Source of the DNA: Chitinophagaceae bacterium
Lineage (GTDB): Bacteria > Bacteroidota > Bacteroidia > Chitinophagales > Chitinophagaceae
Direction of reading: 5' to 3'
DNA length: 64,000 nt
Assembly: GCA_947447265.1 (NCBI GenBank)
Contig: CANFKC010000030.1
Span: 1 to 64,000, forward strand
The notes beneath the pieces are model-generated. The model had not been told where the DNA came from and did no database searches. It saw nothing but the letters and a program-made list of their open reading frames with translations. The position numbers and the translations under genes were made by a program. Of the stretch, positions 1 through 64,000 are shown in pieces (positions within the stretch are counted from its first letter, which is position 1; each line of letters begins with the position of its first letter).

Positions 1-138
1 ATAGGTGCTTATTTTGAAAAAATCAACGGAAAACTTGTCCTCAAAATTGCATTAAGCAAAAAAAGACGAGCCTGGTTCTCCGGCTTATGGAATTACTCAA
101 AAGAATTTGAGTATCCTTTTATTTTGTCTAATGCGTAA
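1..138 (+). CDS. C-terminal end of an unidentified protein (partial)
   Basis: An open frame enters from the left edge and stops at TAA 136-138, giving the last 45 residues of a protein. The tail is rich in Lys and aromatic residues and contains RRAWFSGLWNYSKEFEYPF. I recognise no family from this fragment. It is followed by a strong hairpin terminator at 173-216, which supports a genuine gene end here. The start and function lie outside the window. Confidence 0.5.
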   Translation: MGAYFEKINGKLVLKIALSKKRRAWFSGLWNYSKEFEYPFILSNA

Positions 139-172
139 TCTGGGTTAAAGCGGGCCACTTGCTATGATCTGG

Positions 173-216
173 AAAATAGAATGCCGGCTATCGAACGATA
201 GCCGGCATTCTATTTT
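173..216. terminator. bidirectional hairpin terminator
   Basis: Perfect 21-bp inverted repeat (173-193 with 196-216) with AAAATAGAATGCC at the outer edge, so each strand ends in a T-rich run. It separates the gene at the left edge (+) from hisS (-), which converge here. Confidence 0.85.
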
Positions 217-242
217 GATGATTTACTTACGGAGTAAATTAT

Positions 243-1637
243 CTATTGCGTAATTAACTTCACCGCGTCTTCCACACTAATCATTTTCTGTTCGCCGGTA
301 GAAAAATTCTTAAGGCTTATTAAGCCCTTTTCGCGTTCTTCATCGCCCGGCAATATTACATAAGCCATGGCGCGCTTATTAGCATACTTCATCTGCTTGT
401 CAAACTTAGCTGCATCGGGGTAAATCTCCGCCGCAAGTCCGGCGTTACGCAACTGCTGCATCACTTTGAGTGCGTACGTTTCATTTTCGCCACCAAAGTT
501 CAGTATCATTATTTTGGCGCCTGATGCCAATTGTTCCGGCCATACTTCCATTTGGGTCATTACATCATAAATACGATCAATTCCGAATGACACCCCTACA
601 CCCGAAAGCCCCTTTAACCCGAATAAACCGGTAAGGTCGTCATAACGGCCACCTCCGCCAATGCTGCCCATGGTCACTTTATCGCTGGTACAAACAACTT
701 CAACAATAACCCCTGTATAGTAGTTCAAGCCACGTGCCAGGCTGATATCTACATCAATACTACCCTGCCAGCTACCATCAGCAAGCGTGCTGTAGTATGC
801 CAGTGTTTTACTTACCTCATTAATACCTTCCATGCCAATGGCGCTGTGCTGCATAATATCAGCATAAGCGGCAAGCTTTCCATTATTGTCACCGGTAACA
901 TTTATTACTTTTTCAATCTGCCATATACCTTCTTCACTGATGCCACGCTCCTGCAGCTCCTTCGCAACCCCTATCCAGCCAATTTTGTCCAGCTTATCCA
1001 GCGCAACAGTAATGTCTATCAATTTTTCCGGCATACCGCATAAATCGGCAAGCGCGGCCAGCAGCTTACGACTGTTTATTTTTACGGAAACAGGAATCTG
1101 CAACTTATGAAAAGCACCCTGGTATATGCATAGCAGTTCAGCTTCGTTAATGAGCGAAGTGCTACCCACCACATCTGCATCGCACTGCCAAAACTCTCGG
1201 TAACGGCCATTAGCAGGCCTGTCACCTCTCCAAACCGGCTGCATCTGGTACCTGCGGAACGGGAACGCGATATCATTCTGGTGCATTACTACATAGCGGG
1301 CAAACGGAATGGTAAGGTCATACCGCAAAGCACGTTCCGTAATAATGGGCGAAGAGTGTGGCTTTTGCAACATTTTCTCCCATTCTGCGGTCATTTTTGC
1401 TTTGGCGTCGTCGTTTTGAGCGTTTATTCCATTATTCAATATTTTGAATATCAGCCTGTCACCTTCCTCTCCATACTTACCGGTAAGTGTTACCAGGTTT
1501 TCCATAGCGGGTGTTTCCAGCGGCTGAAAGCCATATAATTCAAAAATGGTCTTCAGGGTATTCAGTATATATTGACGTTTGCTCACAACGGCCGGCGAAA
1601 AGTCGCGCGTGCCCTGTGGCACTGATGGTTTAGACAT
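243..1637 (-). CDS. hisS: histidyl-tRNA synthetase
   Basis: Charges tRNA-His with histidine in the cytoplasm as a class II homodimer. The 464-residue protein starts MSKPSVPQGTRDF, the conserved N-terminus of the family. Motif 2 is visible around QPVWRGDRPANGRYREFWQC, the histidine-binding signatures as LARGLNYYTG and GGGGRYDDL, and an anticodon-binding domain occupies the last ~100 residues (KIMILNFGG onward). The open frame extends 16 codons further upstream, but those codons overlap the phosphatase gene and do not look like HisS. The ATG at 1637 lies inside an 8-bp overlap with the original end of that gene, so the two are probably co-transcribed from the promoter at 2108-2115. Confidence 0.97.
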   Translation of the reverse strand: MSKPSVPQGTRDFSPAVVSKRQYILNTLKTIFELYGFQPLETPAMENLVTLTGKYGEEGDRLIFKILNNGINAQNDDAKAKMTAEWEKMLQKPHSSPIITERALRYDLTIPFARYVVMHQNDIAFPFRRYQMQPVWRGDRPANGRYREFWQCDADVVGSTSLINEAELLCIYQGAFHKLQIPVSVKINSRKLLAALADLCGMPEKLIDITVALDKLDKIGWIGVAKELQERGISEEGIWQIEKVINVTGDNNGKLAAYADIMQHSAIGMEGINEVSKTLAYYSTLADGSWQGSIDVDISLARGLNYYTGVIVEVVCTSDKVTMGSIGGGGRYDDLTGLFGLKGLSGVGVSFGIDRIYDVMTQMEVWPEQLASGAKIMILNFGGENETYALKVMQQLRNAGLAAEIYPDAAKFDKQMKYANKRAMAYVILPGDEEREKGLISLKNFSTGEQKMISVEDAVKLITQ

Positions 1638-1713
1638 AAATTCTTTGTTTGTAGTTATCAATAATGGCATCGCAGGCAGCATCAATCATCTCGTATGCAT
1701 GATGATATCCGTC
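1630..1713 (-). pseudogene. detached C-terminal segment of the low-molecular-weight phosphatase
   Basis: Directly after the TAA at 1714-1716 the same frame continues for 27 codons to another TAA at 1630-1632, reading DGYHHAYEMIDAACDAIIDN and seven further residues. This is the expected last helix of a low-molecular-weight tyrosine phosphatase, which normally follows DPYYG. The intact gene would have been 1630-2100 (156 residues) and would overlap hisS by 8 bp. Confidence 0.8.
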
Positions 1714-2100
1714 TTAAGCACCATAATAGGGATCTGGCACCGATTCGTTCTTATTAGGATGCAATTCATTCATGAAGTAATCGACCTTTGTCATATCGGC
1801 GTTTTTACCGCCAATTCGCTGAATTTCAGTATATACATCATGGGCAAGCGCATAAATTTTATCGTAAGCCGCAAAATCGGCTACCGAGAACTTAGTTGCA
1901 CGTTGGTACGATATATCAATACCATGCTCCCGGCAAACCTTTTGCGAGAGCGAATGCGGCGCTTCACCTACGTGATAACTTTCGGTACCGGCTGACTCTA
2001 CTACCCAATCTAACCCATGTTCTTTTACCTTATGCCGCATAACACCCTCAGCTATTGGCGAGCGGCATATGTTACCCAGGCATACCATTAATATTTTCAT
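1714..2100 (-). CDS. low-molecular-weight protein tyrosine phosphatase, cut short by an in-frame stop
   Basis: Cytoplasmic phosphatase of the arsenate-reductase-like LMW-PTP fold, removing phosphate from protein tyrosines. The P-loop CLGNICRS holds the nucleophile Cys7 and Arg13, and the general acid is Asp123 in VPDPYYG. The product is 128 residues, against about 150-160 for the family, because TAA follows DPYYGA. The missing C-terminal helix is still encoded in frame downstream. All catalytic residues remain, so activity is possible, but a deleted last helix usually harms folding. A sequencing error or readthrough of the TAA cannot be excluded. hisS follows in the same direction. Confidence 0.9.
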   Translation of the reverse strand: MKILMVCLGNICRSPIAEGVMRHKVKEHGLDWVVESAGTESYHVGEAPHSLSQKVCREHGIDISYQRATKFSVADFAAYDKIYALAHDVYTEIQRIGGKNADMTKVDYFMNELHPNKNESVPDPYYGA

Positions 2101-2107
2101 TGCCCGG

Positions 2108-2115
2108 CAAAGCTA
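2108..2115 (-). promoter_or_regulatory. -7 element TAGCTTTG before the phosphatase/hisS operon
   Basis: Exact TAnnTTTG match on the minus strand, ending 7 nt before the ATG at 2100, so the transcript would be almost leaderless. No clear -33 TTTG is visible. Confidence 0.55.
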
Positions 2116-2138
2116 AGGAATGATGATAAAATAGTTCC

Positions 2139-2146
2139 TAACTTTG
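2139..2146 (+). promoter_or_regulatory. -7 element TAACTTTG before the 48-residue membrane peptide
   Basis: Exact TAnnTTTG match, 23 nt before the ATG at 2170 and back-to-back with the minus-strand element at 2108-2115, giving a divergent promoter pair. Confidence 0.5.
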
Positions 2147-2169
2147 TTGCCTAACAATATCCGGACGTG

Positions 2170-2316
2170 ATGCCGGTAACTTCAAACAATAAAACAGGTA
2201 ATATTAAAAAGGCAAAAAATTATATTAAGAAGATTGGCCTGGTAGGTTTTTTATTCTTCCTGGTTAAGGGGCTTATTTGGCTTTTTGTTTTCCTGTTCAT
2301 CAAATCGAAGGTTTAA
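2170..2316 (+). CDS. small membrane protein, 48 residues
   Basis: Short ORF from ATG 2170 to TAA 2314-2316. The first ~24 residues are basic (NIKKAKNYIKKIG) and the rest is one hydrophobic helix (VGFLFFLVKGLIWLFVFLF) ending IKSKV. I know no function. The layout, a Lys-rich head plus a single membrane segment with a Lys in the middle, resembles short conserved membrane peptides of Bacteroidota. An exact promoter element lies just upstream, and the composition is not that of a random frame. Membrane insertion is inferred from sequence only. Confidence 0.6.
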   Translation: MPVTSNNKTGNIKKAKNYIKKIGLVGFLFFLVKGLIWLFVFLFIKSKV

Positions 2317-2453
2317 CCTGGCCAAGTGGGGGCAAAAACCACAAGCACATTGCAGAATAAATACACCACAGGGCCGGATACGAAATAATAAGAATAAAAA
2401 AGCATTGACGAAATATGCATTCTTTATAAATTGCGGTAGCAAACACCCGCACT

Positions 2454-5066
2454 GTGAAAAAAGAAAAAAAAGCTCCAAACAAAGAAAACACTCCTGCACC
2501 CGCGATTGAACCCACAAACAACAATCAGGACGCAGTAACAACAAGCAGCCCGCTATTAGCTAACCTTGCTGTAGGCACACTCGCCGTTTATATCACTAGC
2601 CTGCTGCTCTGGCTGCTGAATAAAGTCATTCTGGGTGTTTATCATCCAGATATAGCTCCCGGCTTAATAAGCGCCAACAAAATAACCATTAAGGCCATGG
2701 ATGAATTTTTCCCTGAGCCGGTGGAACGCCTGCAATACCAATTGTCACTGGTTGCGCTGCCTGTGTTTATCTATTTATCTTATGCAATTGTGGCCCGTTT
2801 ACGGGACTGGTTCATTACCCATAAAGCGGCATCGAATGCCACAGTGATTGCTGGCTTTCTAGTGCTGCTCGCCTATATAACCATGGTTATACCAACGCGA
2901 ATAATGTACATACCGGAAAAGACCAATGCCTATATTTTCGCCTACAACACCATAACACTCTTAACGCCGGTAGTCGCCCTGCTGCTATATGCGGCATTTA
3001 CTTATTTCTTCTTTTACCTGAACTCGAGGTTAGAAGAGAACCCGGGCAACCTCAAAAAGATCATTTCCGGTATCTGTTATGCTGTTGTCGGGCTTGTGCT
3101 TGCAGACCTCTTCTTTTACAACATTTTCCATCTCGAGCTGCAGGATGTCGGGAAACGTATGGAAACGAACGCCTCATTTTACGCAGTTACTCAGGTATAT
3201 GCGGGCAAGTCCCTCCTGGTAAATCTTAATGACCAATATGGGCTATACCCCTGGTTTTTGAAACCTGTTTTCCTCATTATTGGCCTTAGCACCTACAAAT
3301 ACGGATTGGTAATGGCCATATTAAATGTGCTGTCGTTCCTCTTTTTCTTCCTCGGCATTAAAAAACTGCTCAGGAACGATTTTTTATCGTTACTGGTTTT
3401 CCTTGCGGTAACCTGGTGGTTATACTGGGTAGTGAGGATAGAGTTCGAAGCCATACCCAGGGTATATTATCAGTTTCACCCTATCCGTATAATTTTCCCT
3501 TCACTTACTTTTTACCTGCTGGTATTATATCAAAGCAGTGCCGAAGCGCGCAGAAAAAAACTGTTGCCTGCCCTCACGCTGGTTGCAGCATTTGGTGTCC
3601 TCTGGAATATGGATTCCGGCCTGGTATCGTTCGGAGCAACGTTAATCGCGCTGGTAAGTTCTACATTAGGAAAAGGTCCGCTGAAAGATAGTTTACGGGC
3701 CGCCGCAAAGTATGTGGCTTACCTGGTTGGCTCATTGTTAGCGGCATTATTACTATTTGCACTTTCTACCAAAATACAATCCGGCAGCTGGCCCAACCTT
3801 GCATCTATCAGCGACTTCCAGGTCATGTTCTACATTACCGGTTATTTCATGCTGCCTATGACGGCGATGCACTTCTGGAATTTCCTCGTGCTCATGTATA
3901 TAGTTGCGGGAGTTTATGCGCTCGGCATGCTTAAAAAAGGACAAGAATGGGATAACCCGGTTATTGTTTACCTGTTTATACTTGGCGCGGGTATCTTCTC
4001 CTACTTTCAGGGGCGCTCTTTCGATACTAATGTAACGTGGGTAACCTATCCTGGTATAATATTGCTCGGCGTATTATGCAATAAACTAATTGCAAATGTG
4101 CCTGCAAAACTCAGTGCCATAAAGCTCAATGTAAGTTACCTGGTCTTAGTGTCAGGACTTTTCTTCATAGTAGATGGTGCGTTTTCTATGGTGTACCACA
4201 TCCCTGCCATACATTCTTTTGCATGGGCCAATGCCAATAGCGAAGACGAAGAAAAAAAACAATACCTGGCGAAACGAATCGGCTTTTTAAAAGCGAATCT
4301 GCACGATGGGGACACGGCTATTATATTGGCGCAAGACTATGAGTCATACTACTATGCATCGGGGCATTATTACAACCCGGTACCCATACCCGGCACCAGT
4401 GAATGGTTCCTGAAAGCAGAAGTATATAGTCTGGTCGATTATATAAAACAGGAAAAATACCCTATCATCTATGATTACGTATACGAGCTATGGTTGCAGC
4501 GCGATACCGTTGTAAAAACTCTGGCACAACATTACCACCGCGAGAAGGCGCTACCCGACGGCAGCATGCTATTCTTAAAACCCGGCGCCCCGAAAGAACA
4601 ACCTAGGCTGCACGAAGACAGCAAAACACTCTACTATAGCAGCGTTGATAATCTTGCCCAGGTGGTAAAAAAAATAAACTTTCCCGATACATTTACTATT
4701 GAATTTTATGCATCGCTTGATACCAACCGGCTGGTTGCGAATAACCTCATTTTCGGCAACGTAGAAAACGGCGTACCTTACAAGGGCCTGGTTATGGGGC
4801 AATTCGGAGAAAAACTAACACAGTACTCCTTTGCCTTTGGCGATGGGAAAACCTGGGCCCAGGATCTATCGTGCAATTTGAGTTGCAGTGTCGAAAATCA
4901 TGTAGTTATTAAAATGCATGGCTCTCATGTAACAATTTACAATAACGGGGTCTTATGTAGCCAGAAAGAAACCGGCATGCGCCTGGTAAACAGCGCACGA
5001 GATTTCTTCATAAACGTACGCTATGCGGGAATGGTAAAAGAACTAAAAATATCGGCCGAACCATAA
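2454..5066 (+). CDS. polytopic membrane protein, GT-C-like, with C-terminal LamG-like domain
   Basis: 870 residues starting at GTG. A polar head (~1-35) precedes at least twelve hydrophobic segments between ~40 and ~590. A periplasmic-type loop contains VNLNDQYGLYPWFLKP, the kind of QYG motif seen in GT-C fold glycosyltransferases that use lipid-linked sugars, so such an activity is plausible but not shown. After a soluble region (~600-720), the last ~130 residues (FPDTFTIEFYASLD to VKELKISAEP) look like a LamG/concanavalin-type beta-sandwich. Another possibility is a sugar-binding membrane protein without transferase activity. No adjacent gene clarifies the role. Confidence 0.65.
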   Translation: MKKEKKAPNKENTPAPAIEPTNNNQDAVTTSSPLLANLAVGTLAVYITSLLLWLLNKVILGVYHPDIAPGLISANKITIKAMDEFFPEPVERLQYQLSLVALPVFIYLSYAIVARLRDWFITHKAASNATVIAGFLVLLAYITMVIPTRIMYIPEKTNAYIFAYNTITLLTPVVALLLYAAFTYFFFYLNSRLEENPGNLKKIISGICYAVVGLVLADLFFYNIFHLELQDVGKRMETNASFYAVTQVYAGKSLLVNLNDQYGLYPWFLKPVFLIIGLSTYKYGLVMAILNVLSFLFFFLGIKKLLRNDFLSLLVFLAVTWWLYWVVRIEFEAIPRVYYQFHPIRIIFPSLTFYLLVLYQSSAEARRKKLLPALTLVAAFGVLWNMDSGLVSFGATLIALVSSTLGKGPLKDSLRAAAKYVAYLVGSLLAALLLFALSTKIQSGSWPNLASISDFQVMFYITGYFMLPMTAMHFWNFLVLMYIVAGVYALGMLKKGQEWDNPVIVYLFILGAGIFSYFQGRSFDTNVTWVTYPGIILLGVLCNKLIANVPAKLSAIKLNVSYLVLVSGLFFIVDGAFSMVYHIPAIHSFAWANANSEDEEKKQYLAKRIGFLKANLHDGDTAIILAQDYESYYYASGHYYNPVPIPGTSEWFLKAEVYSLVDYIKQEKYPIIYDYVYELWLQRDTVVKTLAQHYHREKALPDGSMLFLKPGAPKEQPRLHEDSKTLYYSSVDNLAQVVKKINFPDTFTIEFYASLDTNRLVANNLIFGNVENGVPYKGLVMGQFGEKLTQYSFAFGDGKTWAQDLSCNLSCSVENHVVIKMHGSHVTIYNNGVLCSQKETGMRLVNSARDFFINVRYAGMVKELKISAEP

Positions 5067-5138
5067 AACATGCTAGTTGGGCGTAAACCCTAACTGAAAA
5101 TTAATGTTTCGCAATATATTTAAAGAGCCGGATAGCCG

Positions 5139-5146
5139 TAGCTTTG
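5139..5146 (+). promoter_or_regulatory. -7 element TAGCTTTG before the S1/P1 nuclease
   Basis: Exact TAnnTTTG match ending 4 nt before the ATG at 5151, implying a very short or absent leader. Confidence 0.5.
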
Positions 5147-5150
5147 CGGT

Positions 5151-5918
5151 ATGAAGAAGGTAGTTTTTATTATGGCTATGGCAGGTACATTGCTGCAACC
5201 AATGTACCTGCTGGCATGGGGAAAGAAAGGCCATGCACTGGTAGCAGAGGTGGCTTTTAATTTGCTGGATGAGCATACCAAAGAAGCGGTGCATAAATAC
5301 CTTGGCAGAATGACCATTGAAGAAGCTGGCAATTGGATGGATGATATTAAAAGCGACCGCCGCAACGATTACATGAAGCAATGGCATTATGTAAACGTAG
5401 CGCAAGGCAAGCTCTATGAAACCAGTAAAGAAGAAAATATTATTACCCAACTGACACGTGTGGTAACTGAGCTGCAACATAAAGAAAGTATGAGCGAGGA
5501 GGATATTAAAAAAGACCTGCTCATCGTTTTCCATTTAACCGGAGACCTGCACCAACCACTGCACGTAGGCTACGGCGTTGACAAGGGCGGCAATGACATT
5601 CATGTAAAATATAAAGGCGCACAAACTAACTTACACCGCCTGTGGGATAGCGAAATAATAGAAGGGGAAAACATTAGCCTCAATGAGTGCCTGCAAATGA
5701 AAAAAACGTTTGACAGAGAGGACATGGCCATGCTTTCAAACATTAATGTAGAAAGCTGGATGCGCCAGCCCCGCAGTCAACTGACAGGTGTGTATGGCTT
5801 CACCGATAACACTATTGATGACGTCTATATTCAAAAGAATAAAAAAGTAATTGAGCAGAATATCTTTATTGCTGGGGTAAGACTCGCTGCAATATTGAAA
5901 GATGTTTTTAAAGCCTAA
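5151..5918 (+). CDS. secreted S1/P1-type nuclease
   Basis: Zinc-dependent, single-strand-preferring endonuclease of the S1/P1 (phospholipase C-like) family, 255 residues. A signal peptide ends at Ala22, and the mature protein begins WGKKGH. In this family the N-terminal Trp (here Trp23) itself binds zinc, and His28 is the next ligand. Further ligand motifs are WHYVNV, LTGDLHQPLHVG, GGNDIHV and LHRLWDSEII. The mature length (~233) is slightly below the usual ~260 for this family. Export to the periplasm or beyond suggests nucleic-acid scavenging. It stands alone behind its own promoter element. Confidence 0.92.
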   Translation: MKKVVFIMAMAGTLLQPMYLLAWGKKGHALVAEVAFNLLDEHTKEAVHKYLGRMTIEEAGNWMDDIKSDRRNDYMKQWHYVNVAQGKLYETSKEENIITQLTRVVTELQHKESMSEEDIKKDLLIVFHLTGDLHQPLHVGYGVDKGGNDIHVKYKGAQTNLHRLWDSEIIEGENISLNECLQMKKTFDREDMAMLSNINVESWMRQPRSQLTGVYGFTDNTIDDVYIQKNKKVIEQNIFIAGVRLAAILKDVFKA

Positions 5919-5964
5919 AACGGGTATCTGTTTTAACTTCACATCATAACCGTAAAATCCTCGT

Positions 5965-6981
5965 TTAGTCAATTACGCCCAAAGCTTTGAGCCTGTCTTT
6001 AATTAAATAAAGTGGCGATACAATTGCATTAGTGTATTGTATGTTGCCATGGCGGTCATCTTTAATGGAGAACTGGATGCCGCTGGCCTCGCTTTGTATG
6101 CCATTGGCGGAATACTTGCCGTGGAGGGGTTCATAAGTAATATAAGGGGCGCCCGATGAGCCAAAACGAAAATAGCCCTTTACCAGGTATCGGTAGCCAT
6201 CAACTATATAGTTGCCACCAATGTCATCGGGGAACATGGTAAAATAGTCAAGTATACCCTCAATGTGCGCGTCATTGAAAAGCCGCCCGGCCGGGCTGCT
6301 TGGCGAACTTTGCAGACAATGAAAATTGCCAGGATCTTCTTCCAGGAAATCAAAATTCATCTCTATCTCTGGAATTTTATTAATAATCTCCTGCGGCACA
6401 CCAACTACCTTATAGAGCGCGATATCAGCATTATAAAATGCTTCAACCAACTCCAAGGGCAACATAAAAGTGTGTTTCTTTGGCTCTGGTTCATATAACA
6501 CACGCTCAGGCGGGAAATGGCTGGCCATCTCTGCATCGCCATAAAAACGGTCGCCCTTAAACTGTATCAGTGCATAGGGCACACAAATTTTCTTAGCGGC
6601 AAGCGTTTCCCAACGGGTATCAAAGCGCTTCTGTTTCAGTATGGTTGCGATGCTTCTCAGCGACTCCGGATTGTCGTTGTTCAGGTATAATTTCCGGGTA
6701 TAATCGTCAGAAAAATAGTTATCGTCCATGAACAACTTCTGGGAGCCATCCAATTTGTAGAGAATTTCCTTTTGATATATAGCTTCATCAAGCGACTTGT
6801 AGAAACCAGCCTGCGTCCTCAGGTTGTGTGCTACGCTCAGAAAGTACCCATTACCGATATGAAAAGCACAGATATTATTTTCAAACGACCTTCGCTGTAG
6901 CTCTTCAGGATTATAGACCCACATTATACGATGCAGCGGAGAAGTTTGTTCGTCTATTAGCTGGCGCTTGCTCGTTATCAT
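5965..6981 (-). CDS. trypsin-like serine peptidase without signal peptide
   Basis: 338 residues with no recognisable signal peptide. A chymotrypsin-fold catalytic triad can be read: His52 in GNGYFLSVAHN, an Asp in NADIALYKV (~190), and a Ser in RFGSSGAPY (~277), the usual GxSGxP pattern. The spacing and the V-A-H-N context fit trypsin-like peptidases, though overall similarity to familiar members is low. A cytoplasmic peptidase of this type would be unusual outside defence or regulatory settings. Neighbours (nuclease converging from the left, ribF upstream on the same strand) give no clear context. Confidence 0.65.
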   Translation of the reverse strand: MITSKRQLIDEQTSPLHRIMWVYNPEELQRRSFENNICAFHIGNGYFLSVAHNLRTQAGFYKSLDEAIYQKEILYKLDGSQKLFMDDNYFSDDYTRKLYLNNDNPESLRSIATILKQKRFDTRWETLAAKKICVPYALIQFKGDRFYGDAEMASHFPPERVLYEPEPKKHTFMLPLELVEAFYNADIALYKVVGVPQEIINKIPEIEMNFDFLEEDPGNFHCLQSSPSSPAGRLFNDAHIEGILDYFTMFPDDIGGNYIVDGYRYLVKGYFRFGSSGAPYITYEPLHGKYSANGIQSEASGIQFSIKDDRHGNIQYTNAIVSPLYLIKDRLKALGVID

Positions 6982-7018
6982 AGAAATGGTGCTTAAGAAT
7001 GGGTTATAAAGTTAGTTG

Positions 7019-7954
7019 TTAACTGTGCCTTTTAAGCGCATCTAAAGTAGTAATTTTATCAAGATGCAACTGATGTTTCAAATCATCTAAAGAGGCGAAT
7101 TTCTGTTCATCGCGGAGGCGGCTTACAAAATACAATTCCAGTTCGTGGCCATATATGTCGGCATCAAAATCGAAAAGGTTTGCCTCAATCTTAATTTCCT
7201 TTTTGTTGGTTACAGTAGGGTTATAGCCAATACTCAGCATACCGTCATAATATTCGGTGCCCAACCTTGCTTTGATAGCATATATACCAATTGCCGGAAC
7301 TATCTGGTCTTTATCAACCGGTTCCAGGTTGGCGGTAGGATAACCAATAGTGCGGCCCAGTTTATTGCCATGCACCACTGTTCCTTTCAGAGTATACTTC
7401 CGGTTGAGCATTTGCGCGGCATCTTCCACCCTCCCATCGCGTAAAGCGTGCCTTATGCGGGTAGAACTCACCGCTGCGGCGTCTATCAATTGAGCTGGTA
7501 TTTCCACAAGCTGGTAGAGGTGCTTTGCCGCATAGTGGCGCAGCATATTGATGTCGCCGAGACGATCGTGGCCAAACCGATGATCGTACCCGATGATGAT
7601 ACTGTGCGGGTGAAAAACATCGACGAGAAAACGCTGGATATAAGCGGTCGCTGAAAGATTTGCAAATTCCTGGGTAAAAGGCATTACCACGGTATGGGTT
7701 ATGCCTATATTCTTAATCAGCTCCAATTTTACGCTGAGCGGAGTAATAATACCCAATGGCTGATGTGGAAACAAAAACTTCCGCGGATGAGGATCGAAGG
7801 TGATCAACACGCTTTCGCCACCCGCAGCTTCCGCATGCTTAACCACTTCATTTAAAATGGCAACATGCCCTTTGTGCACCCCATCAAAAGTGCCAACCGT
7901 TAAAACCGCCTTATTAAATTGTGGCGGAGTATGTATGTCGTAGAATACTGCCAT
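7019..7954 (-). CDS. ribF: bifunctional riboflavin kinase/FAD synthetase
   Basis: Makes FMN from riboflavin and ATP, then FAD from FMN and ATP, in the cytoplasm. The 311 residues match the usual ~310. The N-terminal adenylyltransferase domain shows GTFDGVHKGHV (HxGH-type motif) and SSTRIRHAL, and the C-terminal flavokinase domain shows GYPTANL and a conserved GMLSIGYNPT. The ATG at 7954 is followed directly by the family start. An exact promoter element lies 12 nt upstream. Confidence 0.97.
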   Translation of the reverse strand: MAVFYDIHTPPQFNKAVLTVGTFDGVHKGHVAILNEVVKHAEAAGGESVLITFDPHPRKFLFPHQPLGIITPLSVKLELIKNIGITHTVVMPFTQEFANLSATAYIQRFLVDVFHPHSIIIGYDHRFGHDRLGDINMLRHYAAKHLYQLVEIPAQLIDAAAVSSTRIRHALRDGRVEDAAQMLNRKYTLKGTVVHGNKLGRTIGYPTANLEPVDKDQIVPAIGIYAIKARLGTEYYDGMLSIGYNPTVTNKKEIKIEANLFDFDADIYGHELELYFVSRLRDEQKFASLDDLKHQLHLDKITTLDALKRHS

Positions 7955-7965
7955 CGGTAGGTTGG

Positions 7966-7973
7966 CAAAGGTA
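7966..7973 (-). promoter_or_regulatory. -7 element TACCTTTG before ribF
   Basis: Exact TAnnTTTG match on the minus strand, 12 nt before the ribF ATG. Confidence 0.5.
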
Positions 7974-8184
7974 ATGGTTTCCGATTATTATACTGCGCAA
8001 AAGGCAAATAAGTAGTCTGGGACGTGAGCAAGGGAGTAATAATGCCCATCAACAGCTTATATAGAATATTATTTTAAATACCTAAGTGAAACAGCAGTTA
8101 ACCTGTCGTCTAAAAAAGGCGCAGAAGAAAGCTCTAAGCGCCATCTGACAAGATTGGGTATTGTTGATGAATTTAAAAAAGCAA

Positions 8185-8192
8185 TAGCTTTG
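8185..8192 (+). promoter_or_regulatory. housekeeping promoter of the response regulator
   Basis: TAGCTTTG with TTG at 8161-8163, 21 nt upstream, matches both the -33 and -7 boxes of the Bacteroidota promoter. The start codon at 8216 is preceded by AAAAGGA, a possible ribosome site. Confidence 0.55.
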
Positions 8193-8215
8193 CCCTGATT
8201 TTAAAAGGAAAAGCC

Positions 8216-9547
8216 TTGGTTAACATCCTGATAGTTGATGACGAAGAAAAGTTAAGGGCCCTGCTGAAGCGGATCATTGCTTTGGAAGGTTACAAGGTTA
8301 CTGACACACCTTCTATAAAGGGTGCAAGGCAGCTATTAGAAAGTCAGACTGTAGATATTGTACTCTGTGATGTAAAGTTGCAGGACGGCAACGGTGTAGA
8401 CTTTACGAGGGAAGTGAAAGAAAAATATCCTGGCATCGAGATAATACTGCTCACCGCTTACGGCAATATTCCGGATGGCATTCAGGCCATCCGGAACGGA
8501 GCTTTTGACTACATTGTAAAGGGCGACGATAACGATAAGATCATCCCGTTGTTAAGCAGGGCTTCTGAAAAAATTGCACTGCAGAATAAAGTAAAACGTC
8601 TGGAAAAGCAGCTAGGCAACCAACTTAGTTTTGATGGCATTACCGGCAACAGCGCTGCATTACAAAATGCCATTCAGTTGGCACGAAAAGTTGCTCCGAC
8701 AGAGACAGCGGTGTTACTTACAGGGGAAACGGGCACAGGCAAAGAAGTGTTCGCACAGGCTATACATGCCAACAGCCTACGGGCCAGCCAGGCATTTGTG
8801 GCATTGAATTGTAGCGCTTTCAGTAAAGACCTATTGGAAAGCGAGCTCTTTGGCCACAAAGCAGGCGCGTTCACCGGGGCGAATAAAGACCAAAAAGGGT
8901 TGGTAGAAGAAGCAAAGGGCGGCACACTATTTCTTGATGAAATAGGAGAAATGCCGCTGGACCTGCAACCGAAAATACTCCGATTGCTGGAAAACGGCAC
9001 TTATATAAAAGTGGGTGATACAAAAGAACAAAAAGCCAACATCAGGGTAATAGCCGCTACAAACCGTGACCTGCAAACCGATATTCAGAAAGGCCATTTC
9101 AGGAGCGACCTGTACTACCGTATCGCGGTTTTTAGTATAGAATTGCCGCCACTCCGGGCACGAACAAAAGACATACCCCTTCTGGCGCAACACTTTTTAG
9201 AAGTATATGCCGCCAAAACCAATAAAAATATCAGGTCTATCGCCAAAGATGCAATTGAAGCACTGCAGCAAAATGAATGGAAAGGCAATGTGCGGGAGCT
9301 GAAAAACGTAATGGAGCGGGCCGTAATAATGGAAGACAGCGATATATTGCAACTACAAAGCCTTCCGGTGGATATACAGCAATGTAAAGGATACGACCAG
9401 GCATCATTTCACCTTTCTACTGTTGAAAAATGCCACATCCAGAAGATGCTGCAATACACCAGGGGAAATAAAGCGGAAGCAGCCCGGCTTATGGAAATAG
9501 GCCTCGCTACTCTGTATAGAAAAATTGACGAGTATGGAATAAAATAG
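8216..9547 (+). CDS. NtrC-type sigma54-dependent response regulator
   Basis: 443 residues starting at TTG. Receiver domain 1-~120 with acidic pocket Asp8/Asp9, phospho-acceptor Asp52 (LCDVKL) and conserved Lys in IVKGDD. AAA+ domain ~140-370 with Walker A GETGTGKE (~170-177), the sigma54-contact loop GAFTGA, Walker B GGTLFLDEIGEM and arginine-finger region. A Fis-type helix-turn-helix closes the protein (GNKAEAARLMEIGLATLYRK). It should bind enhancer DNA and drive sigma54 promoters. It lies directly before the kdp region, which has two repeated palindromic elements and -24/-12-like promoters and no OmpR-type KdpE, so it probably replaces KdpE. The likely partner is the kinase at 18730-20430. 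Confidence 0.95.
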   Translation: MVNILIVDDEEKLRALLKRIIALEGYKVTDTPSIKGARQLLESQTVDIVLCDVKLQDGNGVDFTREVKEKYPGIEIILLTAYGNIPDGIQAIRNGAFDYIVKGDDNDKIIPLLSRASEKIALQNKVKRLEKQLGNQLSFDGITGNSAALQNAIQLARKVAPTETAVLLTGETGTGKEVFAQAIHANSLRASQAFVALNCSAFSKDLLESELFGHKAGAFTGANKDQKGLVEEAKGGTLFLDEIGEMPLDLQPKILRLLENGTYIKVGDTKEQKANIRVIAATNRDLQTDIQKGHFRSDLYYRIAVFSIELPPLRARTKDIPLLAQHFLEVYAAKTNKNIRSIAKDAIEALQQNEWKGNVRELKNVMERAVIMEDSDILQLQSLPVDIQQCKGYDQASFHLSTVEKCHIQKMLQYTRGNKAEAARLMEIGLATLYRKIDEYGIK

Positions 9548-9553
9548 CGCCAC

Positions 9554-9592
9554 TCTCATTCTGATAATTAACCTTCTCGTTTTGAGAAGGTT
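9554..9592. promoter_or_regulatory. 39-nt element, copy 1: candidate enhancer site
   Basis: TCTCATTCTGATAATT, four bases, then the palindrome TTCTC-GTTTT-GAGAA (9574-9588) and GGTT. A near-copy of identical length lies at 10074-10112. Each ends 73-95 nt before a -24/-12-like promoter, the usual place for an NtrC-type activator site. Confidence 0.55.
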
Positions 9593-9597
9593 TTTTT
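9570..9597 (+). terminator. terminator of the response regulator gene
   Basis: Stem AACCTTCTC/GAGAAGGTT with a 5-nt loop followed by a T run to 9597. It overlaps the candidate enhancer element, so the same palindrome may serve both roles. Confidence 0.75.
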
Positions 9598-9664
9598 ATG
9601 CCATTTTGTGGGCACTCGGGCTAAACGCCGCACCTGTAAAGGGTTTCAGATGGTTAGCTTATTA

Positions 9665-9681
9665 CTGGCACATTGTTGGTA
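9665..9681 (+). promoter_or_regulatory. candidate sigma54 promoter for the 119-residue protein
   Basis: CTGGCAC at 9665-9671 matches the -24 box exactly. The -12 box reads TGGTA, with GT in place of GC ten nt after GG. The ATG at 9706 would follow a leader of about 15 nt. Confidence 0.45.
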
Positions 9682-9705
9682 TTGATAGGGCAAAACCTAT
9701 TCAAA

Positions 9706-10065
9706 ATGATCAATCAACTCGAAGTTCCGATGTATGTAGAAGAAGCGCTACCTGAAATGGCAGCTGACTTATTAAAGGCCGGAAATAAGAATACTCCTTA
9801 CGAAATTATGAACTCGCTCACAACGTTCACCAATAGAAATATTCAGGAACACAACTATACAACCGTTAAGCGTTGTTTTGTTGTTGCCGACAAACTGTAT
9901 AGTAAGGGTAACGGTGCTGTAAAAAACGCAGTTGAAAATGTATTCATGTTTTCCTTAACCAGCATGCTGATGTGCAATGCTGTCGATAAAAAGAAAGTAT
10001 TGGCTATCATACCGGTCACCCTATATTCCCTTTACATGTCGCAGTTATATCACGGTGGATGTTAA
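9706..10065 (+). CDS. conserved hypothetical protein of the kdp region, 119 residues
   Basis: Starts MINQLEVPMYVEEALPEM. An upstream TTG at 9673 is open in frame but would place the sigma54-like -12 box inside the gene, so the ATG is preferred. The protein is predicted helical and soluble, with KNTPYEIMNSLTTFTNRNI and GNGAVKNAVENVFMFSL as its most patterned segments. I think it belongs to a small Bacteroidota family of unknown function (possibly DUF7674), but this is from memory. Its position between the regulator and the Kdp genes, behind its own enhancer-like element, suggests control by the same regulator. Confidence 0.75.
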   Translation: MINQLEVPMYVEEALPEMAADLLKAGNKNTPYEIMNSLTTFTNRNIQEHNYTTVKRCFVVADKLYSKGNGAVKNAVENVFMFSLTSMLMCNAVDKKKVLAIIPVTLYSLYMSQLYHGGC

Positions 10066-10073
10066 CCCGGTTT

Positions 10074-10112
10074 TCTCATTTTGATAATTCCTTTTCTCAA
10101 AATGAGAAGGTT
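10074..10112. promoter_or_regulatory. 39-nt element, copy 2: candidate enhancer site
   Basis: Same layout and length as 9554-9592: TCTCATTTTGATAATT, four bases, palindrome TTCTC-AAAAT-GAGAA (10094-10108), GGTT. An 11-bp inverted repeat (10073-10083 with 10098-10108) also lets it fold. It lies 95 nt before the -24 box at 10207. Confidence 0.55.
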
Positions 10113-10206
10113 ACCGCCCATGGAGTAGTAACGGCAAAATGAAAAGACCCTGCAAACATCAATAAAATCAAGGCTTTAGCAAAAAAAAAGCTGAGCAATG
10201 AACACA

Positions 10207-10222
10207 GGGCACGCAAATTGAA
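10207..10222 (+). promoter_or_regulatory. candidate sigma54 promoter of the kdp operon
   Basis: GGGCACG (10207-10213), CAAA, then TTGAA (10218-10222). GG and GA are ten nt apart where the consensus has GG and GC. Predicted transcript start is near 10233, ahead of the secreted protein, kdpF, kdpA, kdpB, kdpC and the porin. Confidence 0.5.
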
Positions 10223-10327
10223 CAATGCCTTTGTGACAACCGAACCGGGCAAAAATTACAAGTGAACGGCTTTCGATATCGGACACACTATTCAAAACAC
10301 TTCTTATCAACAGTAAATATTAAAAAA

Positions 10328-10897
10328 ATGAAAAACACATTAAAACTGGCAGCCCTGAATTCCCTTTTGATTTTATCAATGAGCTCTTTTGCCAAAGAGC
10401 AGTCAGGCATCTACATGACCGCTAACGATTTTGTAAATAACAAAATCTCCTATAGTGCCCATCCTAAAATACATCCGAATAATTCAGTTGCCAACCTGCC
10501 GTACATTACGGTAGTCGAAAAGGGAACTACCCATAAACTGGAAAAGAGTAAGATATTCGGCTATGTTGATAACAGCAAAAAAGCATACCGGTTATTCGAA
10601 GGTGAAACATATCAAATTCTGGAAGCGGACAATGTAATCATCTATTCACAAACCACACACGTCGCACAAAGCAAGGGTTATACAGTATTGAACAACTACT
10701 TTTTCAGCACAAAGGCTGATGGGAAGATCATCCCGTTAACACTCAACAATTTGAAAAACAGCTATCGTGGTAATGAGAAGTTCATCAGCATGCTCGATCA
10801 GTTTTTCAGCGGTAGCGATATAGCAGAGTATGATAAAATACATAACAGCTATAAAGTGAATTATGTATTTGGTAAAGCAGCTGCCCCAGGTAATTGA
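10328..10897 (+). CDS. secreted hypothetical protein, first gene of the kdp transcript
   Basis: 189 residues. The ATG at 10328 gives a standard signal peptide (MKNTLKLAALNSLLILSMSSFA, cleavage after FA). An in-frame GTG at 10262 would bury it, so the ATG is preferred. The mature part starts KEQSGIYMTANDFVNNKISY, a pattern I associate with Bacteroidota periplasmic proteins of unknown function. It is followed by mostly beta-type sequence, with no cysteine and no membrane segment. It follows the candidate sigma54 promoter and precedes kdpF by ~120 nt, so it may act in the periplasm during potassium limitation. Confidence 0.75.
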   Translation: MKNTLKLAALNSLLILSMSSFAKEQSGIYMTANDFVNNKISYSAHPKIHPNNSVANLPYITVVEKGTTHKLEKSKIFGYVDNSKKAYRLFEGETYQILEADNVIIYSQTTHVAQSKGYTVLNNYFFSTKADGKIIPLTLNNLKNSYRGNEKFISMLDQFFSGSDIAEYDKIHNSYKVNYVFGKAAAPGN

Positions 10898-10931
10898 GGC
10901 TGCATTTTAAATCAAAGAAAAAATAGAAAAA

Positions 10932-11015
10932 ATGCTGGTTATAATTTTGGTATCAGGGGTTTTGGTTGGCTTTGCCATCCTGTTTAAGTCAATAGACTGG
11001 TTCGAAAAAATTTAA
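10932..11015 (+). CDS. 27-residue membrane peptide preceding kdpF
   Basis: Very short ORF reading MLVIILVSGVLVGFAILF then KSIDWFEKI. It is one membrane helix with a short polar tail, 3 nt before the kdpF start. Its size and tail resemble KdpF, which stabilises the Kdp complex, but the KdpF signature itself is in the next ORF. I believe similar peptides occur in other Bacteroidota kdp operons. A second small Kdp subunit is a reasonable inference. Confidence 0.6.
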   Translation: MLVIILVSGVLVGFAILFKSIDWFEKI

Positions 11016-11018
11016 TTT

Positions 11019-11096
11019 ATGATAGCGCTGCTCATTGTTTCCCTGCTGGTTTTTGCATACATGCTGTATGTATTGATCAAGCCTGAAAAATTTTAA
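11019..11096 (+). CDS. kdpF: potassium-transporting ATPase small subunit KdpF
   Basis: 25 residues: a single membrane helix ending YVLIKPEKF, the hallmark of KdpF. It sits 10 nt before kdpA, as in other kdp operons. In E. coli KdpF is a membrane peptide that stabilises the KdpABC complex. Confidence 0.85.
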   Translation: MIALLIVSLLVFAYMLYVLIKPEKF

Positions 11097-11106
11097 AAAT
11101 ACTTTT

Positions 11107-12843
11107 ATGAATGCTGAATTACTCGGAGTAATAGTGATGTTTGTGGGCACCTTGCTGCTGGCGTTACCCTTGGGGCGCTATATAGCTAAAGTATATGCCG
11201 GCGACGGTGTATGGACCGATGCCATATTTAATCCAATAGAGCGCCTTTTCTTTAAAATATCAAGGATAAACCCGCTGAACGAAATGACATGGAAGCAAAG
11301 CCTTAAAGCACTGCTTACCATTAATCTCATTTGGTTTTTGTGGGCTATGTTCTGCTTAACTAATCAAAGCTGGCTGCCCTGGAACCCCGACCATATTGCG
11401 TCTCAGTCACCAGACCTGGCATTTAATACCGCTGTTTCGTTTTTGGTGAATTGCAATCTACAGGATTATATTGGCGAATCCGGCGCTTCTTACTTTACCC
11501 AAACATTTGCTTTAATGTTCCTTCAGTTCGTATCGGCAGGTACCGGTATGGCGGCAGCGGCAATCGTATTTAATGCGCTGAGAGAACGGACTACCGACAA
11601 ACTGGGCAATTTTTATAATTACTTCCTGAAGAGCTGCACACGTATACTATTGCCAATCTGCATATTCATCGCAGCCATACATATTTTCAATGGCACACCA
11701 ATGACCGCAAAAGGCATGGACACCATGATAACCATGCAAGGCGATACTGTGCATGTAAGCCGGGGGCCTGTAGCCGCATTTGTGGCAATAAAACACCTGG
11801 GCACAAATGGTGGAGGTTTTTATGGCGCCAATTCAGCGCATCCGCTTGAAAACCCTAATTATCTCACCAATATGGTGCAGATGATATCACAGATACTCCT
11901 ACCATTTGCAATGGTATTTGCAATGGGTATCTATCTAAGAAGGAAAAAACTGGCATGGGTTTTCTGGAGCGTTATGACCATAGGCTTCCTGATGCTGGTA
12001 GTGCCTACGATGATAACCGAGATCAACGGCAACCCCGCCCTTGCAAAAATGGGCATAGCGCAGCCAGGAGGTAATATGGAAGGTAAGGAGGTAAGGTTTG
12101 CATCTTATGCCACAGCATTCTGGAGCATTGCAACCACTGTGATCTCCACTGGTTCGGTAAATGGTATGCACGACAGCTTTATGCCGCTATCCGGCATGAA
12201 CATGCTGCTGGGCATGATGATCAACTCTTTCTATGGTGGTGTGGGCGTAGGCTTCCTTAACTTCTTTATCTATGTGATACTTGCGGTGTTTATAGGAGGG
12301 TTGATGGTGGGGCGCACGCCTGAATTCCTGGGCAAGAAAGTGGAAGCTAAAGAAATGAAAATTGCCATGATAGTGGCGCTGCTGCATCCCTTCCTTATAC
12401 TGGCATTCACAGCAATATCCAGTTACCTCGCCGCGCACGATGCCAATATGGGCTGGTGGTTTACCGATGCGGCCGGAAAGCATAATGCAACAGGCTGGTT
12501 CAACAATCCCTCCTACCATGGCTTCAGCGAAATGCTGTACCAGTATACTTCAGCGTCGGCCAACAATGGCAGCGGCTTTGAGGGTCTTGCGGACAATAAC
12601 CCATTCTGGAACATCAGTGCGGGTATTATATTGCTCTTTTCCCGTTACCTACCCATAATAGGTCCCGTCGCGATAGCTGGCATAATGGCGCAGAAAAAGT
12701 TTATACCCGAAAGCGGTGGTACCCTTAAAACGGATACAGGCACATTTGGATTACTAGTATTCGCGGTAAAAATAATAATAGCCGCACTAGCCTTCTTCCC
12801 TGCACTGGCACTAGGCCCGATCGCCGAATGGTTCTCTAAATAA
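11107..12843 (+). CDS. kdpA: potassium-transporting ATPase subunit A
   Basis: Potassium channel-like subunit of the high-affinity Kdp pump in the inner membrane, 578 residues (family ~560-580). Ten membrane segments are expected. Selectivity-filter loops are visible at NCNLQDYIGE, GTNGGGFYGANSAHPLENP, TGSVNGMHDSF and NNGSGFEGL. The conserved GGLMVGRTPEFLGKK follows the third repeat. The gene starts 10 nt after kdpF and is followed by kdpB after 33 nt. Confidence 0.98.
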   Translation: MNAELLGVIVMFVGTLLLALPLGRYIAKVYAGDGVWTDAIFNPIERLFFKISRINPLNEMTWKQSLKALLTINLIWFLWAMFCLTNQSWLPWNPDHIASQSPDLAFNTAVSFLVNCNLQDYIGESGASYFTQTFALMFLQFVSAGTGMAAAAIVFNALRERTTDKLGNFYNYFLKSCTRILLPICIFIAAIHIFNGTPMTAKGMDTMITMQGDTVHVSRGPVAAFVAIKHLGTNGGGFYGANSAHPLENPNYLTNMVQMISQILLPFAMVFAMGIYLRRKKLAWVFWSVMTIGFLMLVVPTMITEINGNPALAKMGIAQPGGNMEGKEVRFASYATAFWSIATTVISTGSVNGMHDSFMPLSGMNMLLGMMINSFYGGVGVGFLNFFIYVILAVFIGGLMVGRTPEFLGKKVEAKEMKIAMIVALLHPFLILAFTAISSYLAAHDANMGWWFTDAAGKHNATGWFNNPSYHGFSEMLYQYTSASANNGSGFEGLADNNPFWNISAGIILLFSRYLPIIGPVAIAGIMAQKKFIPESGGTLKTDTGTFGLLVFAVKIIIAALAFFPALALGPIAEWFSK

Positions 12844-12876
12844 CAAAATCTTACTAACGACCTGAATTGAATAATT

Positions 12877-14919
12877 ATGAAACGCCAAGATAAATCTGGT
12901 CTTTTTCAAGGAGGAATAGTAACGGAGGCATTGAAACAATCCTTTGTTAAACTCAATCCCAAAATACTGTTCCGTAACCCGGTAATGTTCACTGTGGAGA
13001 TAGGTATGTTCATTATGCTGGCAGTATGCATCTGGATATTGACCGGGGAAACACACCAGGGCTCATTTGCGTACAACTTTATCATCTTCATTATACTACT
13101 ACTTACCCTGCTATTTGCAAATTTCGCCGAAGCGCTTGCGGAGGCAAGAGGCAAGGCACAGGCAGCCTCCCTTCGTAAAACAAGAGAAGAAACTCCGGCA
13201 AAGAAGGTAGTGCTGATGGGCGATATTTTTTTAAATGAGGTGCAAATCATTCCCTCTTCGCAGTTAAAAAAGGGCGACTACTTCATTTGTGAAAAAGATG
13301 ATATTATACCTACAGATGGCGAAATAGTAGAAGGCATTGCAACCATAGATGAATCAGCCATTACCGGAGAATCTGCACCGGTAATACGCGAATCAGGCGG
13401 AGATAAATCGTCAGTAACTGGTGGTACAAAGATACTCTCTGATAAAATAAAAGTGAAAGTAACCACAGAACCCGGTGAAAGCTTCCTCGATAAAATGATA
13501 GCCCTTGTGGAAGGTGCCACCCGCCAGAAAACACCTAACGAAATTGCGCTGAACATTTTACTTGCAGGCTTTACGCTGGTGTTTGTAATTGTGTGCATCA
13601 CGCTGCATCCATTCGCCGCCTATTCAAAAACGCCAATTGCGATATCAGCTTATATCTCCTTGTTTGTATGTCTTATTCCTACTACTATCGGCGGTTTGTT
13701 ATCTGCTATCGGCATCTCTGGGATGGACAGAGCGCTGCGCGCAAATGTGATCGCAAAATCTGGCAAAGCAGTTGAAACCGCTGGCGATATAGATGTGTTG
13801 CTACTAGATAAAACAGGCACTATTACGATAGGCAATCGTAAAGCAACACACTTTCATACGGCACATGGAGTTGATGAAAAATACTTTATTAAATGTGCAG
13901 CGCTCAGTTCTATGTCAGACGACACGCCAGAGGGTAAATCAATTATAGAATTGGCCGGAGTTAACCCACAGAGCTACAACGTTGATAGCCCTACGTTCAT
14001 CAAATTCACTGCCGAAACCCGCAGCAGTGGTATTGACTTTGGAACAACAAAAATCCGCAAGGGAGCCTATGACACCATGAGGAAAATGGTGGAAAAGGCT
14101 GGCAATGTGTTCCCCCCGACCACAACCAACGATGTGAATAAGATTTCCATGAACGGAGGTACGCCATTGGTCGTAATTGAAAACAACAGTGTTCTTGGAG
14201 TTGTAGAATTGCAGGACATTATTAAACCCGGCATTCAGGAGCGTTTTGAGCGCCTGCGTAAAATGGGCGTAAACACTGTGATGGTTACAGGTGACAACCC
14301 GCTAACCGCAAAGTACATAGCAGAGAAAGCAGGTGTTGATGATTTTATTGCAGAGGCCAAGCCCGAAGATAAGATGGACTACATTAAGAAGGTGCAGGCC
14401 ACAGGCAAGCTGGTTGCCATGATGGGTGACGGCACTAACGATGCACCTGCACTTGCGCAGGCTGATGTAGGTGTGGCTATGAATAGCGGCACAGCAGCAG
14501 CAAAAGAAGCAGGTAATATGGTGGACCTGGACAATGACCCTACCAAGCTGATTGAAATAGTAGAAATAGGCAAGCAATTACTGATGACACGTGGTACACT
14601 TACCACCTTCTCCATAGCCAATGATGTCGCTAAGTATTTTGCTATAGTACCTGCTTTATTCATTGTATCGATCCCCGCGCTAAAGGGCCTGAACATAATG
14701 GGTCTGAAAAGCCCGGAAAGCGCTATCCTCTCAGCAGTAATATTTAATGCCATCATTATCCCTATGCTGATCCCATTGGCACTAAAAGGAGTGGCTTACA
14801 AACCTATCGGCGCAAGTGCACTGTTGCGCAGGAACCTTTTCATATATGGCATTGGTGGTATCGTATTACCCTTCATCGGGATAAAACTGATAGACTTGAT
14901 CGTGGGGGTATTTATGTAA
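12877..14919 (+). CDS. kdpB: potassium-transporting ATPase subunit B
   Basis: P-type ATPase subunit that hydrolyses ATP for potassium uptake, 680 residues, normal length. The phosphorylated Asp311 is in [10 protein letters not shown], the actuator loop is TGESAPV, and the hinge motif is [20 protein letters not shown]. Membrane segments flank the soluble domains. In a normal operon kdpC would follow within a few bases. Here 531 nt intervene, carrying a toxin-antitoxin pair on the other strand whose toxin stop is only 5 nt from the kdpB stop. Confidence 0.98.
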
Positions 14920-14924
14920 TTACA

Positions 14925-15188
14925 TTAACTATAATGACCATGCAAAGCAGCAATAATAACATTCTTTTCCGCGTCAATTTTATAGATGAGCCTGTGCTCG
15001 CCGGTTATTCTTCGCGACCAATAGCCTTTATAATCGTGCTTAAGCGGCTCTGGCTTTCCGAGTCCGTCAAAAGGATGCTTTATAATGTCGTCGATGAGCT
15101 CGAATATCTTTTTTACCAGTTGTGGGTTAGTTGCAGCAAGTTTGCGCAAAGTTTCGATGGTACTATTTTCAAAAATTACTTTACTCAT
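14925..15188 (-). CDS. RelE/YoeB-type toxin inside the kdp operon
   Basis: 87 residues of the Txe/YoeB branch of RelE-fold mRNA interferases: KHPFDGLGKPEPLKHDYKGY then WSRRITGEHRLIYKI and a C-terminal His-Tyr (ALHGHYS). These contain the usual Glu, Arg and His residues of the active site. Toxins of this group cut mRNA on the ribosome. Its ATG overlaps the stop of the upstream antitoxin (ATGA). The gene lies antisense between kdpB and kdpC, so kdp transcription runs against it. Confidence 0.92.
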   Translation of the reverse strand: MSKVIFENSTIETLRKLAATNPQLVKKIFELIDDIIKHPFDGLGKPEPLKHDYKGYWSRRITGEHRLIYKIDAEKNVIIAALHGHYS

Positions 15189-15409
15189 GGCTCGTTTAAA
15201 AGCTGTCTTTTAAATTCCTCATATTCGTCCAATGTGAAGTACGTAAGATTGCGGTTAAGCTCTACGTTTTCAAGAACATTTTTAAAGGGAAGGCTTTTAT
15301 TGATGGAGATCGTGATCTCTGCATCATTTACCAAGTTTATGAGCGATTTGATCCGTTCAAACAACTTTTCATTAAACTCATCGGGCTTGATATGAATTAC
15401 AGCATCCAT
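15185..15409 (-). CDS. antitoxin of the RelE/YoeB pair
   Basis: 74 residues, starting MDAVIHIKPDEF. The open frame continues 21 codons upstream, but those are hydrophobic, cross the kdpC start and do not fit. The acidic C-terminal half (LDEYEEFKRQLLNEP) is typical of an antitoxin tail that wraps the toxin. I cannot place the N-terminal part in a specific DNA-binding family. Translation is coupled to the toxin through a 4-nt overlap. Confidence 0.82.
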   Translation of the reverse strand: MDAVIHIKPDEFNEKLFERIKSLINLVNDAEITISINKSLPFKNVLENVELNRNLTYFTLDEYEEFKRQLLNEP

Positions 15410-15432
15410 TGGACAACAATTAAGATTGTTAA

Positions 15433-15440
15433 CAAAATTA
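15433..15440 (-). promoter_or_regulatory. -7 element TAATTTTG before the antitoxin
   Basis: Exact TAnnTTTG match on the minus strand, 23 nt before the antitoxin ATG and only 10 nt from the kdpC ATG on the other strand. Confidence 0.45.
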
Positions 15441-15450
15441 TCGAAATAAA

Positions 15451-16011
15451 ATGAAAAAAGAACTATTACCATCGCTGCTGCTTACTGTACTTTGCCTCTT
15501 GTTTTTTTCTGGCGTTTATACGCTCATTGTATGGGGCATTGCGCAGGTATCACCGAACAAGGGCGACGGATTCATTACGGCAGCCAATGGCAAAACCTAT
15601 TATACCAATATAGCCCAGAAATTTACAGACGACAAATATTTCTGGAGCCGGCCTTCGGCAGTGGCATACAATGCTGCAGGTTCGGGCGGGAGCAATAAAG
15701 GACCTAATAATCCTGATTACCTCGCCGAAGTGCAAGGCCGCATTGACTCCTTCATGGTTCACAATCCGGGAATCAACAAAGCTGATATACCGTCAGATCT
15801 GGTAACGGCAAGTGGTAGCGGGCTTGATCCACACATAAGCATTCAGGGTGCTACAATACAGGTAGTACGAATTGCAAAAGCGAGGGGTATCGCAGGCACA
15901 AGAATAATAGCATTGATAGAAAAAAATGCGGAAAACCCATTGCTCGGTATGTTCGGGCCTACAAAAATTAATATACTGAAACTGAATATTGACCTGGATA
16001 ACCTAAAATAA
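15451..16011 (+). CDS. kdpC: potassium-transporting ATPase subunit C
   Basis: Single-pass membrane subunit that assists ATP binding by KdpB, 186 residues. One N-terminal helix (LLTVLCLLFFSGVYTLIVWG) is followed by a periplasmic domain with FWSRPSAVAYN, GSNKGPNNPDY, DLVTASGSGLDPHIS and VNELI-like end NILKLNIDLDNL. All family landmarks are present, so the gene is intact although separated from kdpB by the toxin-antitoxin insertion. Confidence 0.97.
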   Translation: MKKELLPSLLLTVLCLLFFSGVYTLIVWGIAQVSPNKGDGFITAANGKTYYTNIAQKFTDDKYFWSRPSAVAYNAAGSGGSNKGPNNPDYLAEVQGRIDSFMVHNPGINKADIPSDLVTASGSGLDPHISIQGATIQVVRIAKARGIAGTRIIALIEKNAENPLLGMFGPTKINILKLNIDLDNLK

Positions 16012-16044
16012 AAATTAATTAAACACACTCAAAAAGCGAACAAC

Positions 16045-17466
16045 ATGAGAAGAACAACAATCGCATCAATGGTTATAGCGGGCCTGATGTTTACACAACA
16101 AGCTAAAGCACAATCAACCTCCGACAACAGGGAGATATCCAATGAAGAAACACCGAAGAAGGAAGTGAAGACGCCGAAATCTCAAATTCCATTTGAGGGT
16201 CTTGATCAGTCGTGGTACAATGGCGGCGACCGCCGCGATTCATCGGTGCTAACAGGTAAGTATATAACCTGGAGCATTATGTTAGATGCCAATGTGAACC
16301 ATTCCTTCAATAACCCGATTGACCATACAGTCGTAGGGTCTACTGCAGTGGCGCGTACTGATGAAGTGCAGGTTTCGTGTGCGGCAATTGGCGGCGACTT
16401 CGTTTTTAATAACGCGCATGCCAGGATAATGACACAATTTGGTACCCGCTCCACTGTAATCCCCCGCAATGACCTAAGCCCATACCGCGGCCAATATAAC
16501 CTGGCTGATGTTTACAGGTATATAAGTGAAGCTTATGCAGGCTATCATTTTGATGTGTTGCACGGTATTAATGTAGATGCAGGTATGTTCATGTCCTATA
16601 TTGGCCTTAACTCTTACTACCAGGTAGAAAACTGGGAATACCAGGCCTCTTTTACGTCTGATAACACCCCTTGGTTCTTTAACGGTATCCGAATCCAGAT
16701 ATTCCCATCTGAGCATTTAAAGATAGAACCATGGATTATTAATGGCTGGCAGAGTTATGGCTCATTTAACCAGTTACCTGGTGTAGGTGGCAATATTACC
16801 TGGATACCTAATTCCAACATTAAATTATTGACGAACGATTACTACGGCACCGATGCACCTGGGTTAGTGGGCAGGAATAGGTTCCATTCCGACAACAGCT
16901 TTTTATGGAAATACCATAATGGTTCAAAAACAAAAGGGATTAATAAATCGGCATTGTCATTAACCGGAGATTTCGGTTTTGAAAAAGGCGGCGGCGTAAA
17001 TGGCTTTACCGATGATATTGGCGGAAAAGGCCCTGCTCAGTACTTCGTAAGCCTGATGGCCTACAACCGGATGTGGTTTGGTAAGAACAAATGGGCATGG
17101 TGTATAGGTGGTGGATGGATGAAGAATCCGGGCCGCTATCTTGTACTCTACCCTACCGGCGACGCAAGCCCACTACCTAACCAATACAACCCAACACAAA
17201 CAGCTGGGACGCACCCATACAGCGCTAACCCGGGCGATCAGTTTAGCGGATGGGATGCCTCAACTAACATTAGCTGGATGCCTAACCAGAGCATTGAATT
17301 CCGACTGGAATATGTACATAGGGAAGCTGACAACCCATACTTTGCAGGCCACGGTGGTGTAACATCGCCAAGCGGCTATACTTATACGCCGGTGCCAGCC
17401 ACCTGGGCTCCTGACCTTGTAAAATCAGAAGACCGGGTTATCCTTGCTTTACTATTCAGAATGTAA
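16045..17466 (+). CDS. outer-membrane porin of the kdp operon
   Basis: 473 residues with signal peptide ending AKA at residue 22, a polar stretch, then a beta-barrel rich in alternating aromatic residues and ending LALLFRM, typical of an outer-membrane strand. It resembles the Bacteroidota OmpL-like porin family often found after kdpC. It starts 33 nt after kdpC and is followed by a terminator, so it is the last gene of the transcript. It probably lets potassium cross the outer membrane; substrate is inferred from position only. Confidence 0.85.
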   Translation: MRRTTIASMVIAGLMFTQQAKAQSTSDNREISNEETPKKEVKTPKSQIPFEGLDQSWYNGGDRRDSSVLTGKYITWSIMLDANVNHSFNNPIDHTVVGSTAVARTDEVQVSCAAIGGDFVFNNAHARIMTQFGTRSTVIPRNDLSPYRGQYNLADVYRYISEAYAGYHFDVLHGINVDAGMFMSYIGLNSYYQVENWEYQASFTSDNTPWFFNGIRIQIFPSEHLKIEPWIINGWQSYGSFNQLPGVGGNITWIPNSNIKLLTNDYYGTDAPGLVGRNRFHSDNSFLWKYHNGSKTKGINKSALSLTGDFGFEKGGGVNGFTDDIGGKGPAQYFVSLMAYNRMWFGKNKWAWCIGGGWMKNPGRYLVLYPTGDASPLPNQYNPTQTAGTHPYSANPGDQFSGWDASTNISWMPNQSIEFRLEYVHREADNPYFAGHGGVTSPSGYTYTPVPATWAPDLVKSEDRVILALLFRM

Positions 17467-17528
17467 ATCAGCATGTTGGTTAGCAACAAAAAGATACCAA
17501 ATTTTCATAGTGCAGTGTGTTTAATAAG

Positions 17529-17560
17529 AGTGGTGCGGCCCGTTTGGCCCACCACTTTTT
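17529..17560 (+). terminator. terminator of the kdp-porin transcript
   Basis: Stem AGTGGTG/CACCACT (17529-17535 with 17550-17556) extended by an inner GGCC/GGCC pairing and followed by TTTTT. Confidence 0.8.
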
Positions 17561-17593
17561 ACCATTTTATCATTTAACCTGTAATAGCACAAC

Positions 17594-18730
17594 ATGGGTA
17601 TGGCTGACGATAAAGAAAAGAGGGTACAGCAATTTCTAAACCTTAACCGAAATGAAACAAAGGGGAGGCTGAAGATCTATGTGGGTATGAGCGCAGGCGT
17701 AGGTAAGACTTACCGTATGCTGCAGGAAGCACACAATCTTTTACGTAATGGGAAAAACCTGAAAGTCGGCTATATCGAAACTCACGGCAGAAAGGAAACG
17801 CAGGAGTTGGTAGAAGGGTTGCCAGTTATCCCCCGCAGGGAGGTATTTTACAAAGGTAAAAAGCTGGACGAACTTGATGTGCAGGCAATTCTACTTTTGC
17901 AGCCTGAAGTAGTAATTGTAGACGAACTGGCACATTCCAACATACCGGGCAGTAAAAATGAAAAGCGCTGGCAAGATGTGATGGATATTCTCGATGCCCG
18001 GATAGATGTAATTACAGCAGTTAACATCCAGCACATTGAAAGCATTAATGAAGACGTAAAAGTAATTACCGGGATCGAAGTGCAGGAACGAATACCCGAT
18101 AAGATATTGCAGATTGCTGATGAAGTAGTGAACATAGACCTTACAGCAGATGAATTGATAACCCGATTAAAAGAGGGTAAAATATATGATCATTCCAAAG
18201 TGCAGAGTGCACTGCAAAATTTCTTTCAGCCCGATAAAATTCTGCAACTCCGCGAGCTGGCGCTTAAAGAAGTAGCAGGCCAGGTAGAACGGAAAGTAGA
18301 TTACCAGATAACAGCACGACAAACCCCATTCCGGCACGATAGATTCCTGGCATGTATATCGTCAAACCACGAGGTAGCCCAAAAGATAATACGCAAAACG
18401 GCTCGCCTTGCATCGTATTATAACAGCCAATGGTATGTTTTGTATGTACAAACAACAAAAGAAGCAGACGATAAAATATCTTTGGCAGCGCAACGACATT
18501 TAATTAATAACTTTAAGAACGCAACTGAACTGGGTGCAGAGGTGATTCGTAAAAAGCAGGAGAACGTGGCACATGCTATCATTGAAACAACAGAAGAAAA
18601 GAATATCACGACTATATGCATTGGCAAACCGCACCTGAACCTTTTCCAGATCATATTACGTACAGGCGTTTTTAACCAGCTACTGAAGACACTATCAAAG
18701 AACAACATTGACATAATAATACTATCCTGA
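17594..18730 (+). CDS. kdpD: short KdpD: sensor domain without kinase
   Basis: 378 residues covering only the N-terminal part of KdpD. The KdpD ATPase-like domain (~23-235) has Walker A GMSAGVGKT (31-39) and VVIVDELAHSN, and a universal-stress-like domain (~245-378) ends the protein. The four membrane helices, GAF and histidine-kinase domains of E. coli KdpD (894 residues) are absent. The stop TGA shares one base with the ATG of the following kinase, so the two are translationally coupled and likely form a split sensor for potassium. The arrangement recurs in Bacteroidota. Confidence 0.92.
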   Translation: MGMADDKEKRVQQFLNLNRNETKGRLKIYVGMSAGVGKTYRMLQEAHNLLRNGKNLKVGYIETHGRKETQELVEGLPVIPRREVFYKGKKLDELDVQAILLLQPEVVIVDELAHSNIPGSKNEKRWQDVMDILDARIDVITAVNIQHIESINEDVKVITGIEVQERIPDKILQIADEVVNIDLTADELITRLKEGKIYDHSKVQSALQNFFQPDKILQLRELALKEVAGQVERKVDYQITARQTPFRHDRFLACISSNHEVAQKIIRKTARLASYYNSQWYVLYVQTTKEADDKISLAAQRHLINNFKNATELGAEVIRKKQENVAHAIIETTEEKNITTICIGKPHLNLFQIILRTGVFNQLLKTLSKNNIDIIILS

Positions 18731-20430
18731 TGGCATTATCAGTAGGGAATAAAATAAGGCTGGGCACAATTTTCCTGTTTCTCCTGTTGTTGTTAACGGG
18801 CGGCGCCGGCATCTATTTTACGGCCATTATGAAACGTGAAGCCAAAGCTGTGCTGCAGGACAACTATGAGTCGCTCGCCTACTGCCACGAAATGCAGCAG
18901 GAACTGGACAGCCTTGATATTAATTATGCAGTTGCGTTAGTGCGATTTGAACATTCCCTTGCAGCTCAGGAAAAAAATATCACCGAACCCGGCGAGCGCG
19001 AATCAACACAGCGGTTGCGCCAATTGTTTGACCAAATGAAGAGCGGGAACCGGGAGAAGCATGTCTTATATAATCATGATATACAGGAAAGTATACAACG
19101 CGTACTTGCGGTAAATATGTATGCCATTCACAAAAAAAATGGGCGCGCAGAAGCAACTGCAGAAAATGCACTTACTATTATTATAGTCCTGGTCTTTATT
19201 GTATTTCTCATTTCATTTACTTTTTCGGCAAACTTCCCTTCTATAGTCACCAACCCAATTTTGCATTTATCATCGGCAATAAAAGAGATCACCAATAAAA
19301 ACTACAGGCATCGTATCCGCATTGATAATAAAGATGAATTCGGCGACCTTGCTGAGGCGTTTAACAGCATGGCAGAAAGGCTGGAGTATTTTGAGAGCAG
19401 CAATCTGAATAAACTAATGTTTGAAAAAAGCCGCGCCGAGGCGGTGATCAATAGCTTGAAAGACGCCAGTATAGGTATTGACAAGAATAACATTATTTTG
19501 TTTACCAATTTCCAGGCACTGCAATTATTAGGCTTAAAAAAGGACGAAATAGTGGGTAAGACCGTTGATGAGCTGAGTCGACAAAACGACCTTTTTAGCT
19601 TCCTGGTAAACAATGAATCTTCGGCACCGTTTAAAATAGTGGTAGAGAACCGCGAGAATTACTTTACGCGGGAGACAATAGACGTAGCCCAGGGCGAAGG
19701 AAACAGCAAAGTAATTGTGCTCCGGAATATCACTTCATTTAAAGAATTAGATGCTGCAAAAACCAATTTCATAGCCACCATATCACACGAATTAAAAACA
19801 CCTTTGGCTGCATCAGATCTCAGTTTAAAATTGCTGGAAGATGAGCGGATAGGAAAACTCTCCGCCGACCAGAAAGAGCTGATTCAAAACCTGAAGCAGG
19901 ATAACCTGAGAATATTAAAAATTCTCAGTGAGTTACTTAACATGTCGCAGGTAGAGGCAGGCCGTATTCAGCTCGATATTCAGGAAATACATCCATCGAC
20001 AATCATTGAAAATGCCATGAAAACTGTTGCATCCAGCGCAAAAGATAAGAACATCAATATTATTGAAGCGGCTGGCGATAAGCTTTCACTGGTTTACGCT
20101 GACGCGGAAAAAAGCACCTGGGTTTTAAATAATCTGCTTACGAATGCAATAAAGTACTCAACAGAAGGAAGCGAGATAACATTGCAAGTAACCCAACAAA
20201 ACGACACCCTTGTATTTTCAGTCGCAGATAATGGCCCCGGTATTGCCAGGGAATACCTGCCTCGTTTGTTCGAGCGATATTACCAGGTTCCAGGTTCCAA
20301 AGCCAAAGGCACAGGTCTCGGCCTGGCCATTTCAAAAGATTTCATCGAAGCGCAAAAGGGACAAATATGGGTAACCAGTGAATTGGGGAACGGTTCTGTA
20401 TTTAGCTTCTCATTACCATTAGCAAAATAA
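18730..20430 (+). CDS. membrane histidine kinase partnered with short KdpD
   Basis: 566 residues. Membrane helices at ~10-35 and ~145-170 bracket a periplasmic sensor of ~110 residues. They are followed by HAMP (NPILHLSSAIKEI to AEAFNSMAERLEY), a PAS domain (~235-325), HisKA with phospho-acceptor His353 in ATISHELKTPL, and an HATPase domain with VLNNLLTNAIKYS, DNGPGIA and GTGLGLAIS boxes. It probably receives information from the coupled KdpD and passes phosphate to the NtrC-type regulator at 8216-9547. That pairing is inferred from synteny. Confidence 0.93.
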   Translation: MALSVGNKIRLGTIFLFLLLLLTGGAGIYFTAIMKREAKAVLQDNYESLAYCHEMQQELDSLDINYAVALVRFEHSLAAQEKNITEPGERESTQRLRQLFDQMKSGNREKHVLYNHDIQESIQRVLAVNMYAIHKKNGRAEATAENALTIIIVLVFIVFLISFTFSANFPSIVTNPILHLSSAIKEITNKNYRHRIRIDNKDEFGDLAEAFNSMAERLEYFESSNLNKLMFEKSRAEAVINSLKDASIGIDKNNIILFTNFQALQLLGLKKDEIVGKTVDELSRQNDLFSFLVNNESSAPFKIVVENRENYFTRETIDVAQGEGNSKVIVLRNITSFKELDAAKTNFIATISHELKTPLAASDLSLKLLEDERIGKLSADQKELIQNLKQDNLRILKILSELLNMSQVEAGRIQLDIQEIHPSTIIENAMKTVASSAKDKNINIIEAAGDKLSLVYADAEKSTWVLNNLLTNAIKYSTEGSEITLQVTQQNDTLVFSVADNGPGIAREYLPRLFERYYQVPGSKAKGTGLGLAISKDFIEAQKGQIWVTSELGNGSVFSFSLPLAK

Positions 20431-20473
20431 GACGAAACCAATCTTCCAAACATACCTTATATGCCTAAACCAT

Positions 20474-20510
20474 AAACAAATAGCTGCGGAATATCCGCAG
20501 CTATTTGTTT
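20474..20510. terminator. bidirectional terminator between kinase and T9SS protein
   Basis: Perfect 17-bp inverted repeat (20474-20490 with 20494-20510) with AAACAAATAGC outside, so T-rich on both strands. The genes on either side converge. Confidence 0.85.
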
Positions 20511-20563
20511 GAAAGTGTATTCCTAAAACGGTGCTGCTACTGAGTAGCGGCAGGTTTGTGGCA

Positions 20564-23500
20564 TTACATCACTACAACCTTTCTATAGTAAGTTGCGTTG
20601 TTAACGCTCACTTTTATCATGTAAACGCCAGCGGCGGTTTTACTAAGGTCAACTGGTATTTCTGTTGCTATTTTATCGGTAATGTTTAGACTCTTTATCA
20701 CCTTACCATTCACATCTATAATGCTGATGCCGGTCGGCCCATCATGAGCCGGCAACGTAATAACAAACAAGCCTGTGTTTGGGTTAGGCGATACTACTAC
20801 ATCTTCAGGCATTGGCCCTCCAATGTGCGTTACTTCGTCCGGACAATCAGCTGCAGGCCGAATGAACATATTAAAGGTTGAAGATGCTGAACCACACAGA
20901 TTGGTATAGGTGTAAGTGATAACAACAGCACCGCTGCTGAGACCCACTATTACCCCACCCGAATTTACTGATGCAATAGAAGTGCTGCCGCTGGTCCAGG
21001 CTCCGCCAGAAACCGTATTGGTAAGGGTAGTTGTTGCGCCAATGCAAACACTGTCGGTCCCCGAAATAGTGCCCGCATCAGGTAGTGGATTTACTGTTAT
21101 GGTAAAGGTGGTATCATCAGCGCCGCAGCTATTAGTAACGGTATAGGTAATTGTTGCTGTGCCTGTGGATAAGCCCGTCACTACACCACCTGATACTGTT
21201 GCTATAGATCCGCTGCTACTTGTCCACGCACCGCCAGCTACGGTGGTTGTAAGGGAAACGGAGTCTCCAATACATACTGAAGATGCTCCTGTAATAGCTC
21301 CAGCAACTGCAGGGACGAGTACATTAACGATGTGATAGGTACTGGCTGAACCACACACATTAGTAACGGTATAGAATATGGTATCAACTCCGGCACTCAC
21401 ACCGGATACTAAACCTCCTGCAACAGTTGCCGCAGCGCTTGAAGCCGACCATGTTCCTCCTGACAATGATGGGAAAAGCATTGCAGTTGCACTTACACAT
21501 AGCGTTGTAGCGCCAGTGATGGTGCCGGCAACGGGGTATGCATTAACTGTAATTGTTGTATGGCCTACAGCAGTTCCGCAGGCATTGCTTACAGTATAGA
21601 ATACAGTATCTGAACCAACGGCCATGCCAGTAACTGCACTGCCTGAAACAGTTGCAATGGTGCCGCTGGTAGACCAGGTGCCACCAGAAGTAGTTGATGT
21701 CAGTATAATAGTTGCACCTATACAAACGGCAGATCCACCCGATATCGTTCCGGCTGACGGCGGTGAAATAACAGATACTGCAGTCGGAACGCGGGCTGTG
21801 CCGCAAGTATTGCTAATTACATAGTAAATAGTATCGATACCACTGGTTAAACCTGCAACTACACCTCCCGATACTGAAGCGATGGTACTGCTGCTTACGG
21901 ACCATGAGCCGCCCGAAACTGAAGGAGTGAGCGTGATGGTGCTGCCCACGCAAACAGAAGTAGCACCTGTAACGACACCCGCATACGGAGCTGGGTTCAC
22001 AGTAACGACCGCGCTTGAAGTTGCGGAGCCACATGCATTGGTAAGTGAGTACACGATAGTGTCAATACCCCCGCTGATCCCGGTCACAAGTCCGGATGCA
22101 GATACAGATGCAATGGATGGGCTGACGCTGCTCCACGTTCCGCCTGGAAGAGACGCTGAAATTGTAAACGAGGTACCGGGGCATAACGTGGTAGTAGTGC
22201 CAAGGGTTGCGGCCGAAAGGTTAGTATCTACAAACATCGCGTAGGCATCAACACCCGTACCGCAAATATTGGATGAATGATAATAAACAGAATCGGTGCC
22301 GAGTGCGTGTGCTGTTACTAACCCTGACGACGAAATACTGACAATTCCGCTTCCCGTACCAGACCAAGTGCCGCCGGATATAGACGACGTAAGCAGGGTT
22401 GTACCACCCAGGCAAACGTAGTGGCTGCCAGAGATCGCCCCATAACCCGGAGCAGCACGGACGGTAATGATCTTATAGGCAGACTGGTCGCCATAAACAG
22501 TGTAAACAACTGTGTCAATTCCCGGGCTAACGCCTGTAACCACCCCTGTGGCACTGACAGTTGCGTGAGCGTTGGTAACTGTCCATACGCCGCCGCTGAG
22601 ATGGTTGGTCAACGTTATGGAACTGCCACCGCAAACAGTATCAGGGCCGTATACCATGCCTACTGTGTCCTCAATAGTATTAACTGCAGAATTAGTGTAT
22701 ACAGGTGGATTGTAATCAAAATAGATGCCGGCATAGTTGGCAATGCGTGTATTAGGTGCGAGTCCATCATTTGGTACAATTGTGAATGCAACATAGCCGA
22801 TGCTGCCAATTGGGTCGCTGGCACTGTCGGGAAGGTTAATGTCGTTAAACCTGAACTTTACAACATTGCCCGGAAACTGGTAAACCAATACTGGAGAACT
22901 GGAACTTAACACAGAAAGCGTGCTTAGGTCAAGGTCAGTGCTCAACGAATCACTCACTGTAATATTTCGTGCACGTGCCGTGCCAGTGTTCTGGAAGTGA
23001 ATGATATAGCTCAAGGGAGTACCATTAGGTATGTATCCCTGCGGGCCATAACCTTTTGGAGAAACTTGTTTTTCGTTAGGATCCCATGATGAGGTCACCG
23101 GTTCCTGCCATACGAGAGTGTTGTTTGTAAGGTCAGGATCTGTGATGCGGGATGGATCAACATGCAGGCGGTTATGCACAGTATCAAAAATAGTGGCAGT
23201 TGTGTGGCAGCGCACTTTTACATAAGCGTTGAAATCAAATAAAGACGAGTCCGAAACAAAATGCCAGCGCAAGGTATCGCCTGATATGCTTGTTGGTGCG
23301 GGGCCACTCCACATGCCAACATAACTAACTATAGTATCAAGTACCAAGGTAACTGTAGAGCTTAAGGTATCGCACATGTAACCCCACGAATTGCTCGACC
23401 ATACTCCAATTACACTTGTATCGCCGGGCACAAATCCCCAGCCCCAGCCAGCGACCTGCATATCTACGGCTGTTGGTGGAATGCACGTGAAGCCAAAATC

Positions 23501-25921
23501 CTGCGTATAGGTCCCTCCACCGGCTGTAATAGTGTAAATACCAGTAGAAGGGCAGGAAATTGCCAGTGATGCACCTGCGGTACCGTAATGAAAATAACTT
23601 GTAGGGTCCGGAATCATTGTATAGCTATAACCATTAATCAACTCCAGGGCATAATAGCCTGTGTCATTACACCAACCATAGGTAGTATCCCCCAAAGTAT
23701 TATTAATAAGCGCATAAGGCCAGTATCCGAGTTTTGTTTCTGACATCTGCCGCACGCAATCAGCGTTTGAATCAATGTATAGTACCCCGGTAAGCGGGGA
23801 ACAACTGGAGCCAACAGTAAAAGTTGTAGAGCTGGCGCTCGCAGTATATGTACTTGCCACAGCTGTAACGGTGGGTGTATACAAACCGGCAAATACGTAT
23901 GTGTGCGTAAGCGGGCTAATGGAATAGGTATAATTCCCTACGCCTGTAGAGACAACAGGAGCTGTTGCAGTAACTATTGTTCCATCGCCATAATTAATAG
24001 TAATGTTAACAGAGGTTGCCAACGCCGCCGAATCTCTCAGGGTGCCTGAAATATTAAACCTGTTTGTAAATGGAAGTGCGCAGTAGGTAGTATGCAATGC
24101 GGTGTCCGACACAGAAAGACTTACCGAGCCATGGGCGCAGGGTCCGGTAACAAATGCCGATGAATAATCTTCCTGGTAATACAGTCCCGAAGCTGTGATG
24201 GCCCGTATAAAGGTATGATAGCCTCCGGGAGTAAACGTAAGGGTAGCGGTGTCATGAAAAAAGTAAGTCGAACCTGAAAGTACATAAGGCACCTTATGCA
24301 TTAAAAATGTTGTATCGCCAATATCCTCGCTATATACTATATAAGCAGAGTCGCCTGCTGATGGAGTACCTGTAACTTTGCCCCATATATTATACTTCAC
24401 GCGCCATGGTACACTGCATATTGGTGAAACCAGGGTGTCGGCAGTTGAATCGATTCTGATGCCGGTAATACCGCTGCCGCAAACACTGCCTATGTTTCGG
24501 GCAGGAGCATTGAAGACATCGTTATATCCGCCGACAGTTGTTATAGTCACTTTCGGTTGGTATTTGCCGGGTATGGTATAGGTAAAGTCGCCAAGTGTAC
24601 TGAAAAAGTTCCCAAAACCGTAGGTGGAAGTATACCAGTAAGGAATTGTATAGTGCCTTATAGAGTTTGAGCTAAACTGGCCATAGTCGATTGTAACATG
24701 CAATGAGTCGCCGGATGCCGGTGTACGGGTTATGGTACCATAAATTCCATTGTGTACCCGCGCCGGCAGCGTGCATGCTGATGTAGCGATACTATCGGAT
24801 ACTGAGAATGAGTCTATTCCCGAGCTCGGGTTCGCAATCTTATAAGTCCATCCTCCACCGTCGGTATAATAGATGTTTCCACCTTGATCAACAGTCATAA
24901 GCTGGGCTGAAAGTGAGGCAGTTTGCGCAGGAGTGGAGGTTGCCGAATGCCCGGCTGAGCCGCAACCCGTATAGCAGCCCGCAACCGTATGAATGACACC
25001 TGTTGCGATGTTTATCGATCGAACTACTTTTGCACTTTCAGATAGGAAGTAGATGTTGCCGGAAGTATCTGCGGATAGGCCATCAGGAGCGCTGAGATTT
25101 GCTGAGGTAGCCTGTCCACCATCGCCTGAAGATGCGCCGGACATACCATTTCCTCCTATCGTCGTTATGATACCGGACGGATTTATCCTCCTTATTCTAT
25201 AGTTGGCATCATCAACGAAGTAGATATTGCCTGCGGCATCACCTGTAATAGAAGAGCCGCCGTTAAAACTAGCCGCCGTAGCAGCGCCACCATCGCCCGA
25301 AAAACCAGAGGTGCCTGTGCCGGCGTAAGTGGTAATAATGCCCGTTCCTGCCGTAACTTTCCTTATCCTGTTCGTGCATCCGACATAAATATTCTCGAAA
25401 GTATCCACGTACACAGAATGAAGTCCGCTAAGCCCCGCACTTGTAGCTGGCCCCCCATCTCCTGAAAAAGTGGTCGAACCGGAGCCAACTACTGTGCTTA
25501 TGATTCCGGTGGTATAGCTTACCTTCCTAATCCTGTTGTTATCAACAATGAAAACGTCGCCGCCGCGATTTACACAAAGGTAACTAGACCATCCTGTAGC
25601 AAGTTTTGCAACAACTGCCGGCCCACCGTCTCCTGAAAAACCGCTGGTGCCATTACCCGCAATTGTCGTGAGTATACCTGTGGCAGCATGTACTTTTCTT
25701 ATCCGGTAATTGAAAATGTCGGAAATGTAAATATTGCCGGCAGTGTCTACGCCAACCCCATAAGGTCTGAAAAAGCTGGCAGCCGCTGCTGTAGCAGGCC
25801 CGCCATCCCCGCCAAATCCAGCCCAACTGGACCCGCCTGCAACAGTTGCAATTGTACCGTATTGAGCAAATAATGGAGAGACACCGAGTAAAATTGCGAG
25901 CAGTAAGAATATTCTTTTCAT
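20564..25921 (-). CDS. giant T9SS-secreted repeat protein
   Basis: 1785 residues from the ATG at 25921; an ATG four codons upstream is also open. Signal peptide ends LFAQ. Order of domains: NHL-type beta-propeller repeats (~20-375, units such as TIAGNGTSGFSGDGGPA), PKD-like domains (~380-690), a cysteine-containing SdrD-B-like segment, a DUF11-type domain starting WDPNEKQVSPKGYG (~950-1085), eight Ig-like repeats each carrying CxG...SGGxW and NxCG, and a type A sorting domain (SPNPNTGLFVITL to YYRKVVVM). It should pass the outer membrane by T9SS and be anchored or released outside. An adhesin or matrix role is inferred. Confidence 0.9.
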   Translation of the reverse strand: MKRIFLLLAILLGVSPLFAQYGTIATVAGGSSWAGFGGDGGPATAAAASFFRPYGVGVDTAGNIYISDIFNYRIRKVHAATGILTTIAGNGTSGFSGDGGPAVVAKLATGWSSYLCVNRGGDVFIVDNNRIRKVSYTTGIISTVVGSGSTTFSGDGGPATSAGLSGLHSVYVDTFENIYVGCTNRIRKVTAGTGIITTYAGTGTSGFSGDGGAATAASFNGGSSITGDAAGNIYFVDDANYRIRRINPSGIITTIGGNGMSGASSGDGGQATSANLSAPDGLSADTSGNIYFLSESAKVVRSINIATGVIHTVAGCYTGCGSAGHSATSTPAQTASLSAQLMTVDQGGNIYYTDGGGWTYKIANPSSGIDSFSVSDSIATSACTLPARVHNGIYGTITRTPASGDSLHVTIDYGQFSSNSIRHYTIPYWYTSTYGFGNFFSTLGDFTYTIPGKYQPKVTITTVGGYNDVFNAPARNIGSVCGSGITGIRIDSTADTLVSPICSVPWRVKYNIWGKVTGTPSAGDSAYIVYSEDIGDTTFLMHKVPYVLSGSTYFFHDTATLTFTPGGYHTFIRAITASGLYYQEDYSSAFVTGPCAHGSVSLSVSDTALHTTYCALPFTNRFNISGTLRDSAALATSVNITINYGDGTIVTATAPVVSTGVGNYTYSISPLTHTYVFAGLYTPTVTAVASTYTASASSTTFTVGSSCSPLTGVLYIDSNADCVRQMSETKLGYWPYALINNTLGDTTYGWCNDTGYYALELINGYSYTMIPDPTSYFHYGTAGASLAISCPSTGIYTITAGGGTYTQDFGFTCIPPTAVDMQVAGWGWGFVPGDTSVIGVWSSNSWGYMCDTLSSTVTLVLDTIVSYVGMWSGPAPTSISGDTLRWHFVSDSSLFDFNAYVKVRCHTTATIFDTVHNRLHVDPSRITDPDLTNNTLVWQEPVTSSWDPNEKQVSPKGYGPQGYIPNGTPLSYIIHFQNTGTARARNITVSDSLSTDLDLSTLSVLSSSSPVLVYQFPGNVVKFRFNDINLPDSASDPIGSIGYVAFTIVPNDGLAPNTRIANYAGIYFDYNPPVYTNSAVNTIEDTVGMVYGPDTVCGGSSITLTNHLSGGVWTVTNAHATVSATGVVTGVSPGIDTVVYTVYGDQSAYKIITVRAAPGYGAISGSHYVCLGGTTLLTSSISGGTWSGTGSGIVSISSSGLVTAHALGTDSVYYHSSNICGTGVDAYAMFVDTNLSAATLGTTTTLCPGTSFTISASLPGGTWSSVSPSIASVSASGLVTGISGGIDTIVYSLTNACGSATSSAVVTVNPAPYAGVVTGATSVCVGSTITLTPSVSGGSWSVSSSTIASVSGGVVAGLTSGIDTIYYVISNTCGTARVPTAVSVISPPSAGTISGGSAVCIGATIILTSTTSGGTWSTSGTIATVSGSAVTGMAVGSDTVFYTVSNACGTAVGHTTITVNAYPVAGTITGATTLCVSATAMLFPSLSGGTWSASSAAATVAGGLVSGVSAGVDTIFYTVTNVCGSASTYHIVNVLVPAVAGAITGASSVCIGDSVSLTTTVAGGAWTSSSGSIATVSGGVVTGLSTGTATITYTVTNSCGADDTTFTITVNPLPDAGTISGTDSVCIGATTTLTNTVSGGAWTSGSTSIASVNSGGVIVGLSSGAVVITYTYTNLCGSASSTFNMFIRPAADCPDEVTHIGGPMPEDVVVSPNPNTGLFVITLPAHDGPTGISIIDVNGKVIKSLNITDKIATEIPVDLSKTAAGVYMIKVSVNNATYYRKVVVM
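20870..22660 (-). repeat. eight tandem Ig-like repeat units within the T9SS protein
   Basis: Eight coding repeats of ~70-75 codons, recognisable by VCxG, LxxxxSGGxW, VSxGxVxG and xNxCG. Units 4-8 are the most alike, suggesting recent duplication. Boundaries are approximate. Confidence 0.75.
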
Positions 25922-26015
25922 AAACGACAACAATGTGCAATAAAATTACATAAAATAAATTAGATATTCCTTAGAAAATATCCGTCAGAAAATAGACGCA
26001 GAATGCCGCGCCAAT

Positions 26016-28310
26016 CTACCTCCGCTCATTCATATAAAACACCAATTCACCTCCGGCCAAGATATCATTGTGTGTAATGGTGTGCGCGAGTGGCTTGCCA
26101 TTCAGCAGGGCTTTAGAAACGTATATGGCCGTCTTACTTTGGTTTACAGTTTTGATGGTGAATTTTTTGCCGTTCTCAAGATTCAATACCGCTTCCTTTA
26201 TACATGGGCTGCCCAACTGGTAGTCTGCTGAGCCAGGGCAAACGGGGTAAAAACCGATGGCGCTGAAAATATACCAGGCGCTCATCTGCCCGCAATCATC
26301 ATTGCCGCTCAGGCCGTCGGGAGTGGGGTGGTACATTTTCTCCAGTATCATACGCACTTTTTCCTGTGTCTTCCAGGGTTTGTCGGTCCAGTTATAGAGG
26401 TAGGCAATGTGGTGGCTGGGTTCATTGCCATGTACATAATTACCTATAATGCCATCGCGGGTAATATCCTCGGTATGGGCAAAGAAGCTGTCCGGCAGTT
26501 GCATGGAAAAAAGCGAATCGAGATGGGGTACAAAGTGCTTATTGCCGCCCATCAACTTGATTAGCGCAGGCACATCATGCGGTACATACAGGCTGTAATT
26601 CCAGGTGTTGCCTTCTATAAAGCCGGGTTCATCGGTATTTAGTACATCAAATTCTTTTTTGAAGCTACCACTGCTAAGGCGAGGGCGCATGAATCCAGTA
26701 CCCTGATCGAAGACATTTTTAAAATAGCCAGCGCGCTGTTCGAATTTGTCTGTTTCAGACGAGCCAAATTTCTTACAGATTTGAGCCAAGCACCAGTCAT
26801 CATATGCATATTCCAGCGTCTTAGATACTGACGAGCCACTCTTATCTTCTGGTACATAACCCAACTTTACATACTGCTCCAAACCGTCATTCCTGTTATT
26901 TTTGGCTGTAGCGTATGCGGCAGCAAAAGTAGCTGCATCATTTTGCGTAATTGTACCCTTTACTAAGGCATCAGCAATTGCCGATACGGAATGATATCCT
27001 ATCATACACCAATTCTCATTCGCTGAATTACTCCATACCGGCAGCATATGTTCGGGGCTTTGCTGATAGTGCGCAACCATAGAGGCTATCATATCCGCAT
27101 TGCGCTTCGGGCATATTACATTGAATAACGGATGCAGTGCCCGGTAAGTATCCCAAAGGGAAAATGTAGTATAGTTGGTAAAGCCTTCAGCTTTATGCAC
27201 ATTGCGGTCCAGCCCCATGTATTCACCATTCACATCCATATATACAGAGTTACCAATACAGGCATGATACATGCTGGTATAAAAGTTTTGCATGGTTTCA
27301 TTATCCGCCTTTATTTCTATTTTATGCAGCTCCTTTTCCCATACTGCCTGCCCCTGCTTTTTCACCCGTTCAAAATCCCAACCCGGTACTTCAACCATAA
27401 GATTCTCCTGCGCATTTGCCATGCTGACCGGAGAAATGGCTACTTTCATTTTTATTTTTTCGCCTTCTGAAGTATTAAAGTCGAACCATGCCTTTATCTG
27501 CTGGCCCGCAATTTCGGGGAAGTCGTGCGTTTGGTCGAATTTGCGCCAGAAGCCTTTATACACCTCCTTTTTTGAATTATCCTGGAAGCCATGGTGTTTA
27601 AATGGCTTCGAGAAACTTATGGCGAAATAAACTGCCCGGTTTTTAGCCCAGCCATTGGTTAGCCGATAGCCGATAACGAGTGTGTCATTTACCACCCGAA
27701 GGTAAGTCCATACATTTTTACCGGGATAATTGTAGATGCCATACATCATGTCGAGGATGATGTGCGCACTATCTGATTTTGGAAAAGTATATTGGTGAAA
27801 ACCCACCCGTGTTGTAGTGGTGAGCTCGGCTTTTATATTGTAGTCGGCCAATTCTACTTTATAGTAATTGGCTTCGGCTATTTCGGAGGTATGAGAAAAT
27901 TGGGAGCGGTAGCCACTTCTTTTTATTTGCGCGCTGCCGGGATTAAGTAACAGTTTACCAGTGGTTGGCATTATAAGTATATCGCCAAGGTCGGAATGCC
28001 CGGTGCCGCTGAAATGGGTGTGCGCAAAACCTACAATTATTTTGTCTTCATATTGGTAGCCTGCGCAATATTTGTAAACGTCTTTATTGTATTTCCCGTC
28101 TAGTTCATATGAAAGCGTATCGGTTTCCGGGCTCAGTTGCACGCTTCCGAATGGAACCGTAGCACCCGGATAGGTATGCCCCATGCGTTGTGTGCCCACC
28201 AATGGTTTTACGTAGGAGATAAGTGGGGTTTGGCCGAATGTGATTAGCGGGAATAATAAAAGAAAATACAAAATTGCATTTCGTAGAGACGCAATATTTT
28301 GCGTCTCCAC
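26016..28310 (-). CDS. GH92 family alpha-mannosidase, start altered by a REP element
   Basis: About 764 residues from GTG 28310, or 751 from TTG 28269-28271. A signal peptide (LYFLLLFPLITFG) precedes ISYVKPLVGTQRMGHTYPGATVPFG, the typical beginning of exo-acting alpha-1,2-mannosidases. Further landmarks are FAHTHFSGTGHSDLGDI, FTNYTTFSLWDTYRALHPL, GNDDCGQMSAWYIFSAIGFY and PGSADYQLGSP. The enzyme removes terminal mannose from glycans in a calcium-dependent way, in the periplasm or at the surface. No ATG is available. The GTG lies inside a REP palindrome, and the frame is also open into the upstream transposase remnant, giving an apparent 984-residue ORF from 28970 that is unlikely to be a real product. 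Confidence 0.85.
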   Translation of the reverse strand: METQNIASLRNAILYFLLLFPLITFGQTPLISYVKPLVGTQRMGHTYPGATVPFGSVQLSPETDTLSYELDGKYNKDVYKYCAGYQYEDKIIVGFAHTHFSGTGHSDLGDILIMPTTGKLLLNPGSAQIKRSGYRSQFSHTSEIAEANYYKVELADYNIKAELTTTTRVGFHQYTFPKSDSAHIILDMMYGIYNYPGKNVWTYLRVVNDTLVIGYRLTNGWAKNRAVYFAISFSKPFKHHGFQDNSKKEVYKGFWRKFDQTHDFPEIAGQQIKAWFDFNTSEGEKIKMKVAISPVSMANAQENLMVEVPGWDFERVKKQGQAVWEKELHKIEIKADNETMQNFYTSMYHACIGNSVYMDVNGEYMGLDRNVHKAEGFTNYTTFSLWDTYRALHPLFNVICPKRNADMIASMVAHYQQSPEHMLPVWSNSANENWCMIGYHSVSAIADALVKGTITQNDAATFAAAYATAKNNRNDGLEQYVKLGYVPEDKSGSSVSKTLEYAYDDWCLAQICKKFGSSETDKFEQRAGYFKNVFDQGTGFMRPRLSSGSFKKEFDVLNTDEPGFIEGNTWNYSLYVPHDVPALIKLMGGNKHFVPHLDSLFSMQLPDSFFAHTEDITRDGIIGNYVHGNEPSHHIAYLYNWTDKPWKTQEKVRMILEKMYHPTPDGLSGNDDCGQMSAWYIFSAIGFYPVCPGSADYQLGSPCIKEAVLNLENGKKFTIKTVNQSKTAIYVSKALLNGKPLAHTITHNDILAGGELVFYMNERR
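28283..28310 (+). repeat. REP palindrome, left copy
   Basis: 28-nt imperfect palindrome with core GAGACGCAA/TTGCGTCTC. Exact reverse complement of 28361-28388. On the minus strand it supplies the possible GTG start and first nine codons of the mannosidase. Confidence 0.85.
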
Positions 28311-28360
28311 AGCGGATGTATATCGGGCATTTTGTGAGACCGCGATTTGTAAGGTGTTAT

Positions 28361-28388
28361 GTGGAGACGCAAAATATTGCGTCTCTAC
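28361..28388 (+). repeat. REP palindrome, right copy
   Basis: Perfect inverted copy of 28283-28310, 50 nt away. The pair forms a BIME-like unit next to a REP-associated transposase, its expected mobiliser. Confidence 0.85.
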
Positions 28389-28413
28389 GTCAGGATGTAA
28401 TTTGTCAGCAATT

Positions 28414-28970
28414 CTACTCTTTATCCTTATCATAAAATTTATCCTTTTCCCAATTCTGAGGGTTTGAATTATATAATTTCTTATTTTCAAATGTTCTTCT
28501 TCATTCCTGATAATGTGCTCATGGAAACGAGGTTGCCATTTGAAATCTGCATTGCAAGTCTTGCCGTACTTCGTCACACCAATTTTGAATCCCCGGACAA
28601 TAGATCCAAGATTCAAGGATTGAGGCCCAAATTTATTGGGTGTAATTGTGATAGCTTCCTGCAGAGGCGCATTTTCATGTGCCCCTGCGTCAAGTGGTAA
28701 TTTATCAATAATAATTATGCCATGTACATGATTGGGCATTACCACATATTCTTCCAATTTCACAAATGGAAAATGTATCGGGATTTCCTGCCAACAAGCA
28801 GCAGCAACCTCTCCAAGGGCAGAAAGGCACATTTCCCCGTCTACTATTCTACCAAAATGATGTTTCCTATTCCGAATACATATCGTAACAAAATAATGGC
28901 TATTACTACCGTAATCCCACATTGGTAACCTGGCTGATTCAATCCGGTACTTATTGCTGAATAGAGACAT
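28414..28970 (-). pseudogene. frameshifted REP-associated tyrosine transposase (RAYT)
   Basis: HUH-superfamily Y1 transposase of the REP-associated group. The frame from ATG 28970 shows YFVTICIRNRKHHFG, the HUH motif in MPNHVHGIIII, LGSIVRGFKIGVTKYG and WQPRFHEHIIRNEEEHLKI, all expected. After RNYI the reading frame slips: the family C-terminus NSNPQNWEKDKFYDKDKE is present in another frame and ends at TAG 28414-28416. Restoring one A near 28466-28472 joins the two parts. The slip abolishes the normal stop and lets the frame run through the REP pair into the mannosidase gene. Confidence 0.85.
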
Positions 28971-29147
28971 GGTAAACGCTTACTAACTTATATGTAATAT
29001 TATGCCTTCTTTACAAAGCCTCCAAACAACAAATGAGCCATTGAGCGATTGCGTTATTCAGCCATTATCTAAAATACTTATCCACACACCTCCCACAAAA
29101 CACTTATTGAGCCATCGCGCTATTAAGCCAGTGCGCTATTTAAAAGT
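28971..29147. other. intergenic region between transposase and mutS
   Basis: No gene. It contains simple dispersed sequence of the form TTGAGCCATNGNGCTATTAAGCC (29032-29141), related in inverted orientation to 55863-55909. Confidence 0.4.
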
Positions 29148-29155
29148 TACATTTG
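29148..29155 (+). promoter_or_regulatory. -7 element TACATTTG before mutS
   Basis: Exact TAnnTTTG match ending 6 nt before the ATG at 29162. Confidence 0.5.
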
Positions 29156-29161
29156 CACCAC

Positions 29162-31777
29162 ATGGCAAAGGCAGCAGAAACCCCGTTAATGAAGCAGCAC
29201 AACGAGATCAAGGCGAAATATCCTGATGCAGTATTGTTGTTTCGCGTGGGCGATTTCTATGAGACCTTTGGCGAGGACGCGCATATTGCTTCGCGGGTAT
29301 TGGGGATAACCCTTACCAAGCGCAGTAAAGATTCAGCTTCGGCAGTTGACCTTGCGGGTTTCCCATATCACTCCCTCGACACTTACCTGCACAAATTGGT
29401 GAAAGCCGGTTACCGTGTTGCTATTTGCGACCAGCTGGAAGACCCCAAAACAGTAAAAGGCATTGTAAAACGGGGCGTAACCGAATTGGTGACTCCCGGT
29501 GTTGCTACCAGTGATAAGCTACTGGAAAACCGGACCAATAATTTCCTCGCTGCCTTGCACCTTGGCGACAATATGTGCGGCGTTGCCTTTCTGGATATCA
29601 GTACCGGTGAGTTTTACGCTGCTGAGGGCAACATAGAGTACATGGATAAGCTGCTGCAAAGCTTTCAGCCTTCAGAGGTTATCTTATCCAAATCGCAGGT
29701 AAAACGCTTTCGCGAACAGTTCGATACCAAGGTGTACACCTTTCAACTGGACGAATGGATATTTAAAGACCAGTATTGCTATGACTTGCTGTTGTCACAC
29801 TTCCAGACCGTTTCCATGAAGGGGTTTGGCATTGAAGACCTGCGTTCAGCAATAATTGCCTGCGGGGTGGCACTCCATTATATAAAAGATACCGAGCATC
29901 TTGATTTAAGGCATATCAACTCATTGCAGCGTATTGTTGCCGATGAGTTTTTGTGGATGGACCGGTTTACTATCCGCAACCTGGAATTACTGAATAGTGG
30001 CTATGAGCAAGGTTCTTCACTGCTTTCGGCCATTGACCATACCCATACGCCCATGGGTGCCCGCCTTATAAAAAGGTGGATGATATTTCCGCTGTTCGAT
30101 ATGCACCGCATAGAACAGCGCATGAACCTGGTGAGCTATTTTATACTGAACCACGACCTGAGCCAAGACCTAACCAAACTCATTAAGCAGATAGGCGATG
30201 TTGAAAGGCTGATAGGCAAAATTCCGCTGAAAAAAGCTAATCCACGCGAAGTGCTGCAACTGGCGCGTAGCCTCAAGTTTATGGAGGAAGTACGCGATAA
30301 GTGCATAGTGAGCGGCGATGAATCGCTGGGCAGACTGGCGCAACCGATACAACCACTTACTGATTTAAGTGCCCGCATCATTACAACAATTGTGGAAGAC
30401 GCCCCGGTACTGGTAAGTAAAGGTGGAGCTATCAGGGAAGGTATAAACGAAGAACTGGACCACCTGCGGAAAATATCGCGCAGTGGCAAAGATTTCTTAT
30501 TGCAGATACAGCAGCAGGAAGCCATACGTACCGGCATCTCTTCGCTCAAAGTTTCTTACAATAATGTATTCGGCTACTATCTTGAAGTAACCAACGCACA
30601 TAAGGATAAAGTACCCACCGACTGGATACGCAAACAAACCCTCACCAATGCAGAACGCTATATAACGCCGGAGCTGAAGGAATATGAGGAAAAAATATTG
30701 GGGGCAGAAGAAAAAATACTGGCCATTGAAACGAGTATCTACCAGGAACTTCTGGTTGGAATAGAGCCTTTTATTGCACCAATACAAACCAATGCACAAA
30801 TTATTGCACAGCTGGATTGCCTGCTTTGTTTTGCGCACAATGCCATAGCTTATAAATACCACCGCCCTACCCTGGTGCTGGACCCAATACTTGAAATAAA
30901 AGAAGGCCGCCACCCGGTTATTGAACAGCGCCTGCAGGCGGGCGATTCGTATATCGCTAATGACATTTCGCTGGATAAAACGGAACAGCAGGTTATTATA
31001 CTTACCGGGCCGAACATGAGTGGTAAGAGCGCCTTACTGCGCCAGACCGCCATTATTACCCTAATGGCGCATATGGGTAGCTTTGTGCCTGCCGCGTCGG
31101 CAACCATAGGCCTTACCGATAAGATATTTACCCGTGTTGGTGCGTCGGATAACCTAAGTGGTGGTGAGAGTACCTTTATGGTGGAGATGAATGAAACAGC
31201 CAGCATTATTAACAATATTACCGAGCGCAGCCTGGTATTGCTTGACGAGATTGGCCGTGGTACCAGCACCTACGATGGGATAAGCATAGCCTGGAGTATT
31301 GTAGAGCATCTGCACAACAGTCCCGCCAAGCCTAAAACACTTTTTGCAACCCACTACCACGAACTGAACGAATTAGAACATCAGTTGCCAAGGGTGAAGA
31401 ACTACCACATTACCCACAAAGAAACAGGTAACAAAGTTATTTTCCTTCGCAAGATGGCACCGGGCGGCAGCAGGCATAGCTTTGGTATTCAGGTGGCGCG
31501 CATGGCAGGGATGCCTAACAAGTTACTGGACAGAGCGAATGAGATCCTGGCTCTGCTGGAAGAAAAGCACGCCAGCACCGGCGGAGATACTTTACAAAAA
31601 GTAAAAAGCATAAAACCCACCCCAAATTACCAACTGAACATTTTTGATGGAGTCACCGAAGATATCCGCCGCATTCAGCAAATGCTGGAAGATACCGATA
31701 TCAATACGCTCACACCCGTTGAGGCCCTGCTTAAACTGAATGAGTTGAAAGGGATAACGAAGAGCTACGCTAAATAA
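29162..31777 (+). CDS. mutS: DNA mismatch repair protein MutS
   Basis: Recognises base mismatches and small loops and recruits MutL, 871 residues (family ~860-880). The mismatch-reading Phe-x-Glu is in GDFYETFGEDA near the N-terminus. The ATPase domain has Walker A GPNMSGKSALLRQ, the signature DNLSGGESTFMVEM, Walker B LVLLDEIGRGTSTYDG and HYHELNELE. The ATG at 29162 is preferred over a TTG three codons upstream, which falls in the promoter element. It is a single gene with no mutL nearby. Confidence 0.98.
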   Translation: MAKAAETPLMKQHNEIKAKYPDAVLLFRVGDFYETFGEDAHIASRVLGITLTKRSKDSASAVDLAGFPYHSLDTYLHKLVKAGYRVAICDQLEDPKTVKGIVKRGVTELVTPGVATSDKLLENRTNNFLAALHLGDNMCGVAFLDISTGEFYAAEGNIEYMDKLLQSFQPSEVILSKSQVKRFREQFDTKVYTFQLDEWIFKDQYCYDLLLSHFQTVSMKGFGIEDLRSAIIACGVALHYIKDTEHLDLRHINSLQRIVADEFLWMDRFTIRNLELLNSGYEQGSSLLSAIDHTHTPMGARLIKRWMIFPLFDMHRIEQRMNLVSYFILNHDLSQDLTKLIKQIGDVERLIGKIPLKKANPREVLQLARSLKFMEEVRDKCIVSGDESLGRLAQPIQPLTDLSARIITTIVEDAPVLVSKGGAIREGINEELDHLRKISRSGKDFLLQIQQQEAIRTGISSLKVSYNNVFGYYLEVTNAHKDKVPTDWIRKQTLTNAERYITPELKEYEEKILGAEEKILAIETSIYQELLVGIEPFIAPIQTNAQIIAQLDCLLCFAHNAIAYKYHRPTLVLDPILEIKEGRHPVIEQRLQAGDSYIANDISLDKTEQQVIILTGPNMSGKSALLRQTAIITLMAHMGSFVPAASATIGLTDKIFTRVGASDNLSGGESTFMVEMNETASIINNITERSLVLLDEIGRGTSTYDGISIAWSIVEHLHNSPAKPKTLFATHYHELNELEHQLPRVKNYHITHKETGNKVIFLRKMAPGGSRHSFGIQVARMAGMPNKLLDRANEILALLEEKHASTGGDTLQKVKSIKPTPNYQLNIFDGVTEDIRRIQQMLEDTDINTLTPVEALLKLNELKGITKSYAK

Positions 31778-31865
31778 TGGTGAATGGTAAATTGTTAATG
31801 GTGTTTGTGGGATGGAGTTCTATTGGGATGGAATGCACATCGTTGGCGAACCATGACTAAATAAG

Positions 31866-31873
31866 TATCTTTG
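31866..31873 (+). promoter_or_regulatory. -7 element TATCTTTG before the first Gld-like gene
   Basis: Exact TAnnTTTG match with ~50 nt to the GTG at 31927. Confidence 0.45.
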
Positions 31874-31926
31874 CTAGCAAAATTCAACTATCTATACTCC
31901 CGTTTTTATAACCGAATGCCAGCAGT

Positions 31927-32913
31927 GTGATAAAAATATTAACCTCATTTTCAATAATTCTTTTCATTTTTCTGCTGCCACGGCGTTGCTATGCCCAGCA
32001 GGAAGTTAATTGTCAGCCGGTATGCGTGCTGGGCGATTCCGTGAGCAATAGTATTACCACAGCCCAACTTTTGAAGTTGAAAGGTCCACGGCTCATTTTT
32101 CCGCAATGTGATACCGTTCGTAAAGATGTTTATCTGAAAACATTTACCGTCTATTGCCTCAGGGAATCCGAAATGTTGTGGGTAAAAACATGCACTGGTA
32201 AAAACGCCGGTTTTGATAAACAAACGCTTGATGTTATTAAAACCCTGAATACTGGAGATACCATTTACCTCAAAAACATTTATGCGGCCACCGGAAATGT
32301 GGATGAGGCACTCGCGCCTGTAAAACTGCAGGTAGCCGGAGATGGCGTGGTAGAGAAGAAAACCCTGAAGAAGCGGGATGGAACAACATCCGTTACACGT
32401 ACGATAACCATTGCGGATGCAGTAAACGGAGTGAAGAGAAAGGGAATGACAGTTGCCAGAGACACCACCCTTGCTGTCTCCTTAGTGGAGCAGGTGAAAA
32501 GCGGGGCATTAAAAGCCTATCCGGCTTTGAATTTTGAAGCGGGCAATCCATTATCAACCACTGAAATTACCCGCATGTTTGCAATGGCGCTCGATTCCAT
32601 TATGGTAGAAGATGTCGATGGCACATTGATAAAAAAGACATTGAAGCGACCATTTGATTACTGCAGCATTAGCAGCTTTAAAGTGATGCAAGAATGGAGC
32701 CCGGGAGAGGAAAGTGATGAGGACAAGGTCGTTATTCTTGCTATTGCGCCGATAAGCGATTATTACGACGAAGAAGAAAATGTTTGGGCACACAGACCCT
32801 TATTCTGGATAAAATACGAAGATGTAGCAGGCATTATAGAAGATTTCGATACCGAACATCCAAAGAGTACTTTTTCAAAGGCCGTCTGGAAAGACTTTCT
32901 GAAGGCTAAGTAG
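31927..32913 (+). CDS. secreted GldM-C/GldN-like protein 1
   Basis: 328 residues from GTG, signal peptide ending CYAQ. Residues ~28-140 resemble the fourth (last) periplasmic domain of GldM (LKTFTVYCLRESEMLWVKT, LNTGDTIYLKNI). Residues ~185-328 resemble GldN (GALKAYP, DSIMVEDVDGTLIKK, SISSFKVMQEWSP, IAPISDYYDE, RPLFWIKYEDV). GldM spans the periplasm and GldN sits with GldK at the outer membrane in the type IX secretion system. This is the shortest of three tandem paralogues and lacks the first Ig-like domain. The family assignment is by remembered motifs, so moderate. Confidence 0.6.
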   Translation: MIKILTSFSIILFIFLLPRRCYAQQEVNCQPVCVLGDSVSNSITTAQLLKLKGPRLIFPQCDTVRKDVYLKTFTVYCLRESEMLWVKTCTGKNAGFDKQTLDVIKTLNTGDTIYLKNIYAATGNVDEALAPVKLQVAGDGVVEKKTLKKRDGTTSVTRTITIADAVNGVKRKGMTVARDTTLAVSLVEQVKSGALKAYPALNFEAGNPLSTTEITRMFAMALDSIMVEDVDGTLIKKTLKRPFDYCSISSFKVMQEWSPGEESDEDKVVILAIAPISDYYDEEENVWAHRPLFWIKYEDVAGIIEDFDTEHPKSTFSKAVWKDFLKAK

Positions 32914-33125
32914 GGCAATAGCCTACCATTCCACGCAGAGGTGCAATGCCGCAGTTTACAGCTTATTCAAGATTTCAAAGGCGCAATAAGTAGGTTGTCT
33001 GTACTGTCTAAGACATATACTATGGCAGAGTCAATAGAGAACATAAAAAATCAAAGGCCGCGCAATCGCTTATGAGATTTCTTTCAAGCCGTACTGCCCC
33101 ATTCCCAACCGTTACTCCAAAATGT
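32914..33125. other. intergenic region with a degenerate dispersed repeat
   Basis: No gene. 32931-32986 is a diverged copy of the repeat around the GxxExxY gene: ACGCAGAGGTGCAATGCCGCAG, a spacer, then ATTCAAGATTTCAAAGGCGCAA. Confidence 0.55.
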
Positions 33126-33133
33126 TATATTTG
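33126..33133 (+). promoter_or_regulatory. -7 element TATATTTG followed by a leader hairpin
   Basis: Exact TAnnTTTG match. The leader carries an 8-bp perfect stem TGATGTTG/CAACATCA (33134-33141 with 33147-33154) before the ATG at 33171. Confidence 0.5.
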
Positions 33134-33170
33134 TGATGTTGTTAATCAACATCATCAAACACCGCACTAA

Positions 33171-34397
33171 ATGAAATTACTGATAAGGCTGTTTTTCCTG
33201 CTTGCTATTGTGCTCCCCGGTGGCAATTCTGCTTTCGCACAACGGTATTCTATATCTACGAATAGGGGTCCGTTACTTGCTGGCAAGGATAATACGCTTA
33301 CGATTACCGTGCCCAACAAAAAGTGTGCGGACCTTCTAGTAACCACTGACAATGGCAGCATTGCAAACGATAGCTGCAGCTTCACACTTATTCCCAGCAG
33401 GGCTGGCGCCTGTAAACTGAGCATCTCGGTAAAGACGAAAACCGGTGTTCAGAAAATTTGCGATACAACCCTGCCAGTTGATAAAATTCAGTGCAACCCA
33501 GTGTGCGATCTGGCGGGAGTGAATTTTGGTAATATCCCTTACAAGAAACTAACCAAAGCAAAAGGCTTACGTATAGGGTATGCCAACTGCAACTGGGAAG
33601 AGAGCCCTTACTTTATAAAACGGTACAAGCTTTTTGTTTTAAGGAAGTCGGAGGTCATTTTTATGAGGGATTTTGTTGGTCATAATCCTGATTTCGATGA
33701 CGAGACGCTTGGGTTTTTAAGTACATTACAGACCGGCGACGTACTTAATTTTAAGAATATAGACGTTAGTGATGGAAGTGCCGCGCGGAGCTTTGGTGAT
33801 TTGAATTTCCGTGTAATTCGCGACCCGGAGGAGAAAGAACCAGAAGGCGACACAGAGTGGCGCATCAGCATAATTTCACGTAAAATAATAGTTGGAGATA
33901 CTTCTGAAACTGTAAAGAAGACTTCATCAACCGTGCATGACACACTGCTCGCGGAAAAAATTATAAGTAAAGTTAAAGCTGGCAAACTCAAAGCCTATAC
34001 TTCATCAAACTATAACTCACCTACTCCGCTCACGAAGACAGAAATTAGTAAAATATTCAAAGCTGATTTGGACACCATTGAAGTAGAAGATGTAGATGGT
34101 ACTGTGCTGAAAAAAATAACGGAGATGCAATACAATTTCAATAGCATTAATAGCTTTAAGGTTATTGAAAAGTGTAAGTACAACCGCAGGACAGGAAAGA
34201 TGGAAATCAGTATCCTGAGTGTAGCTCCCTTAAGGGATTACTATAACGAAATCGGCACCTGGATAGGCTATAAGCCATTATTCTGGGTCGATTATACAGA
34301 TGTGAAAGCTGACATAAATTACTACGACCACGAACACCCCGATCATAATTTTGAACGTGCTATCTGGGAAGATTATATGAAGAAGTGGAACGATTAA
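33171..34397 (+). CDS. secreted GldM-C/GldN-like protein 2
   Basis: 408 residues, signal peptide ending AFAQ. Three parts: an Ig-like domain (~28-105; LLAGKDNTLTITVPN, LVTTDNGSI) as in GldM domain 3; a second (~108-225; FIKRYKLFVLRKSEVIFMRD, LQTGDVLNFKNIDV) as in GldM domain 4; and a GldN-like part (~255-408; GKLKAYT, DTIEVEDVDGTVLKK, SINSFKVIEKCKYNRRTGKM, VAPLRDYYNEIGTW, YKPLFWVDYTDV, AIWEDYMKKW). GldL and the membrane helix of GldM are missing, so it would be free in the periplasm. It forms an apparent operon with the next paralogue (63-nt gap). Confidence 0.62.
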   Translation: MKLLIRLFFLLAIVLPGGNSAFAQRYSISTNRGPLLAGKDNTLTITVPNKKCADLLVTTDNGSIANDSCSFTLIPSRAGACKLSISVKTKTGVQKICDTTLPVDKIQCNPVCDLAGVNFGNIPYKKLTKAKGLRIGYANCNWEESPYFIKRYKLFVLRKSEVIFMRDFVGHNPDFDDETLGFLSTLQTGDVLNFKNIDVSDGSAARSFGDLNFRVIRDPEEKEPEGDTEWRISIISRKIIVGDTSETVKKTSSTVHDTLLAEKIISKVKAGKLKAYTSSNYNSPTPLTKTEISKIFKADLDTIEVEDVDGTVLKKITEMQYNFNSINSFKVIEKCKYNRRTGKMEISILSVAPLRDYYNEIGTWIGYKPLFWVDYTDVKADINYYDHEHPDHNFERAIWEDYMKKWND

Positions 34398-34460
34398 TTG
34401 CCTGATTACAAAGTCGGCTATCATTACAATGCTGTATTCCTTTTAATCTAAAAATAAAGT

Positions 34461-35648
34461 ATGAAAAACCAACTTCGTGTAGTGCTTTCCGCAATTGTTG
34501 TACTTGTTTCACTGAATGCCGTTTACGCACAGCGTTTTAAAATAGAGCAGCTCCAGTATCGGGTAATCGAAGGTAAGAGCAATCTATTCAGGGTAACGGT
34601 CGCAGACAAGTCATGTAACGAAATAGTTGCAACAACAGATAATGGAACAATACAACAAGACAACTGTGTATTGCTATATACTCCTGCAAAACCAGGTAAG
34701 GCCAGGCTGTCGGTTGCCATAAAAAGTGGGAAGGAATTAGAGAAAATTGGCGATACTATTCTGTCTGTTGAGCCTAACCGGTGCAGCCCGGTGATTACCT
34801 TGTTGGGGCGAACGGGTAGTGGCATTTCGGCAGAAGAGTTAAGCAGGGCCGTGCGCCTGGAATTTATTTATCCGGGATGCAGTGACCGCGCCCACAGTGA
34901 GTTCAGCGTAAATCAGTACTGGCTGTTTATAAGGCGAGGAAAGGAGTTGATCTATAGTAAATTGAACGTGCCCGGCCATACTGATTTTGATGTAAAAACT
35001 TTAGCGCTATTCAGAAACCTGGAAGTCGGCGATACGGTTATGTTTGCATCAATAATAGTTATGGGTCCTGATAAAAAGCACCGCAATATGGGACAGATAA
35101 AATTTGATATTGCTGACTATTCTACTCATCGCAACGACACTAACAATTCGCCTAATGTGGGTGCGCTATCTTCAAGAATAATTTCACTTAGCGATACCGC
35201 TAAAAGCCATGCACTTGCCATGACCTTAATAAACAAAATAAAAGCAGGGAAGATAAAGGCTTACCCATATTTAGATAGAAATAGCAGTCCGCTTTCACTG
35301 GAAGAAGCTAATAATATATTTGCCCCTACATTAGATACTATTGAGGTGGAAGAAATAGATGGCGGATTTACTCACAAGGTTATAAAAACAGATTTTTCGT
35401 TTAGCGCACTCAATGGTTTTAAGGTTTTAGAATGCACAACCTTCAATTCTCAAACAAATGCGACTACTGTTAAAATTGTAAGTGTGGCACTTTTAACCGA
35501 TGGAATTCTTGCAGACGATTCTTACGGCTATCAACCCTTGTGCTGGTTAATATATGACGATATACAAGAGGACATCAATACATTCGATCACAAGCATCCT
35601 GCTGGTGGCTTTGGGGATGCCATATGGAAAGGGCGCAATAAACGGTAG
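34461..35648 (+). CDS. secreted GldM-C/GldN-like protein 3
   Basis: 395 residues, signal peptide ending VYAQ. Same three-part layout as its neighbour at 33171: GldM-domain-3-like (~28-105; EIVATTDNGTI), GldM-domain-4-like (~108-225; NQYWLFIRRGKELIY, LEVGDTVMFASI) and GldN-like (~255-395; GKIKAYPYLD, DTIEVEEIDGG, ALNGFKVLECTTF, YGYQPLCWLIYDDI). The GldN-like end is the most diverged of the three, for example LLTDGI where the others have PLRDYY-type sequence. That suggests relaxed or changed function. Confidence 0.6.
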   Translation: MKNQLRVVLSAIVVLVSLNAVYAQRFKIEQLQYRVIEGKSNLFRVTVADKSCNEIVATTDNGTIQQDNCVLLYTPAKPGKARLSVAIKSGKELEKIGDTILSVEPNRCSPVITLLGRTGSGISAEELSRAVRLEFIYPGCSDRAHSEFSVNQYWLFIRRGKELIYSKLNVPGHTDFDVKTLALFRNLEVGDTVMFASIIVMGPDKKHRNMGQIKFDIADYSTHRNDTNNSPNVGALSSRIISLSDTAKSHALAMTLINKIKAGKIKAYPYLDRNSSPLSLEEANNIFAPTLDTIEVEEIDGGFTHKVIKTDFSFSALNGFKVLECTTFNSQTNATTVKIVSVALLTDGILADDSYGYQPLCWLIYDDIQEDINTFDHKHPAGGFGDAIWKGRNKR

Positions 35649-35658
35649 GTAATGGACT

Positions 35659-36312
35659 TTAATTTAACACCCTTACCATCCTTAAACAAAACAGATTATT
35701 GAATTGCCCCTGGTTGCCGTAGCTATATCCATACGGTATGCGCTCAGGCGGGCGGATGGAGGTAAGGGAGTACTCGTAACGAACATTTACAAACCACTTA
35801 TCGTATAGCTTCCTTGTAAAGCCGCAGGCAAAATCGACATCAGATGTGCTGAACATGTTACGGATAGGATCTATGACCACAGGCTGATCTGCAATCACAT
35901 CTTCCTTACTGCCCACCAGGTAGTTGTAAGATGCTCCTAGTTCCATATCGTACTTACCATAAATGGCATGAAACATAATTGGTACTTCCACATAATTCAC
36001 ATCCATGTAGTAACGGGCGAAATAGGCCCCCACGTATTGCGAATTGGTTTCGGTAACGCCCCTGCTCCCCTTGCGCGAATACAATAATTCCATGCTTATA
36101 CCTACAGTTGGGGTAAAATGTACATAAACCATTGCGCCGGCATTCAGCGCTACTTTATGGTAACCGTAGTAAGAATCACCATCTACTTGTGAAAAGTTCA
36201 GCCCTGCCAGTAAGGCACCTGTAAACGGCTTTGGGTCATCGCCATACATATTCTGGGCATGTATGCCGCTGCAACTTAAAGCCACTAAATAGAACAGGAA
36301 CCATTTTTTCAT
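35659..36312 (-). CDS. outer-membrane beta-barrel protein, PorT-like
   Basis: 217 residues from the ATG at 36312, signal peptide ending IHAQ. A 34-codon upstream extension is basic and unlike a signal sequence, so it is rejected. The body shows the alternating pattern and turns of an eight-stranded barrel (GALLAGLNFSQVDGDSYYGY, VGISMELLYSRKGSRG, VEVPIMFHAIYGKYDMELGA). It resembles the broad PorT/outer-membrane beta-barrel family. PorT itself is a T9SS component, which would suit the neighbouring Gld-like genes, but this family has many other members. Confidence 0.75.
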   Translation of the reverse strand: MKKWFLFYLVALSCSGIHAQNMYGDDPKPFTGALLAGLNFSQVDGDSYYGYHKVALNAGAMVYVHFTPTVGISMELLYSRKGSRGVTETNSQYVGAYFARYYMDVNYVEVPIMFHAIYGKYDMELGASYNYLVGSKEDVIADQPVVIDPIRNMFSTSDVDFACGFTRKLYDKWFVNVRYEYSLTSIRPPERIPYGYSYGNQGQFNNLFCLRMVRVLN

Positions 36313-36338
36313 TCGCCAATACCAAAACTTAATAACTG

Positions 36339-36346
36339 CAAAGGTA
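36339..36346 (-). promoter_or_regulatory. -7 element TACCTTTG before the beta-barrel gene
   Basis: Exact TAnnTTTG match on the minus strand, 27 nt before the ATG at 36312. Confidence 0.5.
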
Positions 36347-36473
36347 TCTTGTTTAGTGCATGGACCGCTGCTTTTTCGTTCCGGCAGGCGGTAATGGCGG
36401 CCGTCAGCCTTCAATTGCGCGATTTTTATATTTTATTTTTGATTTTACGCCTGTTTCAGTAACCGTTAGGCAT

Positions 36474-36481
36474 TAACTTTG
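36474..36481 (+). promoter_or_regulatory. -7 element TAACTTTG before tgt
   Basis: Exact TAnnTTTG match, 11 nt before the ATG at 36493. Confidence 0.5.
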
Positions 36482-36492
36482 CCAGCATATAA

Positions 36493-37623
36493 ATGGAATT
36501 TGAATTAGTCGCACAGGATAGTGCATCATCATCGCGCGCGGGGGTTATTACTACCGCACATGGCAAAATAGAAACGCCTATTTTCATGCCCGTGGGTACT
36601 GTAGGTAGCGTTAAGGCTGTTACTCATGAACAGTTGATAAAGGAAGTTAAAGCCGAAATTATTTTAGGTAATACTTACCATCTCTACCTGCGCCCCGGCA
36701 CGGAAGTGCTGAAAGCAGCCGGTGGCTTGCATAAGTTCAGTGGTTGGCCACGTCCTATACTTACTGATAGCGGCGGTTATCAGGTTTTTTCGCTGGCAGC
36801 CAACCGGAAGATTAAAGAGGAAGGCGTTGTTTTCCAGTCGCACATTGACGGATCAAGGCACCTTTTCACACCTGAAAACGTAATGGACACGCAAAGGGCC
36901 ATTGGTGCAGATATCATCATGGCTTTCGATGAATGCCCGCCTTACCCTTCAGAATACAGCTATGCCCAAAAATCGATGGAATTAACCCACCGGTGGTTGG
37001 CGCGTTGCGTAAAGCATTTAGGTGATACGGAGCCGCTGCACGGTTACGAACAAACTTTATTCCCTATTGTACAAGGCAGCACATTTCGCGACCTGCGCCA
37101 GGCTTCTGCGGAGTTTATCGCCTCCATGGGTTGTGATGGCAATGCTATCGGAGGCCTTTCCGTGGGCGAACCAGAAGAAATGATGTATGAGCTTTGCGCC
37201 CTCAGTTGCGAGTACCTTCCGAAAGAAAAGCCCCGCTACCTGATGGGTGTTGGAACACCATGGAATATTCTCGAAAATATTTCGCTGGGCGTGGATATGT
37301 TCGATTGCGTTATGCCAACCCGAAACGGGCGTAATGGAATGCTTTTCACCAGCAATGGTGTTATTAATATTCGCAATAAAAAATGGGCTACCGACTTTAG
37401 CGTGGTTGATGACGGTATTGATTGTTATACCAGCAACTATTACAGCAAAGCGTATCTGAGGCATCTTTTCATTGCAGGAGAGATACTTGCACTACAGATT
37501 GCGAGCATACATAACCTGGCGTTTTATTTGCACCTGGTGAAACAAGCCCGTGAACATATTATTGCAGGCGACTTCGCCTCATGGAAGAATGAAATGATTC
37601 CACGGCTGAAACAAAGGTTGTAG
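36493..37623 (+). CDS. tgt: queuine/preQ1 tRNA-guanine transglycosylase
   Basis: Exchanges guanine-34 of GUN-anticodon tRNAs for preQ1, 376 residues. Family marks are TPIFMPVGT-like start, GNTYHLYLRPG, ILTDSGGYQVFSL with catalytic Asp, GGLSVGEP, YLMGVGTP and DMFDCVMPTRNGRNG. The zinc site normally built from CxCxxC and a His reads IDCYTSNYYSKAYLRHL, so two of three cysteines are not there; this may be usual for the phylum. The LptF/LptG-type gene follows, separated by a heptanucleotide repeat. Confidence 0.97.
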   Translation: MEFELVAQDSASSSRAGVITTAHGKIETPIFMPVGTVGSVKAVTHEQLIKEVKAEIILGNTYHLYLRPGTEVLKAAGGLHKFSGWPRPILTDSGGYQVFSLAANRKIKEEGVVFQSHIDGSRHLFTPENVMDTQRAIGADIIMAFDECPPYPSEYSYAQKSMELTHRWLARCVKHLGDTEPLHGYEQTLFPIVQGSTFRDLRQASAEFIASMGCDGNAIGGLSVGEPEEMMYELCALSCEYLPKEKPRYLMGVGTPWNILENISLGVDMFDCVMPTRNGRNGMLFTSNGVINIRNKKWATDFSVVDDGIDCYTSNYYSKAYLRHLFIAGEILALQIASIHNLAFYLHLVKQAREHIIAGDFASWKNEMIPRLKQRL

Positions 37624-37706
37624 TGGACATTAGAAAGTAATTAGTAGAAAGTAGAAAGCGGGCCTTGCAGATTCTTAATTACTATCTATACTAGTTCAAA
37701 AAATAT

Positions 37707-37754
37707 ACGACTTACGACTTACGACTTACGACTTACGACTTACGACTTACGACT
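37707..37754 (+). repeat. heptanucleotide tandem repeat ACGACTT
   Basis: Six full ACGACTT units plus ACGACT, ending 4 nt before the ATG at 37759. It occupies the promoter/leader position of the permease gene, so slippage could change its expression. Confidence 0.9.
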
Positions 37755-37758
37755 AAAC

Positions 37759-38853
37759 ATGGCTTACAACTTCGGAATAAAAAAACTAGATTGGTACATT
37801 ATCGGGAAGTTCCTCAGCACTTTCTTCTTCGCGATATTAGTGCTGGCGGTTATTTCGTGTGTAATTGACTATTCCGAAAAAGCAGATAATATTGTTTCAA
37901 AAAAAGCACCGCTGCTGGTAGTGCTTAACTATTATAAGAACTTTGTTCCGCACATTACCGCACTACTGTTCCCGCTTTTTATTTTTATTGCCACTATCTT
38001 CTTTACTTCGAAAATAGCCTATAAATCAGAGATCATTGCCATACTATCATCCGGCGTGTCTTTCCAGCGTTTTTTAAGGCCCTACTTTATAGGTGGTGGC
38101 TTCTTATGCCTTATTTCCCTTGTTTCCAATCACTTTATTATACCCGTTGCCGATAAACAAAGGGTTGCATTTGAAGACAGGTACATTAACGACGCTATGT
38201 ATATAGCACCCGGCGAAAATGTGCACCTTGCGCTGTCAAAAGATACCTACATTTATATACAAAGTTTCAACTTCAACAATGGTAGCGGCAGCCACTTTAC
38301 TGCAGAAAAAATGCAGAGCACACGCCTGACCGAAAAACTGATGGCCGAGCAGATCGGTTATGACAGTATAAAGAAACTATGGCATCTGCATGGCGTAGTC
38401 ATCCGTAAAAACGATACACTACGGGAACAACTGACTACAGTAATGGATACCGATGTAAACTATGCCTTTGTACCTAAAGATATTAACAACAATGAAGCGC
38501 AGAAAGAAGGGCTAACAACCCCACAGCTACGAAGCTTTATTGCTACTGAGAGTTTACGTGGCCGCAGCGACCTGAGCGCATTTTATGTAGAATTGCACCG
38601 GCGCACCGCACAGCCTTTTGCCGGGCTCATCCTCACCATTATCGGTGCATGTATTGCCTGCCGTAAAATAAGGGGTGGCAGTGGTTTCCACCTGGCACTG
38701 GGAATTGCTATCAGCGCCATTTATATCATGCTTATGCAGCTGTCAACCACATTTGCAACCAAAGCCACACTCGACCCTATGATCGCGGTTTGGATACCTA
38801 ATGTGATTTTCGCTGGTGTGGCCTATTACCTCTATCGCAGGCAGGTTAGGTAG
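37759..38853 (+). CDS. LptF/LptG family lipopolysaccharide-export permease
   Basis: 364 residues with helices near the N-terminus (~15-40, ~55-80, ~95-120) and three near the C-terminus, separated by a ~150-residue periplasmic domain. This is the layout of YjgP/YjgQ permeases. FSTFFFAILVLAVISCVIDYSEK and HRRTAQPFAGLILTIIGA are typical motifs. With LptB these proteins pull lipopolysaccharide from the inner membrane toward the surface. Which of LptF or LptG it corresponds to cannot be decided. No other Lpt gene is adjacent. Confidence 0.92.
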   Translation: MAYNFGIKKLDWYIIGKFLSTFFFAILVLAVISCVIDYSEKADNIVSKKAPLLVVLNYYKNFVPHITALLFPLFIFIATIFFTSKIAYKSEIIAILSSGVSFQRFLRPYFIGGGFLCLISLVSNHFIIPVADKQRVAFEDRYINDAMYIAPGENVHLALSKDTYIYIQSFNFNNGSGSHFTAEKMQSTRLTEKLMAEQIGYDSIKKLWHLHGVVIRKNDTLREQLTTVMDTDVNYAFVPKDINNNEAQKEGLTTPQLRSFIATESLRGRSDLSAFYVELHRRTAQPFAGLILTIIGACIACRKIRGGSGFHLALGIAISAIYIMLMQLSTTFATKATLDPMIAVWIPNVIFAGVAYYLYRRQVR

Positions 38854-38899
38854 TTTTAAATGATGCGTGAAGAACTTGAAGGGTTAAACAGGCGGGTTG

Positions 38900-39262
38900 T
38901 TATTTTATACCCATATCGTAGGTATGTGTGGAGGTAACATTTACCACCGATGCCCCTTTTGAGTTTTCAAAAATAGCCTCTCCGCTGGTTATCTTTACAG
39001 ATTTGAAATGTTGGGGCGCTATCTTTCCTATCTCAGTCGCAATTCTTTGCCTTACCTCCTCGCTCGAATCGTTGTAACTGGTATTAGTAAAAGTCACTTC
39101 AACTTTTGAACCGTTGGATATACCTGCTGATAGACTGACATCCGGATACATAGCTTGTACGGTGCTGGCAAATTCGCTGATTTCCTTCACGTCAACATCA
39201 AAAGTGTGGCAAGAACCTAACACGAGGTAAGATAACAAGACTAAACTCCGAAAATTTTTCAT
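38900..39262 (-). CDS. small lipoprotein of unknown function
   Basis: 120 residues with signal peptide and lipobox LVLGSC, so lipid-anchored at Cys18. The mature part has alternating beta-like segments (KVEVTFTNTSYND, HFKSVKITSGEAIF, VVNVTSTHTYDMGIK). I do not recognise a family. It lies between convergent and divergent genes with its own promoter element at 39279-39286. Confidence 0.75.
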   Translation of the reverse strand: MKNFRSLVLLSYLVLGSCHTFDVDVKEISEFASTVQAMYPDVSLSAGISNGSKVEVTFTNTSYNDSSEEVRQRIATEIGKIAPQHFKSVKITSGEAIFENSKGASVVNVTSTHTYDMGIK

Positions 39263-39278
39263 ATAAGTTACATTTACT

Positions 39279-39286
39279 CAAATATA
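39279..39286 (-). promoter_or_regulatory. -7 element TATATTTG before the lipoprotein
   Basis: Exact TAnnTTTG match on the minus strand, 17 nt before the ATG at 39262. Confidence 0.5.
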
Positions 39287-39339
39287 AAATAAAACTGAAG
39301 AACCCAAAGTATTTTATTTCGGCCTAATTTACACTGACG

Positions 39340-40536
39340 TTGAAAAAAGAAAGCCTTGCTTCCAGTATGAAAATAATTACACGCACTATATGGGTACTTT
39401 CCTTCGTTAGCCTGTTTACAGATGTGGCCAGCGAGATGCTATACCCCATTATGCCCATTTACCTGAAAAGCATCAACTTTTCAATAGTGCTGATTGGGAT
39501 ACTGGAAGGCGTTGCGGAGGCAGTGGCTGGCCTTAGCAAGGGTTACTTCGGCAAGCTTTCTGACAATACCGGAAGGCGGCTACCGTTCGTGCGCTGGGGC
39601 TATTTGTTAAGTGCACTTTCTAAGCCAATGATGGCGCTATTTACTTTTCCGGCATGGATATTTGGCGCCCGTACTATCGATCGGCTGGGTAAAGGTTTGC
39701 GTACCGGTGCGCGCGATGCCATGTTATCTGACGAATCAACGCCGGCAACAAAGGGACAGGTATTTGGCTTTCACAGGAGCATGGATACCTTCGGCGCAGT
39801 TGTTGGCCCCTTATCAGCATTAGTATTTCTCTATTTCTACCCGGGCCAATACAAAACACTCTTCTATATAGCGTTCGTTCCTGGCATTGTTGCTATTACT
39901 TTGACCTTTCTGCTTAAAGACAAAAACCCAACTCCGAAAGAAAATATTGTCACGACCCGATTTACCGATTTCTTAAAGTACTGGCAAAATGGTCCGACAG
40001 CTTACAAAAAACTGGTTGCAGGCCTGCTGCTCTTCACACTCTTCAACAGCTCTGATGTATTTCTGCTGCTCAAAATAAAAGAAGCAGGGAATAGTGACCT
40101 CGTCTGCATTCTAATATATGTGAGTTACAACCTTGTTTATGCTCTGGCATCTTACCCAATTGGTATTATTGCAGATAAGGTAGGCCTTAAAAAAATGTTC
40201 ATTATAGGTTTGCTGCTATTTACGGGCGTTTACCTGGGCATGGCGTTAACCAGCAACCTATATGTGTTCTTTGGAATTTTTGCTGTTTATGGTATGTATG
40301 CTGCCGCAACCGAAGGCATAGCAAAGGCATGGATATCGAATGTTACCGACAAGAAAGATACTGCCACTGCAATAGGTACGTATAGCAGTTTCCAGAGTAT
40401 TGGTACAATGGTTGCCAGTAGTCTTGCTGGTTTTATCTGGTTCAAATTTGGAGCATCGGTTACCTTCATCGCTACTGCGATTGTTACTGGCCTGGTGGTT
40501 GTTTATTTTATGGGCATGAAGGCGGAGAGAAAATAA
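39340..40536 (+). CDS. MFS transporter
   Basis: 398 residues, twelve predicted membrane helices. Starts at TTG 39340; an ATG at 39367 gives a nine-residue shorter protein and is equally possible. The loop between helices 2 and 3 (GKLSDNTGRRLPFVRWGY) is the MFS signature, and RLGKGLRTGARDAMLSDE with the following AFGFHR-like segment marks a subgroup common in Bacteroidota and other phyla. Substrate unknown. Its last 33 codons are repeated at 41201-41299 after the HigBA pair. Confidence 0.9.
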   Translation: MKKESLASSMKIITRTIWVLSFVSLFTDVASEMLYPIMPIYLKSINFSIVLIGILEGVAEAVAGLSKGYFGKLSDNTGRRLPFVRWGYLLSALSKPMMALFTFPAWIFGARTIDRLGKGLRTGARDAMLSDESTPATKGQVFGFHRSMDTFGAVVGPLSALVFLYFYPGQYKTLFYIAFVPGIVAITLTFLLKDKNPTPKENIVTTRFTDFLKYWQNGPTAYKKLVAGLLLFTLFNSSDVFLLLKIKEAGNSDLVCILIYVSYNLVYALASYPIGIIADKVGLKKMFIIGLLLFTGVYLGMALTSNLYVFFGIFAVYGMYAAATEGIAKAWISNVTDKKDTATAIGTYSSFQSIGTMVASSLAGFIWFKFGASVTFIATAIVTGLVVVYFMGMKAERK

Positions 40537-40571
40537 TGTAGATTGGCAGTGTATCGTGTCGCATTACGCAT

Positions 40572-40579
40572 TACATTTG
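40572..40579 (+). promoter_or_regulatory. -7 element TACATTTG before higB
   Basis: Exact TAnnTTTG match, only 3 nt before the ATG at 40583, giving a nearly leaderless transcript. Confidence 0.5.
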
Positions 40580-40582
40580 TGT

Positions 40583-40861
40583 ATGATTAAGAGCATCCGA
40601 CATAAAGGTTTGCGACACTATTATGAGGAAGGTGCTGGCAATAAATTACCGTTTGCTCATTTGGTCAAAATAAGAAGATTGCTGACTATGCTTGACGCTG
40701 TAACATGTGAAGATGATATTAAGAAGATGGGGTCTGGCATTCATATACTGAAAGGAGATTTGTCGGGCTTTTGGGCTGTAACAGTATCCGGAAATTATCG
40801 TATTATTTTCAGGTTTGAAGCAGGAGATGTGTTTGATATTGATTATTTGGATTACCATTAA
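40583..40861 (+). CDS. higB: HigB-type toxin
   Basis: 92 residues of the RelE-fold HigB (plasmid-killer) family: MIKSIRHKGLRHYYEEG, LVKIRRLLTMLDAV, MGSGIHILKGDLSGFWAVTV and NYRIIFRFEAGDVFDIDYLDYH are characteristic. The longer in-frame start at 40556 is rejected because the conserved N-terminus begins at 40583. HigB cuts mRNA on the ribosome. The toxin-first order with the antitoxin 9 nt downstream is standard for higBA. Confidence 0.94.
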   Translation: MIKSIRHKGLRHYYEEGAGNKLPFAHLVKIRRLLTMLDAVTCEDDIKKMGSGIHILKGDLSGFWAVTVSGNYRIIFRFEAGDVFDIDYLDYH

Positions 40862-40870
40862 AGAAAAGTT

Positions 40871-41179
40871 ATGCTAAAAAAAGGTCTTCCCCCTGTTCAT
40901 CCGGGCGAAATTTTAAGGGAAATGTTTATAAAGGAAAACAACCTAACCATTACAGAAGTTGCGAAGGGCTTGGGTATTGCTCGGGCAAACCTGTCGGCAG
41001 TTGTGAATGAACATGCGGGAATCAGTCCGGAAATGGCTATCAAATTATCAGAAGCTTTTGGAAATACTGCACAATTTTGGATCAACCTTCAAAAGAACTA
41101 CGAGTTGTGGTACGCAGAACAAAAAGTAAATCGTGCTGTTATCCGGCATTTTTACACCGTTGCAAAAACCGGAAGTTGA
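40871..41179 (+). CDS. higA: HigA-type antitoxin
   Basis: 102 residues. Begins MLKKGLPPVHPGEILREMFI, then a Xre-type helix-turn-helix (ITEVAKGLGIARANLSAVVN, GISPEMAIKLSEAFG) and NTAQFWINLQKNYEL. It neutralises HigB and represses the operon. The pair was inserted at or near the 3' end of the MFS gene. Confidence 0.94.
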   Translation: MLKKGLPPVHPGEILREMFIKENNLTITEVAKGLGIARANLSAVVNEHAGISPEMAIKLSEAFGNTAQFWINLQKNYELWYAEQKVNRAVIRHFYTVAKTGS

Positions 41180-41200
41180 CTCGTCTGATATCAATCCCCT

Positions 41201-41299
41201 TGGTTCAAATTTGAAATATCAGCGACCTTCATCGCTACCGCAATTGTTACTGGCCTGGTGGTTATTTATTTTATAGGAATGAAGGATGCTAAAAACTAG
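41201..41299 (+). pseudogene. duplicated 3' end of the MFS transporter gene
   Basis: 33 codons from TGG to TAG translate to WFKFEISATFIATAIVTGL and a tail VVIYFIGMKDAKN. They align without gaps to the last 33 codons of the MFS gene (40438-40536), 23 of 32 residues identical. It has no start and follows higA. The terminator at 41323-41351 probably belonged to this original end. Confidence 0.88.
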
Positions 41300-41322
41300 A
41301 CTCTGTCGATTTATAAAAAAAC

Positions 41323-41351
41323 TTGTGGCGCACCCAAAGAGTGCGCCACAA
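41323..41351 (+). terminator. terminator after the MFS/higBA segment
   Basis: Perfect 11-bp stem TTGTGGCGCAC/GTGCGCCACAA with a 7-nt loop, preceded by an A-rich and followed by an AT-rich stretch. May serve both strands. Confidence 0.75.
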
Positions 41352-41396
41352 ATATATAATCAACTTATTTTTTAAATTTCAGATTCTACGCTTCCC

Positions 41397-41843
41397 TTAT
41401 GGCATCAGTAATTTAGGCCAGTTATACGAATCATCTTCGTTGAAAAGTACCCCAAGTTCAATATCAATAATGCGGCCATATTCCACGTTCAATACGAGCC
41501 AGTAGTCTTCAAAATTATATACCTCCAGACTGCCATAGTCTTCAAGGTCCCAATCGCCTAAAGCGGGAAATGCCGTATTCAGCACATCCATTATAGGCTC
41601 GCCTACCAGCTTGTGTCCATGGTAAGTAACCGCAGGGTCAGATGTTCTGATATAACCCAACTTACCCGACTCTTCTTCATAGAAAGTGAGCGACATCCTC
41701 CTGTCAAAATATTGATAGATCACTTCCGTTTCACTGTCTTCCTCGGCAGTAATTTTATCTGGCTCACCCAACATATCAGTGATGTCAGATTCTAATAAAC
41801 CAAAAATAATCTTGTCTATTCCTATCCCTAATTTCAGTTCCAT
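41397..41843 (-). CDS. hypothetical acidic protein, 148 residues
   Basis: Cytoplasmic, strongly acidic protein (many Asp and Glu, e.g. ITAEEDSETEVIYQYFDRRM). Contains KIIFGLLESDITDMLGEPDKI near the start and DWDLEDYGSLEVYNFEDYW near the end. The layout recalls small immunity-type or DUF proteins, but I cannot name the family. It is followed downstream by the terminator region shared with the MFS/higBA segment. Confidence 0.65.
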   Translation of the reverse strand: MELKLGIGIDKIIFGLLESDITDMLGEPDKITAEEDSETEVIYQYFDRRMSLTFYEEESGKLGYIRTSDPAVTYHGHKLVGEPIMDVLNTAFPALGDWDLEDYGSLEVYNFEDYWLVLNVEYGRIIDIELGVLFNEDDSYNWPKLLMP

Positions 41844-41891
41844 GGCTGCTCTTTTTGCTGACCTAAAGTTACGAAATTGCTTTTAAAAGCA

Positions 41892-43220
41892 CTATTTCTT
41901 TGGCTTCCGCTTTTGCGGCTTACCGTACTTGGCCTTCATTTTATCAGAGTGTTTTATTTTAACCGGGCGCTTCTGGTTTTTGGCCGACTTTTCATGAAAA
42001 GCAGGTCCGGAAAGTTCGCGCTTAGGCAACTTTATTAGGAATTGCTTCATTTTTACTTTAGGCAACTCATCATCCGTCAGCACTTCTGATATAACAAGGT
42101 CTTCAGGCAACGGCGACATCGGTATCTTGTAGTTCATTAAACCTTCTATCGCGGCCAGTTGTTCCAGTTCTCGAGGTGTATTGAACAAAATTGCATCGCC
42201 CTTCTTGTCCGCACGGCCAGTGCGGCCTATCCGGTGCATGTAGTGTTCGGGTATTTCAGGGGTGTCAAAATTAATAACGTGACTCACTTCTGCAATATCC
42301 AAACCACGAGCTATAATATCAGTAGCTATAATAAAACGGTATTCGCCACTCTGAAATTTATTTACGGTATTGAAACGATGGTTCTGTTCTTTATTAGAAT
42401 GTATAACGCCTACCTGCCCAGGGAATTTAGGTTCCAATTCAGAATAAACATCATCAGCAAGACTTTTGGTAGCAACGAATACCAGCACCTTGGTCATGCT
42501 TTCATTCTGTGTTAGCAGCAATTCCAGCAGATTGATCTTGGTGTAAAAGTTAGGCAGTCTATACATCACCTGACTTATGTTATCAAGCGGAGTGCCTGTC
42601 GGCGCCGCTTCAATAATTGCCGGAAGATTAAAATAATCGTTCATCATTATTTCCACCTCTTCTGTAATAGTGGCCGAGAACATAAGGTTCTGCCGCTTGG
42701 GTGGTAACAAATCGAGCAGATTATTGAGTTGCAACCTGAATCCAAGGTTCAGCATTTCATCTACTTCATCAATAATCAGCTTTTTTATCGCTTTCAACCG
42801 GAGGTGGCCGTTATAAACGAGATCTAACAAACGACCAGGTGTTGCCACCACTATATCGCAGCCATTTTCGCATGCGGCAGCCTGTGGCTTCATGTTTACA
42901 CCACCATAGGCAGCAACCACTTCAAGCGTCATGTAGGCACTAACCTGCTTCACTGCTTCAGCAACCTGTACCGCAAGTTCGCGGGTAGGCACAATAATTA
43001 AAACCTGCGGAAAACGGTCTTTTGAATGTTTCCATTCCCGCAACACAGGCAGCAGATAGGCAAAGGTTTTGCCGGTACCGGTCTGCGCTATACCGCATAC
43101 ATCCTTACCGGACATAATAACGGAAAATGCTTTATGCTGTATGGTTGTAGGGTGTTTGTAACCCATATCGTCCAATGCATCGAGCAATGGCTTATTCAAA
43201 TTCAGATCGCTAAAATTCAT
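41892..43220 (-). CDS. DEAD-box ATP-dependent RNA helicase
   Basis: 442 residues. Q motif FSDLNLNKPLLDALDDMGY, motif I AQTGTGKT, Ia PTRELAVQ, II DEVD in LIIDEVDEML (Ala of DEAD replaced by Val), III SAT, and VI HRIGRTGR. A basic tail (KRPVKIKHSDKMKAKYGKPQ) probably contacts RNA. It unwinds short RNA duplexes in ribosome assembly or RNA decay, often needed in the cold. The specific family member cannot be told. Confidence 0.95.
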   Translation of the reverse strand: MNFSDLNLNKPLLDALDDMGYKHPTTIQHKAFSVIMSGKDVCGIAQTGTGKTFAYLLPVLREWKHSKDRFPQVLIIVPTRELAVQVAEAVKQVSAYMTLEVVAAYGGVNMKPQAAACENGCDIVVATPGRLLDLVYNGHLRLKAIKKLIIDEVDEMLNLGFRLQLNNLLDLLPPKRQNLMFSATITEEVEIMMNDYFNLPAIIEAAPTGTPLDNISQVMYRLPNFYTKINLLELLLTQNESMTKVLVFVATKSLADDVYSELEPKFPGQVGVIHSNKEQNHRFNTVNKFQSGEYRFIIATDIIARGLDIAEVSHVINFDTPEIPEHYMHRIGRTGRADKKGDAILFNTPRELEQLAAIEGLMNYKIPMSPLPEDLVISEVLTDDELPKVKMKQFLIKLPKRELSGPAFHEKSAKNQKRPVKIKHSDKMKAKYGKPQKRKPKK

Positions 43221-43397
43221 ATTACTTCACTTAACTGCGCGAAGATACTTTAATATTGGGGGAACACCTTCGCGTATTAAAACGAGGCGCAACGTACAGC
43301 CATAGGAACAGCAAGTTTGGACCAAAATCAGAACTAAGTTGCTACTGGCTAAGTCTAAAAAATTTCCGAATGAATCACCATTGCGGCAACTATGCCG

Positions 43398-44801
43398 CTA
43401 CTGCTTGTTTACACAATTGGTATAATCTGTGGCTGTTAGTTCGCCGGTACCGCACCAGTAGCATTGCCAATTGCGGCGCAAGCTGTTTACGTGCCTTAAA
43501 TTGCTTACTTCGTAATACTTCATAAATGAATTCTGAGAATTAACATCTGACGCTAATTTTGAGCGTAATGCATCTAAAGAAACCGCATTGATACCACTAA
43601 TACCATACTGCTGACCAAAATCATATTCCAAAGCCCATGCAGTCGCCGAATCAGTGGTTGTAGCGTTCAGGTAGTAGGTTTTATAATTAGTGAGCGCATA
43701 GCCGCCGGTACTGTAGCTGAATACCTGAAAACCAGGGTAATTGCCATTGCTCCGCGATATAGACGGCGTTATGCGAACAAATGATACCGGCTTCTTTTCA
43801 GCATTGTACAGAACCCTGAAATCGTCCATATGCGTATGCCCGGCAAAATTGGCTGTAATGTTTGCGGAATAGGTATTAAGGAAGCCAAGGAAACGGCGGT
43901 TATAGCCGCTATCCCACATTGGCGAAACAATGCCCGGCCGTGTAGAGCCATACACATCTATACCCGGAGGTATGTGGTATGCCAACCATAGCTTATTGGC
44001 TTTTGCACCTAATGTAGCATTTGCCTGCAACTCATTTTCCAGCCATTTCATTTCATTAATGCCACCACTGGTAGTGCTGGTATCGCCACCCTCACAAGTA
44101 TTCATATACTTGCGGGAAAAGAAAATAGTATTCAGCATCAGCAACTTATGACCAGGATCTCCCTTTGGAGTGAAGGAATAGTAGCCCCCTCTGGAAAACT
44201 GCGCAACGAACATGCTGTCTTTTGCCTTACTGTTATTGCGCTGCAAAGGCACCCATGCTTTTGCAAACATGTTTAAAAACGGGTTTTGCGGCGACATATC
44301 ATAATCTCCGCAGTAAGAATCGTTGTTACCCAGCACCGGCAGTATAACTGTGTTTGGGAAATACTTATTAAACATATAGGCGGTAAACCTAATAGTATTG
44401 TTTATAAATGCCTTTTGCAGACTCGTATCCGGAACCTGGTTAACTAACTTACCTGTAAAATTATGCGCCAGGAAATCGCCGGTTACTATTATGTACTGTG
44501 GTTTCGGATTAGTTTTACGCATAGCGCCGAGGGCCGATACAAATAATGCATAATTAGCGTCGGCGCCATCTTCACTTATCGCCTTGCTTGGTGATAATTT
44601 GAAGATAGAATCCCATTTGGTGTAATCGGTAACCATAAGCGATAGTACCAGGCTCCCGTCGTAAAAGGGATTGAAGTGAATATCAGATGTACTGATAAAT
44701 TCAGGTTGCTTACTTGACGGACGCTTTGCCTGAGCAAAGGCGGCCATTCCTGAAAGTTGAACAAAAACAAAAGCGAGCAAGAAAAACTTAATTCGGGTCA
44801 T
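43398..44801 (-). CDS. secreted metallophosphoesterase, acid sphingomyelinase-like
   Basis: 467 residues, signal peptide ending AFAQ. Calcineurin-like dinuclear metal site: SDIHFNPFYD, VTGDFLAHN, PVLGNNDSYCGDY, LAYHIPPGID and FAGHTHMDDFR are the five metal-binding blocks. The acid-sphingomyelinase-like subgroup is suggested by the Cys-containing C-terminus (WYCGTGEL-like, NWQCYWCGTGELTATDY). It cleaves phosphoesters outside the cytoplasm; the substrate is unknown. Confidence 0.9.
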   Translation of the reverse strand: MTRIKFFLLAFVFVQLSGMAAFAQAKRPSSKQPEFISTSDIHFNPFYDGSLVLSLMVTDYTKWDSIFKLSPSKAISEDGADANYALFVSALGAMRKTNPKPQYIIVTGDFLAHNFTGKLVNQVPDTSLQKAFINNTIRFTAYMFNKYFPNTVILPVLGNNDSYCGDYDMSPQNPFLNMFAKAWVPLQRNNSKAKDSMFVAQFSRGGYYSFTPKGDPGHKLLMLNTIFFSRKYMNTCEGGDTSTTSGGINEMKWLENELQANATLGAKANKLWLAYHIPPGIDVYGSTRPGIVSPMWDSGYNRRFLGFLNTYSANITANFAGHTHMDDFRVLYNAEKKPVSFVRITPSISRSNGNYPGFQVFSYSTGGYALTNYKTYYLNATTTDSATAWALEYDFGQQYGISGINAVSLDALRSKLASDVNSQNSFMKYYEVSNLRHVNSLRRNWQCYWCGTGELTATDYTNCVNKQ

Positions 44802-44817
44802 TATAATTCATTTGCTT

Positions 44818-44825
44818 CAAAAGTA
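44818..44825 (-). promoter_or_regulatory. -7 element TACTTTTG before the phosphoesterase
   Basis: Exact TAnnTTTG match on the minus strand, 17 nt before the ATG at 44801. Confidence 0.45.
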
Positions 44826-44838
44826 TAAAAAACAAAAT

Positions 44839-44873
44839 AAGGATGCAGCAAATTGTTCATTTGCTGCATCCTT
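44839..44873 (-). terminator. terminator of mscL
   Basis: Perfect 14-bp stem (44839-44852 with 44860-44873) built on GGATGCAGCAAA, 7-nt loop, ending in a T-rich run on the minus strand. Confidence 0.8.
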
Positions 44874-44899
44874 GAAAATATTTCTTTACAATGCTGTGC

Positions 44900-45337
44900 T
44901 TAGCGCTTCTTTAGCTCGTCCCTTATTTCCATCAGCAATACCTCTGACGCTGTTGGTGCCGCAGGTATGGTTGGTGTTTCCTGTTCTTTACGCTTCATTC
45001 TTTCAAGTGCTTTTATCATCAGGAAAACGCATAAAGCTATAATCAGGAAATCAAATACTGTTTGTATAAAATGACCGTATGCAAAAATGTTTGCACCAGC
45101 CTTCTTTGCTTCGTCTAGCGAATGGTATACATCGCCATCTTTAGCAGGTTTTAAAACCATGTATTGGTCAACGAACATTTTACCACTTGGCGCTACCATA
45201 CCAATTACAGGCATCAGCAGATCTTCAACAACTGCGGCTACAATTTTACCAAACGCAGCGCCAATAATAACACCCACCGCCAGGTCCATAACATTCCCCT
45301 TCAGGGCAAACGACTTAAAATCACTGATAAAACCCAT
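44900..45337 (-). CDS. mscL: large-conductance mechanosensitive channel
   Basis: 145 residues, pentameric inner-membrane channel that opens on osmotic downshock. MGFISDFKSFALKGNVMDLAVGVIIGAAFGKIV is the conserved gating helix region, and the second helix is TVFDFLIIALCVFLMIKAL. The cytoplasmic tail is somewhat long, with Pro-rich TPTIPAAPTASE before LMEIRDELKKR. A DUF3078 gene lies 20 nt upstream in the same direction, so the two may share a transcript. Confidence 0.96.
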   Translation of the reverse strand: MGFISDFKSFALKGNVMDLAVGVIIGAAFGKIVAAVVEDLLMPVIGMVAPSGKMFVDQYMVLKPAKDGDVYHSLDEAKKAGANIFAYGHFIQTVFDFLIIALCVFLMIKALERMKRKEQETPTIPAAPTASEVLLMEIRDELKKR

Positions 45338-45357
45338 AATTATTCTGTTTTTTGAAG

Positions 45358-46383
45358 TTAAAATTTATATGTTAGCCCTAAAGTAAATATTTCTTTGAAC
45401 TGTACCCAGCCCATTCCCTCACCAGGTTGGTTCTTATCGACCGGCAGGCCGGTTACTTTATCAATATAAGTGCTGCTGTAAGGGTTGTCGTTATTATAAG
45501 CTACTGTGCAGCCAAAGGTGAGCCCTATCCATTTACAGGCCTTCCATGTTATCAGGTTGTCCCACATTACCTGAATGTTCCTTGGGTCGTCGCGTTTAAT
45601 AACACTCCCTGTAATGTCTTTGGTATCTTTTGCCAGGTAATTTGTGTACAAATCAAGCCGCGTACTGTAGCTAATAACTTTAGTCAGGTTTGCATTATAC
45701 CTACTTGAAAAGTAGGCTCCCAAATCGTATTTTGATGTTTTGCCGTATGGTATACCAAATGCGCCCTGCGGCCCAAGCGAAGTGTATTTTGCACTGGCAT
45801 AGGTAGCCCTCGCCGCAAGTGGCGAAAGAAATAAGGAAAGCACATTACCCTTACGATATTCTAAACCCAGTGCTAGTGTTAAGTAGGCTGGCGATAATGT
45901 ACCCGAGGTTGGCATAGAATCCCAGTTTGGAACCGAATAATCAAAGCCCTTGGTAAACTGAGATTTCAGGTTGAAAAGTGCAGTATAAAACAACGACTTT
46001 TCACCCTTTACCCCGCTGCCATATTTCGATGTAAAATCTATGCGGTCGTCAATTTTACGGGGTACAAAATTATTAGAATAGACATAGTTGAGACCGTAAG
46101 TGAGGTCAAGATTGTTACTCCATACCACATTGTGATTATAATGGACAAGATAGCCGTTGAAAATTCCGTTAACCGCCAACGATGCAAGTTCGCCCCCGGC
46201 AGCCCAGTTATGCAGAAAACCCTGGTTAATGCCGACATTGATTAAACCGCCATGCATCCACGCTACCGTATCTCTGTTTTCGCTAAACAGCAGGTTCTTT
46301 TTTACGTCTTCGCATTTGGTTACCTGTCCTTTTAAATGAAATGCAGTAAAGCATAGCATCACAAATAGCAAATTCTTTTTCAT
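45358..46383 (-). CDS. DUF3078 outer-membrane-type protein
   Basis: 341 residues from the ATG at 46383; a 19-codon upstream extension is rejected in favour of the signal peptide (MKKNLLFVMLCFTAFHLKGQ). The body is typical DUF3078: WMHGGLINVGINQGFLHNWAAGG, YNHNVVWSNNLDLTYGL, KIDDRIDFTSKYG and LTKVISYSTRLDLYTNY. A beta-barrel of the outer membrane is likely. Function unknown. It precedes mscL by 20 nt. Confidence 0.88.
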   Translation of the reverse strand: MKKNLLFVMLCFTAFHLKGQVTKCEDVKKNLLFSENRDTVAWMHGGLINVGINQGFLHNWAAGGELASLAVNGIFNGYLVHYNHNVVWSNNLDLTYGLNYVYSNNFVPRKIDDRIDFTSKYGSGVKGEKSLFYTALFNLKSQFTKGFDYSVPNWDSMPTSGTLSPAYLTLALGLEYRKGNVLSLFLSPLAARATYASAKYTSLGPQGAFGIPYGKTSKYDLGAYFSSRYNANLTKVISYSTRLDLYTNYLAKDTKDITGSVIKRDDPRNIQVMWDNLITWKACKWIGLTFGCTVAYNNDNPYSSTYIDKVTGLPVDKNQPGEGMGWVQFKEIFTLGLTYKF

Positions 46384-46415
46384 TGGCCTGATTACAATTG
46401 AGGAGTTATTTTTTG

Positions 46416-46423
46416 CAAAATTA
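46416..46423 (-). promoter_or_regulatory. -7 element TAATTTTG before the DUF3078 gene
   Basis: Exact TAnnTTTG match on the minus strand, 33 nt before the ATG at 46383. Confidence 0.45.
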
Positions 46424-46566
46424 ACCGGATTATGATGCAATGTTGCCCTGCCGACGACAGTTACACATTACTTTTTTATTTTTCGGGGGCAAAAAAATAA
46501 TAATATTAGACCAATTCAATTGTAGAATTTATTTTACAAAGCCATAGCTATCAACACCTTAAATAC

Positions 46567-47019
46567 TCAATTTTCAGGCAGTAACGTTTTAAGCAATGTA
46601 TTAAAATGTGCTACGCCACTGCCCTGCTTGGCAAAGAACTCGCTGTCGAATTTTTCTACTGTCTTTACCGCTTGCCTTGCCATATCAATGCCCGCTGGGG
46701 TAAGCGCAACTGTTTTGGCACGGGTATCGGTAGCATGCTCCTGCCTGCTTAACAGGTTCTTTTTTTGAAGTGTCCTTAATACCGTCGATGTGGTCATCGG
46801 GTCTATTTTGGTATGGTTACTCAGCAAAACCTGCGTAATCGGTTCACCTGATTGAGACAACCATAATGTACTGGCCAACAAAACAAATTGGGAATGAGTC
46901 AGATCATATTTAGCCAATGCCGCGCGAATTTCGCGTTGCCATAAGTTGGTAACCTGCCAAAGCAGAAAACCCGAACTTTCTTCGGGTGTTTCTACGCTGA
47001 ATGCTTTTTCTTTCTTCAT
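46567..47019 (-). CDS. MarR-family transcriptional regulator
   Basis: 150 residues from ATG 47019 (MKKEKAFSVETPEESSG). The upstream extension overlaps the partner gene and is rejected. Winged helix: KYDLTHSQFVLLASTLWL, PITQVLLSNHTKIDPMTTST, LRTLQKKNLLSRQ and the wing DTRAKTVALTPAG. The ATG overlaps the stop of the SRPBCC gene (ATGA), so the two are coupled. It probably represses its own operon through the palindrome at 47465-47493. Confidence 0.92.
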   Translation of the reverse strand: MKKEKAFSVETPEESSGFLLWQVTNLWQREIRAALAKYDLTHSQFVLLASTLWLSQSGEPITQVLLSNHTKIDPMTTSTVLRTLQKKNLLSRQEHATDTRAKTVALTPAGIDMARQAVKTVEKFDSEFFAKQGSGVAHFNTLLKTLLPEN

Positions 47020-47435
47020 AATTTGCCTGCATATTTTACCTGCGCAGCCATCTCGACAGGCAAACCGTCTACTATGTTCTGCGCCACCAGTTTGCGCCAA
47101 AGGAAGCCTAAAACACCCTCCATGGTCATAGTAGTGGTTATTTTAAGTCCTTCCGGCGTATCTTCAAAAGTATGCGTTCCGCGCATAGTTGCCAACGGAA
47201 AATTGGTCTGGTCAGTAAACTTCCTGTTTTCAACTGTTTCCACCAACTTGATTTTTACTTCCGGGGCACCCTTAGGTTTTAGCAAAAAGAAGTTCCCTTC
47301 TTCAAACCGGCCCTCCATCCTGGCATACTCAATGCCGGTATCCCACTTATACCAGTTATTCACATCGGCGAATAGTTTCCACATCTGTTCTTTGGTAGCT
47401 TCCTTGGTTACAATGGTGTGCGATTTTGTCCACAT
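47016..47435 (-). CDS. SRPBCC (START-like) domain protein
   Basis: 139 residues of the polyketide-cyclase/START-like fold: MWTKSHTIVTKEATKEQMW, LFADVNNWYKWDTGIEYARM, GNFFLLKPKGAPEVKIKL and GTHTFEDTPEGLKITTTM. The fold binds hydrophobic ligands. Encoded first in a two-gene operon with a MarR regulator, so it may handle or sense the inducer. Ligand unknown. Confidence 0.88.
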   Translation of the reverse strand: MWTKSHTIVTKEATKEQMWKLFADVNNWYKWDTGIEYARMEGRFEEGNFFLLKPKGAPEVKIKLVETVENRKFTDQTNFPLATMRGTHTFEDTPEGLKITTTMTMEGVLGFLWRKLVAQNIVDGLPVEMAAQVKYAGKL

Positions 47436-47464
47436 AATTTCTGTTTTTTATAAGTTCATTTATT

Positions 47465-47493
47465 GTAAGTGCAAATATAGTAAGTGCACTTAC
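47465..47493 (-). promoter_or_regulatory. promoter with MarR operator of the SRPBCC-marR operon
   Basis: A perfect 14-bp palindrome GTAAGTGCACTTAC (47480-47493) abuts the -7 element TATATTTG (minus strand, 47472-47479). A further half-site GTAAGTGC lies at 47465-47472. A repressor bound here would cover the promoter, as MarR proteins usually do. Confidence 0.7.
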
Positions 47494-47509
47494 AAAAACA
47501 AAATTAAAT

Positions 47510-47537
47510 AAAAAAAGCTGCCACGAACGGCAACTTT
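47510..47537 (-). terminator. terminator of msrA
   Basis: Stem AGTTGCC/GGCAGCT with one mismatch (47516-47522 with 47529-47535), 6-nt loop, followed on the minus strand by a run of T. Confidence 0.65.
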
Positions 47538-47557
47538 CAAATTTGATATATTCAAAC

Positions 47558-48223
47558 TTACTTCTTCAATTTTTCTTTAAACACCTTCTGAAATTTTTCC
47601 ACTTTTGGCCTGATCACAAACTGGCAATAGCGTTGTTCGCCATTTTCATTGTAATAATTCTGGTGATAGTCTTCCGCTTTATAAAAGGCAGTGAAGGGTG
47701 CAATCTCTGTTACAACCGGATTATCAAATACCTTCTCCTCATTCAGTTTCTTTTTATAGGCATCCGCTTTCTGGTGTTGCATCTCGTTATGATAAAAAAT
47801 GGCCGACCTATACTGTGTACCCACATCTGCACCCTGCCTGTTTAAGGTAGTAGGGTCATGACACGTCCAGAATGCGGCCAGCAATTCGTCAAAACTGATT
47901 ACCGACGCATCGTAATAAATATTGCATACCTCTGCATGACCGGTTGAACCCGTGCAGACTTCCTTATAACTCGGATGAGGCTTCTCGCCGCCTGCAAAAC
48001 CGGACTCTACTTTTTCCACTCCTTTTAACTGTTGGAATTGCGCTTCAGTGCACCAATAACAACCCGCACCAAAGGTTGCTGTATCTATATGGTGCCTGGC
48101 TTCTTTTGCCGGTGTATTCATCTGCTTAAAAGTTTTTGATTTGGTAAGGTTTTCATGTTGTGCAAATGCGGTTACACCAATCATTTGCAATACTGCAATC
48201 ATTATCTTTTTTACTGTGTTCAT
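47558..48223 (-). CDS. msrA: peptide methionine sulfoxide reductase A, exported
   Basis: Reduces the S form of methionine sulfoxide in proteins, 221 residues. A signal peptide (ending AFAQ) places it outside the cytoplasm, unlike the classic enzyme. Catalytic motif FGAGCYWCTEAQF; further marks are GYAGGEKPHPSYKEVCTG-type sequence, HAEVCNIYYDASVISF, FWTCHDPTTLNRQGADVGTQ and YRSAIFYHN. No msrB gene is adjacent. Confidence 0.95.
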   Translation of the reverse strand: MNTVKKIMIAVLQMIGVTAFAQHENLTKSKTFKQMNTPAKEARHHIDTATFGAGCYWCTEAQFQQLKGVEKVESGFAGGEKPHPSYKEVCTGSTGHAEVCNIYYDASVISFDELLAAFWTCHDPTTLNRQGADVGTQYRSAIFYHNEMQHQKADAYKKKLNEEKVFDNPVVTEIAPFTAFYKAEDYHQNYYNENGEQRYCQFVIRPKVEKFQKVFKEKLKK

Positions 48224-48377
48224 TATTTTTTGTTTGTAATCATTTACGAGCCAAACATTCTTTTGGATTGGTGTGTTTTGGGTTTGTAAATTTAAATTTA
48301 CCGCTTTCCACTATAACTAGCCAAAGTATCGCCTAATTTTATGATTTCTAGTCGAAAAGAATAAATCGGCACCAGAC

Positions 48378-49427
48378 TTGGCCATAAACGGGAAAAACCA
48401 AATAACAGCATTAACCTCGACGCGCGCAATAGCAGCAATAATGGTATTTATTTACCATTATGGCAGTTGGGCACAACCGTTTATCAGTATGAGCCCCAAA
48501 AACCTAATTCGCAACGGCAACATTGCCGTTAACTACTTCTTTGTACTGAGCGGATTTGTATTATACATTGCCCATGCCGGTAAGCCGCTAAACTATTTAC
48601 CGTATATTGTAAAACGGCTGGCAAGAATAGCGCCTTTGTATTGGGTAGCGCTGGCAGCAACACTAGCTATATCATATTGGTTTAACTACGCCCCAATAAC
48701 AGCCAATGTGGTGCAACAAACGCTTTACAGTGCACTCTTCCTGCAATCATATATACCGAACTACGCACTAACGCTGAATATACCTGCCTGGTCGCTTTCA
48801 ATTGAAATGTTCTTTTACCTGGTATTTCCCGCGCTTTTGTTTGCTGCACATAAAAAATTTAAGGTATTCGCAACTGCCGGAATTATACTTTATTTAGCGT
48901 CGCAGCTCATTCATTTACACTACTACCCTATTCGCGGCCAATTAGGTGATAACATCCTCGACACGGTTTTCTTCAGCCCCATAATCCACATCAACCAGTT
49001 CATTATAGGTATGTTGGGCGGGTACATTTATCAGAAAACCATCGATAGACCATTAAACATACCTTTTATTCCAGCGGCAGTGTTAGCAATAGTTGCGCTG
49101 GTATTAGCGTGCAAGCCACCTACAATTAGCATGCAGGTTGGGCTGCTATCTCCGCTCTTCCTGCTCATGATCATTGCGCTGGCAAAGCGCAGGTCTGCCA
49201 TATTGGAATGGCGCCCGTTAGTTTACCTCGGCGAGATTAGCTATGGCATTTATATTCTGCAGTACCCTGTATATGGTGCATTGTATCTACTGAACAACCA
49301 CTATTTTAATTTTAATGGCACCATCCTTTTTTATGCTGGTCTTACCATGCTGATACTCACTTCGGAATTGCTTTACCGTATAATTGAAATGCCCGTAAAT
49401 AACTGGGCTAAAAGGTTTGGGAAATAA
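48378..49427 (+). CDS. acyltransferase family 3 membrane protein
   Basis: 349 residues from TTG, ten or so membrane helices. N-terminal ITALTSTRAIAAIMVFIYHY carries the Arg and His typical of OafA/YrhL-type acyltransferases, and YFFVLSGFVLYI and IPAWSLSIEMFFYLVFP are further landmarks. Members add acetyl or other acyl groups to surface sugars or lipids. Substrate unknown; it stands alone with a terminator after it. Confidence 0.9.
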   Translation: MAINGKNQITALTSTRAIAAIMVFIYHYGSWAQPFISMSPKNLIRNGNIAVNYFFVLSGFVLYIAHAGKPLNYLPYIVKRLARIAPLYWVALAATLAISYWFNYAPITANVVQQTLYSALFLQSYIPNYALTLNIPAWSLSIEMFFYLVFPALLFAAHKKFKVFATAGIILYLASQLIHLHYYPIRGQLGDNILDTVFFSPIIHINQFIIGMLGGYIYQKTIDRPLNIPFIPAAVLAIVALVLACKPPTISMQVGLLSPLFLLMIIALAKRRSAILEWRPLVYLGEISYGIYILQYPVYGALYLLNNHYFNFNGTILFYAGLTMLILTSELLYRIIEMPVNNWAKRFGK

Positions 49428-49483
49428 AGTTGGAGGGCATTCCCATTGATGCTCTATAAGCTTTCGCGTTTTTTTTATGAAAC

Positions 49484-49512
49484 ACAAAGGGTGCCACGAG
49501 GGCACCCTTTGT
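49484..49512. terminator. bidirectional terminator
   Basis: Perfect 12-bp stem ACAAAGGGTGCC/GGCACCCTTTGT with a 5-nt loop and AT-rich flanks, between convergent genes. Confidence 0.85.
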
Positions 49513-49534
49513 AATTTTTATTTTCAAGCGAAAA

Positions 49535-50404
49535 CTACCTGTTTGCATTAACGTATTCGTTCAACGCCTGCTTATCAGAATCGAAACTGAATACAGAATT
49601 TACTTTAAAGTAGTTGTTGTTGTCAACTGTCTTCTTAAACGCATATTTCGCAAATGCCAGTTTGCTATCAGAGAAACTAAACAACCTGCAGATTTCTATA
49701 ACCTGGTCGGTAGTGAAATAGTTATTATTAGCAATACTTTTTGCAGTTGAAAGCCTGGTATCATCGAAAGAACTACCCTTTATTGCCTGCTTGGCAGATG
49801 CAAATGTCTGCATATCCATTGGGGTTGGCGCTGGTGGTAGTGGCGGCGGAGGAGGTGTATTGTTTATCTGCCTTGGTGTGTGGCCACGATCTTCGCCATA
49901 ATGCATAATATATTCATTGCGCTCACCCCTGTAATCACGCTCTAATGTGCTCAGCTTATGAAAAGCAAGCCTTGGTCTGTTGTTGCGGTCACGCTCCAGT
50001 TTAATAGTAAGCGCTACAGCTTTTCCTTCAACCGGATCAACAAAAGTGATGCGCTTAGAAATTGCAGGAGTTACATTGTCGTCAAAAATGATCTGGATAT
50101 CGTTAGTCACCTGCGGTAAACCTTCAATACGAACACGGGAATCAGCATACATATTTTGCTTTACACCGTTTATCATCAGCAGGAACCGCTCGCCATTTTC
50201 TGAGAAAATGGTAAGTGCGCTGCCGGCTTCGCAATTAGCATCATAACCGTTGTAGCCGTTTCCGCCGCGGCCATCGCCGCGATTATCGCTGTAGTTGTTT
50301 CTTTGGCCGCCGCCCTGGTTCTGGTTGTAATAGTTTCTCTTATTTTGCCCGAAAGACATCAAAGGCAAAGCGACAATAAGAAAAAGTAATGCGCTACGTT
50401 TCAT
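49535..50404 (-). CDS. secreted DUF4476 protein
   Basis: 289 residues from the ATG at 50404, signal peptide ending MSFGQ. A Gly/Asn/Arg-rich stretch (residues ~22-56) is followed by a beta-rich domain, a proline-rich linker (INNTPPPPPLPPAP) and a C-terminal DUF4476 domain of helical repeats (FASAKQAIKGSSFDDTRLST, ICRLFSFSDSKLAFAKYA, NNNYFKVNSVFSFDSDKQ). Function unknown; the family is widespread in Bacteroidota. Confidence 0.88.
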   Translation of the reverse strand: MKRSALLFLIVALPLMSFGQNKRNYYNQNQGGGQRNNYSDNRGDGRGGNGYNGYDANCEAGSALTIFSENGERFLLMINGVKQNMYADSRVRIEGLPQVTNDIQIIFDDNVTPAISKRITFVDPVEGKAVALTIKLERDRNNRPRLAFHKLSTLERDYRGERNEYIMHYGEDRGHTPRQINNTPPPPPLPPAPTPMDMQTFASAKQAIKGSSFDDTRLSTAKSIANNNYFTTDQVIEICRLFSFSDSKLAFAKYAFKKTVDNNNYFKVNSVFSFDSDKQALNEYVNANR

Positions 50405-50531
50405 AAAAACTGTTTTGTGATACAAGAAAAATAAAAAAAACATTTAATTAGTTCAAATAAAAGAGCAATATCATTTTGCCTGCTCTACTGGCATTGCTTC
50501 AAAAGACTTTCTGTGTGTAAAGAATGTATGC

Positions 50532-51527
50532 TTACAAGCTGCACAAAAAAGCCATCGTGTCTTCATTATCTGCATAGTTGCTGAGGCCCGGCTTCTGCGA
50601 ATCGCCAAACGGAATAAATCCCTTCCCTACAATTGCCTGTATATCTTCACTCTCCTTCAGTTGGGCCACCAGTTGCGCCTTATCATCATAGTACTTATAG
50701 TGCAGCACACTCACTGCCGAAAACGGCATATCATTTTCCACCATCAATATCGACTCATTACTCATATAGGGCACCCGGTTCAGCAAATAAATAGCCAGGT
50801 GGTAGTCGTAGTTATTTTTGTATTTGTTCAGATCAGCATAATCATTATGCCTGCTGAAGACCCGGAGCAATTGTTCAAAATTGTAGTCTCGTGGCACACA
50901 TACCTGTGTAACATTCCGGCAACCAAGGCCATAATACAGGTAAACATCGTCTGCAAGCAATGCCAGTTCTTCATCCGTTTCGTTACCGTCTAAAATAGCA
51001 ACCGACGTCCTGTTTTTGCGAATGATATGCGGGTATTTTCCAAAATACTGTTCAAAATAGCGGGCGGTATTATTGCTTCCGGTCGCAATGTATGCATCGC
51101 AATTGTTCAGCCTTTCTTCAATAGCCACCTGCTCCAGTACTTCCGGCTCCCATTCGCCCATTTTGCGCAGCAGAACATTTAGCAGTACATCATCTTTCGA
51201 TGATAGTTTCAACCTTAAAAAATGACCGCTTACAAAACCGCAAACAAAATCATGAAAACCTACCATTGGTATATTACCAGCCATCACAATCCCTATACTT
51301 TTCGGTTCGGTTGACAGCTTATAATTCGCAACCCAGGCCGTTAACTTAGCTTCCTGTAAAAACTCCCTTATAATATTGGCGGCAGCCAGTTCTATGTGCT
51401 CAATGGTGAACCAGGGATTGGCGCCTGCTGCACGTTGTTTAGCTTCTACCCATGGTGTATCATTCAATTCCATCCATTTGCCGAGGCTATCTAACAATGC
51501 AATCCGTCTTGTAATATCTATGGTCAT
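50532..51527 (-). CDS. LuxC-like acyl-CoA reductase
   Basis: 331 residues of the acyl-CoA/acyl-ACP reductase family related to aldehyde dehydrogenases (LuxC-type). Marks: SIGIVMAGNIPMVGFHDFVC, NNCDAYIATGSNNTARYFEQ, RKNRTSVAILDGNETDEEL and GLGCRNVTQVCVP with the likely catalytic Cys. It would reduce an activated fatty acid to an aldehyde. Partner acyltransferase genes are absent. In Bacteroidota such genes are often linked to flexirubin or other lipid pathways, but nothing here confirms that. Confidence 0.85.
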   Translation of the reverse strand: MTIDITRRIALLDSLGKWMELNDTPWVEAKQRAAGANPWFTIEHIELAAANIIREFLQEAKLTAWVANYKLSTEPKSIGIVMAGNIPMVGFHDFVCGFVSGHFLRLKLSSKDDVLLNVLLRKMGEWEPEVLEQVAIEERLNNCDAYIATGSNNTARYFEQYFGKYPHIIRKNRTSVAILDGNETDEELALLADDVYLYYGLGCRNVTQVCVPRDYNFEQLLRVFSRHNDYADLNKYKNNYDYHLAIYLLNRVPYMSNESILMVENDMPFSAVSVLHYKYYDDKAQLVAQLKESEDIQAIVGKGFIPFGDSQKPGLSNYADNEDTMAFLCSL

Positions 51528-51669
51528 TTTATCCTTACTTATTGCCCTTCCGGACTATGATAATCATTATACTAAAAGTGTGCCAGTTTTAATTGAGCAG
51601 CAAAAAAACGCGAACTTAAAAACAAAAATAGCGATGAAAACACGAGCCATTCATCACTTAATATCTCCC

Positions 51670-52206
51670 TCATAATTTCCTCACCATTTCCCACAACACA
51701 ACCCCTACAGCAATAGAAATATTAAGAGAATGCTTTGCACCCCATTGCGGTATTTCAAGGCAACCGTCGGCTGCCTTAATCGCTGCTTCACTCACGCCTG
51801 CAACCTCATTACCGAACACCAAAGCTATCTTCTCGTTCTTATAGTCCACCTTTTCAAGACTGGTGCTGTTATGTGCCTGCTCTACTGCCCAAATTTTATA
51901 ACCTGCTTCCCTTGCCGATTTTACGGCATCAGTCGCTGTCGCGAAATGTTTCCACTGCACGGTATCAGTTGCACCCAGTGCCGTTTTATGAATATCGCGG
52001 TGCGGCGGTAAAGGGGTATAACCGCAAAGATAAAGTGCAGCCACTGCAAAGCCATCGCTGGTGCGGAAAACAGAGCCCACATTGTGCATGCTACGCACAT
52101 CGTCAAGTATCACAATAATGTTGTGCTTTTCCGACTGCTGCATCTCTTCGGTGCTCAATCGGCCAAGTTCATCCATTGTTTTTTTTAATCGTAAATCGTC
52201 TGTCAT
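51670..52206 (-). CDS. SpoU/TrmH-family RNA 2'-O-methyltransferase
   Basis: 178 residues with the SPOUT knot: motif 1 VRSMHNVGSVFRTSDGF, motif 2 IALVFGNEVAGVS and motif 3 LNISIAVGVVLWEMV. Uses S-adenosylmethionine to methylate a ribose in tRNA or rRNA. Which site is modified cannot be read from sequence. There is no N-terminal RNA-binding extension. Confidence 0.93.
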   Translation of the reverse strand: MTDDLRLKKTMDELGRLSTEEMQQSEKHNIIVILDDVRSMHNVGSVFRTSDGFAVAALYLCGYTPLPPHRDIHKTALGATDTVQWKHFATATDAVKSAREAGYKIWAVEQAHNSTSLEKVDYKNEKIALVFGNEVAGVSEAAIKAADGCLEIPQWGAKHSLNISIAVGVVLWEMVRKL

Positions 52207-52263
52207 ATGCTACTAGCGGCAAGGTGATCGTAATGGAGTGAAAATCGCTCCATTTCTAAAACG

Positions 52264-52291
52264 AATAATCCCGCATCGGTGCGGGATTATT
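52264..52291 (-). terminator. terminator of the sulfatase-modifying-factor-like gene
   Basis: Perfect 12-bp stem AATAATCCCGCA/TGCGGGATTATT with a 4-nt loop, 39 nt past the stop of that gene. Confidence 0.75.
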
Positions 52292-52329
52292 TCAAATATT
52301 GTTTAACAGTTTCCGCGATTCAGCACTGC

Positions 52330-53106
52330 TTATTCAGCAAGCCTGAAACCCAGGGAAATGCTCTTTTCATCAGGCAGGTAGGCGGAACGGCGGGTTACAG
52401 ACAATTCTTCTTTTTCACTCCTCCACGAACCACCACGAACCACTTTCGAAATGCCACCATCTGGTCCTTGCGGATTAGTTACATCTCTTTTGCTGAAATA
52501 ATTTTTACCATACCAATCGTTCACCCATTCTTCAACGTTACCGGTCATATCGTGTACGCCCAGTTTGTTGGCGTCCTTTTTACCTACAGGATGCACATGA
52601 TCTTTCGAATTACGCTCGAACCAACCGATGTACTGCACTACAGCGCGGCCGCTATGCCTGTTGCCGATCACCTTATCATCGCTGTTGTAGCGCCAGTGTT
52701 CCTGCATGCCACCGCGTGCGGCAAATTCCCACTCTGCTTCAGTTGGCAGCCTGTAGTGGTGGCCGCTCATGCTGTTCAGTTTTTCAATAAATTTCTGCAC
52801 ATCATTCCAGCTTACGCCGGTTATAGGGCAATCATCGCAATAAGAATACTTAGAAGGCATGGTACCCATAACAGCCATCCAGGCAGCCTCAGTAACTTCG
52901 TATTTACCAATAGTGAAGTCTTTCAGGATAACGGAATGCGCAGGCCGCCTGTCGGTAGCGGCACTATCTTCACCCATATCAAACCTGCCCCCTTTTACCT
53001 GGACCATCTCTATAGTAACCGTCTTTGCATCTTTATCATTCTTATCTGTTGCGAAAGCAGGAGTAAGAGCCAGCATTAAAGCAACGGACGATAATATTTT
53101 CTTCAT
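52330..53106 (-). CDS. secreted sulfatase-modifying-factor-like protein without the catalytic cysteines
   Basis: 258 residues from the ATG at 53106, signal peptide ending AFA. FGE/SUMF1 fold: MVQVKGGRFDMGEDSA, FTIGKYEVTEAAWMAVMG, PITGVSWNDVQKFIEKL, YRLPTEAEWEFAARGG, GVHDMTGNVEEWVNDWYG and VVRGGSWRSEKEEL. True formylglycine-generating enzymes have two cysteines after RGGS(W/Y); here the segment reads RGGSWRSEKEELSVTRRSAY, with none. It therefore lacks that activity, like GldK and other structural relatives. The only two cysteines visible are in YCDDCP. Confidence 0.88.
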   Translation of the reverse strand: MKKILSSVALMLALTPAFATDKNDKDAKTVTIEMVQVKGGRFDMGEDSAATDRRPAHSVILKDFTIGKYEVTEAAWMAVMGTMPSKYSYCDDCPITGVSWNDVQKFIEKLNSMSGHHYRLPTEAEWEFAARGGMQEHWRYNSDDKVIGNRHSGRAVVQYIGWFERNSKDHVHPVGKKDANKLGVHDMTGNVEEWVNDWYGKNYFSKRDVTNPQGPDGGISKVVRGGSWRSEKEELSVTRRSAYLPDEKSISLGFRLAE

Positions 53107-53216
53107 AGTTTTTGATTCAAAATTCAAAAGTCGTGAATGGTAGATTGAGGCTAAAGTTATAAAAGTTTTTACATCTCTGCTATTTCTGCGCTAAAAAACA
53201 ATGTGTATGGAAAAAG

Positions 53217-53281
53217 TTTCACGCAAAGGCGCTAAGACGCAGTTCCCTATTTTATCTAGCATTCAAGATTTAAGAGGCGCA
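53217..53281 (+). repeat. dispersed repeat, copy A (left flank of GxxExxY gene)
   Basis: TTTCACGCAAAGGCGCTAAG, spacer, then ATTCAAGATTTAAGAGGCGCA (53261-53281). The last 21 bp are perfectly inverted at 53770-53790. Confidence 0.8.
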
Positions 53282-53379
53282 CTCAGTACTCTTTATAAAA
53301 TTTCGCTTAAAAGCGTTAAGAGGCCAGTCCATGGCGTTAAACAACACTCGAACATTAAATGGCGCACCTTATAGCTCAA

Positions 53380-53757
53380 CTACAAATTATTCACAATTCT
53401 TGTTATACCATTCTTAATTAGAAGCTCCCCAAAATTTATAAGCAGCCCAAGTTTCATTCCGTTTAATTTCAAATAGGTCAATAATTGCTTAGAATTAATT
53501 GGAGCGACCAATTCAACTGATTTCAGTTCTAGTATTACTTGCTGCTCAACAATTAAATCGGCCCGAAAACCAATATTCATTTTAATACCATCCCAAATAA
53601 CCGGAACTTCTTTTTGTCGTTCAACATGCAAACCTAGCTTCGTCAATTAATAATGTAAAATCTCTTCATAAACTGATTCCAATAACCCAGGTCCCGTCTT
53701 TGAATGTATCTGAAACGCAGCATTAACTACTATTTTAGCTATTTCATTTTCATGCAT
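53380..53757 (-). pseudogene. GxxExxY family protein gene with an in-frame stop
   Basis: From ATG 53757 the frame reads MHENEIAKIVVNAAFQIH, then PGLLESVYEEILHY, TAA (53647-53649), and LTKLGLHVERQKEVPVIWD to the normal end GITRIVNNL. The GxxExxY signature is GLLESVY. The expected residue at the stop is Glu (family HYEL), so one G-to-T change (GAA to TAA) explains it. Intact length would be 125 residues, the usual size. The 3' part could still be translated from TTG 53646 (88 residues). The family is thought to be a small PD-(D/E)xK-like nuclease of unknown role; the acidic residues lie in FRADLIVEQQVILELKS. Confidence 0.88.
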
Positions 53758-53769
53758 GGCTCTTTTGTT

Positions 53770-53838
53770 TGCGCCTCTTAAATCTTGAATATCAACCAAC
53801 TCAAAATAAACCCTGCGGCTTGGCGACTTTGCGCGAAA
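53770..53838 (-). repeat. dispersed repeat, copy B (right flank, inverted)
   Basis: Inverse orientation to copy A, matching along its length: TGCGCCTCTTAAATCTTGAAT at one end and CTTTGCGCGAAA at the other. Confidence 0.8.
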
Positions 53839-53857
53839 CCAATAATCAACGCTTACT

Positions 53858-53926
53858 TGCGCCTCTTAAATCTTAAATAGCAACCAACTTAAACTACACC
53901 CCGCGGCTTTGCGGCTTTGCGCGAAA
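53858..53926 (-). repeat. dispersed repeat, copy C (tandem to B)
   Basis: Direct repeat of copy B, same length (69 nt), 19 nt after it, and ending 7 nt before the stop of the Mrp gene. Confidence 0.8.
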
Positions 53927-53933
53927 TCCTTAT

Positions 53934-55031
53934 TTAACCTACTATCTCCAGAATTTTTGTTGGTTCCATATTGGCGTTACGCATGGCTACGCTGCGGGCT
54001 ACCGCTTGCGCCAGCGTGCTGAATGCATGCTTTGTTATTGGTTCATCATCAACCGATGCCGGTATTCCTTTGTCTCCCCCTTCTCTTATGCTCTGCACCA
54101 ATGGAATTTCGCCAAGGAATGGCAAATCAAACTGCTCCGCCATTTGTTTAGCGCCACCTTTACCGAATATGTAATATTTATTTTCTGGCAATTCTGCAGG
54201 CGTGAAGTAAGCCATGTTTTCAACAATACCCAATATAGGTACATTAATTTGTGGCTGCTTAAACATCATGATGGCTTTGCGTGCATCTGCCGCTGCAACC
54301 GCCTGTGGTGTTGAAACGATTACGGCACCAGTTACCGGTACTGTTTGTACTAAAGTAAGGTGCACATCGCCCGTGCCTGGTGGCATATCAATAACCAGAT
54401 AATCGAGTTCACCCCAGTAAACATCAGTAATAAATTGTTTTATCGCAGAACTGGCCATGGGTCCGCGCCAGATGACAGCTTGCTTTTCATCGATAAGTAG
54501 ACCTATAGAAATTGCCTTAATACCATACCTTTCCATTGGCACTATCATGTTTTTGCCATTGATATCGGTCATTTTCGGGCGTTCTTCGCGCAAGCCCAGC
54601 ATTATCGGTATTGAAGGGCCATAAATATCAGCATCCAGCAAACCAACAGATGCACCTTCCTGCGCCAAACCTATGGCAAGGTTAACTGCGACCGTCGATT
54701 TACCTACACCACCTTTGCCAGATGCCACCACAATAATGTTTTTAACACCGGGTAACACCGACTTATTGTCTTTACGGTTATTGGTCACATTAGCCGTCAT
54801 ATGCACTGTTACCTTGGCTTCTTTATCCACCAGGTGGTGAATGGCGTTCACACATGCCTTTTCTATCATCTCCTTTAACGGACATGCCGGCGTGGTCAAT
54901 ATTACCGTAAACGCAACATGTTTACCCTCTATACGTATATCGGTGATCATGTTCAGCGTAACCAGGTCTTTGCCCAGATCAGGCTCCTGCACATTGCTCA
55001 ACGCCTCTAATACTGCTTCTTTTGTTATCAT
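53934..55031 (-). CDS. Mrp/NBP35-type iron-sulfur carrier ATPase
   Basis: 365 residues. N-terminal MIP18/DUF59 domain (~1-85; EPDLGKDLVTLNMITDI, TTPACPLKEMIEKAC) and a C-terminal P-loop ATPase with deviant Walker A VASGKGGVGKSTVAVNLA, GLLDADIYGPSIP, WRGPMASSAIKQF and DYLVIDMPPGTGDVHLT. The usual CxxC of the family is not present near the C-terminus; PELPENKYYIFGKGG stands in that region. Members deliver iron-sulfur clusters. Two Bacteroidota-type promoter elements precede it. Confidence 0.94.
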   Translation of the reverse strand: MITKEAVLEALSNVQEPDLGKDLVTLNMITDIRIEGKHVAFTVILTTPACPLKEMIEKACVNAIHHLVDKEAKVTVHMTANVTNNRKDNKSVLPGVKNIIVVASGKGGVGKSTVAVNLAIGLAQEGASVGLLDADIYGPSIPIMLGLREERPKMTDINGKNMIVPMERYGIKAISIGLLIDEKQAVIWRGPMASSAIKQFITDVYWGELDYLVIDMPPGTGDVHLTLVQTVPVTGAVIVSTPQAVAAADARKAIMMFKQPQINVPILGIVENMAYFTPAELPENKYYIFGKGGAKQMAEQFDLPFLGEIPLVQSIREGGDKGIPASVDDEPITKHAFSTLAQAVARSVAMRNANMEPTKILEIVG

Positions 55032-55065
55032 GTAAACCTTTGTTAAATATACCTTTATTCAGGTG

Positions 55066-55073
55066 CAAAAGTA
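55066..55073 (-). promoter_or_regulatory. -7 element TACTTTTG before the Mrp gene
   Basis: Exact TAnnTTTG match on the minus strand, 35 nt before the ATG at 55031. Confidence 0.45.
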
Positions 55074-55180
55074 AGTCAAACCCAGTTACTTTGTTGGGAG
55101 TAATATTGATTTTAGCTACAACCCTATATAAATTTATTTATTCCCTCATAAGTAGCTTCTCTGCTTTGTTTATTAATACG

Positions 55181-55188
55181 TAACTTTG
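55181..55188 (+). promoter_or_regulatory. -7 element TAACTTTG before the carboxypeptidase-regulatory-like gene
   Basis: Exact TAnnTTTG match, 6 nt before the ATG at 55195. Confidence 0.5.
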
Positions 55189-55194
55189 ATTGGT

Positions 55195-55860
55195 ATGCGA
55201 TTAAATGCAATTTTACAATGCCTGTTTTTTCTTTTTTGTGCTTCCGGCATATCAACTGCAGTTGCCCAGGCCTCAAACGAGAACATAATACAGATTAATG
55301 GCGTTGTAATGACTGCCGATAGCCTTCGTGCTGTACCTTATGTAACTGTGCAGGTAAAAAGCAAGAACAGGGGTGTTGAAGCCGAATATAATGGTGTTTT
55401 CAGCATAGTATGTTACAAGGGAGATACCCTTCAGTTCAGCAGCCTGGGTTACCGACCGAAAGAATTCGTAGTGCGCAAAGATCTTAAAGGACAGTTTTTT
55501 TCTGTAATACAGCTTCTGGTTCAGGACACTTTTTACCTTGCTGAAACTATTATACGCCCTTTGCCTACAAAAGAGGGTTTTGACTATGCGTTTCTGCACT
55601 GGCACATCCCTAACGACCAGTATGAAATGGCCCGTAAAAATACCGATGTGTATATGTTACGCGCGTTAGCTGCTACCCTGCCAAAAGATGGCCGCGAATC
55701 GCAAACCGCATTATTGCAACAGCAGGCGCGTGATGCCGTTTATTATGGCCAGAACAAACCAATGAACATCCTTAACCCACTTGCCTGGGCTGAATTCTTT
55801 GATGCCTGGAAGCGTGGCGATTTCCGCAAGAAGAGCAATCCGTATGTTGATGGGCAATAA
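55195..55860 (+). CDS. secreted protein with carboxypeptidase-regulatory-like domain
   Basis: 221 residues from the ATG at 55195, signal peptide ending AVAQ. Residues ~32-115 form a CarboxypepD_reg-like beta-sandwich (IQINGVVMTADSLRAVPYVT, GVFSIVCYKGDTLQFSSLGY). The C-terminal ~100 residues are helical, with many Asn and Gln, and match a Bacteroidota family of unknown role. This domain also begins SusC-type receptors, but no barrel follows here. Likely periplasmic or outer-membrane associated. Confidence 0.82.
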   Translation: MRLNAILQCLFFLFCASGISTAVAQASNENIIQINGVVMTADSLRAVPYVTVQVKSKNRGVEAEYNGVFSIVCYKGDTLQFSSLGYRPKEFVVRKDLKGQFFSVIQLLVQDTFYLAETIIRPLPTKEGFDYAFLHWHIPNDQYEMARKNTDVYMLRALAATLPKDGRESQTALLQQQARDAVYYGQNKPMNILNPLAWAEFFDAWKRGDFRKKSNPYVDGQ

Positions 55861-56068
55861 TAATTGGGCAATGGCTTAATTACACGATGGCTCAATGTTT
55901 AACTATTTGTCAGCGATTAATTTGAGCGTGTCGAATAATTATTACGGTGCGAGAATTAGTGAGGCGTTCTCGTGTTCGTAAAAGTGAGCAGGTTTCTAAC
56001 CGGCATAAACCGAAAATTACAATTCATCATCTTCTGCCGCTAAAAAAGACACTTCAGTCAGAATTACC

Positions 56069-56518
56069 CTACTTAATATACCTTTTCATCTCCCTTTCTA
56101 CTTCCCTATTCTTGGTGGTTTCGCGTTTGTCGTGGAGTTTTTTACCCTTGCCGAGGCCTATTTCTAATTTGGCAAGGCCATTGTCGTCAATGTACATACT
56201 GAGTGGAACTATGGTCAGACCCTTTTCTTTAACCTTGGTTTGCCATTTATTGATCTCTTTGCGGGTTAGCAAAAGTTTGCGGTCACGTACTGATACGTGC
56301 CCGGCATAGCCAGCATTTACATATTCGGCAATGTGCAGGCTTTTGATCCACATTTCGCCATTATCTACCAGGCAATAACTATCATTGAAACTTACCTTGC
56401 TGTTCCGCACCGACTTTATTTCAGAACCCGTAAGCACAATACCCACCTTGAGTCTATCCTCAATGGCATACTCAAAGGTGGCTGGGCGGTTCTTTATATA
56501 GACGTTAGTGTCGGACAA
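56069..56518 (-). CDS. smpB: SsrA-binding protein
   Basis: 149 residues starting at TTG. Binds tmRNA and carries it to stalled ribosomes for trans-translation. Conserved segments: YIKNRPATFEYAIEDRLKVG, LTGSEIKSVRNSKVSFNDSY, RDRKLLLTRKEINKW and the basic tail GKGKKLHDKRETTKNRE. No ssrA gene was recognised in the window. Confidence 0.96.
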   Translation of the reverse strand: MSDTNVYIKNRPATFEYAIEDRLKVGIVLTGSEIKSVRNSKVSFNDSYCLVDNGEMWIKSLHIAEYVNAGYAGHVSVRDRKLLLTRKEINKWQTKVKEKGLTIVPLSMYIDDNGLAKLEIGLGKGKKLHDKRETTKNREVEREMKRYIK

Positions 56519-56647
56519 GGGTTAGTATTTGGTCGTTAGTACATAGTATTTAGTATCCGATGCAGGATACATGCAAAGTAGCAAATGAATTGGGCAACAA
56601 TAATAAAACGCTATTCGTAAGCAGTACTAACTACTATGTACTACATA

Positions 56648-57508
56648 CTAATTACTACCCTTCATAAACCACTCAATAGTAGATGCAAGTTTATACTTCA
56701 GGTTTTTACGATTAACTATATAGTCAAGAAAGCCATGTTCGAGCAGAAATTCCGACTTCTGGAAGCCTGCAGGAAGGTCTTTCTTAATAGTTTCCTTAAT
56801 AACACGTGGGCCGGCAAAACCAATCAATGCATTCGGTTCGGCAATATTTACGTCGCCCAACATAGCATAAGAAGCGGTAACACCACCAGTGGTAGGGTCC
56901 GTCATGAACGATATGTAAGGCAATTGAGCCTTGGCAAGTCGCGTTAATTTAGCCGATGTCTTAGCCATCTGCATCAATGAAAACGCACTCTCCATCATAC
57001 GTGCACCACCCGATTTTGAAATAATGATCAGCGGCAGTTTATGTTCAATACAATAATCGATCGCCCTGCATATCTTCTCCCCTACTACTGACCCCATAGA
57101 GCCGCCAATAAAGTTGAAGTTCATACATGCTATAACTGCGCCCTGTTCGTTAATGTTACCTACACCAACCGTCATAGCATCAGTAAGCCCTGTATTTTTT
57201 TGTGCCTCTACCAACCTTGAACCATATGGCTTCATGTCCATAAAATTCAACATATCCTTAGGCATTATATTAGCGAACAGTTCTTCGTATTTATTGCCAT
57301 CAAATAATATCTCGAAATATTCTACGGCATTTATACGGTTGTGATAGCCACAATGCAGGCAAACGTACATATTGTCGCCCAGCTCTTTTTTAGTGCTGGT
57401 TGCCTTACATTCCGGGCATTTATGCCACAGTCCGTCGGGGGTTTCCTTTTTTTCTTTCGTAGATGTAAGTATACCTTGCTTACTACGTCTGAACCAGGTT
57501 GAAGACAT
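56648..57508 (-). CDS. accD: acetyl-CoA carboxylase carboxyltransferase subunit beta
   Basis: 286 residues from the ATG at 57508 (MSSTWFRRSKQGILTST). Upstream codons are open but sit across the promoter element. Zinc ribbon CPECKATSTKKELGDN and CLHCGYH, then the crotonase-like core with GSMGSVVGEKI, SKSGGARMMESAFSLMQM, DPTTGGVTASYAML and GFAGPRVIKETI. Makes malonyl-CoA for fatty-acid synthesis with AccA, which is not in the window. Confidence 0.97.
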   Translation of the reverse strand: MSSTWFRRSKQGILTSTKEKKETPDGLWHKCPECKATSTKKELGDNMYVCLHCGYHNRINAVEYFEILFDGNKYEELFANIMPKDMLNFMDMKPYGSRLVEAQKNTGLTDAMTVGVGNINEQGAVIACMNFNFIGGSMGSVVGEKICRAIDYCIEHKLPLIIISKSGGARMMESAFSLMQMAKTSAKLTRLAKAQLPYISFMTDPTTGGVTASYAMLGDVNIAEPNALIGFAGPRVIKETIKKDLPAGFQKSEFLLEHGFLDYIVNRKNLKYKLASTIEWFMKGSN

Positions 57509-57530
57509 AATTATTGAAATTAAGAAGGGG

Positions 57531-57538
57531 CAAAGATA
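57531..57538 (-). promoter_or_regulatory. -7 element TATCTTTG before accD
   Basis: Exact TAnnTTTG match on the minus strand, 22 nt before the ATG at 57508. Confidence 0.5.
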
Positions 57539-57674
57539 GGTTTTGTTTGGCATTGCCAACCGCTATTTGCGAATTTTACAAAACCTTTGGTCGTTTTATG
57601 GCCTAACGCACATAAAGCAGCACTTTAATGCGCTACCCTGCCGGCTTCCCGATGCAGATTTACGATAAGAAATA

Positions 57675-58391
57675 TTATCCTCCATTTTCAGCAATATGCT
57701 TTACCAGCACACGCTTTGCAATGGGCAGTAAGGTTTCATTCAATGGCACAGCCAGTGGAAAATCGACCATAAAAACCGCTGGATTAGGTAATGCACGGTA
57801 TTCGCGAATCACATCAAGCTTTATTTGCTGGTAGGTGTTAGCTGGAGTTTTGGTGCGGGTATCCATATATTCCATCCTGATACCCTTATACCTGGCATTG
57901 CGATGCTCAAAGAGTGTAATTGTATAATTATATATACGCACTTCAAATTTATCGCCATAATGCAGGAAAACGTAACCCTCATTCTTGTACAATGGCATAA
58001 TACCAATTGGCTGCACCTGCAGCTTTTTCTCTACAAAATCGAAAATTTCAGCACCCTCTGTTATCGTGCCCTTCATTTGTTCCAGGGCATAATCAGTTAT
58101 CTGCTCCAGTTCCTGCATTACTTCCGTGTCAGCAAGCATTTTTTCGAACACCAGTTCCATTTTCTGGGCATTTACCTGGTCAAGCCGGCGAGGAAACTTA
58201 TCCTGCATCAGCTTCTTATTTTCCCTGAACGCCAGCAAATTTTTATAATGAGCAACAATTTCCGAAAGCTGCGGGTAGAGCTTTGTTGCGTTAAAACTGT
58301 TCTTAACTTCTTTCAGGTAAGCAAGGAGGCGGTATTTCTGCAACTCGAAATCTATAAAGCCCTCCATAAACCATGTTTCACTGAGTACCAT
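57675..58391 (-). CDS. conserved hypothetical cytoplasmic protein, 238 residues
   Basis: No signal peptide or membrane segment. A helical N-terminal half (FELQKYRLLAYLKEVKNSFN, HYKNLLAFRENKKLMQDKFP) is followed by a beta-rich half (GYVFLHYGDKFEVRIYNYT, RMEYMDTRTKTPANTYQQ) and NPAVFMVDFPLAVPLNETLL. I recall it as a Bacteroidota-restricted family without known function. Length and codon use are ordinary, so the gene is real. Confidence 0.78.
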   Translation of the reverse strand: MVLSETWFMEGFIDFELQKYRLLAYLKEVKNSFNATKLYPQLSEIVAHYKNLLAFRENKKLMQDKFPRRLDQVNAQKMELVFEKMLADTEVMQELEQITDYALEQMKGTITEGAEIFDFVEKKLQVQPIGIMPLYKNEGYVFLHYGDKFEVRIYNYTITLFEHRNARYKGIRMEYMDTRTKTPANTYQQIKLDVIREYRALPNPAVFMVDFPLAVPLNETLLPIAKRVLVKHIAENGG

Positions 58392-58546
58392 ACGCTTACA
58401 TTTATCACTCTAAGTTAACCAAACAAATCAAAAAATACAACAACCATTAATCCAATTAACAAATAATTTAGAATACCATGACAAACAAAGATTTATGCGA
58501 AACCAGCACACTACAAACTTTAGGCATTTGTTGACATTTACCTTAT

Positions 58547-58554
58547 TATTTTTG
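58547..58554 (+). promoter_or_regulatory. -7 element TATTTTTG before the TlpA-like lipoprotein
   Basis: Exact TAnnTTTG match with TTTG at 58527-58530, 16 nt upstream (shorter than the usual 19-21). The leader to 58605 is ~45 nt. Confidence 0.45.
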
Positions 58555-58604
58555 CTAGGCTCGCAAAAGGTATGTTGGGTAAACGGATCTTAAAAAAGTT
58601 ATGA

Positions 58605-59744
58605 ATGAAATATAAACAGCTACTTTTCATTTTTATTGTATCAAGTATGCTCACCGCCTGTAGTAACAGCAGTCGGAAGTTTATTATTTCAGGCACCATC
58701 AGCAATATGCCGGAGCAAACAGTTATTTTAGAACAACTGAATGCGAATGATATCATCACGATTGTTGACTCGCAGCGCTCCACCGCAAAAGGCACTTTTG
58801 AAATAAGCGCAACAGCTCCTGAACCGGGACTATACAGATTACATTTCAAAAAGAACAGGTTTATACTCCTGTCAATAGACAAAGGAAATATTACCGTTAA
58901 TTCAGCGTGGGATTCTATTGAAAACTATACTGTTACCGGCTCTCCGGGTTCCACAAGTTTGCGCTGGTTCATTTTTTCTATCCGCGACCACCTACGCGAC
59001 ATTAATACACTAAGCATTGTTCAGGATACTTTACGCGCGCAGGGCAAGGATAGCTTATTGGCTGTAGCCGCGAAAGATTTCGATGATCTGCAGTTTGGTT
59101 TTACGCAGTTCGTTGAAAACTACGCTGACTCCACCCGTTTTGAACCTAATGCCATTTTAGCTGCACGAATGCTCAATGCCGCATCTGAAGGGCCGTTTAT
59201 GGAAACATTTGCGCAAACCCTGAATAAGCGTTTCCCGGGTGTTAAAATGACACGGGACTATGCGGAATACTATAATAAGATTGCTACAAAACTACATTCA
59301 CCAATACCTGAAGCAGGCAATGTTGATGTTGGCCAGAAAGCACCTGAAATAACACTGAATACTCCAGACGGCAGAACCATCAATTTATCTTCTTTCCGTG
59401 GCCACTATGTATTGGTAGACTTTTGGGCGTCATGGTGCAAGCCTTGCCGCGCTGAAAACCCGAATGTAGTGCGGACCTACCAAAAATTCAAAGACAAGAA
59501 CTTTACTATTTTCAGCGTATCGCTGGATAATAAGAAAGAGGAATGGGAACAAGCCATTAAGGATGATAAACTCGACTGGCCTAACCACGGTAGCGACCTG
59601 AAAGGCTGGAATGCTGATGCAGCTAAGGCTTACGGTATACAATCTATCCCATTCAACTTCCTGCTTGACCCAACTGGTAAAGTTATAGCCCGCGATCTTC
59701 GCGGCGATGCACTGGAAGCTATGCTGAGTGGATTATTGAAATAA
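58605..59744 (+). CDS. DUF4369/TlpA-family thiol-disulfide lipoprotein
   Basis: 379 residues with lipobox LTAC, lipid anchor at Cys19. Residues ~25-110 are DUF4369 (FIISGTISNMPEQTVILEQL). After a helical linker, residues ~245-379 form a thioredoxin fold with VLVDFWASWCKPCRAENPN, the WCxxC motif, and cis-Pro in GIQSIPFNFLLD. It likely reduces or oxidises disulfides outside the cytoplasm. Two-domain proteins of this kind are very common in Bacteroidota. Confidence 0.92.
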   Translation: MKYKQLLFIFIVSSMLTACSNSSRKFIISGTISNMPEQTVILEQLNANDIITIVDSQRSTAKGTFEISATAPEPGLYRLHFKKNRFILLSIDKGNITVNSAWDSIENYTVTGSPGSTSLRWFIFSIRDHLRDINTLSIVQDTLRAQGKDSLLAVAAKDFDDLQFGFTQFVENYADSTRFEPNAILAARMLNAASEGPFMETFAQTLNKRFPGVKMTRDYAEYYNKIATKLHSPIPEAGNVDVGQKAPEITLNTPDGRTINLSSFRGHYVLVDFWASWCKPCRAENPNVVRTYQKFKDKNFTIFSVSLDNKKEEWEQAIKDDKLDWPNHGSDLKGWNADAAKAYGIQSIPFNFLLDPTGKVIARDLRGDALEAMLSGLLK

Positions 59745-60223
59745 CAATTTCGCTAAACATTGTTGCACCTGTTTATTGGTCGTCGGTCTTCAAACTTAGG
59801 ACATTTTGCCCCCTTCTCTGGGCTTTGTATTTTCCTGCACAATACGGTAGAATGGGTGGCCCCTTACAATCATTGGCTAATTGAACCTGTCACCTCCTTC
59901 GGGATTATACAGCTTACTTTGCGGCCAATTCTGGCAACAAGCTTGGGTTGTTTTCTTACTTTTTTTGCTTTGTCATCCGGAGTCCCTTTAAAGCGCGCCG
60001 AAATCAACATGCAATGACATTCTGCATTTACGTGGCGCCCCTGACTCTCTATAAACGGTCTCCTACTGGTCGAATCATTCGCTTCGTCCACCTAATCCGG
60101 AAGCATTGGCTTCCGAAAACACAAGACCAAACCTGGCGGAGCATTTGCTACACGTCACTGCTCGAAGCAATCTCAAAACAGCAGGAGAACTTCTAAAAAG
60201 TGAACCGCTCGTGAGATTGATTT
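59745..60223. other. 479-nt region without a recognised gene
   Basis: No convincing coding frame on either strand; the frames present (59760-60017 +, 59870-60091 -) lack homologous-looking motifs. It contains a perfect hairpin CGGAAGC-ATTG-GCTTCCG (about 60098-60115), and a 9-bp inverted repeat AACAGCAGG/CCTGCTGTT (60177-60185 with 60227-60235) spans its right edge. I looked for tmRNA, RNase P RNA, SRP RNA and tRNA landmarks and found none. It could be a decayed mobile element or an unknown structured RNA. Confidence 0.4.
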
Positions 60224-60628
60224 CTACCTGCTGTTATTATCAACCGCAAGCACCGTTCTTAAATTAAGGTCGTGAGCAGCACGCATAACGGCAACAATAT
60301 TATCAGCAGTAGCCTGCTTGTCGGCATTAATAACGACGGTCGGCTCAGCGTCATTAGCCTTAGCTATCACGGCACCAATAACCATCTTTAATGAATCGAC
60401 AGCTACACCGGTAGCACCTACAAAAAACTGTTGCTTATCATTTATCGAAACTACTACCGTTTGCTTCGCCTTGGTATCGCTTTTTGCTTTTGGAATGCTG
60501 AGCTTGACCACATTCGGATTAGCCAGTGTAGATATAATAAGGAAAAACAGCAACAGAATAAACAAAATGTCATTCAGTGCAGATGAGTGCCCAGCCGGTT
60601 CTTCGCGTAAATGCCTGCGTATATTCAT
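60224..60628 (-). CDS. ExbD/TolR-family energy-transducing protein
   Basis: 134 residues: short cytoplasmic head, one membrane helix preceded by the conserved Asp (LNDILFILLLFFLIIST), and a periplasmic domain (VVVSINDKQQFFVGATGVAV, PTVVINADKQATADNIVAVM). It works with the ExbB/TolQ-like protein encoded 2 nt upstream to couple the proton gradient to TonB- or Tol-type work at the outer membrane. No TonB gene adjoins it. Confidence 0.92.
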   Translation of the reverse strand: MNIRRHLREEPAGHSSALNDILFILLLFFLIISTLANPNVVKLSIPKAKSDTKAKQTVVVSINDKQQFFVGATGVAVDSLKMVIGAVIAKANDAEPTVVINADKQATADNIVAVMRAAHDLNLRTVLAVDNNSR

Positions 60629-60630
60629 GC

Positions 60631-61332
60631 TTACTGGTGGCTTGTTTCCATTATGATATCCAAAAATTCAACCGATGCGGCTTCCATACGGTTTACATTT
60701 TTATTGATCTGTGCATTGAGGTAGGCATTTCCTACATAAGCTAACAAACCTATTATAAGCCCTACCGCAGAAGTCACCATCTTTGTATAAATACCACCCG
60801 CAATCGTTTCCAGTGAAAAGCCCTGGTGCTGCACATTAAAGAACAGTATAATCATACCGGCAATAGTACCCAGGAAGCCGAAAATTGGCGCGATGCCAGC
60901 GATGGTTGAAAGAATGGAAAGGTTACGCTCCAGCTTGTATACTTCCAGTTTGCCGGTATTTTCCATTGATTTTTCTATAAAATCATACGGCTTATCAACC
61001 AGGTTAAGTCCCTTATCTACCATGCGCGAAACAGGAGTATCGCTCATTTTACAAGTAGCCCGGGCGCCTTCTATATTGTGTTTTATAATTTGCTCGCGGA
61101 TATTACCCATGAACTTATCATCAATATTCCCGGCCTTACGGATCATCATGAGGCGCTCTACAAAAACATATACCAATATAATAGAACATAGTAACAACGG
61201 AATCATCAACACCCCGCCTTCCTTTAGCAAATGGAATAAAGAAATGGTTTCAGCCGGAGCCGCAGCAGGCTTTGCCATCAATTTCATGGCAGTATCGGCA
61301 GCCTGAAGTAATAAGTCAGAAAATAAATGCAT
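60631..61332 (-). CDS. ExbB/TolQ-family proton channel protein
   Basis: 233 residues with three membrane helices (~37-60, ~145-168, ~187-210). The first is VLMIPLLLCSIILVYVFVERL, then LSILSTIAGIAPIFGFLGTI with IAGMI, and TKMVTSAVGLIIGLLAYVG carrying the conserved Thr and Ser. Forms the stator with the ExbD-like partner, whose gene starts 2 nt after this stop. An N-terminal extension (~25 residues, Ala-Pro rich) precedes the first helix, as often in Bacteroidota. Confidence 0.94.
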   Translation of the reverse strand: MHLFSDLLLQAADTAMKLMAKPAAAPAETISLFHLLKEGGVLMIPLLLCSIILVYVFVERLMMIRKAGNIDDKFMGNIREQIIKHNIEGARATCKMSDTPVSRMVDKGLNLVDKPYDFIEKSMENTGKLEVYKLERNLSILSTIAGIAPIFGFLGTIAGMIILFFNVQHQGFSLETIAGGIYTKMVTSAVGLIIGLLAYVGNAYLNAQINKNVNRMEAASVEFLDIIMETSHQ

Positions 61333-61632
61333 GAGTCGGTTTTCGGAGGTAAAAGTAATAAACTAAAGTATAAAACAGACAGGGCCTAGTACAAGCAAGG
61401 TAACGTGAATTTCACGTTTGTATTGCAAACTAAAAAGTTAAAATTATGGTTGAACGTGTACGATTACTGCAGATAATTACCTGCGTCGTTCGTAGGTCCT
61501 TTTCCCTCGTGCTGAAACTTTGATATCGTGGGTAAAATGCTGCAATAAACTTCCGGCAGGCAGGCATCATAAAAAAAACTCCTTTTTCACATTAATTAAG
61601 CTAAGAAGCGGGCAAGGCATTGCCGCTTTGTA
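61333..61632. other. intergenic region with a perfect palindrome
   Basis: No gene found. It carries the 17-nt palindrome AACGTGAATTTCACGTT (61402-61418), a possible operator between the ExbB (-) and rfbF (+) genes, and otherwise nothing clear. Confidence 0.45.
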
Positions 61633-61640
61633 TATATTTG
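61633..61640 (+). promoter_or_regulatory. -7 element TATATTTG before rfbF
   Basis: Exact TAnnTTTG match, 4 nt before the ATG at 61645. Confidence 0.5.
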
Positions 61641-61644
61641 TGAC

Positions 61645-62418
61645 ATGAAAGTAGTAATTTTCGCAGGCGGACGAGGTACCCGTATCTCCGAAGAATCTTC
61701 ATTAAGGCCCAAGCCAATGATAGAAATAGGTGGCAAACCTATTTTATGGCACATTATGAAAACATATGCCGCTTACGGCCATACTGAATTTATTATTTGC
61801 CTGGGTTACAAAGGCTGGATGATAAAAGAATATTTCGCCAACTATTTTCTGCACAATGCAGATATAACGGTAGACCTTGCCACCAACTCGCTCGAGGTAC
61901 ATAAAACGTCGGCAGAACCCTTCAAAATATCACTTATTGATACCGGTTTAGACACTATGACCGCGGGCAGGCTAAAACGCGTACTGCCTTACATTGGCAA
62001 CGAACCGTTCATGCTTACCTATGGCGATGGTGTTAGCGATGTGAATATAGATGAGCTAATCGCTTTCCATAAAAACAGCGGCAAAGTATGTACCATGACG
62101 GCCATACAGGCTACCAGCAGGTTTGGCGTTATCAAGATTCAGGAAGATGGCACCATCGATAGCTTCGAAGAAAAGCCGGCTGATTCGGGTACATGGATCA
62201 ATGGCGGCTTCTTTGTGATAGAACCAGAGATTGCTAAATACCTGCACGATGATGCTGACGATATTATGTGGGAGCGCCAGCCGATGGACGACCTCGCTAA
62301 AGACACACAAATAGGCGCATTCAAGCATAATTCGTTCTGGAAATGCATGGATACATTAAGGGATAAAGAAGAATTAGAACACCTCTGGCAAACTGAACCG
62401 TTATGGAAAAAGTGGTAA
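61645..62418 (+). CDS. rfbF: glucose-1-phosphate cytidylyltransferase
   Basis: Makes CDP-glucose from CTP and glucose 1-phosphate, first step toward CDP-linked deoxysugars, 257 residues. Nucleotidyltransferase start VIFAGGRGTRISEESSLRPK with PMIEIGGKPILWHIM, then LTYGDGVSDVNIDELI, GVIKIQEDGTIDSFEEKP and ending WKCMDTLRDKEELEHLW. Overlaps rfbG by 16 nt, so they are co-translated. Confidence 0.97.
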   Translation: MKVVIFAGGRGTRISEESSLRPKPMIEIGGKPILWHIMKTYAAYGHTEFIICLGYKGWMIKEYFANYFLHNADITVDLATNSLEVHKTSAEPFKISLIDTGLDTMTAGRLKRVLPYIGNEPFMLTYGDGVSDVNIDELIAFHKNSGKVCTMTAIQATSRFGVIKIQEDGTIDSFEEKPADSGTWINGGFFVIEPEIAKYLHDDADDIMWERQPMDDLAKDTQIGAFKHNSFWKCMDTLRDKEELEHLWQTEPLWKKW

Positions 62419-63491
62419 CCGCTGATTATTTACGGACTGCCTTCCAGGGTAAAAGGGTTTTCCTTACCGGACATACCGGCTTTAAGGGAGCATGGATGCT
62501 GCAAATACTTACCTGGCTCGGCGCCGAAGTAAAAGGCTATTCGCTGGCACCGGAAAAGGAAACAGACCTGTATAACCTGATAGATGGTGATAAGCTATGT
62601 TCCCAGTCAGCAATCGCTGACATCTGCGACCAACAAACACTTACTGAAGAATTAATAAGCTTCGAGCCGCACTTTGTATTTCATTTTGCTGCACAAGCCT
62701 TGGTAAGGCGCGGATACGAAAAACCCGCGTATACCTTCCTGGTCAATGCTCAGGGCACTGCGCATGTATTACAGGCCATAAGAACCCTGGTACCTGCATG
62801 CGTAGGCGTGATGATAACTACAGATAAAGTGTACGACAATCCGGAAAGAGGACTACCGTTTAAAGAAGACGATAAACTAGGTGGTTACGACCCTTATTCT
62901 GCAAGCAAAGCAGCAGCCGAAATAGTTATTGATTCATATCGCCGTTCTTTTTTCAACCCTAAAGATTATTCTAACCACGAAAAAGCTATAGCTGCTGCAC
63001 GTGCAGGTAATGTAATTGGCGGTGGCGATTATAGCGATGACCGTATAGTACCCGATATTGTAAGGTCTATTGCTTTTGGTGAAACGGTTGGCTTAAGAAA
63101 TCCACATTCCATCAGACCATGGCAACATGTGTTGGAACCATTGGGCGGATACCTCCTGCTCGCCGCTAAAATGGCAGAAAACCATACTAAACACAGCACT
63201 GCATATAACCTGGGCCCTAACCCTGACGATATGCTTACGGTGGAAGACCTTACCAAGCTGTTTATTGAAAGCTATGGCCATGGCAGCTACAGATCTTTCG
63301 CCGAAGAAGGTGCGCCACACGAAGCAAAATTGTTATTGCTGGATAGTACCCGTGCTAAAGAAGACCTGGGCTGGGAACCATCGCTTGACGCAAAAACAGC
63401 CATTAAATGGACTGCTGAATGGTATGCCGATAGCAGCCATAGCGCCCATGAAAAATGTCTTGCGCAAATAAAAACCTACTTTGGCGAATAA
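62403..63491 (+). CDS. rfbG: CDP-glucose 4,6-dehydratase
   Basis: Short-chain dehydrogenase-fold enzyme that turns CDP-glucose into CDP-4-keto-6-deoxyglucose, 362 residues. NAD-binding VFLTGHTGFKGAWM, the catalytic MITTDKVYDN and YDPYSASKAAAE (Tyr and Lys), then AARAGNVIGGGDY, RPWQHVLEPLGGYL. Part of a surface polysaccharide or O-antigen sugar pathway with rfbF upstream. Confidence 0.97.
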   Translation: MEKVVTADYLRTAFQGKRVFLTGHTGFKGAWMLQILTWLGAEVKGYSLAPEKETDLYNLIDGDKLCSQSAIADICDQQTLTEELISFEPHFVFHFAAQALVRRGYEKPAYTFLVNAQGTAHVLQAIRTLVPACVGVMITTDKVYDNPERGLPFKEDDKLGGYDPYSASKAAAEIVIDSYRRSFFNPKDYSNHEKAIAAARAGNVIGGGDYSDDRIVPDIVRSIAFGETVGLRNPHSIRPWQHVLEPLGGYLLLAAKMAENHTKHSTAYNLGPNPDDMLTVEDLTKLFIESYGHGSYRSFAEEGAPHEAKLLLLDSTRAKEDLGWEPSLDAKTAIKWTAEWYADSSHSAHEKCLAQIKTYFGE

Positions 63492-63526
63492 CATTTGTTG
63501 TATCTCCAAAGTCAGCACCAAATAGT

Positions 63527-63573
63527 AGGCTTTGCGCTTTCTTTGCGAACCTCCTTAGCGCACTTTGCGTGAA
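63527..63573 (-). repeat. degenerate dispersed repeat near rfbG
   Basis: On the minus strand TTCACGCAAAGTGCGCTAAGG and GCAAAG units resemble the first part of the repeat at 53217-53281. Solitary copy between rfbG and the epimerase gene. Confidence 0.5.
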
Positions 63574-63613
63574 GCCATAGTAATGTAGTTGAAATAATAC
63601 AAAATGACCGTTA

Positions 63614-64000
63614 ATGCTTATTGAGTCTATTGCACTGGAAGGTGCTAAATTAATTACGCTACCCTTTTCGGCCGACAACCGCGGATCATTTGTAAAAACG
63701 TTCCACAATACGTTGCTGCAAGCCGGCGGTGTTGATTTCACATTACGGGAGAGCTATTTTTCGTTGTCCAATAAAGATGTGATAAGGGGCATGCACTTCC
63801 AATTGCCTCCACACCAACACAGCAAAATAGTATTCTGCCCGCAGGGTGCTATCCTGGATGTGATTGTAGACCTCAGGAAAGATTCCGCTACTTTTGGTCA
63901 GCATTATGCACACATCCTTTCTGCGGAAAATCATAAAGCATACTTCATACCCGAAGGTTTTGCTCATGGTTTTAAATCACTGACTGATAACGCGATGACG
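63614..64000 (+). CDS. RmlC-like sugar epimerase (partial, cut by window edge)
   Basis: 129 codons from ATG 63614 with no stop. It reads MLIESIALEGAKLI, PFSADNRGSFVKTF, ESYFSLSNKDVIRGMHFQ, PPHQHSKIVFCPQGAILDV and FIPEGFAHGFKSLTD. RGMHFQ with PQGAILDVIVD and the final GFAHGF are the active-site blocks of dTDP-4-dehydrorhamnose 3,5-epimerase relatives. Behind rfbF and rfbG it probably acts on CDP-4-keto-6-deoxyglucose. The start is preferred over the ATG at 63604, which is out of frame and stops at once. Confidence 0.9.
   Translation, partial: MLIESIALEGAKLITLPFSADNRGSFVKTFHNTLLQAGGVDFTLRESYFSLSNKDVIRGMHFQLPPHQHSKIVFCPQGAILDVIVDLRKDSATFGQHYAHILSAENHKAYFIPEGFAHGFKSLTDNAMT

What the first reader, a model, noticed from the sequence alone, without database searches (positions are those of the whole stretch)
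31927..35648. Three tandem secreted proteins joining a GldM C-terminal region to a GldN-like domain
Seen: three adjacent genes encode signal peptides, one or two Ig-like domains with TTDNGSI / TGDxxxFxNI motifs, and a shared C-terminal region with KAY, DTIEVEDVDG, SFKVIE, APLRDYY and PLFWVxY. Known: GldM projects such Ig-like domains into the periplasm to contact GldN at the outer membrane, and T9SS/gliding uses these as separate proteins. Inference: here the two partners are fused and freed from the inner membrane, in triplicate and away from a gldKLMN cluster. They could be alternative T9SS adaptors, decoys, or part of an undescribed periplasmic assembly. This is my leading candidate for a new system.
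Basis: partly seen in the sequence, partly recalled or inferred. Interest (0 to 1): 0.75.

Follow-up and report, generated by a model that had tools for sequence, protein, structure and literature searches.

The report
Secreted fusions of two T9SS-motor domains
Three neighbouring genes of a Taibaiella bacterium each encode an exported protein that joins the tip of a gliding/secretion motor arm (GldM) to the core of its outer-membrane partner (GldN), without the membrane anchor or the ring-building arms; the papers searched gave no description of this, and it offers a small handle on how the two parts touch.

Summary
Three adjacent plus-strand ORFs (31927-32913, 33171-34397, 34461-35648) encode exported proteins whose C-terminal half is a GldN core (Pfam PF19841 over cut-off in 3 of 3) and whose N-terminal half is the GldM arm tip: D3+D4 in two, D4 alone in the first. 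Profiles, AlphaFold2 models and Foldseek agree, matching PorM and PorN in one chain. There is no hydrophobic segment beyond the signal peptide, no D1/D2, and no C-terminal arm of ring-type GldN. The genome has two complete gldKLMN clusters on other contigs. Trees show each half nearest to families that had already left the machine (stand-alone D3D4 proteins, stand-alone GldN cores), not a gldM-gldN read-through. Fusions were found in 2 of 11 Taibaiella genomes, both directly behind mutS, and in no other genome searched. They diverge fast: 27-29% identity where MutS is 86%. My reading is a fast-evolving accessory that engages the GldM-GldN interface in trans and tunes motor-track coupling; this is inferred, not shown. 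The joining supports a direct D4-GldN contact, which published modelling left uncertain. New variant of a known kind.

The parts
31927..32913 (+). Fusion gene 1 (328 aa, GTG start): signal peptide, D4-like domain, GldN core
   Evidence: PF19841 51.6 bits over residues 155-326; the D profile matches only its D4 part, profile positions 79-198
31996..32355 (+). D4-like part of fusion 1, from the presumed mature N terminus
   Evidence: alignments A3 and A8
32356..32910 (+). linker and GldN core of fusion 1
33171..34397 (+). Fusion gene 2 (408 aa): signal peptide, D3, D4, GldN core
   Evidence: full-length AlphaFold2 model pLDDT 87.9, pTM 0.69; Foldseek finds PorM and PorN
33240..33839 (+). D3-D4 half of fusion 2
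   Evidence: model pLDDT 94.4; Foldseek 7cmg_A PorM E 7.3e-11, TMq 0.66
33840..34394 (+). linker and GldN core of fusion 2
   Evidence: PF19841 61.0 bits; profile A10 of the four fusions' GldN halves finds PorN 7pvh at E 1.7e-4
34461..35648 (+). Fusion gene 3 (395 aa): signal peptide, D3, D4, GldN core
   Evidence: PF19841 42.9 bits
29153..31777 (+). mutS, directly upstream; marks the same site in a second species (context, not part of what is described)
   Evidence: name from my own reading of the sequence, no family search; synteny

Best explanation
Shown: exported three-domain (D3-D4-N) or two-domain (D4-N) chimeras of two modules that occur detached from the T9SS/gliding motor, a GldM arm tip and a GldN core. 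Inferred from this: they are soluble periplasmic proteins that cannot generate or transmit torque (no GldM transmembrane helix, no D1-D2) and probably do not build a GldK-GldN ring or track by themselves (no C-terminal arm; D4 sits where the N-terminal arm would be). Most likely they act in trans on the two canonical GldKLMN machines of this cell, the GldN core and/or the D4 tip engaging the GldM-GldN interface, so as to cap, block or re-route the coupling between motor and track, or as adaptors for particular cargo. Their fast divergence fits a recognition role better than a structural one.
For: Both halves are identified separately: Pfam GldN 3 of 3; GldM-free profiles to GldM and PorM; models and Foldseek. 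Arm missing: after the core the four fusions have at most 3 residues, 18 ORFs sorted as stand-alone at most 9, and 67 ORFs sorted as ring-type at least 47 (the sorting rule itself used tail under 20, so the point is the empty gap between 9 and 47). Two gldKLMN clusters and SprA are present as possible targets. Fast change: the fusion behind mutS in G009 is 27-29% identical to the window copies, while MutS is 86%, cluster-C48 GldM 77%, GldL 79% and a stand-alone D3D4 63%. In the PorKN study AlphaFold3 puts the PorM D4 tip in the cleft between PorN subunits (PMC12635249, section 11 read), so joining D4 to GldN links predicted neighbours. Genomes with stand-alone GldN cores mostly have stand-alone D3D4 too: 9 of 10 against 26 of 284, by reading the listed rows (test).
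Against: No binding, location or phenotype is shown. No neighbour seen ties the stand-alone or fused genes to T9SS genes. The fusion is rare: 2 of 11 Taibaiella genomes, only the own genome among 294 of the family (G009 not drawn) and 395 of the phylum, both at E 1e-18. Low conservation is equally what loss of function or an unrelated binding role would give. The 316-aa copy may be an out-paralogue, which would lessen the rate contrast. The authors of PMC12635249 call the confidence of their D4-PorN contact weak and its surface not substantially conserved. In the full-length Foldseek search the superpositions are loose (TMq 0.26-0.28, rmsd 7.6-12.3).
Confidence: 0.4

Rival explanations
1. The two modules were recruited as general binding scaffolds for an envelope task unrelated to T9SS, for instance recognition or immunity in contact-dependent antagonism, and only their folds recall the motor.
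For: Fast divergence, tandem copies and patchy presence. In G255 two tandem stand-alone D3D4 genes follow a gene with a sub-threshold Metallopeptidase-toxin-3 match (24.5 bits, cut-off 25), and the stand-alone D3D4 loci of G235 and G255 share a neighbour family. One type of stand-alone D3D4 follows a sigma factor gene in Taibaiella.
Against: The window neighbours scanned show no toxin-like family. Of the context loci only L188 and L195 were scanned for this, and only L195 gave a toxin-like match. No PADLOC family matched the four fusions. Two unrelated scaffolds would not be expected to be two machine neighbours.
Confidence: 0.3
2. A self-assembling polymer: D4 of one molecule docks on the GldN core of the next, giving a motor-less filament or cap.
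For: The two joined modules are predicted to touch in the motor (PMC12635249); chains with two GldN cores exist in relatives.
Against: Nothing here shows self-association; the C-terminal arm that orders on ring assembly is missing.
Confidence: 0.07
3. A direct fusion of the neighbouring gldM and gldN genes with loss of the GldM N-terminal part.
For: The order D3-D4-N equals the operon order M then N.
Against: In the trees the GldN halves lie outside the branch that holds the 48 ring-type GldN rows (SH-aLRT 99), and the D3D4 halves lie with stand-alone D3D4 proteins (22 rows: 18 stand-alone, 4 fusions; SH-aLRT 91, not starred). Both are quick trees with long branches, so the second is weaker.
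Confidence: 0.05
4. Decaying duplicates without function.
For: Low identity between copies: against copy 2, 28 and 31% in the D halves and 38 and 40% in the N halves; copy 1 against copy 3, 19% and 31%.
Against: Three intact ORFs of 328-408 codons at that divergence, with signal peptides and, for copy 2, a confidently predicted fold, plus an intact copy at the same site in another species.
Confidence: 0.08

Closest known systems
GldM/PorM (TIGR03517; Pfam PF12081, PF21601, PF21602, PF12080), T9SS and gliding motor arm
   Same: The N-terminal half has the D3-D4 fold of the arm tip.
   Different: No transmembrane helix seen beyond the signal peptide, no D1 or D2, fused to GldN; TIGR03517 scores 14.5 bits of 180, in protein 2 only.
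GldN/PorN (TIGR03523; Pfam PF19841), ring or track subunit
   Same: The C-terminal half has the GldN core.
   Different: No C-terminal arm (at least 47 residues in ring-type forms), D4 in place of the N-terminal arm, not beside gldKLM; TIGR03523 scores 13.6, 16.5 and no match against 85.9.
GldO of Flavobacterium johnsoniae, a GldN paralogue partly redundant with GldN (PMC9127263, passages read)
   Same: An additional GldN-type protein in the same cell.
   Different: gldO lies next to gldN; the window genes are on another contig than the gldKLMN clusters and are fused.
Stand-alone secreted GldN cores and D3D4 proteins of Chitinophagaceae (no name found in my searches)
   Same: Nearest relatives of each half, with signal peptides, off-cluster where seen.
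   Different: Separate proteins, not joined.

Membership tests
GldN/PorN | Pfam PF19841 match over cut-off | tested here: met
   3 of 3
GldN/PorN | NCBIfam equivalog TIGR03523 over cut-off | tested here: not met
   13.6, 16.5 and no match, cut-off 85.9; the three ring-type GldNs of the same genome reach 169.8, 144.9 and 122.4
GldN/PorN | C-terminal arm beyond the core that orders on ring assembly | tested here: not met
   tails of 3, 0, 1 and -4 residues in four fusions against at least 47 in ORFs sorted as ring-type; role of the arm from PMC12635249
GldN/PorN | gene in a gldKLMN cluster | tested here: not met
   neighbours are mutS (by reading), an outer-membrane barrel gene and tgt
GldN/PorN | forms a ring or track with GldK | not testable with these tools
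   needs biochemistry
GldM/PorM | D3-D4 fold | tested here: met
   protein 2; profiles; D4 only in protein 1
GldM/PorM | N-terminal transmembrane helix and D1-D2 ahead of D3-D4 | tested here: not met
   D3 or D4 follows the signal peptide directly
GldM/PorM | NCBIfam equivalog TIGR03517 over cut-off | tested here: not met
   14.5 bits of 180, protein 2 only
T9SS cargo | T9SS C-terminal sorting domain | tested here: not met
   no NCBIfam sorting-domain match up to E 10

The most novel reading that the evidence does not exclude
Chitinophagaceae carry an undescribed motor-less counterpart of the GldM-GldN contact: secreted arm tips (D3D4) and secreted GldN cores working as a periplasmic pair, joined in one chain in Taibaiella, which competes with or re-routes the T9SS/gliding motors.
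Probability: 0.3. Interest if true: 0.78.

Novelty: new variant of a known kind. Interest (0 to 1): 0.56.

Why it matters
How the GldM arm touches the GldN ring or track is open: the 2025 PorKN study could only model it and called its confidence weak (PMC12635249). Here the same two modules are joined in one soluble chain of about 400 residues, which argues that D4 and GldN are direct partners and gives a small target for crystallography, NMR or cryo-EM. It also points to two unnamed families of secreted motor parts, the D3D4 one listed in 20 genera of the family, which annotation by single-domain match would call GldM or GldN although they cannot do that job.

Tried and rejected
Read-through fusion of gldM and gldN: spoken against by the trees. 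Mobile or phage origin: protein 2 has no match in phage records or plasmid records, and alignment A2 none in viral contigs (60 stretches matched a pattern, none a relative). Known defence system: no PADLOC match for the three window fusions, the G009 fusion or one stand-alone D3D4; one stand-alone GldN core gave Cas6 at E 0.014, taken as chance. RNA element: no Rfam family in the window at gathering cut-offs. The Bacteroidota promoter motif TAnnTTTG (recalled, from no call) occurs shortly before genes 1 and 2, but 69 matches in the window against 70 expected make it no evidence; sigma-70-like sites 16 against 12.4. Conserved operon partner of the stand-alone genes: none general; a pair of families (one Fer4-like, label recalled) recurs beside GldN cores in 4 loci, an M14-peptidase family in 4 at varying distance (one member scanned); neither pursued. 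Joint alignments A4 and A5 put D3D4 fragments wholly or partly on the wrong half, so the D half was modelled with A6 and the full length with A7, which has GldN fragments only. In A7 many GldN fragments start with a few residues placed before the GldN half. The profile of the four fusions' D parts alone found no PorM, a result against, probably because it is mostly D4 and only 120 positions. A genome-contig scan with the fusion alignment found one locus only, the G009 one (two short peptide patterns, low sensitivity).

Labels and slips: L043 (169 aa) and L032_2098 (202 aa) are labelled canonical but are stand-alone forms, and L043 (another family of the order) sits with the fusions on a long branch. 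In one search L167 is a GldM cut by a contig end and L183 a stand-alone form labelled GldM. In one search the stand-alone list holds one cut window fragment (L005) and the ring-type list two doubles (L037, L103); the genus count of 119 used there was a mistake, redone with 97.
Full report
Observation. They hold their frame over 328-408 codons although copies share only about a third of their residues, and each starts with a signal-peptide-like segment. Pfam names a GldN domain over its cut-off in 3 of 3. GldM_3rd is hinted at in protein 2 only, below its cut-off.

The GldM half. To limit circularity I built profiles from fusions and stand-alone relatives with no GldM row in them. They found D3-D4 of canonical GldM across the order at E-values down to 1e-30 in the set of ORFs from fetched loci, and solved PorM 6ey5 at 3.7e-15 and GldM 6ey4 at 1.4e-5. 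Some of the stand-alone rows had been found with Pfam GldM models in the first place. The four fusions alone gave no PorM match, although the three window proteins gave the cluster-C48 GldM at 6.9e-6. The AlphaFold2 model of the half has pLDDT 94.4 (its alignment did contain GldM rows), and Foldseek ranks PorM and GldM first to seventh.

The GldN half. A profile of the four fusions' GldN halves alone finds PorN (7pvh, 1.7e-4). The full-length model of protein 2 (pLDDT 87.9, pTM 0.69) matches PorM and GldM in rows 1-7 and PorN in rows 8-12 of one Foldseek search; the superpositions are loose (TMq 0.26-0.28, rmsd 7.6-12.3), as each target covers about half of the query. Tail lengths set the half apart from ring-type GldN: one search sorted 18 ORFs as stand-alone (one a cut window fragment), tails at most 9, and 67 as ring-type (two are doubles), tails at least 47; fusions have at most 3. 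The sorting rule used tail length itself, so the finding is that nothing lies between 9 and 47. In PorKN rings both PorN termini become ordered on assembly, the N-terminus against PorK, the C-terminus on the inner face (PMC12635249, section 11 read).

The genome. The one named relative found is Taibaiella sp. LF-bin-309, whose contig has the same length and the same gene as contig C142 of G009, a genome of the window's genus; I therefore call the genus Taibaiella. The window's genome has nine GldN-domain matches: three ring-type GldNs (C1, C48, C60), one stand-alone core (C9), a chain with two (C8), and the three fusions. It has two gldKLMN clusters (C1 and C48), one SprA, and stand-alone D3D4 proteins on C41, C17 and C10; a fourth, weak D4 match lies in a 597-aa ORF on C15. 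A protein with a T9SS sorting domain lies in the window (20564-25933).

Relatives. Matches spanning both halves were found in 2 of 11 Taibaiella genomes (G009 spans D4 and GldN), in the same 2 of 59 relatives, and only in the own genome among 294 of the family (G009 not drawn) and 395 of the phylum, the last two at E 1e-18. In G009 the fusion (316 aa) also stands directly behind mutS. Of the 11 genomes, 10 gave a MutS match. Behind it, G004, G005, G006, G007, G008 and G010 have another ORF on the same strand; in G003 the next ORFs seen are on the other strand or the contig ends; in G001 the contig ends; none of these matched either profile; G002 gave no match. Stand-alone D3D4 proteins are common: the listed rows show candidates, by open-frame length, in 35 of 294 genomes and 20 genera (a lower bound, as the list is cut; not all rows were checked for contig ends). 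Stand-alone or double GldN cores were listed in 10 of 294 genomes. Nine of those ten also have stand-alone D3D4, against 26 of 284 others (p 1.6e-8; leaving out Taibaiella 4 of 5 against 26 of 284, p 4.5e-4; by genus 3 of 4 against 17 of 97, p 0.024). Kinship inflates the genome-level figures.

Origin. A quick tree puts the 48 ring-type GldN rows, second cluster included, on one side of a branch (SH-aLRT 99) and the other 39 rows (17 stand-alone, 16 halves of doubles, 4 fusions, 2 mislabelled short forms) on the other. The D3D4 halves lie with stand-alone D3D4 proteins (22 rows, SH-aLRT 91, drawn open). The C10-type stand-alone proteins branch apart from these, so D3D4 may have left GldM more than once. 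So two detached families were joined, rather than the two operon genes.

Rate. Between the two species MutS is 86% identical, cluster-C48 GldM 77%, GldL 79%, the C60-type GldN 66%, a stand-alone D3D4 63%, but the fusions 27-29%. The 316-aa copy may be an out-paralogue of the window copies, which would lessen this contrast.

Mechanism. Shown: domain make-up, export signal, missing anchor and arm, origin, rate. Inferred: periplasmic location, binding to GldN, GldK or GldM in trans, and modulation of motor-track coupling. The strongest rival is recruitment for an unrelated envelope task.

Literature. Searches: GldM+GldN+fusion (19 of 19 papers listed), GldN+paralog (30 of 33), GldN, PorN, paralogue, Chitinophaga (20 of 109), six phrases on GldM and GldN domains and families (6 of 6), Taibaiella with type IX secretion (2 of 2), GldM, GldN, duplicat, gldKLMN (18 of 18). 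No title or start of abstract among those listed speaks of such a fusion or of stand-alone families; I did not read those papers. Of PMC12635249 I saw the outline with abstract, passages and section 11; of PMC9127263 passages. Most subscription papers and all bioRxiv preprints are not held.

Noticed in passing
L021 (contig C48), 8653-13793: A second gldKLMN cluster; rows of its GldM or GldN clade also come from G003, G006, G008, G009, G010 and G015. Its GldK lacks the cysteine of the reactive loop (KKGLTANF against KKGCYLANF in cluster C1), shows no clear lipobox by eye and scores just under the GldK cut-off (341.6 of 350); its GldN clade has a long branch. Possibly a motor that does not form the GldK-PorG/SprF disulfide.
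   Followed up: partly
L022 13819-14757: A third ring-type GldN at the edge of contig C60, with no gldKLM seen; the contig end hides its upstream side.
   Followed up: no
L059, L060, L061, L070, L096, L103: Tandem arrays of secreted GldN cores, some chains with two GldN cores (374-451 aa over all loci seen), in Taibaiella and another genus.
   Followed up: partly
L195 4680-6980: Two tandem stand-alone D3D4 genes directly behind a gene with a sub-threshold metallopeptidase-toxin-3 match.
   Followed up: partly
L027 8467-10242, L198 4497-6182: A type of stand-alone D3D4 protein that directly follows a sigma factor gene and a small gene (Pfam run on the L027 gene only). Matches of similar size occur in each of the 11 Taibaiella genomes, orthology checked for few.
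   Followed up: partly
window 35659-36414, minus strand: An outer-membrane beta-barrel gene (OMP_b-brl_2) converging on the third fusion gene.
   Followed up: no
window 20564-25933, minus strand: A 1789-aa protein with a T9SS type A sorting domain.
   Followed up: no
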